Positions 1 through 45,120 of a stretch of DNA of 45,120 nt are shown here, in pieces. Both the position numbers and the translations under genes were made by a program. The notes under the pieces are model-generated. The model ran no database searches and was not told where the DNA came from. It saw only the letters and a list, made by a program, of their open reading frames with translations. This DNA is from Bacilli bacterium (GTDB lineage: Bacteria > Bacillota_I > Bacilli_A > RF39 > UBA660). Each line of letters begins with the position of its first letter. Position 1 is the stretch's first letter. The DNA is taken from NCBI GenBank assembly GCA_017397685.1, contig JAFQID010000042.1, positions 1 to 45,120 of the forward strand. Direction: 5' to 3'.

Positions 1-96
1 ATTAAATTATACATAGATTATTATAATAATGAAAGACCAAGTTATGCATTAAATTATAAAACCCCAATTCAATATAAAATTGAATCAGGGTTCTGA
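1..96 (+). pseudogene. IS3-family transposase OrfB, C-terminal end (cut by window edge)
   Basis: The frame beginning at base 1 is open for 31 codons and stops with TGA at 94-96. It reads YIDYYNNERPSYALNYKTP and onwards, which matches the conserved end of the IS3/IS150-type DDE integrase core (YN..R.H..L...TP). The rest of the gene lies left of the window, so whether the element is intact cannot be judged; it is typed as pseudogene only because it is partial here. It points right, towards the surface-protein gene pair on the other strand. The following bases 112-139 look like an IS150-type terminal repeat. Confidence 0.75.
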
Positions 97-111
97 AACA
101 TTCTTTTTATA

Positions 112-139
112 AAATGTCTACATTTAGTTGACTAGTCTA
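112..139. mobile_element. Possible right terminal repeat of the IS3-family element
   Basis: This short stretch lies 16 bases after the transposase stop. It reads AATGTCTACATTTAGTTGAC and then TAGTCTA, resembling the imperfect terminal repeats at the right end of IS150-group elements. The matching left end is outside the window, so the boundary is a guess. Confidence 0.35.
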
Positions 140-166
140 TTTTTAACTTTCCATTTATAAAATTAA

Positions 167-913
167 CTAATTATTTAAAATTTCACTACTATAAAATTCA
201 TACTTATTATCTTTTAAATTAAAAGTATACCTTCTTTTTACACATTTATATTTATCAGGATTGTTTTCTAAATCACTTAGTGTTTCTTTTAATTTATTTA
301 CTTCAAAAGTATATTTAAACTTTCTATCTAAATAATCCTGATAAGAACAATATATCTTACCTTCAAACAAATAATAGTGAACAGCATCAATACTTCTTTT
401 ATTATCATCTGCATATTTATCCACAATAACATCTAAAGCAATATAATTATCAATATCCGTAACACATTTAGAATTATGAGTAAATACCATATCTTTTTCA
501 TCATAAATTAAACAATATTCTTTAATATCCTCATTATATAATATATCATCTCGAGCTACATTAAAATTATTTCCGAATATATGATTAATATAATTATTAA
601 TTTCATCATAAGAAACTATATCATTTTCCATAAAAATATATTTATATACATTATATACATAATTATTAATCATATCTTGATTTAAATTACTTGCAGAATA
701 ATTATTCCCTATCATATTAAAATTATTTAAAGGAAAACTTCCCAAGTACTCAGAAAACAACTGATCATTATTTCTTTCAGAATTTTTATTTTTATCATTA
801 TCTTTATTATCAAAATTATCTATATTATGTTTATTATAAATTAAGAAACAACAAAATATAATAAGCATGAATAAGATAAATAAAATTAAATATTTTTTTA
901 TATTTTTTTTCAT
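167..913 (-). CDS. Hypothetical single-pass membrane protein
   Basis: 248 residues from the ATG at 913, which overlaps the stop of the upstream gene as ATGA and has a GGAG site 7 bases before it. An upstream in-frame start would add 13 residues and has no such site. The protein opens with MKKNIKKYLILFILFMLIIF, one hydrophobic segment near residues 6-26, then an Asn- and Asp-rich linker and a polar domain. It is therefore probably anchored in the membrane with its bulk outside. I do not recognise the family. The ATGA overlap implies translational coupling with the InlB-repeat surface protein, and a shared job at the cell surface is an inference from that. Confidence 0.75.
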   Translation of the reverse strand: MKKNIKKYLILFILFMLIIFCCFLIYNKHNIDNFDNKDNDKNKNSERNNDQLFSEYLGSFPLNNFNMIGNNYSASNLNQDMINNYVYNVYKYIFMENDIVSYDEINNYINHIFGNNFNVARDDILYNEDIKEYCLIYDEKDMVFTHNSKCVTDIDNYIALDVIVDKYADDNKRSIDAVHYYLFEGKIYCSYQDYLDRKFKYTFEVNKLKETLSDLENNPDKYKCVKRRYTFNLKDNKYEFYSSEILNN

Positions 914-2841
914 GAACAATCTCCATAATAACAAGTAACAGTAGTAGAGCAATTTCCATTAGAACAAGTAGAAGTACAGTGGCAAGGCCCAGAACCGCAT
1001 CCACAACCACTACTTCCTCCACTACTAGAGGAACTAGAATAATATAAAGTTGAATTATAATATGAACCAGATTTACTAGTACTTATTTTATAACTAGATC
1101 TTTTTGTAACAGAACCACTATATGGCGTACTAGCAGTACCGCTTATTACACCATTGTAGAAATAAAATCCAAGAGAGCTACTACTCATATAAACTCCATA
1201 ACTTCCACCCGATACTTTAGGTGAAGAAGTACTTAAAGTACTACCACTATTACCTACATAAATATTATTTGAACCAGTTCCATATATTCCATATGTTGAA
1301 CCAGTAACAGTACCACCATATACTCTAACAATACCAGAAGTATTACTTATTCCATAAGTAGAACCAGTAATATTACCACCATTTACATTAACATTACCTG
1401 TAGTGTTAGAAATAGCGGCATTTCCACTAGAAGTATATGTCCCACTAGATATTGTTAACGTTCCCATATTTACAAATATATTCCCAGAATTAGTATAAGT
1501 ACCATTACTTATAGTTAAGCTTCCTTGATTTGTAATCTTTCCTTTAGCAGTTTTACTATTTAAATTTATAGTAATAGTTTTACCAGAAGGAATAGTAACA
1601 TTTTCACTATTAGTCATATTAACAAGTAAATTAATAGTACCAGATGAAGATACAGCGGATATTGCACTAGCTAAAGAAGTGTATTTAGAACCTCCAACAA
1701 CCTGAGCAACATACGGAACATAAACCGCATATAAAACCAAATCAGAAGTTACACTTACACCAGATTGTGATTTTTTATAGACCACACTTCCAGTAGAAGA
1801 AGTCGCCCAACCAGCAAAAGTATAATTAGTAGAATCACTCGCTGTAGGAACAACACTTGTTATAGTATAAGTATCTCCTTCATTTACTTTATAAATTGTA
1901 CTATCAGCACCACTTCCACCATTTGCATTATATTTAACGGTATAATATTTTTTCCAAACCGCATAAAATGTAGTATCAGCGCTCACTTTATAACTATTTC
2001 CGCTAGTATAATTTGCAGTTGTACTACTACTTGTACTCCAGCCCATAAACGTATAACCTTCTCTAGTAGGAGCAATACTATCTATAATATGATATTCGCC
2101 ATCAATTACATCAAAAGTATTTGTACTAACGCCACTACCACCATTCAAATCATAACTAACTTTATGAATTTTTCTCCAAGCAGCATAAAACGTCGTATCA
2201 GCATAAGCTTCATAACTATCACCACTAAAATAAGTACCTATACCTTCACTTCTATCAAGTTTCCATCCAGAAAAAGCGTAGTTTTCTCTTTCGGGAGTGT
2301 AATCTTTAATATAATGTACATCTCCCTCTTCTAAAGAAATAGTATCAATTATATTAGAAACGCCCTTATTTTCATCATATTTAACAAATACACCTAAAGT
2401 AGTAAAAGTCCAAGGATCTACATAAGTACCCGAACCCAAAACCTTAACTCTAGATTTTATATATTCTGTTATCCTAAGACCAGTTTTTTCATTAATATTT
2501 TTATAACCATCAGGCACTACAAAAATATTAGTATCATTTTTACTCATCGAAAAATACTTACTTCCATCATATAAATATGAACTTTTATTACCAATAACAT
2601 CATATTCTAGCTTATTTATAAATCCGCCATAAGTAAAATCATCATCTTTATATAGTCCATTTTCATCAATACCAAACTTATTATTATTAAAATATAAAAA
2701 TCTTTCATATTTATTAAAATCTTTTATGTAACTTTCCACATAATTAACAGATTCATTATAAGTATTATCATAAGATGCATTAATAACATCACATCCTATA
2801 AATATTAAAAAAAATAAAATAAAATATTTCACTATTTTCAT
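910..2841 (-). CDS. InlB B-repeat surface protein with beta-helix region and Cys-rich tail
   Basis: 643 residues from the ATG at 2841, preceded by a GGAG site; a start 12 bases upstream is less well placed. An N-terminal signal segment (MKIVKYFILFFLIFIGC) is followed by a unique domain. Three tandem InlB/Listeria-Bacteroides repeats lie roughly at residues 150-380, each with a Y-[DN]-x-N-G-G-like opening, a T.EGYTFxGW-type core and an 'ADTTFYAxW' end. A Ser/Thr/Gly/Asn-rich stretch with short 'GxxxxxxYGI' repeats follows, typical of a right-handed beta-helix. The last 32 residues hold eight cysteines in CxC and CxxxxC spacings. There is no LPXTG motif. The Cys in FIGC might be a poor lipobox; otherwise cleavage would fall after INA. 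A surface adhesin-like role is likely. The cysteine tail could bind metal or cross-link the protein. Confidence 0.85.
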   Translation of the reverse strand: MKIVKYFILFFLIFIGCDVINASYDNTYNESVNYVESYIKDFNKYERFLYFNNNKFGIDENGLYKDDDFTYGGFINKLEYDVIGNKSSYLYDGSKYFSMSKNDTNIFVVPDGYKNINEKTGLRITEYIKSRVKVLGSGTYVDPWTFTTLGVFVKYDENKGVSNIIDTISLEEGDVHYIKDYTPERENYAFSGWKLDRSEGIGTYFSGDSYEAYADTTFYAAWRKIHKVSYDLNGGSGVSTNTFDVIDGEYHIIDSIAPTREGYTFMGWSTSSSTTANYTSGNSYKVSADTTFYAVWKKYYTVKYNANGGSGADSTIYKVNEGDTYTITSVVPTASDSTNYTFAGWATSSTGSVVYKKSQSGVSVTSDLVLYAVYVPYVAQVVGGSKYTSLASAISAVSSSGTINLLVNMTNSENVTIPSGKTITINLNSKTAKGKITNQGSLTISNGTYTNSGNIFVNMGTLTISSGTYTSSGNAAISNTTGNVNVNGGNITGSTYGISNTSGIVRVYGGTVTGSTYGIYGTGSNNIYVGNSGSTLSTSSPKVSGGSYGVYMSSSSLGFYFYNGVISGTASTPYSGSVTKRSSYKISTSKSGSYYNSTLYYSSSSSSGGSSGCGCGSGPCHCTSTCSNGNCSTTVTCYYGDCS

Positions 2842-2884
2842 AAGTATCTCCAATCATAAATATTATATCAAAAAATATACATAA

Positions 2885-2921
2885 AAAAAATAAAAATCAC
2901 ATAAAATTTTTATTTTTTTAA
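2885..2921 (-). terminator. Possible AT-only terminator after der
   Basis: Just after the der stop, complementary A-rich and T-rich runs (AAAAATAAAAA and TTTTTATTTTT) could pair and are followed by further T on the minus strand. The stem has no G or C, so it is weak evidence. Confidence 0.35.
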
Positions 2922-4228
2922 TTTTCTCCTTTATTTTTAAAATATATCAAAATAGGTGTCCCACTAAAATCAATATTCTCCCTAATTTTGTTTTCAAGAT
3001 ATCTATAATAAGAAAAATGAACTAATGCTTTAGAATTAACCTCAATATCAAATCTAGGCGGTTTAATCCCAGATTGATGAGCAAAATAAATCTTAAGTTT
3101 CTTTCCTTTAAATGATGGTGGTGGAGTTTCAATAAAAGCTTCTCTCAAAACATCATTAATAATATTAGTTGCTATTTCTTTCTTACTATTTTCATATGAC
3201 TTAATAACTTCAGGCATTAAAGTATGTATTCTCTTCTTAGTTTTAGCACTTAAAAACACAATACTAGCCCATGGAATAAATTGAAAATTATCATAAATAA
3301 TCTTCTTCCACTCTTTTATAGCGCCATCTTTATCATCAATAGTATCCCACTTATTAACAACAATTACTATAGGTTTACCCGCTTCAAGCGCATAAGAAGC
3401 AATATGTTTATCATGTTCAACTACCCCAGTAGTACTATCAATAACAAGTAAGCACACATCACTTCTATCAATAGCTTTCATACTTCTAATAAGACTATAT
3501 TTCTCAACACTCTCAAAAATCTTACCCTTCTTACGAAGCCCAGCAGTATCAATCAAAACATACTCTTCCTTATTATAAGTAAATATTGTATCTATCGCAT
3601 CTCTAGTCGTACCAGCAACATTACTAACAATTACTCTTTCCTCTCCAAGTAAAGCATTAACAAGACTACTCTTTCCAACATTAGGTCTACCTATAACAGA
3701 AATTTTAACCTTATCACTTTCTTCTTCAAAAGTTGGTTCATATCCCCTATTTACCTCTTCCATTAACTCATCTATATTAATATTTCTCTCAGCTGATATA
3801 CCTATTACATAATCAAATCCAAGACTATAAAACTCATATAAATTATCATTAGCTATTTTACTATCACATTTATTAACCGCAACAATAACCTTCTTACCAC
3901 TTTTTCTAAGAATATCACGAATCATTAAATCATTAGATGTAAGACCATCTTTTCCATCTACAACAAAAACTATCGTATCACACTCTTCAATTGCAATATC
4001 TACCTGCATTTTAATTTCTTCATTAAAAGATCCATCAGATAAATCAATACCACCAGTATCAATTAAATAAAAAGGAATCTCATCATACATACAATTAGAA
4101 TATATTCTATCCCTAGTAACCCCAGGAATATCCTCAATAATAGCTATCTTTTTACCAGCAAGTCTATTAAACAAAGTACTTTTTCCAGTATTAGGTCTAC
4201 CAACAAGCGCAACAGTTTGTTTCTTCAT
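2918..4228 (-). CDS. der: Ribosome-assembly GTPase Der (EngA)
   Basis: 436 residues, the normal length. The start is the ATG at 4228 (MKKQTVALVGRPNTGKST), preceded by GGTGATTTT; a longer frame adds 22 residues of unlikely sequence. Two tandem GTPase domains are visible. The first has GRPNTGKST, DTGG and NKCD. The second has GRPNVGKSS, DTAG and NKWD. The C-terminal KH-like domain ends in SGTPILIYF. Der is an essential GTPase for maturation of the 50S ribosomal subunit. The gene stands alone and is divergent from the PAP2 gene. Confidence 0.97.
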   Translation of the reverse strand: MKKQTVALVGRPNTGKSTLFNRLAGKKIAIIEDIPGVTRDRIYSNCMYDEIPFYLIDTGGIDLSDGSFNEEIKMQVDIAIEECDTIVFVVDGKDGLTSNDLMIRDILRKSGKKVIVAVNKCDSKIANDNLYEFYSLGFDYVIGISAERNINIDELMEEVNRGYEPTFEEESDKVKISVIGRPNVGKSSLVNALLGEERVIVSNVAGTTRDAIDTIFTYNKEEYVLIDTAGLRKKGKIFESVEKYSLIRSMKAIDRSDVCLLVIDSTTGVVEHDKHIASYALEAGKPIVIVVNKWDTIDDKDGAIKEWKKIIYDNFQFIPWASIVFLSAKTKKRIHTLMPEVIKSYENSKKEIATNIINDVLREAFIETPPPSFKGKKLKIYFAHQSGIKPPRFDIEVNSKALVHFSYYRYLENKIRENIDFSGTPILIYFKNKGEN

Positions 4229-4354
4229 AAAATCACCACTTAAATTATAAACTAAAAATAATTTTTTTTCCACAGAAACAAAAAAATTATGCAAAATAAC
4301 AATAATAACTTTAACTTTTATAAAAATAAATATATAATTTAATTGTGATGCAGT

Positions 4355-5014
4355 ATGAAAGAAAAAATAGAATATTATTTAAAGCCATTATTAATATCAG
4401 CACTTGCTGTAATAGGCCAACTAACAATTTATAAATTATCTGTAGCTTTTCAAAATAACCCAACACTAATTGGAAATAATATAGATAATAAAATACCATT
4501 CATAATATATTTCATAATTCCATACACAATATGGTATATACTTCTTTTTCTAATGCCAATAATAATTTATAAAAAAGACAAAAAAGATTTTACAAGATAT
4601 ATTATTACATACCTAAGCATATCACTATTTGCTGATATTATTTATATAATTTATCCAACAACAATCATAAGACCAGAAATCACTAACACACCAAACATAT
4701 TATATAGTATAGCAAAAATTATATTTACAATAGACACACCTATTAGAAACTGCTTTCCCTCTCTTCACTGCGCAGTATCAACTCTTTGGATACTATTTAT
4801 ACTAGAAAAAAATAAATACAACACAAAAACAAAAATAATAACTATATTAATAAATATACTTATAATCCTATCAACCCTACTCATTAAACAGCATGTACTA
4901 ATAGATGCAATAAGCGGAATATTACTAGCAATAATAATTTATTACATAATAAAACAAAATAAAACAATAACAAACAAACTTCACAATAAACTATCAAAAA
5001 TATTTAAATATTGA
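4355..5014 (+). CDS. PAP2-superfamily membrane phosphatase-like protein
   Basis: 219 residues, almost entirely hydrophobic, with about six membrane segments. PAP2 (phosphatidic acid phosphatase type 2) motifs are visible: an 'IIRP' stretch fitting the end of motif 1, 'NCFPSLHCA' as motif 2 (PSLH), and 'KQHVLIDAISG' as motif 3 (H followed by D). This arrangement resembles the PAP2 branch related to inositol phosphotransferases, and the substrate is probably a lipid phosphate or pyrophosphate. It is monocistronic and closed by the hairpin at 5013-5035. The ribosome binding site is weak, so the exact start is the least certain point. Confidence 0.85.
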   Translation: MKEKIEYYLKPLLISALAVIGQLTIYKLSVAFQNNPTLIGNNIDNKIPFIIYFIIPYTIWYILLFLMPIIIYKKDKKDFTRYIITYLSISLFADIIYIIYPTTIIRPEITNTPNILYSIAKIIFTIDTPIRNCFPSLHCAVSTLWILFILEKNKYNTKTKIITILINILIILSTLLIKQHVLIDAISGILLAIIIYYIIKQNKTITNKLHNKLSKIFKY

Positions 5015-5035
5015 TGTATCAAAAATACATCTTTT
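5013..5035 (+). terminator. Rho-independent terminator after the PAP2 gene
   Basis: A perfect 7-bp stem GATGTAT/ATACATC with a 5-base loop begins inside the stop codon and is followed by TTTT. The convergent nuclease gene ends four bases further on. Confidence 0.8.
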
Positions 5036-5038
5036 AAA

Positions 5039-5929
5039 TTACAAAAATTCATACTTTCTAGCAATAATCCTTTTATCTGAACAATACTTTATTACATACT
5101 TATTTTCTTCTTTACAAATTATTATTCCTATTGTTTTATTTTCAACATCACTTTTAATATTCTCATCTATATAATTCATATATACCATAATCTGACCAAT
5201 ATGTTCTTTCTTAAGCTCAGTTATTTTAAGCTCAACAACAACATAACATTTATGTTTTATATTATAAAGAAGTAAATCGATATAATTATACCTATCATCT
5301 AATTTTATCTTGTATTCACTTTTAATAAAAGTAAATCCAATACCTAATTCTTCTAAAAAGTTTTCAATATCTTCAAGTATCAACTTTTTTAGTATTTTCT
5401 CCGAAAATATTTCATAATTAATATTATTCTTAATACTAATAGGATTTTTAACATAATCAACTATATTTATTTCTTTTTTATCAAATAACTTTAGTTTAGT
5501 TTCTTCTGGTAATCTTTCATATTCATTAGATTTTATTTTTTCTCTTAACTGTCTCACAGTTAAATTTTGCAATTCACAAATATTTATATAATAAACTATT
5601 TTATTTATATTATCAAACCTCAATATTTCATCATAATGACTCCATGATAATTTTGCCGACAATGTCGGCAATTTTCCAGATAAAATAAAATTATAATATT
5701 TTAATATTCTATATAACAATCTTACACTATACCCTTTTCCAAATTCCTTAGTTAACTTTATCGAATACTCTTTTATTATTGCATCGCCATAATGTTTTCC
5801 AGCTTCACTAAGTAATTTACCTACTTTATAATAAGCATTTAAATCACTTTTATTTTTACTATAATCTTTGACTCTTTTTGTTATCTCATTATTTATTAAC
5901 TCATTTTTAATCTCATCATAATAATCCAT
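5039..5929 (-). CDS. YhcG/DUF1016-family PDDEXK nuclease
   Basis: 296 residues from an ATG at 5929. The N-terminal helical half contains 'GKGYSVRLLYRILKYY' and 'LSAKLSWSHYDEIL', the hallmark of the DUF1016 N-terminal domain. The C-terminal half has 'EELGIGFTFIKSEYKI', 'YNYIDLLLYN' and 'CYVVVELKI', giving the D...E-x-K pattern of a PDDEXK nuclease fold. The typical length is 330-380, so this is a slightly short member. Family members occur with restriction-modification and defence genes, but here it stands alone between a phosphatase and a carboxypeptidase. Its target is unknown. A GC-rich palindrome lies inside the gene at 5653-5671. Confidence 0.9.
   Translation of the reverse strand: MDYYDEIKNELINNEITKRVKDYSKNKSDLNAYYKVGKLLSEAGKHYGDAIIKEYSIKLTKEFGKGYSVRLLYRILKYYNFILSGKLPTLSAKLSWSHYDEILRFDNINKIVYYINICELQNLTVRQLREKIKSNEYERLPEETKLKLFDKKEINIVDYVKNPISIKNNINYEIFSEKILKKLILEDIENFLEELGIGFTFIKSEYKIKLDDRYNYIDLLLYNIKHKCYVVVELKITELKKEHIGQIMVYMNYIDENIKSDVENKTIGIIICKEENKYVIKYCSDKRIIARKYEFL
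5653..5671. repeat. GC-rich 19-bp palindrome inside the YhcG-family gene
   Basis: TTGCCGACA, one central A, then TGTCGGCAA: a perfect inverted repeat within the codons for KLPTLSAKL. It stands out from the very AT-rich surroundings. Confidence 0.8.
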
Positions 5930-6059
5930 ATTACCCCCTAATATTATTATTCGCTAAAAAACATAAAAACACTTTAAAAAATGTAAACAAAATGTTCAAA
6001 AAACAAAAACATAAAAATATAAATAAAATTAAATAGTATAATTATATTAGGTGATTACC

Positions 6060-7007
6060 ATGAATAAAAAACTTTTAAATGTAATTTTAACAATTATAAT
6101 AATATGTCTATCAGTACTATTATACATATTAATAATGCACTTTAATAAAGAACCAGAGCCTATAGAAAAAGAACCTGAAATAGATCCAATCACAGAAAAA
6201 CTATCTCATCTAGGTTATAAAACAGAAGACATATCTTATATAAAAGAAACATTTACAGAAGAACAAATTAACTTACATCTTCTTTCAAAAAAATACAAAT
6301 CATTAATTAACTACTCAAAATCAAAAGGATTTAACATAGAAAACCTAGAGAGATACGAATCATACAAACAAAAAAACAAAACATTAAAAGAAGATAAAAT
6401 AGTTCTATACACAGAAATAGGATTAGATAAAGAGTTCTACTCAGATATAAAAACAATAGATACATTTGATAAACTTTGCTTAGTAAACAAATATTATCGT
6501 CTTCCAGAAAACTATAGTGCAGAAAATCTTGTAACACTCGATAAAAACTACTCATCTTCTTCTCAAAAAATGAAAAAAGAAGCAGCAAACTACATGAAAT
6601 CACTTATAGATGATGCAAAAAAAGAAGGCTATAATCTAACAGTAATATCAGGATATAGAACACAGTCTCTTCAAAACACCCTCTTCACAAACTCAGAAAA
6701 GAAAAATGGGCTTGAGCATGCACTAATGTATTCAGCAAAACCAGGCCACTCAGAACATCAAACAGGTTATGCAGCTGACCTAAACTCAGTAGAAGAATCA
6801 TTCGCAGACACAAAAGAATACACATGGCTAAAAGAAAATGCATACAAATATGGATTCATAGAAAGATACCCAAAAGGAAAAGAGTTCATAACTGGTTATG
6901 GCTATGAACCTTGGCACTATAGATATGTTGGAATAAACGCAGCAACTATAATCCAAAACGAACAAATAACATTCGAAGAATATTATATAAAATATATAAA
7001 AAGCTAA
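6060..7007 (+). CDS. M15B D-Ala-D-Ala carboxypeptidase family protein (VanY-like)
   Basis: 315 residues from the ATG at 6060, six bases after AGGTGAT; a GTG nine bases upstream is part of that site. An N-terminal hydrophobic anchor (residues about 5-28) puts the enzyme outside the membrane. The M15 peptidase motifs are complete: SGYRT, then GHSEHQTGYAADLN (zinc ligands about His233 and Asp240), and EPWHYRY (catalytic Glu about 283, ligand His about 286). It would trim the terminal D-Ala of peptidoglycan peptides. No other vancomycin-type genes are nearby, so a housekeeping wall role is more likely than resistance. Its stop overlaps that of the convergent gene by 3 bases. Confidence 0.93.
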   Translation: MNKKLLNVILTIIIICLSVLLYILIMHFNKEPEPIEKEPEIDPITEKLSHLGYKTEDISYIKETFTEEQINLHLLSKKYKSLINYSKSKGFNIENLERYESYKQKNKTLKEDKIVLYTEIGLDKEFYSDIKTIDTFDKLCLVNKYYRLPENYSAENLVTLDKNYSSSSQKMKKEAANYMKSLIDDAKKEGYNLTVISGYRTQSLQNTLFTNSEKKNGLEHALMYSAKPGHSEHQTGYAADLNSVEESFADTKEYTWLKENAYKYGFIERYPKGKEFITGYGYEPWHYRYVGINAATIIQNEQITFEEYYIKYIKS

Positions 7008-7018
7008 CAAGCTTTTTT
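6998..7018. terminator. Bidirectional terminator between convergent genes
   Basis: AAAAAGCT and AGCTTTTTT pair across a short loop, covering the overlapping stop codons of the carboxypeptidase and cadherin-like genes. T runs follow on both strands. Confidence 0.6.
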
Positions 7019-7714
7019 CTTTTTAAGAAAAAGTAAATAAAACAATATAAAAATAATAAAGCAAAAAACACATATTACACCTGTTGCACTAACCTTCTTA
7101 TCAAAATCACTAAACTCATGCCTTACACTTACATTATCACTTTTAAAAACTTCAACACTCTTTCTTACATGTATTACATACTTATTACTACTATTATTAC
7201 CAAAAACTTCTATCTCAATTAAATTATCACTTTCATTAAAACCACCATTACCACTTATCTTAACACTAGCATTTTCACTATAAGTTTCATAACTAATATC
7301 TAAATAATCCTCATCACCAATAAATACATCATAAGAAAACACTTCACTAGAAAACCCAATATCATAATCCTTAACACATAAACTTTCAAGTAAAGAAGAA
7401 TCCACTTGTTCATAACGTCTATAATCCCGAAAAACACTAATCTTATATTCTAAAATATTCTCTTCATTCTCTACCTTAATCACAAAAACATTCTCACCAT
7501 CTACAACATCAAACTTACCATAACCACTCACCACTTCCCCTTCATCCTTAACAACACTAATAACAATACTATCACTATCAGTAAAATAATTATATACAAA
7601 AACTTCCTTTTCAAACAAAGGACTAAGACTTTCACCATTAACTCTTATATCATCAAGTGCATACACATCACTATAAATAAACAAAAGAAATAAAATAACA
7701 ATAATTTTTTTCAT
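7004..7714 (-). CDS. Cell-surface protein with cadherin-like beta-sandwich domains
   Basis: 236 residues. There is an N-terminal signal peptide (MKKIIVILFLLFIYSDVYA), then two beta-rich units. Unit 1 runs from 'LDDIRVNGESLSPLF' to 'ILEYKISVFRDY', and unit 2 from 'LCVKDYDIGFSSEVFSYDV' to 'NKYVIHVRKS'. This is the pattern of the cadherin-like beta-sandwich (PF12733-type) repeats common on Bacillota surfaces: 'L..L.V....LSP.F......Y.......'. A C-terminal membrane helix (about 207-230) and a KKKK tail follow, so this is a single-pass membrane protein with its domains outside. A ligand is not predictable. Confidence 0.8.
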   Translation of the reverse strand: MKKIIVILFLLFIYSDVYALDDIRVNGESLSPLFEKEVFVYNYFTDSDSIVISVVKDEGEVVSGYGKFDVVDGENVFVIKVENEENILEYKISVFRDYRRYEQVDSSLLESLCVKDYDIGFSSEVFSYDVFIGDEDYLDISYETYSENASVKISGNGGFNESDNLIEIEVFGNNSSNKYVIHVRKSVEVFKSDNVSVRHEFSDFDKKVSATGVICVFCFIIFILFYLLFLKKKKAC

Positions 7715-7757
7715 ATAATCACATTATTATTATTAACATAATAAAAAAAACTATTAA

Positions 7758-9098
7758 TCATTTAATAGTTTCCTTCAAATATCTTTTAAGCAAAAATGTC
7801 ATAAAATATGGGAAAGTATAAAACTTACCATTAAATCCAATATTCTTATTACATAATTTAATTCCATATTTAATATCCCTATAATTATCGCTATCAATTA
7901 AATTATTTAAACTTACAGTAGAATTATCACTTGCTTTAACTTCTATTGGAATAAGAGAATCTTTGTCTCTAACAAAGAAATCCATTTCCAAAGTTCCTTT
8001 TTCATTTTTAAAAAAATATAAATCATACCCTTCTTTCACAAGCATATCAGCAACTACATTTTCATATATAGCACCTTTATAAGTATTAAAATTTTGATTA
8101 TTTCTTAAATCATCCTGAACTTCTTCATCAAGTGACGCTATTAAAAGTCCAGTATCAGCAAAATATAAACGATAATTTTCAGGATTATAATTTCCTTTTA
8201 ATGGTAATGCACATTCTTCCATACAATAAGAAACATTTATAATTCCAGCATCACTAAGCCAATCAGAAACTCCTCTATATTCTCTGTTTCTAGCACCATC
8301 AGTTATTTTTGAAACTTGAAACTTTTTATTTTCATTTCCTAAAAAAACAGCAACCTTTCTATAAGCATTTAATATTCTCGCCTTATCTAATCCACTAGCA
8401 TATTTAGCAATATCTTCTTCATAATCTTTTAATATTTGTTGTTGCATTCCTAGTATCCCACTAAAGTTTTTATTTTCTATATATTTAGCTACTACCGCAG
8501 GCATTCCACCTAACACCATATAATCTTTAAAATTATTCATCATTACATCAAATTGAGTAGTAGTAAGAGCCTTGCACTGTTTCATACATTCAAATAATTC
8601 TTCAATTTGGCTTTCCTTATATCCCTTAGCCCATAAAAACTCTTCAAAATCCATTGAATACATAGTATAGTCTTGTTTATTTCCAACACTATTTGATTCA
8701 ATCTCATTATAATTAATTCCCATCATTGAACCAGAACATATAACATCAAATCTCTTATCAATATTAAATGCTTTTAAAGATGTCGCACAATTAATACAAT
8801 CTTGTAATTCATCAAAAAATATCAAAGTTTCTCCAGTCTCAAATATAAAATCATTATTAATCATAGAAATATTACTAATAATAGTATCTACATCAAATCC
8901 ATTATCAAAAATAGTTTTATATTGAGGTTGTAACGCAAAATTAATTTCAACAAAATATTTATAATTGTTTCTAGCAAAGTTTTCTATAGAATCAGTCTTT
9001 CCAATTTGCCTAGCACCTCTAACAATAAGTGGTAACTTATCTTTAGTATTCTTCCATTCAAGTAAAAAATCATCAATTTTTCTTCTTAATCTTGACAT
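7758..9098 (-). CDS. AAA ATPase with DUF4143 domain
   Basis: 446 residues from the ATG at 9098, preceded by AGAGGTGA; the longer frame starts at a GTG inside that site. The N-terminal AAA_14 domain has a Walker A (RGARQIGKTDS) and a Walker B (LIFFDELQD). The C-terminal DUF4143 domain has 'YFADTGLL', 'GAIYENVVADML' and 'EMDFFVRDKDSLIPIEVKA', whose D...E-V-K pattern resembles a PDDEXK nuclease core. Proteins of this type are widespread and often multicopy in gut bacteria; their function is unknown. A second, divergent copy lies at 15789-16991. The gene appears monocistronic. Confidence 0.92.
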   Translation of the reverse strand: MSRLRRKIDDFLLEWKNTKDKLPLIVRGARQIGKTDSIENFARNNYKYFVEINFALQPQYKTIFDNGFDVDTIISNISMINNDFIFETGETLIFFDELQDCINCATSLKAFNIDKRFDVICSGSMMGINYNEIESNSVGNKQDYTMYSMDFEEFLWAKGYKESQIEELFECMKQCKALTTTQFDVMMNNFKDYMVLGGMPAVVAKYIENKNFSGILGMQQQILKDYEEDIAKYASGLDKARILNAYRKVAVFLGNENKKFQVSKITDGARNREYRGVSDWLSDAGIINVSYCMEECALPLKGNYNPENYRLYFADTGLLIASLDEEVQDDLRNNQNFNTYKGAIYENVVADMLVKEGYDLYFFKNEKGTLEMDFFVRDKDSLIPIEVKASDNSTVSLNNLIDSDNYRDIKYGIKLCNKNIGFNGKFYTFPYFMTFLLKRYLKETIK

Positions 9099-9127
9099 TT
9101 CCAAATTCACCTCTAGTTATATTTTAA

Positions 9128-9170
9128 CACAAAATTCCGACCATTTCAAACAGAAATCACACAAAATTCC
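9128..9170 (-). promoter_or_regulatory. Direct repeats upstream of the DUF4143 ATPase gene
   Basis: The 11-mer GGAATTTTGTG (minus strand) occurs twice, 32 bases apart, just upstream of a -10-like TTAAAAT and the ribosome binding site. Three helical turns of spacing fits a repressor site, but no regulator is known. The 111-base gap holds nothing else recognisable. Confidence 0.3.
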
Positions 9171-9209
9171 AGCTATTTTCACCTCTTTTTACACATTTTT
9201 CCATAAAAA

Positions 9210-10484
9210 TCATTTAATAGTTTTAATAACAACACTTTTTTCTTTTCTTTTTTTCTTACCTATTACAAAAGCATCCAGTGCCCTTTTTTCCATTCCCCTA
9301 ACCTTTTTATTATAAAAAATCTCACAAAGAACTTCGCCCTTTACAACCTTTTCACCAACAGTTTTCTTAAGACTTACGCCCACCCCATAATCAATGCTAT
9401 CTTCTTTCTTAACTCTACCACCACCAAGATCAAACACAAGTTTTCCAATACCTTGCGCATCTATAGAATTAATATAACCACTTACATCACTTAATACCTT
9501 AACACTATCAGCATCAACCTTAAACTTACTTATCTTACCGCCCTGATACTTAATCCATTCATAAAACTTATGTCTAGCAAGACCACTATCAATCGCATCA
9601 ACGACAAGTTTTTTAGCACTTCTAAAACAAATCCCTTTTCCAAGACTTACCATAATACTAGATAAATAAACTACTAAAAAGTAAAGTCTTTTTTCATAAA
9701 CTCCATCAAAAAAATCAATAGCCTCTTTAACCTCTAAAGCATTACCAATATTATATCCAAGAGGAACATTCATATCACTTAAAACACAAACAACTTTCCT
9801 ATCATAATACTTACCTATCTCAATCATAGTCTTAGCAAGCTTGCTCGCAGACTTAAGATCCTTCATAAACGCACCATTACCAACCTTTAAATCGATAACT
9901 ATTTTATCCGCTCCACTTGCAATCTTCTTACTCATAATAGAAGATGCAATCAAAGCAGTTGAATCAACCGCACCAATCTCATTTCTAAGCGCATATATCT
10001 TCTTATCAGCAACAGCAATCTTCTCACTTTGACTAATAACACACACACTAGCCTCATCAAGAGCCTTCATAAAAGACTTCCTACTCATATTAATCTTAAA
10101 CCCAGGAATACTCTCAAGCTTATCAGCAGTTCCACCAGTAATACCAAGACCTCTACCACTCATCTTAGGAACGCATACACCAAGACTAGCAACAATCGGA
10201 GAAACAATCAAAGTAATCTTATCACCAATACCACCACTAGAGTGCTTATCAACACAAACCTTGCCTAAACTAGATAAATCAATCACCTCACCACTCTTAA
10301 TCATAACATCAGTTAAATAATTAATCTCAGAAAAACTAAGTTCATTTTCATACACATACATAACAAACTCACGCATGTCATCATCACTTACTTCACCTGA
10401 AACATACCCATCTACAATACTTCTTATATCTTCATAACTAAACATCACACCATTTTTTTTCTTATCCAAAATATCCTCAACCAT
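9210..10484 (-). CDS. pdp: Pyrimidine-nucleoside phosphorylase
   Basis: 424 residues, matching the family length. The ATG at 10484 lies 8 bases after a perfect AGGAGG; an in-frame TTG one codon upstream is possible. Family signatures are the phosphate and substrate sites 'DKHSSGGIGDKITLIVSP', 'GRGLGITGGTADKLESIPG', 'LRNEIGAVDSTALIASSIMSKK' and 'DLKVGNGAFM', and a C-terminal domain with 'GVGVSLKKTVGEKV'. The enzyme phosphorolyses uridine, deoxyuridine and thymidine to base plus (deoxy)ribose-1-phosphate. deoA-type thymidine phosphorylase is the alternative name, but the 'KHSSGG' and short length fit Pdp. No other nucleoside catabolism genes are adjacent. Confidence 0.93.
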   Translation of the reverse strand: MVEDILDKKKNGVMFSYEDIRSIVDGYVSGEVSDDDMREFVMYVYENELSFSEINYLTDVMIKSGEVIDLSSLGKVCVDKHSSGGIGDKITLIVSPIVASLGVCVPKMSGRGLGITGGTADKLESIPGFKINMSRKSFMKALDEASVCVISQSEKIAVADKKIYALRNEIGAVDSTALIASSIMSKKIASGADKIVIDLKVGNGAFMKDLKSASKLAKTMIEIGKYYDRKVVCVLSDMNVPLGYNIGNALEVKEAIDFFDGVYEKRLYFLVVYLSSIMVSLGKGICFRSAKKLVVDAIDSGLARHKFYEWIKYQGGKISKFKVDADSVKVLSDVSGYINSIDAQGIGKLVFDLGGGRVKKEDSIDYGVGVSLKKTVGEKVVKGEVLCEIFYNKKVRGMEKRALDAFVIGKKKRKEKSVVIKTIK

Positions 10485-10570
10485 CAAAAAAGCCTCCTAA
10501 TATATACTATAAGTATATACAAGAAAGCAAAACAATTCAATGAACATAACAATATTTTACAATATATTTT

Positions 10571-10745
10571 CCATTATTTTTTATTCGCCCAATTGGAATA
10601 AAATCCATTTATTCCACTTGGGAATACAATAGCATTATTTTTATTTTCTCGGTTTATTATCTACAAATCAAAGTGCCTTTGCATGCCCAAAAGGGCATGG
10701 TCATTTGAAAAGGTTTTCAAATGACATTTCTTACGCTTTACGCCC
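10571..10745 (-). repeat. Conserved 3' block downstream of surface gene P1 (copy A)
   Basis: This non-coding block follows the P1 stop codon and recurs after P2 at 34745-34913, with long identical stretches. It holds three inverted repeats. At 10701-10724 is a 10-bp stem TCATTTGAAA/TTTCAAATGA with a 4-base loop. At 10682-10699 is a 7-bp stem CATGCCC/GGGCATG with loop AAAA. At 10588-10622 is a 15-bp stem with one mismatch and a 5-base loop. The last has no T run on the minus strand, so it is not a normal terminator. Short hairpins just after a variable region are a known requirement for DGR retrohoming. Confidence 0.85.
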
Positions 10746-12278
10746 CTAGCTTTCTACAACGTATGGATTTGTGTACGTTCCATCACCTTCTGCGTTAACC
10801 ATAGTTTCCGCTCTTAAGGAAACTGCCGGAACGAGCGCATTAGTGTCGGACACATCGTAGAAGTTGAAGAAGAGGTAGCCCGTAGAAGACAAGTTGAACG
10901 AATAAGCAATAGAGCCAGTCCAGCGGAACGGACTTATTGTCCAATAATGGGCTCCGGTATATAGATAATATGTACTATTACTAGACCTTTGTCCTCCAGC
11001 AAATGCTACCTCATCTGCTGTTAAAAGTCCTATTGGTTTTGATAGTTTTCCATTTCCTCCCCAACTATCTCCTGCTACCGTATGTTTATCTTCTATGTCA
11101 GCACATTTATATGTTGGCTGTGCATTACTTTTTGCTATTATTGATGAACCTGAATAATCTGTTAACCTATTCGCTGCTCCATAAAATGTATATGATGTAT
11201 ATGAACCTGTTGTTGGTGTTGTAGGATTACTCTTATCTGCACAATATGGTACATTTGCGATTTTGTCTGCATAACTCTCAAGCCCACTTGATGTATACCA
11301 TTCATCTATAGTTGTTTTAGCAAGGCTCTCTCCAGTACCATCTTCCCATATGTATTCGTTATATTTTTGATTATTAAAACTTCCATAAAATGCATAATTT
11401 TGACTATTTATTCTTACAGCTGTTCCTGTAACAGGACATGTTCCATTTGAATATTCTCCATTATATCTTAGTCTTACTGAACCATCTTCATTTGTTCTAA
11501 CTATTCTCCAGCAAAAACCTCCAAATCTTACATTGTTATTTGTTACAGCTCCTCTATAATAATATACTCTATCTCCAGTACCGTCCCCATCTAAATCTTC
11601 TGTTACATCTGTTCTACTTGTATAATAAAGTCCATTTCCATTCGTATCACTAGATATTTGTGAAAAATCTATATTTTCATCACTTTGTCCGCCTTGGTTA
11701 TCCGCAAGTATTTTATCATATAAAGTATATATTCTCTTATCAGTACTCTCTAGTACCAAATTAGCATTTAACTCTGTTCCAAGCATATCAAGTTGATCTA
11801 CTCCCTCAGCATACTCTATCCATATATATAAACTAATAGTTTTTGAAGTATTAGATTTAATAGCTAAATCATTATATATTTGTAATCTCTCTCCATTAAC
11901 CGCACTAGAAAAATTTCCTCCACTCTCAGCACCATCTACAACTACTTTATATTTAAAATATTGATTCTTTAGTTCATTCGATATATTATTAATACTTAAA
12001 TAAATATCATTAGAAGAATCAAGTGAATCTTCAGCATTAGTAATAGTAAACTCTTTTTTATAAGCCATTGAATCAACATACTGAGCATATATAGGTTTTA
12101 AATTACTAACACTAACTGCACTATCAGATAAACTTACATCTAAGCTACCAGTTGTAACTCCAGTCGGATTAACACCATTTTCAATTATTTCCGCACCAAA
12201 ATAAGCAAGTGTTATAACGAGCACACTAGAAACTAACACTAAAATACTTGGCATTATTATTTTCTTATCAATCTTCAT
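10746..12278 (-). CDS. Surface protein P1: anchored N-domain plus C-terminal lectin-like domain with hypervariable segment
   Basis: 510 residues from the ATG at 12278, 10 bases after GAGGTG. The N-terminal signal or anchor helix is followed by a beta domain resembling TasA/camelysin-type proteins ('VTTGSLDVSLS'). The C-terminal ~300 residues are shared with P2 and P3: 'RVYYYRGAV', 'VRFGGFCWRIVRTNEDGSVR', 'NGTCPVTGT', 'YIWEDGTGES', 'WYTSSGL', 'IANVPYCADKSNP', 'WGGNGKLSKPIGLLTADEV', then 'YWTISP' and a final 'GTYTNPYVVES'. Just before the end sits a segment (10830-10935) with codon use quite unlike the rest, described separately. The fold is probably C-type-lectin-like by analogy with DGR target proteins. 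Its promoter has no G tract, unlike P2 and P3. The ligand is unknown. Confidence 0.9.
   Translation of the reverse strand: MKIDKKIIMPSILVLVSSVLVITLAYFGAEIIENGVNPTGVTTGSLDVSLSDSAVSVSNLKPIYAQYVDSMAYKKEFTITNAEDSLDSSNDIYLSINNISNELKNQYFKYKVVVDGAESGGNFSSAVNGERLQIYNDLAIKSNTSKTISLYIWIEYAEGVDQLDMLGTELNANLVLESTDKRIYTLYDKILADNQGGQSDENIDFSQISSDTNGNGLYYTSRTDVTEDLDGDGTGDRVYYYRGAVTNNNVRFGGFCWRIVRTNEDGSVRLRYNGEYSNGTCPVTGTAVRINSQNYAFYGSFNNQKYNEYIWEDGTGESLAKTTIDEWYTSSGLESYADKIANVPYCADKSNPTTPTTGSYTSYTFYGAANRLTDYSGSSIIAKSNAQPTYKCADIEDKHTVAGDSWGGNGKLSKPIGLLTADEVAFAGGQRSSNSTYYLYTGAHYWTISPFRWTGSIAYSFNLSSTGYLFFNFYDVSDTNALVPAVSLRAETMVNAEGDGTYTNPYVVES
10830..10935 (-). other. Candidate DGR variable region in P1
   Basis: Between the conserved Ser-Pro and the conserved Val-Pro, 27 of 33 codons end in C or T, six end in G and none ends in A. 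Adenine is 15 of 99 coding-strand bases, while the same segment of P3 has 34 of 93. This is the footprint expected when a template rich in AAY codons is copied with adenine-specific mutagenesis. The flanking CCGGCAGTTTC and the 3' block are shared with P2. Confidence 0.72.
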
Positions 12279-12319
12279 AATTATTATGCACCTCACATAT
12301 TATTTTTATCTACAACTAT

Positions 12320-12348
12320 ATTATATAATCTTTTAATCTTTTTGTAAA
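12320..12348 (-). promoter_or_regulatory. Promoter of P1
   Basis: TTTACA (12348-12343), a 17-base spacer and TATAAT (12325-12320), about 40 bases before the P1 start codon. The rest of the gap up to ssb (12349-12526) is AT-rich and shows only the ssb leader. Confidence 0.7.
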
Positions 12349-12526
12349 TCACATTTTTTTTAAAATTCATATAAAATAATAATTTTAAATTATTTTATTT
12401 TTTAAAATTAAATTATCTTAATAAGAAAAATAAATTTTAAACATAAAGACCTAAAAATAATTCATTTTCCCTCATTTGCGCATCTCTATCTTACTATGAT
12501 ATATTCAGTTTGAAAGGAGGCCATGT

Positions 12527-12856
12527 ATGCTTAATAGTGTAGTTATCGCAGGAAGATTAGTTTCAGATCCAGAAATAGAAATAACTGAAAATAACAAAAA
12601 AAGAACACTTGTAACAGTCGCCGTACCAAGAAGTTTCAAAAACTCAGAAGGTACATATGACACAGACTTTGTAAGATGTATTCTCTGGAACGGAATAGCT
12701 GAATCAACATGTGAATACTGTAAAAAAGGTGATGTAGTTGGTGTAAAAGGACGCATTCAAACATCAGCCTATGAAAAAGATGATAATGAAAGAAAATACT
12801 CAACCGATATAATCGCAGAAAAAATATCATTTTTAAGTTCTAAAAAAGAAAAGTAA
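12527..12856 (+). CDS. ssb: Single-stranded DNA-binding protein, short form
   Basis: 109 residues, with AAAGGAGG six bases before the ATG. The OB-fold features are clear: 'LNSVVIAGRLVSDPEI', 'TLVTVAVPRSF', 'TDFVRCILWNGIAE' and 'KKGDVVGVKGRIQTSAYE'. The chain stops right after the OB fold with SSKKEK and lacks the linker and acidic DDDLPF-like tip that recruits partner proteins in full-length SSB. It therefore probably binds ssDNA but does not act as the main recruitment hub. It may be an accessory paralogue, like the tail-less SsbB of competence systems. The genome's main SSB is presumably elsewhere. A hairpin terminator follows. Confidence 0.88.
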   Translation: MLNSVVIAGRLVSDPEIEITENNKKRTLVTVAVPRSFKNSEGTYDTDFVRCILWNGIAESTCEYCKKGDVVGVKGRIQTSAYEKDDNERKYSTDIIAEKISFLSSKKEK

Positions 12857-12861
12857 AAAGT

Positions 12862-12901
12862 AAAACGTTTAAAGATAACCCCAATCCTTAAACGTTTTTT
12901 A
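12862..12901 (+). terminator. Rho-independent terminator after ssb
   Basis: AAACGTTTAA and TTAAACGTTT pair around a loop containing ATAACCCCAATC, followed by a run of T. Confidence 0.85.
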
Positions 12902-12951
12902 TTTAATTCTTCCAAAATTTTAATTTTTCAGCAGTATTTTTCACTACTTTC

Positions 12952-14136
12952 TTAATTTGCGTAATCATAAATCCCCCTTTTATCAGAAAGAACATCTATC
13001 AAATAATCAATTTCTTCATAAGTATTATAAAAATACAAACTAATTCTAACCGTATCATCCACACTATTACCAAGTTTTACGCAGTGCCTTCCACTTCTAA
13101 CACATATATTTTTAGTATTAAGATATAGCCCTAAATCACCAGATAATACTCCTTCAATATTTATTATCACTGTGCTTCCCTCACAATTCCTATTATAAAC
13201 TTTAATATAATCAAGTTCATCAAGTCTTCTAAGCAAATATCTTTTAAGATATTTAACATGTCTTTCAATATTATCCATACCTACTTCACTTAAAAAACTA
13301 ATAGCCTCTCCAAATCCTATAATAGAACCTAAATCTTGAGTTCCAGCTTCAAACCTATAAGGAATATCAGTGAGTATTAACTTAGATGCATTATATTCTT
13401 CATTCATCCCACCACCAAAGGCAAAAGGAACCATTTTTTTAAGTAATTCATATTTTCCATAAAGAATACCTACCCCATTAGGTCCACACATCTTATGAGC
13501 TGAAAAAGCAAGAAAATCCACATCCATATCCCTTACATCTATTTTTATATGAGGAGCACTTTGCGCAGCATCAACAACAACTAAAATACCTTTTTTATGA
13601 GCAATCTCACATATCTTTTTAATATCTCTTTTATCACCCATTACATTAGTAATATGAGCAAGAGAAACAACCTTTGTTTTATAACTCATTTTATCTATAA
13701 TATCATTAATATCAAGTTTATTATTTTTTGGTTCCACAAACACAAGTTTAATTTTTTTCTTAACTGATAAAATAAACCAAGGAAGTACATTAGATGCATG
13801 TTCAGCAGTAGATAATATTACTTCATCATCTTCATTCATATAATTTTGAAAATATCCAAATACGATAGTATTTAAAGATTCAGTAGTATTCTTAGTAAAA
13901 ATAATTTCTTCTTTTCTTTTAGCATTAATAAAACATTTAACTAAGTCTCTTACATAATCAACCTCATCATCTACCCTAAAACTAATATCATAATCTCCTC
14001 TATGTGAGTTAGCATTATAAGAAGTATAATAATCACTTATTTTATCAATTACTCTATTTGGTTTAAAACTAGTCGCAGCATTATCAAAATATACTACATT
14101 AGAATCAAGCATTGGAAAATCATTCTTATTTTTCAT
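12952..14136 (-). CDS. sufS: SufS-type cysteine desulfurase
   Basis: 394 residues, start ATG at 14136 after AGGTGAG. This PLP enzyme releases sulfur from cysteine for Fe-S clusters and other sulfur compounds. Visible signatures are 'FDNAATSFKP', 'FTKNTTESLNTIV', 'VDAAQSAPHIKIDV', the PLP-lysine motif 'FSAHKMCGPNGVGILYG', and the catalytic-Cys loop 'VRSGRHC'. That loop is close to the SufS consensus, but with Ser and Arg instead of the usual Ala-Gly or Ala-His. SufU/SufBCD partners are not adjacent, so whether it feeds the SUF pathway or another thiolation route is open. It is divergent from the HIT gene. Confidence 0.92.
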   Translation of the reverse strand: MKNKNDFPMLDSNVVYFDNAATSFKPNRVIDKISDYYTSYNANSHRGDYDISFRVDDEVDYVRDLVKCFINAKRKEEIIFTKNTTESLNTIVFGYFQNYMNEDDEVILSTAEHASNVLPWFILSVKKKIKLVFVEPKNNKLDINDIIDKMSYKTKVVSLAHITNVMGDKRDIKKICEIAHKKGILVVVDAAQSAPHIKIDVRDMDVDFLAFSAHKMCGPNGVGILYGKYELLKKMVPFAFGGGMNEEYNASKLILTDIPYRFEAGTQDLGSIIGFGEAISFLSEVGMDNIERHVKYLKRYLLRRLDELDYIKVYNRNCEGSTVIINIEGVLSGDLGLYLNTKNICVRSGRHCVKLGNSVDDTVRISLYFYNTYEEIDYLIDVLSDKRGIYDYAN

Positions 14137-14243
14137 CTATTACTCACCTATTATATTATATGTTTACAAAAACTGCGGAATATTACAAATATAATGATTG
14201 AAACAAAACTTTTTATGTTTTATAATATTTCTAGGTGATAAAA

Positions 14244-14618
14244 ATGGATTGTATATTTTGTAAAATTATAAAAGGAGATATTCCATCATACACAGTGTAT
14301 GAAAATGAACATGTAAAATGCTACTTAGATATTAACCCAAATAATGTTGGACACACACTAGTAATTCCAAAAAAACACATAACAGATGCGATAGAAATGG
14401 ATAGTGAAACAATAGTTCATATAAATAATGCATTAAAAGAAGTAGTAAGTATACTAGATAAAACATTTAAGCCAGATGGTTATAAGTTTGCGGTTAATTA
14501 TGGCATATGTCAAGAAGTAAAACATTATCATTTACATATAGTTCCAAAATATAAAAATGAGCCACTTATATCAGATATAAAAGAAGTATATGAAAAAATA
14601 ATTGCTAGCAAAGAATAA
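14244..14618 (+). CDS. HIT-family nucleotide hydrolase/transferase
   Basis: 124 residues from the ATG at 14244, which follows AGGTGATAAAA; an in-frame GTG nine bases earlier is part of that site. The defining histidine triad HYHLHIVP is present at about residues 93-100. The N-terminal 'CIFCKIIKGDIPSY' and 'YLDINPNNVGHTLVIPKKH' place it in the bacterial HinT-like branch. Such enzymes hydrolyse purine nucleoside phosphoramidates. The cysteine pair may bind zinc as in related proteins, though the usual second pair is not obvious. It precedes a surface-protein gene on the same strand. Confidence 0.93.
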   Translation: MDCIFCKIIKGDIPSYTVYENEHVKCYLDINPNNVGHTLVIPKKHITDAIEMDSETIVHINNALKEVVSILDKTFKPDGYKFAVNYGICQEVKHYHLHIVPKYKNEPLISDIKEVYEKIIASKE

Positions 14619-14656
14619 TTAATGTATAATATACAAAGAAAAAGGAAGGAATTTTT

Positions 14657-15760
14657 ATGGAAGATAAGAAAAAATTAATAATAATAGGTGGGTCAGTAGT
14701 AGGCCTAATAGTAGTAATATTACTAATTACATTTTTAATAAGTATATTTAAACCAAAATATTATACTTACGAAGAGTTTGAAGAAAAAATAGTTGAGGCA
14801 ACTAAAGAATATTATAAGTTAAATCCTACTATGCTCCCAGTATCAGATGGAGAACATCATTTAAGTTATTCTACTCTAGTTAGCGCGCAAATGATAAAAC
14901 CAATTGAAGAAATGCTTAAAACTGGAGTAAGTTGTACAGTTGATATACTCGTAACAAAATATGGAGATAACTATTCATATATACCATATCTATCATGTCC
15001 TGGTGAATATGAAACAAAAGAACTTTATAAAGCTATACTTGAAAATAACCAAGTAGTAACAACTGGTAAAGGTCTTTATAAAGAAAATAATAAACACGTA
15101 TTTAAAGGTGAAGTTGAAAACAACTATTTAAAATTTGATGAAGACGATGATGATTACTGGAAAATAGTAAAAGTTAACCCAGATAATACAATTAAAATAA
15201 TACAATTAGAACAAACTATATCAGATACATTCACTTGGGATGATAGATATAACGAAGAAAGAGAATCAAATTATGGATATAACGACTTTGAACTAAGTAG
15301 AATGAAAGACACCTTATTAAAAATATCATCATCAGAAACAGTTCTAAGTGATACTGATAAAAACAAACTAGTAGCGAAAAATTGGTGTGTTGGTAAACGT
15401 AGTGAAACAGAAACAGATAAAACAGGTGCAGTAGAATGCTCTGTAATGAGTGAAGATAATATCTTATTTGGACTTCTTACAGTAAGTGAAATAATAAACG
15501 CATCACTTGATCCAAACTGTGTAAACTCAGTAAGTACTTCATGTATAAACTATAACTTCATTACAAAAAATAAAACAAGTACTTGGACACTAACCGGAGC
15601 AACAGAAAAATCTTATAGAGTGTACTATTACAACTTTGCTGGTCCAAAAACATCATCAGCATATACCGAAAGAAAACTTATACTAGCAACAAACATTTCA
15701 AATAGAGCATTCTATAAAAGCGGTAATGGAACATACGAAGATCCATACATAGTAAGATAA
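14657..15760 (+). CDS. Membrane-anchored protein distantly related to P1/P2/P3
   Basis: 367 residues, with AAGGAAGG before the ATG. One N-terminal membrane helix (about residues 8-31) is followed by an extracellular part. A helical 'YEEFEEKIVEATKEYY' segment comes first, then a Cys-containing beta region. The C-terminal half follows the same plan as P1-P3: 'DDDYWKIVKVNPDNTIKII' matches their 'CWRIVRTNEDGSVRL', 'LFGLLTVSEI' matches 'PIGLLTADEV', and 'GNGTYEDPYIVR' matches 'GTYTNPYVV'. Codon use is ordinary and A-rich throughout, so this copy shows no hypervariable segment. It is likely a fixed surface protein. The function is unknown. Confidence 0.75.
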   Translation: MEDKKKLIIIGGSVVGLIVVILLITFLISIFKPKYYTYEEFEEKIVEATKEYYKLNPTMLPVSDGEHHLSYSTLVSAQMIKPIEEMLKTGVSCTVDILVTKYGDNYSYIPYLSCPGEYETKELYKAILENNQVVTTGKGLYKENNKHVFKGEVENNYLKFDEDDDDYWKIVKVNPDNTIKIIQLEQTISDTFTWDDRYNEERESNYGYNDFELSRMKDTLLKISSSETVLSDTDKNKLVAKNWCVGKRSETETDKTGAVECSVMSEDNILFGLLTVSEIINASLDPNCVNSVSTSCINYNFITKNKTSTWTLTGATEKSYRVYYYNFAGPKTSSAYTERKLILATNISNRAFYKSGNGTYEDPYIVR

Positions 15761-15763
15761 AAT

Positions 15764-15790
15764 AAAAATTGCAAAACTTGCAATTTTTTT
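15764..15790. terminator. Terminator shared by convergent genes
   Basis: AAATTGCAA and TTGCAATTT pair around a 3-base loop, with T runs on both strands. It lies between the surface protein and the second DUF4143 ATPase gene. Confidence 0.8.
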
Positions 15791-16991
15791 ATTTATCATC
15801 TTCTAATAACCAATCTACTACATTCATTTTAGTTATACCATCATAATCCGCTTCCAAATCCATATCTAAAGTTAATAATATTTTTTGATAATGGTCTCCT
15901 GTTTTTTGTAAAGATCTAAGTTCTCTTTGTAAAACTTTCTCATCTCTAACACTCAAAGCAACTTGATAATACCTTAATCCATTTCTATTTTCAGCAACAA
16001 AATCAACCTCTAAATCATCAACTTTTCCAACATATACCTTATATCCTCTTCTTAGTAATTCAAGATAAACAATATTTTCAAGGATATGTCCCATATCACT
16101 ATCAGATTTTTTTCCAAGTAAATAACTTCTTAATCCTGAATCTACTGAATAATATTTATAGTCTCTAACAAGTAAGTTCTTTCCTTTAACATCAAATCTT
16201 TCAGCTTTATAAATTAGAAAACTTTCTAAAAATGCTGTAATATAATTCTCAACAGTATGATTGCTTGTTGACATCCCTTTACTAGTTAAAGTATCACTAA
16301 TTTTTTTAGTAGATATAGGACTACCTACACTATCAAATATAAACTTAAGTATATTTTCAAGAAGCATCTTATCAGAAATATTATTTCTTGCCATTATATC
16401 TTTATATACAATAGTTGAAAATATTCCATCTAAATATTTATCAATATCATTAGGATTAGTTTTTAAAATACTTATATTACCAGGCATCCCACCATTTTTC
16501 ATATAATTCAAAAATAATCTATTATAATTATTATCATCAAATGCCGTTACATATTCCTTAAATGAAAGTGGTAACATTTTTATTTCTATATATCTACCAG
16601 AAAGAAGAGTTGCAAGTTCACCAGAAAGCAAATAAGCATTAGAACCAGTTATATACACATCAACATTCTTCTTAATATATAAACTATCAACAGCTTTTTG
16701 AAACTCACAAACATTTTGAACCTCATCTAAAAACACATAATACTGTTTATTTGAGTCTAACTTATTATTTATATAATTATATAATTCCTTATAACTTTGA
16801 AAATCATAATCAGCATCTTCTAAGTTTATATGTATTATTTCTTCATCATTAATACCTATACTTTTCAAATAATTAATAAATTGCTCAAACAAAGTAGATT
16901 TTCCACATCTTCTTATACCAGTAACAACTTTAATTAAATCTTTATCTTTCCATCTTTTTAATTCATCAAGATAATTACTTCTCTCTATCAT
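15789..16991 (-). CDS. AAA ATPase with DUF4143 domain (second copy)
   Basis: 400 residues from the ATG at 16991, six bases after AGAGGTG. The longer frame runs back through the promoter and is rejected. Walker A is GIRRCGKSTL and Walker B 'YYVFLDEVQNV'. DUF4143-type C-terminal features are 'YYSVDSGLRSYLLG', 'LENIVYLELLRRGYKVYVG' and 'EVDFVAENRNGLRYYQVA'. It belongs to the same broad family as the gene at 7758-9098 but is only distantly similar, so it is not a recent duplicate. The promoter is embedded in a long palindrome, which suggests specific, perhaps autogenous, control. Confidence 0.92.
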   Translation of the reverse strand: MIERSNYLDELKRWKDKDLIKVVTGIRRCGKSTLFEQFINYLKSIGINDEEIIHINLEDADYDFQSYKELYNYINNKLDSNKQYYVFLDEVQNVCEFQKAVDSLYIKKNVDVYITGSNAYLLSGELATLLSGRYIEIKMLPLSFKEYVTAFDDNNYNRLFLNYMKNGGMPGNISILKTNPNDIDKYLDGIFSTIVYKDIMARNNISDKMLLENILKFIFDSVGSPISTKKISDTLTSKGMSTSNHTVENYITAFLESFLIYKAERFDVKGKNLLVRDYKYYSVDSGLRSYLLGKKSDSDMGHILENIVYLELLRRGYKVYVGKVDDLEVDFVAENRNGLRYYQVALSVRDEKVLQRELRSLQKTGDHYQKILLTLDMDLEADYDGITKMNVVDWLLEDDK

Positions 16992-17009
16992 GATTTCACC
17001 TCTATATAA

Positions 17010-17038
17010 AGTATATATTAAAACACATAAAATGTCAA
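17010..17038 (-). promoter_or_regulatory. Promoter of the second DUF4143 ATPase gene
   Basis: TTGACA (17038-17033), a 17-base spacer and TATACT (17015-17010), closely upstream of the ribosome binding site. Confidence 0.8.
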
Positions 17039-17072
17039 GTTCTGGAAATATTTTTCCAATACTTGACATTTT
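17029..17072. promoter_or_regulatory. Palindromic operator candidate over the -35 box
   Basis: AAAATGTCAAGT (17029-17040) and ACTTGACATTTT (17061-17072) are perfect inverted copies. Inside them TGGAAA and TTTCCA also pair. One arm contains the -35 hexamer of the ATPase promoter. Confidence 0.6.
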
Positions 17073-17116
17073 TAGAAAGTTTTGGAAATAAAAAGAGAAT
17101 ATTCTTTTCTTTTTAA

Positions 17117-18943
17117 TTAATGTAACAAATCTTCTTCTACTTCATTCTTCTCTACATCATTATTAATAACAGGTGTAAAATTAACACTCTTAAACCATTC
17201 ATTAACTATATGAGCATTACTACTATTAGGAGAAGGATCTGGCATATCAATTTTAACAAAAACCGGAATATTAAATGCATTTCCAAAACAAAGCGCAACA
17301 CCAGGTCTTAAAGTTTTAAGTTTATCAACATTAGCCTCAGCTATACTATGAGAAATATTTTTAATAATCGTTAAATCATTCGGATGAAACATTCTAAGAA
17401 TAACATAATTAGAACATTGACTAAGTGCTGTATTAGATAGTTCACTAGGTCTTTGAGTAATAAGACCTAAAATTACACCATACTTTCTACCCTCTTTAGT
17501 AATTCTATCAAAAATATTATATCCAATGACATTAATATCATTGTCTACTTGTACATATCTATGAGCTTCTTCTAAAATAATTTGAACCGGAAAGCCACCT
17601 CTTGACTCAAGGCTTATCGCATAATCAAAAAATATCTTAGAATAAATTTTAGTAAGTACCTTAGCAAATCTCTCATCAATATAATTAAGATTAAAATTAA
17701 CAATTTGTGCCTTTTCACCTGTACTAGATGTAAATATTTGATTTATATAATCACTCTTAGGAATATACTTATCTACATCAAAATAAACACCATACTCTCC
17801 ATTAATAATAGAATCAAGTCTTACCTTAAGTACATTATTTTGATCATATACCTTATCACTTTTAAGAACTCCCTCACTAATCAAAGTAAACTCAAAAGAA
17901 TTATACAAATCTTTTAAAGTATAATACTTAGGTTTCATACTTTTATTAAGACCAAGTTCCTCATTTACAAACCTTTCAATAAACTCAATAACCAAACTAA
18001 TCGCATTTATTTTACCAGTTGAATCAATATTCAAACACTGTCTTAAAGTTCTAATATATCCAGGTTGAATAATTTGAGATTCAAGATTAATATCCTTCGT
18101 ATAAAAAGAAGTTAAAACAGCAATAATTTGATCCCTAATTTGAGTAGAACTTTTTCCACTAGTAAGTATATCAAGAAGAGCTTTAGCAATAATATTATTT
18201 TTATGATTAATAACCTTCTCTTCTTCCTCAGTAAACAAATAAACAAGTCTTAAAGCTTTTTCAATAATAGAAAGTTGAGAAGGACTATCAGCATTTAAAA
18301 GAAGTGCTAAATCATCAACCTCAAGATAATATGGTGGTATCTTTATAACATCTCCCTTTGGAAACTTCGTATCACTTGTTAAAGACTTACATCTACACTT
18401 TTTAGTTTGATTAATTCTATCAAGAGCATAATGATACTCTCCATACACATCAAACAAAACTATATTAGCATTAAGCGGAATATTTTCCTTTCTATAAAAC
18501 AAGTTTTGAAACATTCTCGCAACGAACGAACTTTTTCCACTACCAGTATTACCAATAATCGCAAAATGATTAGAAAAAAAATTATCTATATTTGCAGAAA
18601 CATTAAATCCATCATATATCATAGACTTACCAAAATATAAATCACTAGAGCTACTTATAGATTGATTACCAACAAGACTAATAACTTCATTTTTATTAAT
18701 AATTCTTACCTTACTATCATTAGTAGGCTTATGAATAATACCACTAAAAAACTTGTTATCTAAAAACTCACCAACCATAATACATTCAATAGTATCAATA
18801 GACATGCTTATAATTTCACTTACAACCCTATTTCCATTACTCTCAAAAACAACATGAACACCTATTAAAGTTGATTCAACCTTTCTACTTAAGTTCTCAA
18901 GAACAATTTTTTCATCAACAACAGACAATATCTTACCAAACAT
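17117..18943 (-). CDS. HerA-like ATPase (DUF87 family)
   Basis: 608 residues, start ATG at 18943 after AGAGGTG. The N-terminal HAS-barrel-like part ('GKILSVVDEKIVLENLS') is followed by a RecA-type motor. Walker A is 'AIIGNTGSGKSSFVARM', Walker B 'VQIILEEAHRYV', and further motifs are 'VLFDVYGEYHYAL' and 'GLITQRPSELSNTALSQCSN'. This matches the bacterial HerA/DUF87 helicase-translocase group. In archaea HerA works with NurA in end resection; in bacteria it is often part of defence pairs (HerA with Sir2 or DUF4297). No such partner is adjacent, so the role here is undetermined. Confidence 0.9.
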   Translation of the reverse strand: MFGKILSVVDEKIVLENLSRKVESTLIGVHVVFESNGNRVVSEIISMSIDTIECIMVGEFLDNKFFSGIIHKPTNDSKVRIINKNEVISLVGNQSISSSSDLYFGKSMIYDGFNVSANIDNFFSNHFAIIGNTGSGKSSFVARMFQNLFYRKENIPLNANIVLFDVYGEYHYALDRINQTKKCRCKSLTSDTKFPKGDVIKIPPYYLEVDDLALLLNADSPSQLSIIEKALRLVYLFTEEEEKVINHKNNIIAKALLDILTSGKSSTQIRDQIIAVLTSFYTKDINLESQIIQPGYIRTLRQCLNIDSTGKINAISLVIEFIERFVNEELGLNKSMKPKYYTLKDLYNSFEFTLISEGVLKSDKVYDQNNVLKVRLDSIINGEYGVYFDVDKYIPKSDYINQIFTSSTGEKAQIVNFNLNYIDERFAKVLTKIYSKIFFDYAISLESRGGFPVQIILEEAHRYVQVDNDINVIGYNIFDRITKEGRKYGVILGLITQRPSELSNTALSQCSNYVILRMFHPNDLTIIKNISHSIAEANVDKLKTLRPGVALCFGNAFNIPVFVKIDMPDPSPNSSNAHIVNEWFKSVNFTPVINNDVEKNEVEEDLLH

Positions 18944-19059
18944 ATAAGCACCTCTTTATTCTAAAATAATTATAACACAATCTAAAAAACTTGAAAACAT
19001 AAATATTAAAAAACTATTATGAAATCAAACATTATAATTCACAATAGCCTTATTTATAT

Positions 19060-19371
19060 TTAATACATTTCACAACCATTATCAGATTCTTTAGCTTGTT
19101 TTAATTGATTAACAAACTCAATTCTTGATTTGATTTGTACAATAATCTTCTCAATCCTTTCATCAGATAACAATTTGTTACTTGAAAGTATATCTTTTAC
19201 TTCATCTACAAATCCATCTAACCTACTAATATCTAACCAACCAATATTTTTAACTAAATTAACTTGTGTTTTTTCATATTCTTCAAATGGTTTTGTTAAA
19301 AAGAACTCTCCAACATATATATCATTTTCATCAAACCACAATGAACATCCATTGTCAAATATAGGTGCAAC
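19060..19371 (-). pseudogene. C-terminal remnant of a HipA/CtkA-like protein kinase (tentative)
   Basis: The frame has no proper start: reading back from 'LWFDENDIYVGEFFL' it continues as VAPIFDNGCSLWF and then meets an in-frame TAA at 19372-19374. The remaining ~103 residues end normally. 'APIFDNGCSLW', '...TKPFEEYE...' and a final helical 'DERIEKIIVQIKSRIEFVN' resemble the C-terminal part of HipA-like kinases, but this is recognition from memory and only moderately secure. It lies upstream of the HerA gene and next to a second toxin-like remnant. Confidence 0.45.
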
Positions 19372-19526
19372 TTAAAATCAATAATAATACCATTTCCGCT
19401 TGATTTATAAAGTAATTTATAGCTAATTCTTAAGTTTTTTCAGATTAAAAACTTTAAAAAAACAAATATTATTAATAGTTATAAAAATTATTCACCTTAC
19501 ACATTTTTAAAAATCTCGAAAAATTT

Positions 19527-19558
19527 AAAATGCTATAACAACAATAAATCTTATAGCA
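19527..19558 (-). terminator. Rho-independent terminator of the M48 protease gene
   Basis: TGCTATAA and TTATAGCA form a perfect 8-bp stem that includes the stop codon, followed by TTTTAAATTTTT on the minus strand. The remaining gap 19375-19526 is AT-rich with no visible gene. Confidence 0.75.
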
Positions 19559-21176
19559 AAGTAAATCCACCATAAACTTTTTCTAAAAGCACAAAACAAA
19601 ATCCTACTACAACCAAAGCAAATAGAGAAATCAATAAAACCATATATGTATAAATCTTACTTATTTTATCATCTATCTTTATAGAATAAACTTCAATATA
19701 AGGCTTAGTATTTCTTCTATACCAACCCTTAACAATAACTTTTTTATTAATAAAATCCTTTGCTTTAAATAAAGCAAATAAAGTATTATGTATAGTCAAA
19801 GGTTGTTGATATTCTAAAAACATAATTCCAGTATCATCTTTTATAATCAAATCTTCAGAAAATATATTTCCTGCTTTACCACAACCAATAATCTCGCCCT
19901 CTACGATACATGGTACAGATGAAATCTTAGAAACATTAGTTTCCACTAATAAATCAATTACTTTTTTATGTTTAAAACCCATAATATTATACATTTTTAG
20001 TATTAAAATTAACATAGCAATTACTAATGCAAAAAACGCATAACCCATATAAGATATTTTTAAATATTCACCATAAATACTACCAAACTTAATAAAAAAT
20101 ATAATTACAAAAATAGGAAATAATATAAATAATATATCTGAAATAAAACTAAATATACATAATATATTTTTCTTTTTTTCAAATTCAATATAAGTTTCTT
20201 GATTATATAATTTAGAAAACTTAGATATAGCAATTATTCTTTTTGATATTAAAGGATGTGTAGAAAAAAATTCATGCCATTTTGCCCATGGATTACTAAG
20301 TTCCCAGTTAGCAACTAATTTAATCCTTTCTTTAGATACTTTTCCTCTATTATAACTACCAAGAGCAAATCCTTTAGATAATCTACCATCAAAAATACTA
20401 AAGCCTCTTAAATTAGTTGAAGATTTATAACTTATATTTTTATCAGATGAAGTAAAACCAAATCCTATTTTCACTAAAGAACTAGATAAAGCATTAGGAT
20501 TACCAGTAGCATGAACAGCAAACTCATCAGCGTAATATTCTCTTGCCCTTGAAAACCATAAAATAGCGAATTGACTTATCAAATAAAGAAAATAAGCAAT
20601 TGCAAACAATAAAGCAATTTGCTTAGAACTATTAGAATCATTATCCCTATTTCTATTTTTAAAAAAATCAAAACTGAAACTATACACATAGTATAATAAT
20701 GTAGGAACTACTTGAACAATAGTCATAACCGCCACATCATAATGAACAATATGACCGAGTTCATGTGCAACAACAGTTTTTATTTCATCTTTAGAAAGTA
20801 AATCAAATATACCTTTAGATAAAATAATTCTCGCATCATTTCTAGTCTTACCATAAGTAAAAGCATTTGGAGAACCATCATTAATATACCCAATTTTCGG
20901 AAAACTAATATTATTTTTAATACATACATCATTAATAAAATCAGTTAAATAATCAGGAAGTTTAAAATTAAACTCAGCTTGATAAATATTCTCAACAAAA
21001 AAATCCATAATAATAGGAGCAAATATAAATTGAAGAACACTTACTATAACAAAACTTATTACTACTAAAATTATAGACAAGTCCATATATTTGAAAACTA
21101 ACATTAAAAATAAAATTAATAACCCATACATCATAGCAACCATAAAAATAAATGACATCAAAAACTTTCTTCTCAT
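19551..21176 (-). CDS. M48-family membrane metalloprotease (HtpX/Ste24-like)
   Basis: 541 residues, start ATG at 21176 after GAGGTAGAG. Two membrane helices come first, then the zinc protease domain with HELGH ('VVAHELGHIVHYD') and the third-ligand region 'REYYADEFAVHATG', followed by 'FFSTHPLISKRI' typical of M48. The C-terminal part adds two more helices and a soluble ~110-residue extension ('GEIIGCGKAGNIF... GIMFLEYQQPL') that looks beta-rich, then a last helix. HtpX proper is about 290 residues, so this is a larger member. A role in membrane protein quality control is inferred from the family. It sits intact between two decayed genes. Confidence 0.9.
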   Translation of the reverse strand: MRRKFLMSFIFMVAMMYGLLILFLMLVFKYMDLSIILVVISFVIVSVLQFIFAPIIMDFFVENIYQAEFNFKLPDYLTDFINDVCIKNNISFPKIGYINDGSPNAFTYGKTRNDARIILSKGIFDLLSKDEIKTVVAHELGHIVHYDVAVMTIVQVVPTLLYYVYSFSFDFFKNRNRDNDSNSSKQIALLFAIAYFLYLISQFAILWFSRAREYYADEFAVHATGNPNALSSSLVKIGFGFTSSDKNISYKSSTNLRGFSIFDGRLSKGFALGSYNRGKVSKERIKLVANWELSNPWAKWHEFFSTHPLISKRIIAISKFSKLYNQETYIEFEKKKNILCIFSFISDILFILFPIFVIIFFIKFGSIYGEYLKISYMGYAFFALVIAMLILILKMYNIMGFKHKKVIDLLVETNVSKISSVPCIVEGEIIGCGKAGNIFSEDLIIKDDTGIMFLEYQQPLTIHNTLFALFKAKDFINKKVIVKGWYRRNTKPYIEVYSIKIDDKISKIYTYMVLLISLFALVVVGFCFVLLEKVYGGFTLL

Positions 21177-21344
21177 AAAACTCTACCTCATTTTACTCAT
21201 TTTTCTTTTAAAAGAAGATATTTTATAATTTTATTTCAATCAAAATCAAATACTTTCTTTATTCTATAATAATTATAACATAAACTAAAAAACTTTAAAT
21301 ATAAATATTAAAAAAGATAGAACAAACTTCTATCTTCACAATCA

Positions 21345-22112
21345 CTAAATATATAAATCATCATTATCTAATTTATTATCTTTATCTAATAATAAATTTT
21401 CACAAATATTTTTTATCAGCTTTTACTCCTTTTACATAATTATTATAATTTGCCCTCACTAAAGCATTTCTAAAATATAAAGCATTATCTTTAAATAAAT
21501 CATTATTAACTCTAAAACCCATACTTATCAAATATTTTTGAATAAATACCGCTGTAGTTCTAGTATTCCCTTCACAGAATAGATGAACTTGCCATATTCT
21601 AGAAGTAAACTCAGATATTCTGTCAATTAATTCATTTTCATTCATACTAATATAGTCTATTTCCTTTTCTTCAGAAAAATCATATTTTAAAGTTTCTTCA
21701 ATTAAATCATAAGATTGATAATCCACCGTATCATCATTTAAAATAGGTTCTTCTTTAGTACTCTAAACTCACCTGGTTTATACTTTTCTATATTTAAATT
21801 TTTAAATAATCTTTTATAGGTCAAATAATCAAAACGAAATGCTCCATCACTTAAAATCTCATAAATAGCTGTAGCAACTTCATCAGCCTCTTCCTCATCA
21901 TCATCTTCATGATTATCTATATTTTTAGCATAATAAGAAGTTATCGCATCTTGTACTTGTTTATAAGTTTTTTTCCCTCAATATGCTCTCCAGACAATTC
22001 AACCATATATTTTAAAGGTTTTAAGCCATCTACTTCTTGTAATCCAAATGCTATATCCCAGTATAATTGTTTAACCCTAGGATTTGTTTCATCTAACACT
22101 CTTTTTATTGTT
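21345..22112 (-). pseudogene. Broken VbhA-Fic type gene (antitoxin-like N-terminus plus Fic domain)
   Basis: Pieces of one protein lie in order in different frames. The first (about 22112-21965) reads 'RVLDETNPRVKQLYWDIAFG' and 'VDGLKPLKYMVELSGEHIEG'. The second (to about 21765) reads 'VQDAITSYYAKNID' and 'FDYLTYKRLFKNLNIEKYKP'. The third (21726-21400 and a little upstream) has 'TKEEPILNDDTV', 'LFTSRIWQVHLFCEGNTRTT'-type Fic core and 'YFRNALVRANYNNY'. The fourth returns to frame as 'FKNICENLLL', ending at 21345. At least three frameshifts separate them. Fic proteins AMPylate targets; this one also has His-Leu-Phe instead of His-Pro-Phe in the active motif. It is almost certainly inactive. Confidence 0.82.
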
Positions 22113-22150
22113 GTGAACTATTTGAGGTTCATTTCATTTTGATAACTTTT

Positions 22151-22888
22151 TTAACTTATTTTCATTCTTCTAACTTTTGCTTCTTCAATAAAATGTTTAA
22201 ATACCTCACTATCCATAAGTTCAACATGAAAATGAAAACCTATAATGAAATATTCTGGATTAGTATATTCTATTATTTCACATACACCATCTAAAGCCTT
22301 TCCTGTTACTTTAAAATCTTTGCCTACATATTTAAAATCATACCCATGCATACTAGGAACTTCTATTCTAGGTCCAAAAATTTTATAAGCAAGAGAATCT
22401 TCATCAACAAGAACTTCATGATATATATCATTAATTTTATCAATAGAAACAATATTATTATCATGTATATTACCATCCGGTAACGCTTTTAATAAAGTCC
22501 CATCGTTCTTATCTTTTAAAGATAAATATATGTTTCTAAAATCATCAATAGATTTAAAACAATCTTTTATTTTTTCATATACTACACTAAATATATCTAA
22601 TGCCTCAGCTCCCATACAAATACCTATTAAAGGTTTATTTTTCTTAATCGCATAATAGATAGTTTCGTAAACATAACCCCTAACTTTATTACCACCAGGT
22701 ATTATAAAGCAATCGCACATTTCTAAAGAGCAGTAATCAAGCTGATCACCATTTAATAATATACCAACAGGAACAGCACCATTTTCTATTATCTTTTTAC
22801 TATATAAATCAATAAACTTATAATAATTAGAATATACACCTTCACCTTCAATATAACTAGGTAATATTCCAACAATGATTTTTTTCAT
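22151..22888 (-). CDS. Peptidase C26 / class I glutamine amidotransferase-like protein
   Basis: 245 residues from the ATG at 22888 (MKKIIVGILPSYIEGEGVY). The longer frame adds 25 residues that overlap the ribosome binding region. The fold and family are indicated by 'VGILLNGDQLDYCSLEMCDCF', 'FIIPGGNKVRGYVYE', the nucleophile elbow 'LIGICMGAEALDI' (catalytic Cys) and 'PSMHGYDF', with a late 'IIGFHFHVELMDS' supplying the His and Glu. This is the pattern of gamma-glutamyl-gamma-aminobutyrate hydrolase-like enzymes (PuuD family). Whether it cleaves gamma-Glu-GABA or another gamma-glutamyl compound cannot be told. It is the last gene of the valS unit. Confidence 0.85.
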   Translation of the reverse strand: MKKIIVGILPSYIEGEGVYSNYYKFIDLYSKKIIENGAVPVGILLNGDQLDYCSLEMCDCFIIPGGNKVRGYVYETIYYAIKKNKPLIGICMGAEALDIFSVVYEKIKDCFKSIDDFRNIYLSLKDKNDGTLLKALPDGNIHDNNIVSIDKINDIYHEVLVDEDSLAYKIFGPRIEVPSMHGYDFKYVGKDFKVTGKALDGVCEIIEYTNPEYFIIGFHFHVELMDSEVFKHFIEEAKVRRMKIS

Positions 22889-22963
22889 ATTTTTAAATAG
22901 TCCTTTCCTTCCTAAAAATATATAGACTCGAAAACAATTTGTTTCTAATCTATATTTTATCAT

Positions 22964-23449
22964 TTAATAACACATACTATTAATTTTATTAATAACATCA
23001 TTATACTCTTGTTCATTAAAATTGATAATATCTTTTGTATTGATATGCTCATAATCAATATCTTCTCCAGTAATTGAATAAGCAAACAAATCACCAACGA
23101 CATATAACTCAGTAATTTTATCCGAAGATATATTTATATAATAAGATAAATTATCAACATCTTGATTTTTAAAATCTTTTAATTTATGTAAATCCTCACT
23201 ATTAGAACATTCACTTATTGACTTACCATTAATACTATTATAAAACTTTTCATAACCATCCATCATATAATTTAGTTCTGAATTCATTAGAACAACCTGT
23301 ACTTCTGTTCGAAACGTATTCCTTTTAGCATCATTAAACATATCATCTACATGTTTATAAGCAAACATTGTTCTAGCTATTATGATACCTACTACCATAA
23401 TAACAACAGCTACAGCTACAAAAATCCCTATTTTAACCTCTTTACTCAT
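22964..23449 (-). CDS. Small single-pass membrane protein, unknown function
   Basis: 161 residues. The start codon overlaps the valS stop as ATGAGTAA, with AAAAGGAG just before it. One membrane helix (about residues 7-27: '[19 protein letters not shown]') is followed by a soluble, acidic alpha/beta part with '[25 protein letters not shown]'. A pilin-like or sensor-like topology is possible, but no family is recognised. Translational coupling to valS may be only positional. Confidence 0.75.
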
Positions 23450-25976
23450 TTTCCACTCCTTTTAATATCTCTAATCTTCTTTCTTCCTTCTCAAGGCTTT
23501 CTCTTTCAGCATCCACAATTGTTTTAGGTGCTTTATTTACATAATTTTCATTTGATAAAAGTTTCTTTCTTCTTTCAATAGACATTTCAAGTTCTTTTAT
23601 TTCTTTATTTAAAAGAAGTTCTTCCTCTTCTTTATTCTTACTATTATCAAAACATATAGTTAATTTATATCCATATAACTCTATAACTAATTTATCACTA
23701 AAATTAGAAGACTCTACTATTTTATCATTAATCTTAAGCATATTATTAATAAGTTCATCACTAGAAGAAACAATAATCTCATAATCTCCACTAACCTTAG
23801 CTTCAAGTTTTTTATTTCTAAACACTTTGATATATTCTAAAATCTCATCTGTTTTTTTAGTTTCCTCTTTAAATACCATAGATTTATTTACCTCAGGATA
23901 ACTACTAGTCATTAATATTCCATCATTACCAGGAATCATATTATATATTTCTTCAGTAACATAAGGCATAAATGGATGCATCATCTTCATAATGTAAGAT
24001 AGAACATATATTAAAGTACTCTTAGTTCCATTTTCATCACTAAACTTACTCATTTCAATATAATTATCACAAAAATCATCCCAAATAAATGAATATAAAA
24101 CAGCACCTGCATTATTAAACTCATACTTATTCATATATTTACTAACCTTAACTATAACATCATTAAGTTTAGTTAAAATCCATTTATCACTGATAGTAAT
24201 ATTATCAAAACTATAATTATTTATATCAAAGTTTTCTACTTTCATTAAAACAAATCTAGAAGCATTCCATAATTTATTAATAAAGTTCCAAGTAGATTTA
24301 ACCTTCTCACTATCAAATCTTAAATCTTGACCCGGAGCAGATGAAGTAGCTAAGAAATATCTAAGTGCATCCGCACCATACTCATCTATCACATCCATAG
24401 GATCTACTCCATTACCAAGACTCTTAGACATCTTTCTACCAATTTTATCACGAATAAGGCCATGAATTAAAACCTCTTTAAATGGTCTTTTATTAGTAAA
24501 CTCAAGGCCCTGAAATACCATTCTACATACCCAGAAGAATATAATATCATAACCAGTAACTAAAACATCAGTTGGATAATATCTTTCTAAAAGTTCGCTA
24601 CTCTCTGGCCATCCCAGAGTACTAAAAGGCCAAAGTGCACTACTAAACCATGTATCAAGAACATCGCTATCTTGAACCCATCCATCTCCTTTTGGAGCAC
24701 TCTCTCCAACATAAACTTCATCACCTTTATACCAAGCAGGTATTCTATGTCCCCACCATAGTTGTCTAGAAATACACCAGTCATAAGCAATTTCCATCCA
24801 GTGATTCATAATCTTTTCAAATCTACTAGGCACAAAATTAACCTTAGTATTTTTATCCTTTTGATTCTTTAGCACATTCTTAGCAAGATCTTCCATCTTA
24901 ACAAACCATTGTTTAGATAAATAAGGCTCAACCATAACATCTGTTCTCTCAGAATGTCCTACATTATGTTTAATTTCCTCTATTTCAAGTAATAGTCCAA
25001 GCTTCTCTAAATCTTTAATAACTTCAGCACGGCAGGTAAATCTATCCATACCTTTATAATTACCAGCATTCTCATTCATAGTCGCATCAGCATTCATAAC
25101 AACTACTCTTTCAAGATTGTGTCTATTACCTACCTCAAAATCATTAGGATCGTGTGCAGGAGTAATCTTAACCACACCAGTTCCAAACTCCATATCAGCA
25201 TGTTCATCACCAATAATTGGAATCAACTTATTAACAAGTGGTAAAACAACATTCTTACCAATCAAATGATTATATCTTTCATCATTTGGATTTACCGCAA
25301 CCGCAGTATCACCAAATAAAGTCTCAGGTCTTGTTGTTGCTACCCTAAGATAATCACTACTACCCTCTATCATATACTTAATATGATAAAAAGCACCCTT
25401 AACTTCTTTATAAATAACTTCTTCATTAGATAAAGCAGTTTTAGCAACTGGATCCCAGTTAATAATTCTCTCTCCCCTATAAATCCATCCTTTATTATAC
25501 AAATCTACAAAAACCTTAGTAACAGCCTTATTAAGTCCTTCATCTAAAGTAAATCTTTCATGATTATAATCTAGTGATAACCCTAGTTTAGCCCACTGAG
25601 CCCTAATATTACTAGCATACTCTTCTTTCCAAGCCCATGCATGTTTAAGCCACTCATCTCTATCCATACTTCTTGGATCAATTCCCTCACTCTTAAGCTT
25701 AGCATCAATCTTAGCTTGTGTTGCAATACCAGCATGATCCATACCAGGAAGCCATAAAGCATCAAAACCATTCATTCTCTTATATCTAATTATTATATCT
25801 TGAAGTGTAGTGTCCCAAGCATGACCAAGATGAAGTTTCCCAGTTACATTTGGTGGTGGTATAACTATAGTAAAAGGCTTTCTACTTGTATCTCCACTTG
25901 CAAAACAATTATTCTTAAGCCAGTACTCATACTTTCCTTCTTCAACTAACTTATGATTATATTTAGTATCTAACAT
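23442..25976 (-). CDS. valS: Valyl-tRNA synthetase
   Basis: 844 residues from the ATG at 25976, one base after the stop of the HD gene; an in-frame GTG nine bases upstream would crowd the GGAG site. Class I synthetase signatures are complete: '[16 protein letters not shown]' (HIGH-type), the editing domain, '[16 protein letters not shown]', and KMSKSLGN. The C-terminal coiled-coil arm begins with '[20 protein letters not shown]'. It charges tRNA-Val and proofreads threonine. Expression is controlled by the upstream T-box, which reads uncharged tRNA-Val. Confidence 0.98.
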
Positions 25977-25977
25977 A

Positions 25978-26700
25978 TCAAACACTCTCCTTTAAAAATC
26001 TATTAACTTCATCAATATATTCCTTAAAAATATCCTTATCAAAACTTTCAAATATTCGCTTTATAATACCCTCTTCAATAACTACTTTTTTAGAATACTC
26101 AAAATTTAAATCAAATACTAATGATAAGATAAGAACAACCTTATCATTTTTACTCATAACATCTTCCTTAGAAATAAGTTTATTATCAAAAAAATCTTTT
26201 CTCACCTTTTCACTAATATTTCCTTCACTTTTATTACTCATAACAACATCTAAAAAGTTTCTTAAAATATCTAACTTATCAGCATCCCTAATAATCTTAC
26301 AAAAAATTACCTCAGCCTCATCATAATCACTATCATCATAACTAATCTTATTATGATTATAAATAGCCTTACTAATAACTTCTTCACTATTATCAGGTAT
26401 CTCCAAACTATCAATTAAACCTTCCTTAAATAGCACATCACACGACATTTCAGCATGATCGGCACTATCTTTATCACTAAAAGTTTTAAACTCACTCCAT
26501 TGTTTAAACCTTCCAATATCATGAAAAAGGCCAATAATCATAGAAAGAAATACTCCTTCTTCATCAAAATCTAAAGATTCAGCTAACTTCTTACATTCAT
26601 TCATAACCCTATAACTATGATTATACTTATATTTAATTTTATCTTCACCAAAATCAAACTTCATCACATAATCATCAAAAACTTCATGATTCTTATCCAT
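25978..26700 (-). CDS. HD-domain phosphohydrolase
   Basis: 240 residues, with AAGGAGGG before the ATG. The HD motif is in '[17 protein letters not shown]', with the upstream metal His in '[18 protein letters not shown]' and downstream '[11 protein letters not shown]' and '[13 protein letters not shown]'. This arrangement is seen in many uncharacterised HD hydrolases acting on nucleotides or phosphate esters. It sits between the valine T-box and valS, so it is produced under valine-tRNA control. A role linked to translation stress is only an inference from that. Confidence 0.9.
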
Positions 26701-26716
26701 TTTCCCTCCTTAAAAT

Positions 26717-26940
26717 AAAAAACAATCAATCCAAAGGACGATTGTTCGTGGTACCACCTTAATTCATAGAATAAATCTATCTTAATATCTTAACGCGATA
26801 AACGTGATAAATTACTTAATTTCATAAATCAAACTCCCAAGCTACATTCACTATAAAGTATTAAGAAAAGCTTTCAGCCTCTGACTTTTCATCTCTAATA
26901 ACCTTCTTATAGTTACTCCTCTTCTTCCTCGTTTCTAGGC
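26717..26940 (-). promoter_or_regulatory. T-box riboswitch, probably tRNA-Val responsive
   Basis: On the minus strand the leader ends with the T-box core AAGGTGGTACCACG (26760-26747), followed by a terminator stem (CAATC...GATTG) and a T run at 26746-26717. The upstream stem I region contains 'GAATGTAGC'; the GTA there (26845-26843) is a plausible valine specifier codon. The first downstream genes are the HD hydrolase and valS, which agrees with valine sensing. The exact fold was not computed. Confidence 0.92.
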
Positions 26941-26943
26941 ATA

Positions 26944-26973
26944 ATTATACTATTTTTTTATATATAAAGTCAA
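26944..26973 (-). promoter_or_regulatory. Promoter of the T-box/valS operon
   Basis: TTGACT (26973-26968), an 18-base spacer and TATAAT (26949-26944). The start point would fall about base 26937, at the beginning of the T-box leader. Confidence 0.8.
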
Positions 26974-26978
26974 TAACC

Positions 26979-28163
26979 CTATTTAATATGAAGTTTTTTA
27001 TTTAAACTCATAACTTTTTCATACGTTTCAATATATTCATCAGGATTATTTATTAATTCATCTAATCTAGAAAATAATTCTTCTCTTTCTTCCCTCAATC
27101 TATTAATTTCATTTTTACTTTCTAATTTTCTCTTTAAAAACTCTTGCTCTCTTAACTCTTTTTGACTCGATAATAATCTAAGAGAATCTTTATTAGCTCT
27201 CATTTTTTCATTTTGACATGCTAATCTTATTTCTTCCTGCACTCTCCAAAACTTTTGACAAGCAATTAAATCTAATGTTTTCCTATCATTTCTTATATAA
27301 TCAATTTCACACGCAAGCCTCATTTGTTCCATATTAAGCCATTCCTCTTGAGAAACTATTAAGCCAAGAGCATACTTATCATTTCTTATATTTTCATTTT
27401 CACATGCTAACATTAATTCTTTTCGTTTTTCAAAACTCTCTTCACTAGCAATTAACTTAAGTGCATCTTTATCTTCTCTTATTTCGTCATTTTTACAAAC
27501 AAGTCTCATTTGTTCCATACTAACCCAATCTTTTTGCTTAGAAATTAATCTAAGAGCTTCTTTATCATTTCTTATCTTCTCATTTTTGCAAGCTATAACC
27601 ATTTGTCTCATCATTTGCGCATTTACTTGCATATCTATTAACTCAAGTGCATTTCTATCATTTCTAATTCTCTCATTTTCACAAGCAAATCTCATTTGCT
27701 CCATCATTTGATAATCTTCTTGTTTTGCTATTAACTTAAGAGCATATTTATCATTTGCAATATTTTTATTCTCACATGCAAGCCTCATTTGTTCCATCAT
27801 TTTCCAGTCTTTTCCGCTTGCAATAAGCATTAATATTTCCATATTATTCCTAATATGTTCATATGCACACGCAAGCATTACTTGTTTTTGTTTTCGAAAA
27901 TCTTTCTGACTCGCTATTAAATTCAAAACTTCTATATTTCCATCTAATGTTTTACTCATACATGCTAATTTCATTTGACTTTGCCATGTATAACCCGAAT
28001 GAGAAGTTATTAATTTTAACAATACTAGTGGCAATTCTAAAAGATCTACATCAAATACCTCAACATGAACTTTTACAATTTCTTTTATTTTTTCTACATC
28101 AATCTCTATTCCATTTTCCTTGCAATACTTAAACAAATCATATATTTTATCTTCTTTAGTCAT
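26979..28163 (-). CDS. Helical-repeat protein B (31-residue repeats)
   Basis: 394 residues. It starts with an ATG overlapping the stop of its upstream twin (ATGACTAA) after GGGGGAG. The N-terminal head 'KIYDLFKYCKENGIEIDVEK' matches the twin. Then come about nine tandem ~31-residue units, each with a core like 'MRLACENxxIRNDxxALxLI' and Q-rich beginnings ('EQMRLACE'). A charged coiled-coil tail ('EINRLREEREELFSRLDELI') ends the chain. The units predict paired alpha helices forming a solenoid. No signal peptide or membrane segment is seen, so it is likely a cytoplasmic scaffold or binding protein. I do not recognise a named family. Confidence 0.85.
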   Translation of the reverse strand: MTKEDKIYDLFKYCKENGIEIDVEKIKEIVKVHVEVFDVDLLELPLVLLKLITSHSGYTWQSQMKLACMSKTLDGNIEVLNLIASQKDFRKQKQVMLACAYEHIRNNMEILMLIASGKDWKMMEQMRLACENKNIANDKYALKLIAKQEDYQMMEQMRFACENERIRNDRNALELIDMQVNAQMMRQMVIACKNEKIRNDKEALRLISKQKDWVSMEQMRLVCKNDEIREDKDALKLIASEESFEKRKELMLACENENIRNDKYALGLIVSQEEWLNMEQMRLACEIDYIRNDRKTLDLIACQKFWRVQEEIRLACQNEKMRANKDSLRLLSSQKELREQEFLKRKLESKNEINRLREEREELFSRLDELINNPDEYIETYEKVMSLNKKLHIK

Positions 28164-29352
28164 AATTACTCCCCCTATTTAATTTTTTATTTAAAATCAT
28201 AACTTTTTCATACGTTTCAACATATTCATCAGGATTATTTAATAATTTATCTAACCTAGAAAGTAACACTTCCCTTTCTTTAATTAAATTATTTAATTCA
28301 TCTTCAAAGTTCAGCCTTCTTCTTAAAAACTCTTGTTCTTCTACTTCAATCTTATTTGCTATTAGTCTAATAATATTCTTATCTTTTCTTAGCCTATCAT
28401 CCAAACAAGCACGTCTTAATTGTTCTTGATTTTCCCATGTTTTTTGACTAGCAATTAACTTAAGTGCCTCTTTATCATTTCTTAATTTTTCATTTTCACA
28501 TGCAAATCTAACCTGTCTCATTTTCTGCCAGTCTTCTTGCAAAACTATCAAATCAAGTGCATATTTATCTTTTCTTATATTTTCATTTTCACATGCAAAT
28601 CTTAATTCCGCTTGTTTTTCACTATTATTTTCACTAGCTATTAAACCAAGAACATATTTATCATTTCTAATTCCTTCATTTTTACATGCTAGAATCATTT
28701 CAAACATATTAACCAATTTTTTTTGTGAAGCAATTAAACCAAGAGCATATTTATCCTCTCTTATCTCTTCATTTTCACATGCAAGCATAACTTGATTCAT
28801 TTTTAAATAGTCATCTTGAGAAGCTATCAAATCAAGTGCATATTTATCCTCTCTTATCTCTTCATTTTCACATGCAAGTATCATTTGATTCATTTTTAAA
28901 TAGTCATCTTGAGAAGCTATCAAACCAAGTGCATATTTATCATTTCTAATTCCTTCATTTTTACATGCAAGCCTCAATTGATGCATCATTCTACTGTCAG
29001 TTTGACTAGCAATAGAACGTAGTATATCCATATCATTTCTTATATTTTCATTTTCGCATGCTATTAATAATTCATGTTGTTTTTGATATTCATCTTGATT
29101 AGAAATTATTTTTAAAACTTCAATATTACCACTCAATATCTTACTTTGACATGCAGTTATCATTTCCTTTTGTTTTAAATAATCATCATGACAAGTTATT
29201 AACTTAAGCACTTCAATAGGTAATTCAGCTAAATTTTCATTATATAAATCTTTATGAATTTTAAGCATTTCATTTATCTTTTCAATATCAATTTCAATAT
29301 CATTTTCTTTGCAATACTTAAACAACTTATATATCTTTTTTTCCTTATTCAT
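28156..29352 (-). CDS. Helical-repeat protein A (31-residue repeats)
   Basis: 398 residues, co-linear with protein B from the same 'YKLFKYCKENDIEIDIEK' head to the same 'NNPDEYVETYEKVM' tail. The central repeats are more regular: 'MILACENEEIREDKYALDLI' is followed 31 residues later by a near-identical unit. At DNA level, the units around 28780-28963 differ at only a few bases, so recent unit duplication or gene conversion is likely. Conserved Ala-Cys in each unit suggests the Cys is buried in the helix packing. The two genes arose by tandem duplication and are translationally coupled. Confidence 0.85.
   Translation of the reverse strand: MNKEKKIYKLFKYCKENDIEIDIEKINEMLKIHKDLYNENLAELPIEVLKLITCHDDYLKQKEMITACQSKILSGNIEVLKIISNQDEYQKQHELLIACENENIRNDMDILRSIASQTDSRMMHQLRLACKNEGIRNDKYALGLIASQDDYLKMNQMILACENEEIREDKYALDLIASQDDYLKMNQVMLACENEEIREDKYALGLIASQKKLVNMFEMILACKNEGIRNDKYVLGLIASENNSEKQAELRFACENENIRKDKYALDLIVLQEDWQKMRQVRFACENEKLRNDKEALKLIASQKTWENQEQLRRACLDDRLRKDKNIIRLIANKIEVEEQEFLRRRLNFEDELNNLIKEREVLLSRLDKLLNNPDEYVETYEKVMILNKKLNRGSNYD
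28780..28963 (-). repeat. Nearly identical tandem 93-bp units in repeat gene A
   Basis: Two adjacent 93-base units, both encoding QDDYLKMNQ...ACENE-type repeats, share long identical runs such as TCTTGAGAAGCTATCAAA (plus strand). The other units in the gene are more diverged. Confidence 0.8.
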
Positions 29353-29394
29353 ATATTCTCCTTCATTATAAAAATTTAATATTCAAACATTAAA

Positions 29395-30459
29395 TCACAT
29401 ACTCATTTTCCTACTCAAAACATCTTCCTCAAAAAATATCTTATCCTTAAGTTCATAAAGTTGAGTTTCACTAATTAATTTTCTAAACTTAAATCCTTTA
29501 ATATCATATCTTACTAGACAGTTATCAACATAAGTCTTAAAAGCATTATCAACTTCTTCACTATCCATATTTCCATTAAAATAGTTTTCTTTTAATTTAG
29601 CAATATAACATCTAGATACAAATAAGTTAATTTCTCTAAGTTTTTTAGTAAGAACACCTTTTAAAATAGCAGATGTTACACACTTGTTATCATATATACA
29701 TTCATGCCATAAATCCAAATCAGAAATAAAATCCTTAACCTCTTCTTCGCTACTATAAACACTAAGTTCATCAATAAGTCCCTTTAAATCACAGTTAAAA
29801 TACAAACTTTCCATTTTTTCTTTACCAATAATTTTTTCTAATATAGAAGCAAAATAAAATTCAAGTACATAATGAGAACCATTAATTTTATCCTTAAAAT
29901 ATCTTTCAGTTAAAACCTGAGTATACCCCTCATCAATACCTCTTGCAAATAAAGGAGCAGAGCTTTGCCTAAACCCACTATAATATACATCATCACAACA
30001 AGTACTGCTCATCATATGAATAAACTCATGATAAAGTGATTCATCATCTATAGAATCAATCGTATTATCAACAGGACTATAACATCCAAGAAAAGCAGGA
30101 TTTAATATTTTCTTATCAACTTTAAAAATATATAAACTATTAATATTATTATTAAAATTCTTCAGATTCTCACGCGGCATCTTCTCAACTACAGTATTAA
30201 CAAAATGATTTATCGCATTTTTAAATCCCATATAATTACATTTAATATCACATTCTTCCAGCCACTCTTTAACGTTAACAACAGGCGCATCCTTAATTTC
30301 AAAATCTTTTTTCTCATTAAGTTTTTTATAATTATCTATTTCCCCCATAACAAATTTAGTAATATGCTTTATAGTAAAAGGAAAAAACATTGAAAAAACT
30401 ATCACAAAAGAAAGGTCAGAAAGATAAGAAAAATCATAATTATTATTACTATTATCCAT
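29395..30459 (-). CDS. Membrane-associated gluzincin-like protein of unknown function
   Basis: 354 residues, with AAGGGGA before the ATG. A hydrophobic segment near residues 13-33 ('LSFVIVFSMFFPFTIKHI') comes first, followed by a long soluble part. A zinc-protease motif is visible: HEFIH in 'SLYHEFIHMMSST', with 'RGIDEGYTQVLTERYF' about 40 residues later supplying a possible third ligand Glu, as in gluzincins. No closer family is recognised. It is followed by the two helical-repeat genes with a 42-base gap, so the three may be co-transcribed. Catalysis is predicted only from the motif. Confidence 0.72.
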   Translation of the reverse strand: MDNSNNNYDFSYLSDLSFVIVFSMFFPFTIKHITKFVMGEIDNYKKLNEKKDFEIKDAPVVNVKEWLEECDIKCNYMGFKNAINHFVNTVVEKMPRENLKNFNNNINSLYIFKVDKKILNPAFLGCYSPVDNTIDSIDDESLYHEFIHMMSSTCCDDVYYSGFRQSSAPLFARGIDEGYTQVLTERYFKDKINGSHYVLEFYFASILEKIIGKEKMESLYFNCDLKGLIDELSVYSSEEEVKDFISDLDLWHECIYDNKCVTSAILKGVLTKKLREINLFVSRCYIAKLKENYFNGNMDSEEVDNAFKTYVDNCLVRYDIKGFKFRKLISETQLYELKDKIFFEEDVLSRKMSM

Positions 30460-30500
30460 AAATAATCCCCTTTAATAGTTTACTATATTATCATACTTTA

Positions 30501-30527
30501 AAGAAAAAAGAAAGACGTTAATCTTCC
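30501..30527 (-). terminator. Terminator after rbfA
   Basis: GGAAGA and TCTTTC pair (one G-U) around the rbfA stop codon and are followed by TTTTTTC on the minus strand. Confidence 0.6.
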
Positions 30528-30856
30528 TTATTTATTTCTTCTAAAATCTTTTCAATTCTTTGTCCATACTCAATAGACTCATCATATATAAATCTAAGTT
30601 CAGGAATATGTCTTATATCAAGTCTATCAGCTAGCAAACTTCTAAAATATCCACATGCATTATTAAGATCTTTAAGAACATGTTCTCTGTCCTCATCCAA
30701 AGTAGTGAAATATATTTTAGCAAAACTAAGATCATTAGTCGCATCTACATGAGTAATAGTTACATTTTTAAAATCTTTATCCTTAGCTTCAAATAAAAGT
30801 ATACTAGAAATTTCCTTTTGAATATCAGAAGCTACTCTTTCACCTTTAACTCTCAT
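30518..30856 (-). CDS. rbfA: Ribosome-binding factor A
   Basis: 112 residues. The ATG shares one base with the infB stop (TAATG). The KH-fold sequence opens with '[20 protein letters not shown]' and has 'VTITHVDATNDLSFAKIYFT' and 'HIPELRFIYDESIEYGQRI', all typical of RbfA. It helps 16S rRNA maturation of the 30S subunit. It is the last gene of the rimP-nusA-ylxR-infB-rbfA operon. Confidence 0.97.
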   Translation of the reverse strand: MRVKGERVASDIQKEISSILLFEAKDKDFKNVTITHVDATNDLSFAKIYFTTLDEDREHVLKDLNNACGYFRSLLADRLDIRHIPELRFIYDESIEYGQRIEKILEEINKED

Positions 30857-33000
30857 TATTTTTTCACTTCCCTCATCTCATACACTTCTACTCTATCTCC
30901 AACTCTTACATCACTATAATTTTCAATAGTAAGTCCACAATCATATCCACTCTTAACTTCCTTAACAGAATCTTTTTCTCTTTGAAGTGAAGATATTTTA
31001 CTTTGATTAATAACAACACCATCTCTTATAACTCTAGCAAGAGCATTATTTTTAATAATACCACTAGTCACATGTGAACCAGCAATATTTCCAACTTTAG
31101 AGAACTTAAATATAGCTCTAACCTCAGCCTCACCTAAAATAACTTCTTCATATTCAGGATCAAGCATTCCCCTCATCGCAGCTTCAATCTCCTCAACAGC
31201 TTTATATATAATATTATAAAGTCTAATATCAACATTTTTAAGTTTAGCCATCTCTTTAGTAGCGCTACTTGGACTAACATTAAATCCAATAATAATAGCA
31301 TTTGAAGCATCCGCAAGAACAACATCACTTTCAGTAATAGTTCCAACACCACTTCTAATTACATTTATCTTAACACCTTCAACACTTATCTTTAAAAGTG
31401 CATTCTTAACAGCTTCCTCACTACCCTTAACATCAGTTTTTAAAACTATATTAATTTCCTTACGTCCTTCCTTAATTTGATCAAACAAATCATCTAGACT
31501 TACAGCCTTCTTTGCACTTTTCTTATTCTTAAAAGAAATTACTCTCTTATCAGCAATAGTTTTAGCTTCCTTCTCACTTTCAAAAGCCATAAACTTATCA
31601 CCTGCAACTGGTACTTCACTAAGACCAGTTATTTCAACAGGTTTACTTACTTCAGCCTCCGCAACATCTCTTCCACTATCATCTTTTAAAGTCCTAACCT
31701 TACCAAAACAAGTACCAACTACAATAGGATCTCCTATTCTAAGCGTACCATTTTGAATAAGTAATGTAACAACAGGACCAATATTTTTATCAAGTCTTGC
31801 TTCAACTACGCTTCCCATAGCATATCTATTAGGATTAGCTTTAAGTTCAAGAACTTCCGATAAAACATTAATATTATCAAGAAGAAGGTCAATCCCCTCA
31901 CCAGTATGAGCACTAATCTTAACAAATATAGTATCTCCTCCCCATTCCTCAGGAGTAAGACCATACTCACTCATTTCACTCATAATCTTATCTATATTAA
32001 TATTTGGTTTATCAATTTTATTAATAGCAACTATAATAGGTACCCCAGCAGCCTTCGCATGATCAATAGCTTCCTTAGTTTGAGGCATAACACCATCATC
32101 CGCAGCAACTATAATAATAACAATATCAGTAATAGATGCTCCTCTTGCTCTCATTTCAGTAAACGCAGCATGCCCAGGAGTATCTATAAAAGTTATTTTC
32201 TTTCCATCCTTAATAACTTGATATGCACCAATATGCTGAGTAATACCTCCAGCTTCACCACTCACAACATGACTCTTTCTAATATAATCAAGAAGTGATG
32301 TTTTACCATGGTCAACATGTCCCATAATCGTTACAACCGCAGGTCTTAAGCATAAATCCTCAGCATTATCAGTAACAACATACTCTTCAAAATTACTAAT
32401 ATCAGTTGTCTCCTCACGCTTAAGTTCCTTACCAAACTCAAGAACTATAATTTCAGCATCCTCATAAGTAATAGCCTCATTAACAGATATAATCATACCC
32501 ATCATAACAAGTTTCTTAACAAGTTCAGAAGCACTAACCCCAATCGCACTCGCAAGATCACCAACGCTCATACCTTCAGTATATAAAACAACATTAGAAT
32601 CAATAACTTCCGTATTACTTTGAAGTTTTTCCTTATGCTTATATAAATTTTTCTTCTTATTTAAAAATTCTTCATTAGTCTTTTTAGACTTACTACTATC
32701 TTTTTTCTTAAACTTTTCACCCTTAATATTAACTTCATTATCTTTAATATAATCGCTCGCTACTAAGCTTGCTCTATCCTCAAGTTCAAACTTATCCGCA
32801 AGATCCTCATCCATTAAATCTTCAAAAGCATCTTCTTCATTATTATTAGATAATTCTCCAATTTCATTATCAAGCATAATAATCGCATCATCATCTAAAA
32901 TATCATTCTCATCCTTAACATTAATTCCAAGTTCCTTAAGTTTATTAATAACCAAAGAAACTGAAACATTAAGTTCGCTGGCATAATCTTTAATACTCAT
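30856..33000 (-). CDS. infB: Translation initiation factor IF-2
   Basis: 714 residues from the ATG at 33000 ([20 protein letters not shown]), with AGGAAGTGA before it; an in-frame start 9 bases earlier is less likely. The IF2N modules at both ends of a short charged linker are followed by the G domain: '[18 protein letters not shown]', 'DTPGHAAF', 'NKIDKP' and 'SAHTGEG'. Then come domains II-IV with '[18 protein letters not shown]'. IF-2 brings fMet-tRNA to the 30S start complex. The linker is much shorter than in E. coli, as usual in Bacillota of this type. Confidence 0.98.
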
Positions 33001-33016
33001 AAGTATCACTTCCTTT

Positions 33017-33274
33017 CTATATTTTAGTCTTTAATAATTCGTATATTTCATCTCCCACGCTTACTTCTAAATGTTTATCAAGAAGTTTGCCTTTTTGTGC
33101 CTTTTCAATAACATCAATATCTTTCTTAAGATAAACACCACGTCCATTAGCTTTTAATGTATCATCAACAAACACTTCTCCATTATTATTTCTAACAACC
33201 CTAAGAAGTTCTTTTTTCTCAAATCTCTCTCTTGTAACAGCGCACATTCTAAGAGGTACTTTTCTAGTTTTCAT
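33017..33274 (-). CDS. ylxR: YlxR family RNA-binding protein (RnpM)
   Basis: 85 residues. It opens 'MKTRKVPLRMCAVTRERFEK', has 'LLRVVRNNNGEVFVDDTLK' and the signature 'ANGRGVYLKKD'. YlxR/RnpM is a small RNA-binding protein that has been linked to RNase P. Its place between nusA and infB is the standard one. The ribosomal L7Ae-like gene often found here in Bacilli is absent. Confidence 0.93.
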   Translation of the reverse strand: MKTRKVPLRMCAVTRERFEKKELLRVVRNNNGEVFVDDTLKANGRGVYLKKDIDVIEKAQKGKLLDKHLEVSVGDEIYELLKTKI

Positions 33275-33283
33275 AAAAACCTC

Positions 33284-34372
33284 CTAACTATTTATTTCTT
33301 CATTAATCTCAGCAAGAGTTTTAATATTAATAGTATACTTAGTAAGTTTACTAGCAAGTTTAATATTAATACCTTTCTTACCTATCGCAAGAGATAAATT
33401 TTCATCATCAGCAATAACTAAAGCTTCCTTCTTTTTCTCATCAGTAATACTAACATTAAGATTTTTAGCTGGACTTAAACTATTAGCAATAAAATCTTCC
33501 ATTACATTACTATAAGCTATTAAATCTACCTTCTCTCCACCTAGTTCAGTAATAATATTAGCAATTCTTCTTCCCTTTTCACCAATACAACTACCAACTG
33601 GATCAACATTACTATTAGTACTAGAAACAGCTACTTTACTTCTTACCCCAGCCTCACGAGCAACACCATGCATAACAAGTGTTCCATCAGCAAACTCAGG
33701 TATTTCATGCTCAAACAATCTCTTAACAAAACCATAATGTTTTCTAGAAAGTAATATTAATGGTCCTTTAGTAGTACTTTCAATCTTAGTAACATAAACC
33801 TTAACACTACTACCCATCACTAATTTTTCACCAGGAATTAATTCAGTCCTTGGTAAAATCCCACGAGCCTTACCTAGGTCTACATAATAATTCTTCGCAT
33901 CCTCCATCGCAAGAAATCCAATAAGAAGTTCATCTTGTTTATCTTCAAAATCACTCATTATTTTTTCTCTTTCAGCTTCTCTTATCTTTTGAAGAACTAC
34001 TTGTTTAGCAACACTAATAGCTACTCTGTTAAAATCTTTTGGAGTAACTTCTTCTAAGATTTCATCTCCAACTTCATAATCACTATTAATTTTTTTCGCA
34101 TCACTAATAGTCATTTCATTAAGATAATCTCTTGTATCAGCCTCTTCATCCTCTTCTTCATCAGGATAATCTTCAACAATATTAGTAACTCTAAATACTT
34201 TAATCTCTCCAGTATTCCTATCAACTAACACTCTTGATGCATAATCAGCTCTTTCATTCTTTCTAAATGCTGTACTAAGCGCTGTTTGCATAGCCTCAAT
34301 AACAACATCCTCATCAATCCCTTTTTCCTCTACTATAAAATCAAGTGCTTTCTTAAATTCTTTTGCTTCCAT
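33284..34372 (-). CDS. nusA: Transcription termination/antitermination factor NusA
   Basis: 362 residues. The N-terminal domain starts 'MEAKEFKKALDFIVEEKGID', then an S1 domain ('GSSVKVYVTKIE' and neighbours) and two KH domains ('VGSCIGEKGRRIANIITELG', 'AIGKKGINIKLASKL'). The length fits Bacillota NusA, which lacks the acidic repeats of E. coli. The ATG lies inside the 3' end of rimP (20-base overlap), with AAAGGAG just before it. It controls pausing, termination and rRNA antitermination. Confidence 0.98.
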   Translation of the reverse strand: MEAKEFKKALDFIVEEKGIDEDVVIEAMQTALSTAFRKNERADYASRVLVDRNTGEIKVFRVTNIVEDYPDEEEDEEADTRDYLNEMTISDAKKINSDYEVGDEILEEVTPKDFNRVAISVAKQVVLQKIREAEREKIMSDFEDKQDELLIGFLAMEDAKNYYVDLGKARGILPRTELIPGEKLVMGSSVKVYVTKIESTTKGPLILLSRKHYGFVKRLFEHEIPEFADGTLVMHGVAREAGVRSKVAVSSTNSNVDPVGSCIGEKGRRIANIITELGGEKVDLIAYSNVMEDFIANSLSPAKNLNVSITDEKKKEALVIADDENLSLAIGKKGINIKLASKLTKYTINIKTLAEINEEINS

Positions 34373-34616
34373 CTTCGCTCACTCCTTTGCTTCCTACATC
34401 TAAAATATATTCACTTACATCTAAATCTAATGCATCAATAATTGGATTAACAATATGAGTTGCCTTAACACATAAATCCAAATCCACTCCAGACTCACTA
34501 TCAATAACAACAAATAATGTTTTCTCTCCGTCTTCCTCTCCAAAATGAACATTAACCAAAGAAATTCCTTCTTCCTCTAAAGGCCCCTTAACAGCCTCAT
34601 AAACTTTCTCTTCCAT
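34353..34616 (-). CDS. rimP: RimP-like ribosome maturation factor, N-terminal domain only
   Basis: 87 residues from the ATG at 34616, preceded by AGGAGG. The longer frame would start inside the leader hairpin. 'MEEKVYEAVKGPLEEEGISL', 'VNVHFGEEDGEKTLFVVIDS', 'VDLDLCVKATHIVNPIIDAL' and 'YILDVGSKGV' follow the RimP N-terminal domain. RimP is normally about 150 residues with a C-terminal SH3-like domain; here the chain stops where that domain would begin. Position at the head of the nusA operon supports the assignment. RimP assists 30S assembly. Whether the short form works alone is unknown. Confidence 0.85.
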   Translation of the reverse strand: MEEKVYEAVKGPLEEEGISLVNVHFGEEDGEKTLFVVIDSESGVDLDLCVKATHIVNPIIDALDLDVSEYILDVGSKGVSEDGSKRI

Positions 34617-34627
34617 ATTCCTCCTCG

Positions 34628-34664
34628 ATAATAAAGAGTGGACTTTATTGCCCACTCCTTGTTG
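34628..34664 (-). promoter_or_regulatory. Leader hairpin before rimP
   Basis: On the minus strand GAGTGG and CCACTC pair around a 10-base loop and are followed by TTTAT, just upstream of the rimP ribosome binding site. It could be an attenuator, or a structured leader of the type known for rimP-nusA transcripts. Confidence 0.5.
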
Positions 34665-34672
34665 CTACAAAT

Positions 34673-34701
34673 AATATATCACATATTAACCTAAATTACA
34701 A
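34673..34701 (-). promoter_or_regulatory. Promoter of the rimP-nusA-infB operon
   Basis: TTGTAA (34701-34696), a 17-base spacer and TATATT (34678-34673), just upstream of the leader hairpin. Confidence 0.7.
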
Positions 34702-34744
34702 GTATTTTTAATTGTTCTCAATTTTAATTTACAAAAATTTAATT

Positions 34745-34913
34745 CCATTTTTTATTCGCCCAATTGGAATAAAATCCATTTATTCCAATTAGGAATACAA
34801 CACATTAGTTTCTTCTTCTAGTTTTATCATCTACAAAACCTAGTGTCCTTACATGCCCTCTGGGCATGGTCATTTGAAATGGTTTTCAAATGACATTTCT
34901 TACGCTTTTCGCC
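34745..34913 (-). repeat. Conserved 3' block downstream of surface gene P2 (copy B)
   Basis: This is the partner of the block at 10571-10745. The same three inverted repeats occur in the same order. At 34870-34893 is a 10-bp stem TCATTTGAAA/TTTCAAATGA with 4-base loop TGGT. At 34852-34868 is CATGCCC/GGGCATG with loop TCT. At 34759-34793 is the long AT-rich stem. The stems are kept while loops change (TGGT versus AGGT; TCT versus AAAA), which suggests selection on structure. Confidence 0.85.
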
Positions 34914-36503
34914 CTAGCTTTCTACAACATATGGATTTGTATACGTTCCTGTACCTTGTGCGTTAACCATAGTTTCCGCTTTTAAAGAAACTGCCGGAAG
35001 CAAGCCAATAGTGTAGTACACAATGCCGCCCTGAAGAACGCCCGTAGAACGCACAGCGAACGAACCAGCACCGCCAGAATCCCAGGAAAACGGACTAATT
35101 AGCCAATAATCGATACTTGTGAATAAGTAATATGATGTATTATCTACCAGAAAACCTCCAGCAAATGCTACCTCATCAGCTGTAAGTAAACCTATTGGTT
35201 TTGATAGTTTTCCATTTCCTCCCCATGTATCTCCACTTACTGTGTGTTTATCTTCTACACGCGCACATTTATATGTTGGCTGGCCATCACTTTTTAAAGC
35301 ATCATTTTCCACATCAATTAATCTATTAAATAATCCATATAATGTATAACCATCAGCGCCATTTACTGGGTTACTCTTATCTGCGCAATATGGTACATTT
35401 GCTATCTGGTCTTCATAATCCTCTAGTCCACTTGATGTATACCATGCATCTATTTGTATTTTGGCATTACTCTCTCCAGTACCATCTTCCCATATATATT
35501 CATTATATTTATGATCATCAACGCTATCATAAAATTTATAAGTTGAATCATTTATTTTTACTTCTGTTCCTGTAACAGGACATGTTCCGTTTTCGTATAC
35601 TCCATTATATCTTAGTCTTACTGATCCGTCTTCATTTGTTCTAACTATTCTCCAGCAGTATCCTCCAAATCTTACATTGTTGTTTTCAACAGCTCCTCTA
35701 TAGTAATATACTCTTTCACCTTCTCCATTGTTGTCAAGATCTTCTGTAACATCAATTCTACTTGTATAATAAAGCCCATTTGTTATTTGAGATTCATCAG
35801 TTACTAAGTTTTCTCCCAACATGTCAAGAGAATAACCTTCTGATGTATAAGCAAAATTAATATTTTCATCACTACTTGGTGTTTGTGCTGTTATTATTTT
35901 ACAGTTTAAGTTATTACTTGATGCTGTGCATCTTTCGTACCATTTTTTTACTTCTGCCACATTTATTTTTGTGCTAAAATGTTTCCCTTGATTATAGTTT
36001 TGTTCTTTATTCATTTCTTTAAAAGTAAATGTAAATGTATATTCATGTGTTATTGAACTTGCTATTGATATTTTACTTGTTATTACGCTATCCGTTGCCG
36101 ATATTGAATAAGGTACTACTTGATTTGATATTCCATTACATGTTCCACTTACAGTTCCTTTATTCGTAGAACTTACATAATCTTTATAGCTAGTACATGT
36201 ATAAGATACCACTAATTCATCTTTTGTTATTTCATTTATTAAATCTTTATATAACAAATCATATTCAGTATCTAATGTTCCAATATTTTTTACACTTACT
36301 ACCTTAGTAACACTTTGTCCTGGGTATGCTCTTGGAAGTGATACTCCATTACCATCTATATACTCCAGTTCTAGTGTTCCAGCAGTTACTACATTTTGTC
36401 TTCCTTCACCAGTAATATTAGTTGAAAAGAATGAATATGTAAAACCTATTATTCCTAATAGTGATAAACCTACTATTATTCCTATTAATATTTTCTTATT
36501 CAT
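34914..36503 (-). CDS. Surface protein P2: phase-variable promoter and hypervariable C-terminal segment
   Basis: 529 residues from the ATG at 36503, eight bases after AGAAGG; the longer frame runs through the 5' leader. The N-terminal anchor 'KKILIGIIVGLSLLGIIGFT' and 'NVVTAGTLELEYIDG' are TasA/camelysin-like and nearly the same as in P3. A beta domain with Cys pairs follows. The C-terminal ~290 residues are the P1/P3 domain: 'RVYYYRGAVENNNVRFGGYC', 'WEDGTGESNAKIQIDAWYTS', 'GKLSKPIGLLTADEVAFAGG' and 'GTYTNPYVVES'. The segment at 34994-35096 has abnormal, adenine-poor codons. Expression is probably switched by the G tract in the promoter. It is the only gene here carrying both features. Confidence 0.92.
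   Translation of the reverse strand: MNKKILIGIIVGLSLLGIIGFTYSFFSTNITGEGRQNVVTAGTLELEYIDGNGVSLPRAYPGQSVTKVVSVKNIGTLDTEYDLLYKDLINEITKDELVVSYTCTSYKDYVSSTNKGTVSGTCNGISNQVVPYSISATDSVITSKISIASSITHEYTFTFTFKEMNKEQNYNQGKHFSTKINVAEVKKWYERCTASSNNLNCKIITAQTPSSDENINFAYTSEGYSLDMLGENLVTDESQITNGLYYTSRIDVTEDLDNNGEGERVYYYRGAVENNNVRFGGYCWRIVRTNEDGSVRLRYNGVYENGTCPVTGTEVKINDSTYKFYDSVDDHKYNEYIWEDGTGESNAKIQIDAWYTSSGLEDYEDQIANVPYCADKSNPVNGADGYTLYGLFNRLIDVENDALKSDGQPTYKCARVEDKHTVSGDTWGGNGKLSKPIGLLTADEVAFAGGFLVDNTSYYLFTSIDYWLISPFSWDSGGAGSFAVRSTGVLQGGIVYYTIGLLPAVSLKAETMVNAQGTGTYTNPYVVES
34994..35096 (-). other. Candidate DGR variable region in P2
   Basis: Between Ser-Pro and Leu-Pro, 24 of 31 codons end in C or T, seven end in G and none ends in A. 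Only 8 of 93 coding-strand bases are adenine. Compared with P1, the constant positions (TGG, GCT, TCG TTC, TCT ACG GGC, GTG, CCG GCA GTT) are kept, while almost every other codon changes at its first two bases. P2 is two codons shorter. Confidence 0.75.
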
Positions 36504-36541
36504 TTTTAATACCTTCTTTCTAAAAGATAAAATAAAAGTGT

Positions 36542-36574
36542 TGCTTAATATAGTTATTTTTCTTATTTTAAGCA
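36542..36574 (-). promoter_or_regulatory. 5' leader hairpin of P2
   Basis: TGCTTAA and TTAAGCA pair around a 19-base AT-rich loop in the 5' untranslated region. P3 has a similar hairpin at the same relative place, so the leader may influence mRNA stability or translation. Confidence 0.45.
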
Positions 36575-36603
36575 TTATTTTTATTTTTTTTACCTTTATA
36601 ACT

Positions 36604-36634
36604 ATTATATCTTGACCCCCCCCCCAGTTGTCAA
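36604..36634 (-). promoter_or_regulatory. Phase-variable promoter of P2 (G10 tract)
   Basis: TTGACA (36634-36629) and TATAAT (36609-36604) are perfect consensus boxes but stand 19 bases apart. The spacer contains ten consecutive G on the minus strand (36625-36616). Slippage in such tracts changes the spacing and thus promoter strength. TCTTGAC and GTCAAGA flank the tract as a 7-bp inverted repeat. Confidence 0.85.
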
Positions 36635-36643
36635 GACAAACAA

Positions 36644-36662
36644 AAATACGCTTTTGGCGTAC
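36644..36662 (-). terminator. Terminator of the trmB-ytxH gene group
   Basis: TACGC and GCGTA pair around CAAAA right after the YtxH stop, followed by TTTTTG on the minus strand. It insulates this operon from the P2 promoter, which begins 10 bases further on. Confidence 0.75.
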
Positions 36663-36664
36663 TT

Positions 36665-37078
36665 TTAAGCTTTTACTTCAGATTCTAGTTTTTTTTCTAT
36701 ATCTTTTACTACTTTTAGAGCTTGTTTTTTTACTTCATTAGCAGCATTTTGAACTACTGGAGTTCCTTTTTCAACCGCATAATCATATAGTTCTTCTGCT
36801 TTGCCTTTAATGATTTTTGCTTGTTTTAAAGCTATTTTTTTAACTTTTTCTTTGTCTAATTCAGCAAGTTCTTTTTTTAATGTTTCTATTTTTAAGAACA
36901 TTTCATCTTTTACTTCTTCAAAATCAATTTCTTTAACTTTATCTATTAAATCTTCGATTTTACTTTTAAGAAGTTTTCTTGTGTTTTCTCCTTTATCTGG
37001 TGCGAATAACACTCCTAAGCCTGCTCCTACAGCAAGTCCTCCTAAAAATTTTCCTAATCCTGAACATTTTTTACTCAT
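36665..37078 (-). CDS. YtxH-domain protein
   Basis: 137 residues. Two ATG codons lie side by side; the second (37078) has the better distance to GGAGG and is chosen. It overlaps the stop of the DUF948 gene by 8 bases (ATGAGTAA). 'GKFLGGLAVGAGLGVLFAPD' followed by 'KGENTRKLLKSK' is the YtxH signature: a Gly-rich membrane segment, then amphipathic lysine-rich helices. Members are envelope or stress-associated proteins of unclear function. It is the last gene before the terminator at 36644-36662. Confidence 0.87.
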   Translation of the reverse strand: MSKKCSGLGKFLGGLAVGAGLGVLFAPDKGENTRKLLKSKIEDLIDKVKEIDFEEVKDEMFLKIETLKKELAELDKEKVKKIALKQAKIIKGKAEELYDYAVEKGTPVVQNAANEVKKQALKVVKDIEKKLESEVKA

Positions 37079-37361
37079 CATATTCCTCCTTTTTAAATTT
37101 TTTATTTTTTTTCTTTCCAAATAAACCTTTTAATTTACTTGAAACAAAGTTTACAACTATATCGGTAGCCATAGATATTCTATCTGTAGTAAAATCTACT
37201 ATTTCAAATAGTCTATCTAATGATCTAACTTTTTTGTTTACATCATCTACTAAGTCATCTACTTTATTAGTAGTTATAATTAATTTTATTCCTAAAATAA
37301 TTAATACAACTAATAATACTATTAATAATAAATAAATAATAATTGGTAATACTTCTGCCAT
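37071..37361 (-). CDS. DUF948-family membrane protein
   Basis: 96 residues. A strong N-terminal membrane helix ('VLPIIIYLLLIVLLVVLIIL') is followed by 'KVDDLVDDVNKKVRSLDRLF', a coiled-coil-like segment typical of DUF948, and a lysine-rich end. DUF948 and YtxH genes are commonly neighbours in Bacillota, which supports both calls. An AAGGAGG site lies in the 3' end of the upstream gene. Confidence 0.82.
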   Translation of the reverse strand: MAEVLPIIIYLLLIVLLVVLIILGIKLIITTNKVDDLVDDVNKKVRSLDRLFEIVDFTTDRISMATDIVVNFVSSKLKGLFGKKKNKKFKKEEYDE

Positions 37362-37368
37362 ACTTTAA

Positions 37369-38211
37369 TCAATCCTCCTTATCATCATACATAGAATCTA
37401 TTAAATTGAACAAGTCATGCTCTAAGGTATTACTTGTCATAGTTCTATCATTGTAATCTTTTTCTTCTTTTATAGGTATTTCATTTGTTTCTTCTAAGTA
37501 ATTTTTTTCTGCTACTTTATCTTCAATTTCTCCAACTGTAAGATCAGCATTTCTTTCGATTTCACTTATTAAATCCTCAAGTTTTGCTGTTTTAGATAAT
37601 CTATCTACGTCTTTATCAATATCTTTTACTACTGCGGTAATATCTGTTGTTGTTACTTTAATTATTGAATCATCTATGTTATCTGTTGAACTTCCATATG
37701 CTTTTTTTCTTACGGTATCATAACTAGATGTATTTTCTACGCTCGGTGAAGATTTTTGTCTTACTTCTTCTTTTCTATAGTCCTTATCAAGTATTCCGTA
37801 AATTGGTGAAATAACCGGACTAGGTTTAAATACTTTAGGTGTTTCTGGTCTTGTTGTATAGCCTACTTTTGAATTATTTACACTTGTTTTATTTTGATTA
37901 TTTTTGTTTTGTCTTTCTAAGTCCATTACATTTACTCTAGGTTTAATTTCTTCCTCTTCATCATCAAACTCTGTAAAGTTAAATGTTCTTTCTGGTTTAA
38001 AAAGTTCTCTTTCACTAAAAGTATTTTCACTTTTTATAACTTCTTCTCTTCTACTGATAGGTTCAGCTTTTTCTTCTTTAATATTTTCAAATTTGATTTC
38101 TTCTATTTTAGGCTTTTTTATTTCTTCAGGTTTTGTTTTAACAACTACTTCCTCTTCTTCCTCTTCTATCGTATCATAAAATATATTTTTAAATTTGCCT
38201 AAAATGCCCAT
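37369..38211 (-). CDS. Low-complexity acidic protein, unknown function
   Basis: 280 residues, start ATG at 38211 after AGAGGTG. It opens 'MGILGKFKNIFYD', possibly a membrane-binding helix, then runs of Glu and Lys that predict disorder. A conserved-looking island near the middle, 'VFKPSPVISPIYGILDKDY', is the best candidate functional motif, followed by a predicted helical region ('LEDLISEIERNADLTVGEIE'). No membrane segment or signal peptide is seen. It probably lies at the inner face of the envelope, judging by its DUF948/YtxH neighbours. I do not recognise a family. Confidence 0.75.
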   Translation of the reverse strand: MGILGKFKNIFYDTIEEEEEEVVVKTKPEEIKKPKIEEIKFENIKEEKAEPISRREEVIKSENTFSERELFKPERTFNFTEFDDEEEEIKPRVNVMDLERQNKNNQNKTSVNNSKVGYTTRPETPKVFKPSPVISPIYGILDKDYRKEEVRQKSSPSVENTSSYDTVRKKAYGSSTDNIDDSIIKVTTTDITAVVKDIDKDVDRLSKTAKLEDLISEIERNADLTVGEIEDKVAEKNYLEETNEIPIKEEKDYNDRTMTSNTLEHDLFNLIDSMYDDKED

Positions 38212-38226
38212 AAATGCACCTCTTTC

Positions 38227-38847
38227 TTATTCATCTTTTAACTGTGATGGTTCTATATATTCAAGTATATTTTTAGAATCATCTTTATTTTCTGGAGATG
38301 GAATTTCATATATAGTTTCGCTACTATCTATTTCATTATTACCAATTATATTAGATATAACTAAATCATTATATTTAATAGAATTAAGTATTGATATGCT
38401 TCTAGATACTGCATAATTTATATCTTTTTCTTCTACCTCTACTTCTATTATAGCATAATTATAACATAACTCAATAAAAAAATTGTCATTATTTTTTATT
38501 ATTTTTAAATATCCTGTTTTTTCTTTGTTATTAAACTTATAAAACTTATAATCATTTGGGCTAGATGAGGTAGTCATTTCATTTTTATAATAATAGCTTA
38601 CTATATCTATATTTAAATAATATTTATTACCTTTTGAAATAATTACTTGATTATAATCTTCATCTAATTCTATATTAAATCCTACTGGCAGGTAGTATCT
38701 ATAACCTTTATTATTTACATTATCTAGTTCATTAATAGAAGCTATATTTCTGTTAATTATTTCTTCTAATGGCAAATTATTAATTGTATACATATTACAA
38801 CTTGTTAATAGTAATAAACATGTAATTAATAAAACTCTTTTAATCAT
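38227..38847 (-). CDS. Predicted lipoprotein, unknown function
   Basis: 206 residues from the ATG at 38847, with AGGAG upstream; a longer frame starts inside trmB and is rejected. The signal ends in a clear lipobox, 'LLITCLLLLTSC', so it should be processed by Lgt and LspA (lspA is at 42419-42910). The mature part is a mixed alpha/beta domain with 'RYYLPVGFNIELDEDYNQV' and ends in a polar tail. No family is recognised. It follows trmB and precedes the envelope-type genes. Confidence 0.8.
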   Translation of the reverse strand: MIKRVLLITCLLLLTSCNMYTINNLPLEEIINRNIASINELDNVNNKGYRYYLPVGFNIELDEDYNQVIISKGNKYYLNIDIVSYYYKNEMTTSSSPNDYKFYKFNNKEKTGYLKIIKNNDNFFIELCYNYAIIEVEVEEKDINYAVSRSISILNSIKYNDLVISNIIGNNEIDSSETIYEIPSPENKDDSKNILEYIEPSQLKDE

Positions 38848-38887
38848 ATTTATTTTTCTCCTAATATAAAATATTATAACAAAAGTA

Positions 38888-39505
38888 TTATATTCTTTCA
38901 ACTTTTACGTAATTAATATTTTTTCCTTTTTTTGTAAATTTATCTTCATATTCAGTAGTTATATCTGATATATGATTTCTATTAATATCTATTATTTTAT
39001 ATCCATATTCTTCAAAAGATATTAATGAATAGTCAAACAAGTCATCATTATCTGTTTTCATTTCAATTACTTTTTTATCAGTAAATAATTTATCGTATTT
39101 TTCTAGAAATACTTTTGATGTAAGTCTTCTTTTGGCATGTCTTTTTTTAGGCCATGGGTCTGAAAAGTTTAAATATATTTTGTTTATTTCTTTTTCAAAT
39201 AAATTTTCTATGCTTGAAGCGTCATACACTATTAATTTTAAATTCTTTATATCTATTTCTTCTAATCTTTTAACAGCTTTGACAAGTGCTGAATCATACT
39301 TTTCAATACCTATATAGTTTATGTTTTTATTTTGAAGAGCTTTATTTATTATAAACTTACCTCTTCCTGAACCTATTTCTATTTCTATGTCATTATTATT
39401 TTGAAATAGTTCTTTCCATTTGCCTTTATATTTTTCTGCATCTTTTACAGTATATATAGAGCTATTAACAATTATGTCCGCATCTTTTATATGTTTTAGT
39501 CTCAC
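38888..39505 (-). CDS. trmB: tRNA (guanine46-N7)-methyltransferase
   Basis: 205 residues. The GTG at 39505 gives MRLKHIKDAD, the usual TrmB opening, six bases after AAGGTG; a GTG three codons upstream is part of that site. Signatures are the SAM-binding 'IEIGSGRGKFI', 'IGIEKYDSALVKAVKRL' and the family motif 'LNFSDPWPKKRHAKRRLT'. It adds m7G at position 46 of tRNAs. It heads a minus-strand run with the lipoprotein, DUF948 and YtxH genes. Confidence 0.95.
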   Translation of the reverse strand: MRLKHIKDADIIVNSSIYTVKDAEKYKGKWKELFQNNNDIEIEIGSGRGKFIINKALQNKNINYIGIEKYDSALVKAVKRLEEIDIKNLKLIVYDASSIENLFEKEINKIYLNFSDPWPKKRHAKRRLTSKVFLEKYDKLFTDKKVIEMKTDNDDLFDYSLISFEEYGYKIIDINRNHISDITTEYEDKFTKKGKNINYVKVERI

Positions 39506-39575
39506 TTCAATCACCTTCGTTTAATATTATACACTAAAATTATATTATTGTCATATAATACTTTAGGTGAAATGT

Positions 39576-39866
39576 ATGAAAAATAGAGATATGTTTTATG
39601 AAAATTATGCTGCAGGTGGATATAATATGCCTTTTAATCAAAATATTCCTAATATGAATATGCCTCTTAATTATAATATTCCTAATAATTATGCCCCTCA
39701 ATATAATAATCCTAATATCATAGATGAGCAAATGCAAGGTTATAATTATGATAATAATTATGAGCAAAGAATAACTAGACTTGAAAAAATAGTAAGGAGT
39801 TTAGATACTAGGGTTCAAAAATTAGAAGGTTCTTTAGAAACAGAAGATAATGTTTATATGATTTAA
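39576..39866 (+). CDS. Small Asn/Tyr/Met/Pro-rich protein with C-terminal coiled coil
   Basis: 96 residues from the ATG at 39576 after AGGTGAAATGT. The first half has 'YNMPFNQNIPNMNMPLNYNI' style short repeats of N-x-P and M-P. The second half, 'YEQRITRLEKIVRSLDTRVQ', is a heptad-like helix. The composition recalls coat or surface-layer associated peptides of Bacillota, but nothing specific is recognised. It is isolated, with a good hairpin terminator following. Confidence 0.72.
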   Translation: MKNRDMFYENYAAGGYNMPFNQNIPNMNMPLNYNIPNNYAPQYNNPNIIDEQMQGYNYDNNYEQRITRLEKIVRSLDTRVQKLEGSLETEDNVYMI

Positions 39867-39897
39867 AACACACTTTAACTAAAAGTGTGTTTTTCTA
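39866..39897. terminator. Bidirectional terminator between the coiled-coil gene and rhomboid gene
   Basis: AACACACTTT and AAAGTGTGTT pair around a short loop, with T runs on both strands. It also includes the rhomboid stop codon region. Confidence 0.85.
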
Positions 39898-41037
39898 TTT
39901 AATCATAACCATATATATTAAGAATGCAATCATTAATAGTAGTACTATAATTCCATTTATATTATCATTCTTTCTTGTTTTATCACCAATACCTATTGAC
40001 ATTGCTATTAGTAATCCACCAATAATTCCGCCTATGTGAGCTGCCATATCTATTCCAGTATTTGCAAAGCCAATAATTAGATTTAGCAATAAAGTTGGTA
40101 TTATTCCACTTGTTAAAAACTCTCTTAATGTTCCTCTGTAATGATATGTGAAGTACGCAATACTTCCAAATAAACCAAATATAGCACCTGATGCACCTAT
40201 ACTTATTACATTTATGTTGTTAAATACACATGAGAATAAAGAGGCAACTAATCCACTAATTAAGTATAACACTATATATCTTTTACTTCCATAATATCTT
40301 TCTACCCTAGTTCCTAGAATATACAAAGCATACATGTTAAATATTAAATGTAAAAGGTCCGCATGAAAGAACATACAAGTAAACAATCTATAAAACTCTC
40401 CTGATGCGACTAATTCGTAATTTGCTCCAAACATCATATACATATCATCTATATTTACTATGTTAAATAAACTTAGAAGAAATATTAAAGTATTTATTAT
40501 AATTAATGAATAAGTGATGATTGGTTTTTTAGGACTAAATATTTTTGCTAATTTTTTTTCATTTTTCATAGTTGTTTCATTCATGTCCTCAGTTAATTTA
40601 AAAAACTCTAAAACATCTGTTTTGTCTGTAAACTCAGCTGTTTTTATATTTGGAAATAGATCTTGCATAGTTTTGTTTTTCTTTATATCTGTTACTTTGT
40701 TTACTTTTATTGTTTCTATGTTTTTATTAGCTTTTATTTTTACATTTTCACCAGTATCTAATAATAAGTTTATTACATTCATTTTAAATGATAATGTATT
40801 TTTCTTTATACTTTTCATTATACTTTTCACTTTGAAATAATCATAATTTAATTGTTCTTCATTATGAATATAATTTATATTAATTCTTATTAATTTTACA
40901 TCATTTTCAAAGTTTTCAAGCCATATTTCATTTTCTACTCCATTAATTATAACTGGTTTATAGTCTTCTTTTGTAATGAAGTAATGAAGTATTTTAAGTA
41001 TCATATCATCTTTTTCACTTATTTTTAAAGTTGTCAT
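39895..41037 (-). CDS. Rhomboid-family intramembrane serine protease
   Basis: 380 residues, with AAGGAGGGG before the ATG. A ~170-residue soluble N-terminal part precedes six membrane helices. The catalytic serine is in 'VISIGASGAIFGLFGS' (GASG) and the catalytic histidine in 'IDMAAHIGGIIGGLL'. 'FFHADLLHLIFNMYALYILG' is the conserved HxxxN loop region. This layout matches the GluP/YqgP-type rhomboids of Bacilli. Such proteases cut membrane protein segments. The gene appears monocistronic. Confidence 0.95.
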   Translation of the reverse strand: MTTLKISEKDDMILKILHYFITKEDYKPVIINGVENEIWLENFENDVKLIRININYIHNEEQLNYDYFKVKSIMKSIKKNTLSFKMNVINLLLDTGENVKIKANKNIETIKVNKVTDIKKNKTMQDLFPNIKTAEFTDKTDVLEFFKLTEDMNETTMKNEKKLAKIFSPKKPIITYSLIIINTLIFLLSLFNIVNIDDMYMMFGANYELVASGEFYRLFTCMFFHADLLHLIFNMYALYILGTRVERYYGSKRYIVLYLISGLVASLFSCVFNNINVISIGASGAIFGLFGSIAYFTYHYRGTLREFLTSGIIPTLLLNLIIGFANTGIDMAAHIGGIIGGLLIAMSIGIGDKTRKNDNINGIIVLLLMIAFLIYMVMIK

Positions 41038-41102
41038 TTCCCCTCCTTAAGTAATAATAATATTTTACTATTTTTCATACAATTAGTAAAGAGGTGATTT
41101 GT

Positions 41103-41570
41103 GTGAAACATTATGTTAATAGTATTTTATTATTCAGTATTGTTTTATTACTTTGGCTACTTAGTGGTTTTATTTTTGAAATCAATTTAGATTATTATAA
41201 CTTACTTTCTCTTCCAAATTATACTCTTTCTGGAAATTATATAAGTATAATATGGTTTATTATTTATATTACTAATTCAATAAGTATAATTTTAATATTA
41301 AGAAAATATAATATTTTTAAAAACTACGATTATTTATATATATTACTTACAACTTATCTATCTTCACAATTATTTTTATACTTTTTCTTTTATTTGATGA
41401 GTCCTTTTTTAGGATTTATTATTACTGTAGTTACATTTATATCATCGATATTTTGGTTTTTGGAAACAAAAAAACTAAATAAATTAGCTTCTTATTTTGT
41501 TTTACCTTATATTATTTATTCATTATATGCGGTTATTTTAATGACGCATGTATATGTTATAAATTTTTAA
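41103..41570 (+). CDS. Five-helix membrane protein, possibly TspO/MBR family
   Basis: 155 residues from the GTG at 41103, spaced normally from AGAGGTGATTT; an upstream in-frame GTG is inside that site. Five hydrophobic segments and features such as 'NYISIIWFIIYITNSISIIL', 'FFYLMSPFLGFIITVVTFIS', 'LASYFVLPYIIYSLYAVIL' and a final Asn follow the TspO plan (W..LY, P.L., PY..W..FA). The Trp-rich signature is eroded, so it is a divergent member or a look-alike. Its 3' end overlaps the convergent RluD-type gene by 14 bases. Confidence 0.65.
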   Translation: MKHYVNSILLFSIVLLLWLLSGFIFEINLDYYNLLSLPNYTLSGNYISIIWFIIYITNSISIILILRKYNIFKNYDYLYILLTTYLSSQLFLYFFFYLMSPFLGFIITVVTFISSIFWFLETKKLNKLASYFVLPYIIYSLYAVILMTHVYVINF

Positions 41571-42453
41571 ACTTTTCCATAGTTTCAATAAACTCTTTTG
41601 GAAGTGGGGTTTCAAATTCTAAAAATTCATTAGTTATTGGATGATTAAAACCTAGGTATGCTGCGTGCAGAAGCTGTCCATAATCATTTATAACTTTTTT
41701 ATTTGAATAAACACTATCGTTTACTACTGGATGATTAATGTATTTCATATGTACTCTAATTTGATGAGTTCTTCCAGTTTCAAGTTCAAGTTCTACTAAG
41801 CTTGAGTTATTAAATCTTTCTAGTACTGTAAAGTAAGTTATTGCACTTTTACTATTTTCATCTGTTACGCACATTTTTTTTCTATCTATTTTACTTCTTC
41901 CGATTGGTGCGACTATCTTACCTTTATTTGTGTCTATTATTCCATGAACAAGTGCTATATATTTTCTTTTAATTGTTTTGTTTTTAAATCCATCTGATAG
42001 TATTTTATGAGATTTATTATTTTTAGCAACTAATAAAACACCAGATGTATCTTTATCTATTCTATGTACTATTCCACATCTATCATTACCGGAAGAGTTA
42101 GATAGATTTTTTGTATGAGCCATTAAACCATTAACAAGTGTTCCTTTTTTATTACCATTTCCTGGATGAACTACCATACCCGATGGTTTATTTACAACTA
42201 TAATATCATTATCTTCATATAGTATTTCAAGATCCAATTCCTCTGCTTCAACTAGCGTTTCATCTTTTAAGTTTTCATAAGTTATTTCATCATTAATTTT
42301 AAGTAAATAGCCAGCTTTAACTTTATTTTTGTTAACTAAAATATCTCCACTTTTAATATTTTTAGATATTAAGTTTCTACTTTCTTTTAAATAAGTAGAT
42401 AAAAATATATCTAATCTATTATTTGCCTCTTTTTCGCTTATTATTATTTTCAT
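41557..42453 (-). CDS. RluD-type large-subunit pseudouridine synthase
   Basis: 298 residues from the ATG at 42453 (MKIIISEKEANNRLDIFLS), after AGGAG. An S4 RNA-binding domain is followed by the RluA-family catalytic domain, with the active Asp in 'CGIVHRIDKDTSGVLLVAK', plus 'VVNKPSGMVVHPG' and 'ELETGRTHQIRVH'. It isomerises uridines in 23S rRNA. It overlaps the end of lspA by 35 bases, the usual lspA-rluD arrangement in Bacillota. Confidence 0.95.
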   Translation of the reverse strand: MKIIISEKEANNRLDIFLSTYLKESRNLISKNIKSGDILVNKNKVKAGYLLKINDEITYENLKDETLVEAEELDLEILYEDNDIIVVNKPSGMVVHPGNGNKKGTLVNGLMAHTKNLSNSSGNDRCGIVHRIDKDTSGVLLVAKNNKSHKILSDGFKNKTIKRKYIALVHGIIDTNKGKIVAPIGRSKIDRKKMCVTDENSKSAITYFTVLERFNNSSLVELELETGRTHQIRVHMKYINHPVVNDSVYSNKKVINDYGQLLHAAYLGFNHPITNEFLEFETPLPKEFIETMEKFKNL

Positions 42454-42910
42454 TTGCATCACTCCTAATAACACATATTATTAACATAAATACACCTATC
42501 GTTATAAATATATCTGCTATATTAAATATAGGCATTTGTTTATTAAATATTTTAAAAGATATAAAATCTACTACATATCCTCTAAAAAAACGATCAATTA
42601 AATTACCTAATGCACCTGATAAAATTAATAATAAACTATAAAGTTCAAGTTTATTTTTGATGTTTAATTTAATTTCACGAATAATATAAAATACTAAAAA
42701 TAAACTTATTATTCCAAGAATAAATGTATTACCATTAAACATTCCAAATGCTGCTCCAGTATTAGTAATATATCTCAGTTCAAAAAAATTATTAATTATT
42801 TCATAATGCTCGTTATTTTGAAAATTAATTACAATTAGATATTTACTTAATTGATCTAGTCCTATTAATGAAATTATAAATAATATTATATATATATATT
42901 TCTTTTTCAT
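42419..42910 (-). CDS. lspA: Lipoprotein signal peptidase II
   Basis: 163 residues with four membrane helices. Signatures are 'LDQLSKYLIV', 'ITNTGAAFGMFNG', 'LSGALGNLIDRFFRGYVVDF' and 'PIFNIADIFITIGV'; the two catalytic Asp residues lie in the last two. It cuts prolipoproteins such as the one at 38227-38847. There is no ribosome binding site; the -10 box ends 6 bases before the ATG, which suggests a leaderless or nearly leaderless mRNA. Confidence 0.95.
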   Translation of the reverse strand: MKKKYIYIILFIISLIGLDQLSKYLIVINFQNNEHYEIINNFFELRYITNTGAAFGMFNGNTFILGIISLFLVFYIIREIKLNIKNKLELYSLLLILSGALGNLIDRFFRGYVVDFISFKIFNKQMPIFNIADIFITIGVFMLIICVIRSDANENNNKRKRGK

Positions 42911-42916
42911 GCATTT

Positions 42917-42945
42917 ATTTTATCAAACAAAAAGCCATAAATCAA
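42917..42945 (-). promoter_or_regulatory. lspA promoter, close to the start codon
   Basis: TTGATT (42945-42940), a 17-base spacer and TAAAAT (42922-42917), only 6 bases before the lspA ATG. The -35 box lies in the loop of the terminator that follows P3. Confidence 0.65.
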
Positions 42946-42956
42946 TTATGACTTGG
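42928..42956 (-). terminator. Terminator after P3
   Basis: AAGTCATAA and TTATGGCTT pair (one G-U) around a 5-base loop and are followed by TTTGTTT on the minus strand. Confidence 0.65.
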
Positions 42957-42962
42957 TATTTA

Positions 42963-44819
42963 TTATTTAACTACATATGGATTTGTATACGTTCCTGTAC
43001 CTTCTTTTTCTATTGCAACTTCCGACTTTAGTGATATTACAGGAAGTAATCTTGCGTAATCATTTGTAGCTGCTCCATATATATTACCTGTAGATGACAC
43101 ATAAAATGTTGATGCTGGTGTATTATCCCATCTTCGTGGACTTATAAGCCAGTACTTTGCTCCTGTTTTTAAATAATAATCTTGGTTTTCTTGGTTATAT
43201 ACTCCACCAGCAAATGATACTTCGTCAGCTGTGAGTAGACCTATTGGTTTTGATAATTTTCCGTTTCCTCCCCATTTATCTCCTTCCACTGTATGTTTAT
43301 CTTCTATATCTTGACATTTATAAGAAGGCTGAGTATCACTATTAATAGAATTATCAACTATATTATATAGTCTATTTGATGCTCCGAAGAATACTCTACT
43401 TGTGTAGTTTCCTGTTGTCGGACTTGTAGGATTACTTTTATCAGCGCAATATGGTACATTTGCTATTTTATCTTCATAGTTAACAAGGCCACTTGATGTG
43501 TACCATGTATCTACTTGAGTTTTTGCTAAACTCTCTCCTGTTCCGTCTTCCCATATATAATCATTATATTTTTCTAAACTAGACTCGGAATAAAAGCTAA
43601 AAAATTTTCCACCTACACTAACTTGAGTACCTGTAACAGGACATGTTCCATTTGAATATGTTCCGTTGTATCTTAGTCTTACTGAGCCATCTTCGTTTGT
43701 TCTAACTATTCTCCAGCAAAAACCTCCAAATCTTACATTATTATTTATTACCGCTCCTCTATAGTAATATACTCTCTCTCCTATTCCATCACCATTTAAA
43801 TCTTCTGTTACATTAGTTTTTGAGGTATAGTGTAGTCCTTTTCCATTTGTGTCAGAAGATATTTCAGCGAAACTTATATTTTCATCACTTTGTCCGCCTT
43901 GGTTATCTGCAATTAGTTTTTCGTAAAGCGTCGGGTTTCTTTCTATTTCTGATATTGTTCCATTTTCATTTATTTTTATATTTAAACTAATTGAGTCAGT
44001 TCCTTCTTTTATTGAAATTTCTTTTCCATTAACACTTGATGTTTCACTAGATATTATTTTTAATGTATCTTCTACTATATAATTTCCATTTTTGTCTTTT
44101 ACTTTAAATTCATGATTTCCTAATTCTACACCTTTTATTTCAAAATATCCTTCGCTATCTGTCATTGTTGTTTTCATTAATGAATGGATTTCAACCATTT
44201 GGTTTGTTAAAGGATTATCTGCATTATCTAATAAGGTCCCTGATAGTGTGTAAGTTGCTTGATTTGTTTCTATTATGTTTATTTTGGAACTAAAATGTTT
44301 ATCTTGATTATAGTTTTGATTATCGTTTATTTCATTAAAAGTTATTGTTATATTATATTCGTGTGTTATTCCGCTTTTTATTGATATATTATTTGTTAAA
44401 TAGCTATCTATTTTACTTTCGCTATGTGGCACTACTTGATTATTTATACTAGCACACGTTCCACTTTCTGTTCCTTTGTTAGATGCATTTACATAATCAG
44501 TATAACTTTTACATGTATATGATATTGTTAGTTCGTTTCCTGTTATTTCGTTAATTAAATCTTTATATATTAAATCATATTTTGCTTCAAGTGTACCTTT
44601 ATTTTTTACACTTATTACTTTTGTTATAGAATCTCCTGGTTTTGCTTGTGGTAATGATATTCCTGGGCCATCTAAGTATTCTAGTTCTAAAGTACCTGCG
44701 GTTACTACATTTTCTTTTCCTTCTCCAGTTATATTAACCGAAAAGAATGAATAGGTAAAACCTATTATTCCTAGTAGCGATAGTCCTATTATTATTCCTA
44801 ATGTTATTTTTTTATTCAT
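42963..44819 (-). CDS. Surface protein P3: phase-variable promoter, no hypervariable segment
   Basis: 618 residues, start ATG at 44819 after GAAGG. The N-terminal anchor and TasA/camelysin-like domain ('TLGIIIGLSLLGIIGFTYSF', 'NVVTAGTLELEYLDG') match P2 closely. A carboxypeptidase-regulatory-like beta domain, absent from P1 and P2, is inserted next ('YTLSGTLLDNADNPLTNQMV', 'TDSEGYFEIKGVELGNHEFK'). The shared C-terminal domain follows, with 'RVYYYRGAVINNNVRFGGFC', 'GKLSKPIGLLTADEVSFAGG' and a 'GTYTNPYVVK' end. Its equivalent of the variable segment (about 43030-43130) uses ordinary A-ending codons, and the gene lacks the 3' hairpin block. It is therefore a fixed relative of P1 and P2. Confidence 0.92.
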   Translation of the reverse strand: MNKKITLGIIIGLSLLGIIGFTYSFFSVNITGEGKENVVTAGTLELEYLDGPGISLPQAKPGDSITKVISVKNKGTLEAKYDLIYKDLINEITGNELTISYTCKSYTDYVNASNKGTESGTCASINNQVVPHSESKIDSYLTNNISIKSGITHEYNITITFNEINDNQNYNQDKHFSSKINIIETNQATYTLSGTLLDNADNPLTNQMVEIHSLMKTTMTDSEGYFEIKGVELGNHEFKVKDKNGNYIVEDTLKIISSETSSVNGKEISIKEGTDSISLNIKINENGTISEIERNPTLYEKLIADNQGGQSDENISFAEISSDTNGKGLHYTSKTNVTEDLNGDGIGERVYYYRGAVINNNVRFGGFCWRIVRTNEDGSVRLRYNGTYSNGTCPVTGTQVSVGGKFFSFYSESSLEKYNDYIWEDGTGESLAKTQVDTWYTSSGLVNYEDKIANVPYCADKSNPTSPTTGNYTSRVFFGASNRLYNIVDNSINSDTQPSYKCQDIEDKHTVEGDKWGGNGKLSKPIGLLTADEVSFAGGVYNQENQDYYLKTGAKYWLISPRRWDNTPASTFYVSSTGNIYGAATNDYARLLPVISLKSEVAIEKEGTGTYTNPYVVK

Positions 44820-44857
44820 TTTTCTACCTTCTTTCTAAGGTGTAAATTAAAAGATTA

Positions 44858-44890
44858 TGCTTAAGTAATTTGTTGTTTTTAATATAAGCA
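44858..44890 (-). promoter_or_regulatory. 5' leader hairpin of P3
   Basis: TGCTTA and TAAGCA pair around a long AT-rich loop in the 5' untranslated region, the counterpart of the P2 leader hairpin at 36542-36574. Confidence 0.4.
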
Positions 44891-44918
44891 TTTTCTTATT
44901 TTCTCTACCCTTACAATT

Positions 44919-44949
44919 ATTATATCTCGAACCCCCCCCCAGTTGTCAA
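44919..44949 (-). promoter_or_regulatory. Phase-variable promoter of P3 (G9 tract)
   Basis: TTGACA (44949-44944), a 19-base spacer containing nine consecutive G on the minus strand (44940-44932), and TATAAT (44924-44919). The arrangement and even the ACT before the tract equal the P2 promoter. Confidence 0.85.
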
Positions 44950-45120
44950 TACGCAAATTTCTGTTCGTTTTTTGTTGACAGTAAAATTTTTATTTAACGT
45001 CCCATTTTCTTGTTAACGGAACTTTACCTCGAGAAGGGGCCTGGGGAAAGTCAAGGACGAACCATAGTGAGTTTATCTTGATCCTTGACTTTCATATACT
45101 TTTAAAATATTTTTTCAAAT
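44950..45120. other. Right-edge intergenic region with a strong hairpin
   Basis: There is no supported gene here. It holds a 12-bp perfect inverted repeat, GAAAGTCAAGGA (45046-45057) and TCCTTGACTTTC (45082-45093), with a 24-base loop. A locally GC-rich stretch (about 45028-45046) adjoins it. This may be part of a structured RNA or a mobile-element end cut by the window. Confidence 0.6.

What the first reader, a model, noticed from the sequence alone, without database searches (positions are those of the whole stretch)
10830..10935. Hypervariable, adenine-depleted segment in P1: candidate DGR target
Seen: 27 of 33 codons end in C or T and none ends in A, and adenine is 15% of the coding strand. 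The AT-rich genome and the paralogous P3 segment (37% A, 16 of 31 codons ending in A) look quite different. Known: diversity-generating retroelements copy a template with adenine-specific mutagenesis into the 3' end of lectin-fold genes, turning AAY codons into NNY. Inference: P1 is diversified by a DGR encoded elsewhere. Caveat: some aligned P1 and P2 codons also differ in the third base (C versus T), so they need different templates or older divergence.
Basis: partly seen in the sequence, partly recalled or inferred. Interest (0 to 1): 0.93.

Follow-up and report, generated by a model that had tools for sequence, protein, structure and literature searches.

The report
Lectin segment written by DGR retroelement
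Near the end of one predicted surface-lectin gene lies a short stretch that was likely rewritten by a mutation-making reverse-transcription system, whose reverse transcriptase, helper gene and two template copies lie elsewhere in the same bacterial genome, where about ten related genes bear the same mark.

Summary
The segment (variable region, VR, 10815-10933 minus) is the only one of 11,920 33-codon windows in 36 ORFs with at least 27 NNY codons and no NNA codon. The same assembly holds a complete diversity-generating retroelement (DGR) on contig C23 (RT, Avd, template TR1, target gene) and a second, damaged one on C13. The C23 target differs from TR1 at 15 of 33 A and 0 of 80 other positions. 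P1 differs at 17 of 33 A and 12 of 80 others: DGR-like, but neither assembled template is its exact parent. Under neutral alignment 11 of 26 paralogs with a complete 3' end show the A-bias, P1 and window paralog P2 among them. P1 carries the homing end sequence and a post-VR hairpin of a kind found at 30 of 56 related VRs, with non-GRNA loops. The domain models as C-type-lectin-like, weakly supported. Ongoing rewriting is not shown; P1 seen unchanged on 5 contigs and an unchanged second copy of the C23 target VR speak mildly against it. Remote multi-target DGRs are known.

The parts
10746..12296 (-). P1: target gene (likely start at the ATG at 12278; 510 aa). N-terminal membrane helix, beta-sandwich domain, C-terminal C-type-lectin-like domain (predicted)
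   Evidence: (database copy P0004 is 510 aa)
10815..10933 (-). P1 variable region (VR), homologous to DGR templates TR1 (C23:2455-2567) and TR2 (about C13:8815-8932)
   Evidence: 17 of 33 template-A and 12 of 80 non-A positions differ from TR1
10815..10838 (-). IMH-like 3' end of VR (GCGCTCGTTCCGGCAGTTTCCTTA); both templates have A where P1 has G (GCA[G/A]TTTCC)
10700..10725 (-). post-VR hairpin 1: 11-bp stem, loop ACCT, 89 nt past the VR
   Evidence: 75-nt stretch with both hairpins: z -4.76; same kind at 30 of 56 related VR flanks
10682..10699 (-). post-VR hairpin 2: 7-bp GC-rich stem CATGCCC, loop TTTT
   Evidence: stem present in 8 of 8 paralogs that carry the module
10588..10622 (-). third inverted repeat (imperfect) of the downstream module, which in the two cassettes lies shortly before the template
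   Evidence: read by eye, not folded
10749..11732 (-). C-terminal domain of P1 (residues 189-516), C-type-lectin-like model with the VR near its C-terminal end
   Evidence: (pLDDT 94.9)
11739..12152 (-). N-terminal beta-sandwich domain of P1 (residues 49-186), possibly TasA/camelysin-like
34914..36575 (-). P2: second paralog with the DGR signature in the window
   Evidence: A 22 of 34, non-A 7 of 81 (neutral scoring)
34983..35096 (-). P2 variable region
34852..34894 (-). P2 post-VR hairpins 1 (34869-34894) and 2 (34852-34868)
   Evidence: 75-nt stretch: z -6.98
42963..44819 (-). P3: paralog without the DGR signature (internal control)
   Evidence: A 12 of 35, non-A 30 of 75, p 0.78

Best explanation
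The segment is a DGR-type variable region that was likely written into P1 by mutagenic retrohoming, that is, by pasting in an adenine-mutated cDNA copy of a template RNA made by a reverse transcriptase encoded elsewhere in the same genome. Shown: the RT, Avd and two templates lie on other contigs; P1's segment resembles the templates with changes concentrated at template A; P1 carries the homing end sequence and a hairpin module like those at the cassette targets. Inferred: a template of this lineage, not present in the assembly or since changed, was transcribed; the RT-Avd complex copied it with errors at A; the cDNA replaced the 3' end of P1, guided by the end sequence and the hairpins; this varies the predicted binding face of a surface-anchored lectin-like protein. 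Whether P1 is still being rewritten is open (my estimate 0.45).
For: RT: RVT_1, PHROG 1423 reverse transcriptase 281 bits, motif GLPIGNMTSQ and YMDD in the sequence; best PDB sequence match is a 'Reverse transcriptase' chain, 8ub7, E 4.4e-24 (that this entry is the Bordetella phage DGR RT is recalled). Avd: Pfam bAvd over cut-off, PHROG 'Avd protein of DGR'. Cognate pair on C23: 15 of 33 A versus 0 of 80 non-A changes (p 6e-10). P1: 17 of 33 versus 12 of 80, p 1.1e-4 with neutral scoring; C-, G- and T-tolerant controls for P1 p>=0.77. P1 against its nearest homolog P0005: 9 of 13 codons that are Asn in TR1 differ, 3 of 20 other VR codons, 38 of 282 elsewhere in the C-terminal part. Post-VR hairpin with 4-nt loop: 30 of 56 related VR flanks, 58 of 2,748 random windows. 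C-type-lectin-like model. P1-family hits at E<=1e-20: 28 in this genome, 1-3 in each of 17 congeners, none of which has the RT at E<=1e-40.
Against: No template in the assembly matches P1 at all non-A positions (12 of 80 mismatches to TR1, two extra codons); only two templates were found. P1's 90%-identity cluster holds one sequence, seen on 5 contigs, with no VR variant. The C23 target VR is identical in another assembled copy although 10 other residues differ. Against three of seven homologs compared (P0009, P0010, P0013) the P1 VR is no more divergent than the rest of the domain. NCBI's Avd model matches at 40 bits, below its cut-off of 80. Three of the 17 RT-less congeners are at most 76% complete.
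Confidence: 0.9

Rival explanations
1. Fossil or borrowed VR: P1 was once the target of a cassette at its own locus, or took its VR from a diversified paralog by recombination, and is now frozen.
For: P1 keeps only the downstream module of a cassette, without template, Avd or RT beside it. Non-A mismatches 12 of 80. No VR variants in its cluster. One cassette is visibly decaying: on C13 the RT is split into two frames. Eight of the 11 significant or two borderline paralogs' neighbours tell the same story: L011, L013, L014, L015, L018 and L020 have template-like VRs but no downstream module.
Against: The end sequence and the perfect 11-bp hairpin of P1 are intact, as expected if homing were still selected. 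The nearest homolog differs mainly at template-Asn codons.
Confidence: 0.4
2. A third cassette or template, absent from the 94%-complete assembly, writes P1 and the paralogs that share its GGC-TCT-NNN-GCT core.
For: Paralogs L010 (P1), L013, L014, L018 and L036 share GGC TCT NNN GCT, which neither assembled template has; L028 and L037 have GGC TCT NNN GCG. Several contigs start inside paralogs (C2, C3, C13, C28), and C23 itself is only 4.2 kb, so this repeat class breaks the assembly. Near-identical RTs (99% and 96%) are recorded on other short contigs.
Against: Only two RTs of this kind, two Avd genes and two templates in the assembly.
Confidence: 0.4
3. Ordinary diversifying selection or local codon/GC bias without any retroelement.
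For: Surface lectins often evolve fast (general knowledge).
Against: Changes concentrate at the A positions of a non-coding template; the cognate pair has 0 of 80 non-A changes. GC differs sharply between VR and upstream part (0.49 against 0.35 in P1). C-, G- and T-tolerant controls for P1 show nothing.
Confidence: 0.03

Closest known systems
Bordetella phage BPP-1 DGR (PMC3240598 and PMC12875486, passages read)
   Same: RT + Avd + template, A-specific changes, end sequence at the 3' end of VR, inverted repeat downstream of VR, C-type-lectin target
   Different: Here P1 lies on another contig than the cassettes. In 30 of 56 related VR flanks the hairpin starts 78-113 nt beyond the VR end, and its loops are ACCC/ACCT, CTCT/CTCC/CTCA or CCCT rather than GRNA.
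Remote variable proteins of cyanobacterial DGRs (PMC7517822, passages read) and the nine DGR loci of Thiohalocapsa PB-PSB1 with 15 targets (PMC10907252, passages read)
   Same: Several C-type-lectin paralogs dispersed in one genome, some without nearby RT or template
   Different: Different lineage (the nearest RTs in named genomes are mostly from uncultured Bacilli- or Tenericutes-labelled MAGs), small 1.27-Mb genome, predicted membrane-anchored targets; here only the cassette target on C23 matches a template perfectly at non-A sites.
DUF6273 C-type-lectin DGR targets of gut phages nd4 and nd12 (tentaclins and tgt2, PMC10743442, passages read)
   Same: Likely the same target superfamily: DUF6273 found in 4 of 63 P1-alignment members, not in P1 itself; nd12 is also among the nearest phage RTs (33% identity)
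   Different: Those are phage proteins; P1 has an N-terminal membrane helix and lies in a bacterial assembly.
Nanoarchaeal DGRs (PMC4372165, passages read)
   Same: RT-less DGR fragments with A-specific variation elsewhere in a small genome; lineage-specific hairpin loops (GRA)
   Different: Different loop sequences, different targets.

Membership tests
Diversity-generating retroelement (the system in this genome) | DGR-type reverse transcriptase (SQ motif, YxDD) | tested here: met
   GLPIGNMTSQ and YMDD in the 506-aa RT on C23
Diversity-generating retroelement (the system in this genome) | Avd accessory protein | tested here: met
   (bAvd over Pfam cut-off); NCBIfam Avd model 40 bits, below its cut-off of 80
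Diversity-generating retroelement (the system in this genome) | Non-coding template near the RT, differing from the cis VR only at A | tested here: met
   C23 pair 15 of 33 A, 0 of 80 non-A
Diversity-generating retroelement (the system in this genome) | Mutagenic retrohoming activity | not testable with these tools
   needs population reads or an assay
DGR target: P1 of the window | VR near the 3' end of the target gene | tested here: met
   VR ends 66 nt before the stop codon
DGR target: P1 of the window | C-type-lectin fold | tested here: inconclusive
DGR target: P1 of the window | Differences to a template concentrated at template A | tested here: met
   17 of 33 versus 12 of 80, p 1.1e-4, neutral scoring
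DGR target: P1 of the window | Remote target by the >50% template-identity rule used for cyanobacteria (PMC7517822) | tested here: met
   84 of 113 aligned positions identical (74%)
DGR target: P1 of the window | Perfect match to an extant template at all non-A sites (argument for trans activity in PMC10907252) | tested here: not met
   12 of 80 non-A mismatches to TR1; so P1 is not filed as a current trans target of TR1 or TR2
DGR target: P1 of the window | Post-VR inverted repeat | tested here: met
   loop ACCT, not GRNA

The most novel reading that the evidence does not exclude
The downstream hairpin module is a portable address label read by the matching type of reverse transcriptase: lectin genes that carry it can be enrolled as targets of one trans-acting DGR lineage, so this 1.27-Mb genome keeps a dispersed repertoire of at least 11 DGR-written surface lectins, with templates turning over and older versions left as an archive. 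Across the family the label comes in two codes, an ACC-loop hairpin with long RTs that bear a MutS-domain-I-like tail, and a CTC-loop hairpin with short, tailless RTs.
Probability: 0.3. Interest if true: 0.75.

Novelty: new member of a known kind. Interest (0 to 1): 0.55.

Why it matters
It shows that a raw-sequence signature (no NNA codons, low adenine, at the end of a lectin-like gene) can point to a remote DGR target without the template in view. It adds a multi-target DGR lineage in very small, Bacilli-like genomes. And it offers a hairpin with fixed loops, which goes with the RT type, as a handle for finding remote targets that cassette-based surveys miss (PMC8144416 states that its approach would not detect remote targets; passage).

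Tried and rejected
Rejected: the C35 and C49 RTs as the source (no template-like match in the 3.4-3.6 kb fetched around them; they match defence RT families UG26 and UG17). Rejected: TR1 or TR2 as the exact parent of P1. Dropped: paralog L023's apparent signal (A-tolerant scoring, 14 of 26 significant), because its alignment is heavily gapped and it fails under neutral scoring (p 0.024). L012 and L015 fall just short under neutral scoring (p 0.0025, 0.0026; threshold 0.0019). Of 32 matches, 26 gene 3' ends were tested; L019 and L022 run off contigs before the VR, L035 and L039 are second pieces of tested genes, and two rows without locus are a further piece of L029's gene and TR1 itself. A-tolerant alignment favours A mismatches, hence the neutral re-run; the C-tolerant control was significant in 8 of 26 and the G-tolerant in 1 of 26, none of them among the 11.

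Not found: template-like DNA in viral contigs (one exact pattern); PDB sequence relatives of P1. Foldseek on the C-terminal domain gave nothing at E<=0.001; the lectin reading rests on VIA-align of Foldseek's low-ranked list. Known DGR target structures (Mtd, TvpA) are not among its rows. In one search at most 12 candidates per genome were scored, so copy numbers there are lower bounds. The loop pattern and the RT-length cut were set after seeing the data. Paper searches without a hit.

Full report
Observation. The P1 segment is as described. In one search, 28 of 35 whole codons in 10830-10935 end in C or T and none in A; one 33-codon window has exactly 27 NNY, 0 NNA and 15% A. It is the only such window among 11,920 in 36 ORFs (of the 55). 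A second gene, P2 (34914-36575), has a similar low-A segment; P3 (42963-44819) does not.

Machinery. A search of the window's own genome (1.27 Mb, 49 contigs, 94% complete) with RVT_1 gave four RTs. Two, on C35 and C49, match the defence RT families UG26 and UG17. The other two belong to DGR cassettes. On C23 the order on the minus strand is target gene, downstream module, template TR1, Avd (119 aa), RT (506 aa). C13 has the same order, but its RT is split into two frames and its template has a gap. Avd matches Pfam bAvd and PHROG 'Avd protein of DGR'. The C13 cassette sits among chromosomal genes; I read ruvB and an acyl-CoA-ligase-like gene from their sequences, by recall.

Template-VR comparison. 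The C23 target differs from TR1 at 15 of 33 A and 0 of 80 non-A positions. P1 differs from TR1 at 17 of 33 A and 12 of 80 others, plus two inserted codons near the AAC run. P2 differs from TR2 at 25 of 37 and 6 of 79. That scoring tolerates A mismatches, so I repeated it with neutral scoring: P1 is unchanged (p 1.1e-4), P2 gives 22 of 34 and 7 of 81 (p 1.5e-9), P3 12 of 35 and 30 of 75 (p 0.78). Of 26 paralog 3' ends tested, 11 pass a Bonferroni threshold. Only two templates were found in the assembly, so P1's exact parent is missing. Five paralogs including P1 share a GGC-TCT-NNN-GCT core that neither template has, and two more have GCG at its end, which suggests a third template (inference).

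Cis elements. The VR 3' end reads GCAGTTTCC in P1 and GCAATTTCC in both templates. Downstream of the stop, 8 of 26 paralogs share a module with two hairpins. The GC-rich 7-bp hairpin is in 8 of 8; a perfect 11-bp hairpin is in 5 of 8, P1 and P2 among them. Of 110 related RT loci (some of them duplicates between collections), 56 have an A-specific template-VR pair nearby; C- and G-specific controls gave 1 each, and T equals A by strand symmetry. Of those 56 VR flanks, 30 have a stem of at least 9 bp with a 4-nt loop, starting 78-113 nt past the VR, and every loop is ACCC, ACCT, CTCT, CTCC, CTCA or CCCT. Random windows of the same loci gave 58 of 2,748, of which 10 had a loop of that pattern. 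The stems differ (25 distinct in 30); 26 of 56 flanks showed no such hairpin. Published homing hairpins have GRNA or GRA loops (PMC3240598, PMC4372165, passages); the one paper found for DGR plus 'tetraloop' was PMC4372165.

Loop and RT type. Counting each template once (28), ACC loops go with long RTs (at least 430 aa) in 9 of 12 and CTC loops with short ones in 15 of 15 (p 4.7e-5); the three ACC exceptions are 370, 374 and 427 aa. The cut was chosen after seeing the lengths, and shared ancestry is not removed. The window's genome fits: ACC loops and a 506-aa RT whose tail resembles MutS domain I, as in 9 of 9 long relatives tested.

Comparative evidence. Seven database homologs were compared with P1. 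P0005 (88% identical) differs at 9 of 13 template-Asn codons, 3 of 20 other VR codons and 38 of 282 codons elsewhere in the C-terminal part; P0006, P0007 and P0008 also show VR excess (p 7e-5, 0.003, 4e-6). For P0009, P0010 and P0013 the VR is no more divergent than the rest. P1-family hits number 28 here and 1-3 in each of 17 congeners, none with the RT (completeness 67-93%). In 117 family genomes the RT is in 37 and the P1 family in 29. They co-occur: 18 of 37 RT-positive and 11 of 80 RT-negative genomes have the P1 family (p 1.4e-4). Three RT-negative genomes still have 9 or more hits, so the link is not strict.

Against current activity. P1's 90% cluster holds one sequence on 5 contigs, and the C23 target VR is unchanged in another copy that differs at 10 other residues. 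If those contigs come from the same samples this means little; I could not tell.

Known or new. Remote targets and many targets per genome are known: cyanobacteria 121 diversified genes, 76 of them remote (PMC7517822); Thiohalocapsa 15 targets (PMC10907252); 271 of 948 DGRs with multiple VRs in a genome survey (PMC6642488, passages). I therefore rate this a new member of a known kind. The non-GRNA hairpins and the RT tail look like lineage traits. From recall, MutS-like DGR accessories have been reported; my search for DGR plus MutS did not show such a paper in its listing.

Noticed in passing
34914-36575 (P2), VR 34983-35096: A second paralog with the DGR signature in the same window, closer to TR2 than P1 is to either template (A 22 of 34, non-A 7 of 81).
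   Followed up: yes
L043-L130 and L161-L183, VR flanks: The post-VR hairpin loop goes with RT length: ACC loops with long RTs (9 of 12), CTC loops with short RTs (15 of 15), each template counted once.
   Followed up: partly
L040:337-1857 and relatives: The DGR RT has a C-terminal stretch matching Pfam MutS domain I (24.3 bits over a cut-off of 20.6); 9 of 9 long relatives tested have it too.
   Followed up: partly
L041:7125-8220 and template near 8815-8932: The second cassette's RT is split into two frames and its template has a gap; a full-length RT resembling it exists on another contig (P0125).
   Followed up: partly
L041:6082-6951 and L040:3-164: A PDDEXK_2 transposase-family gene lies next to the C13 cassette, and a fragment with nearly the same N-terminus lies beside the C23 cassette: the duplicated unit may include it.
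   Followed up: partly
L001:1117-2316 and L003:1273-2610: Two further RTs match the defence RT families UG26 (505 bits) and UG17 (376 bits).
   Followed up: no
contig ends of C2, C3, C13, C28: Several contigs start inside P1-family genes, so the assembly breaks at this repeat class and more VRs or templates may be missing.
   Followed up: no
L021 downstream, against the other 7 module-bearing paralogs: Only the C23 cassette target has a GRNA-type loop (GATA) in the GC-rich hairpin 2; it is also the only VR that matches a template perfectly at non-A sites.
   Followed up: no
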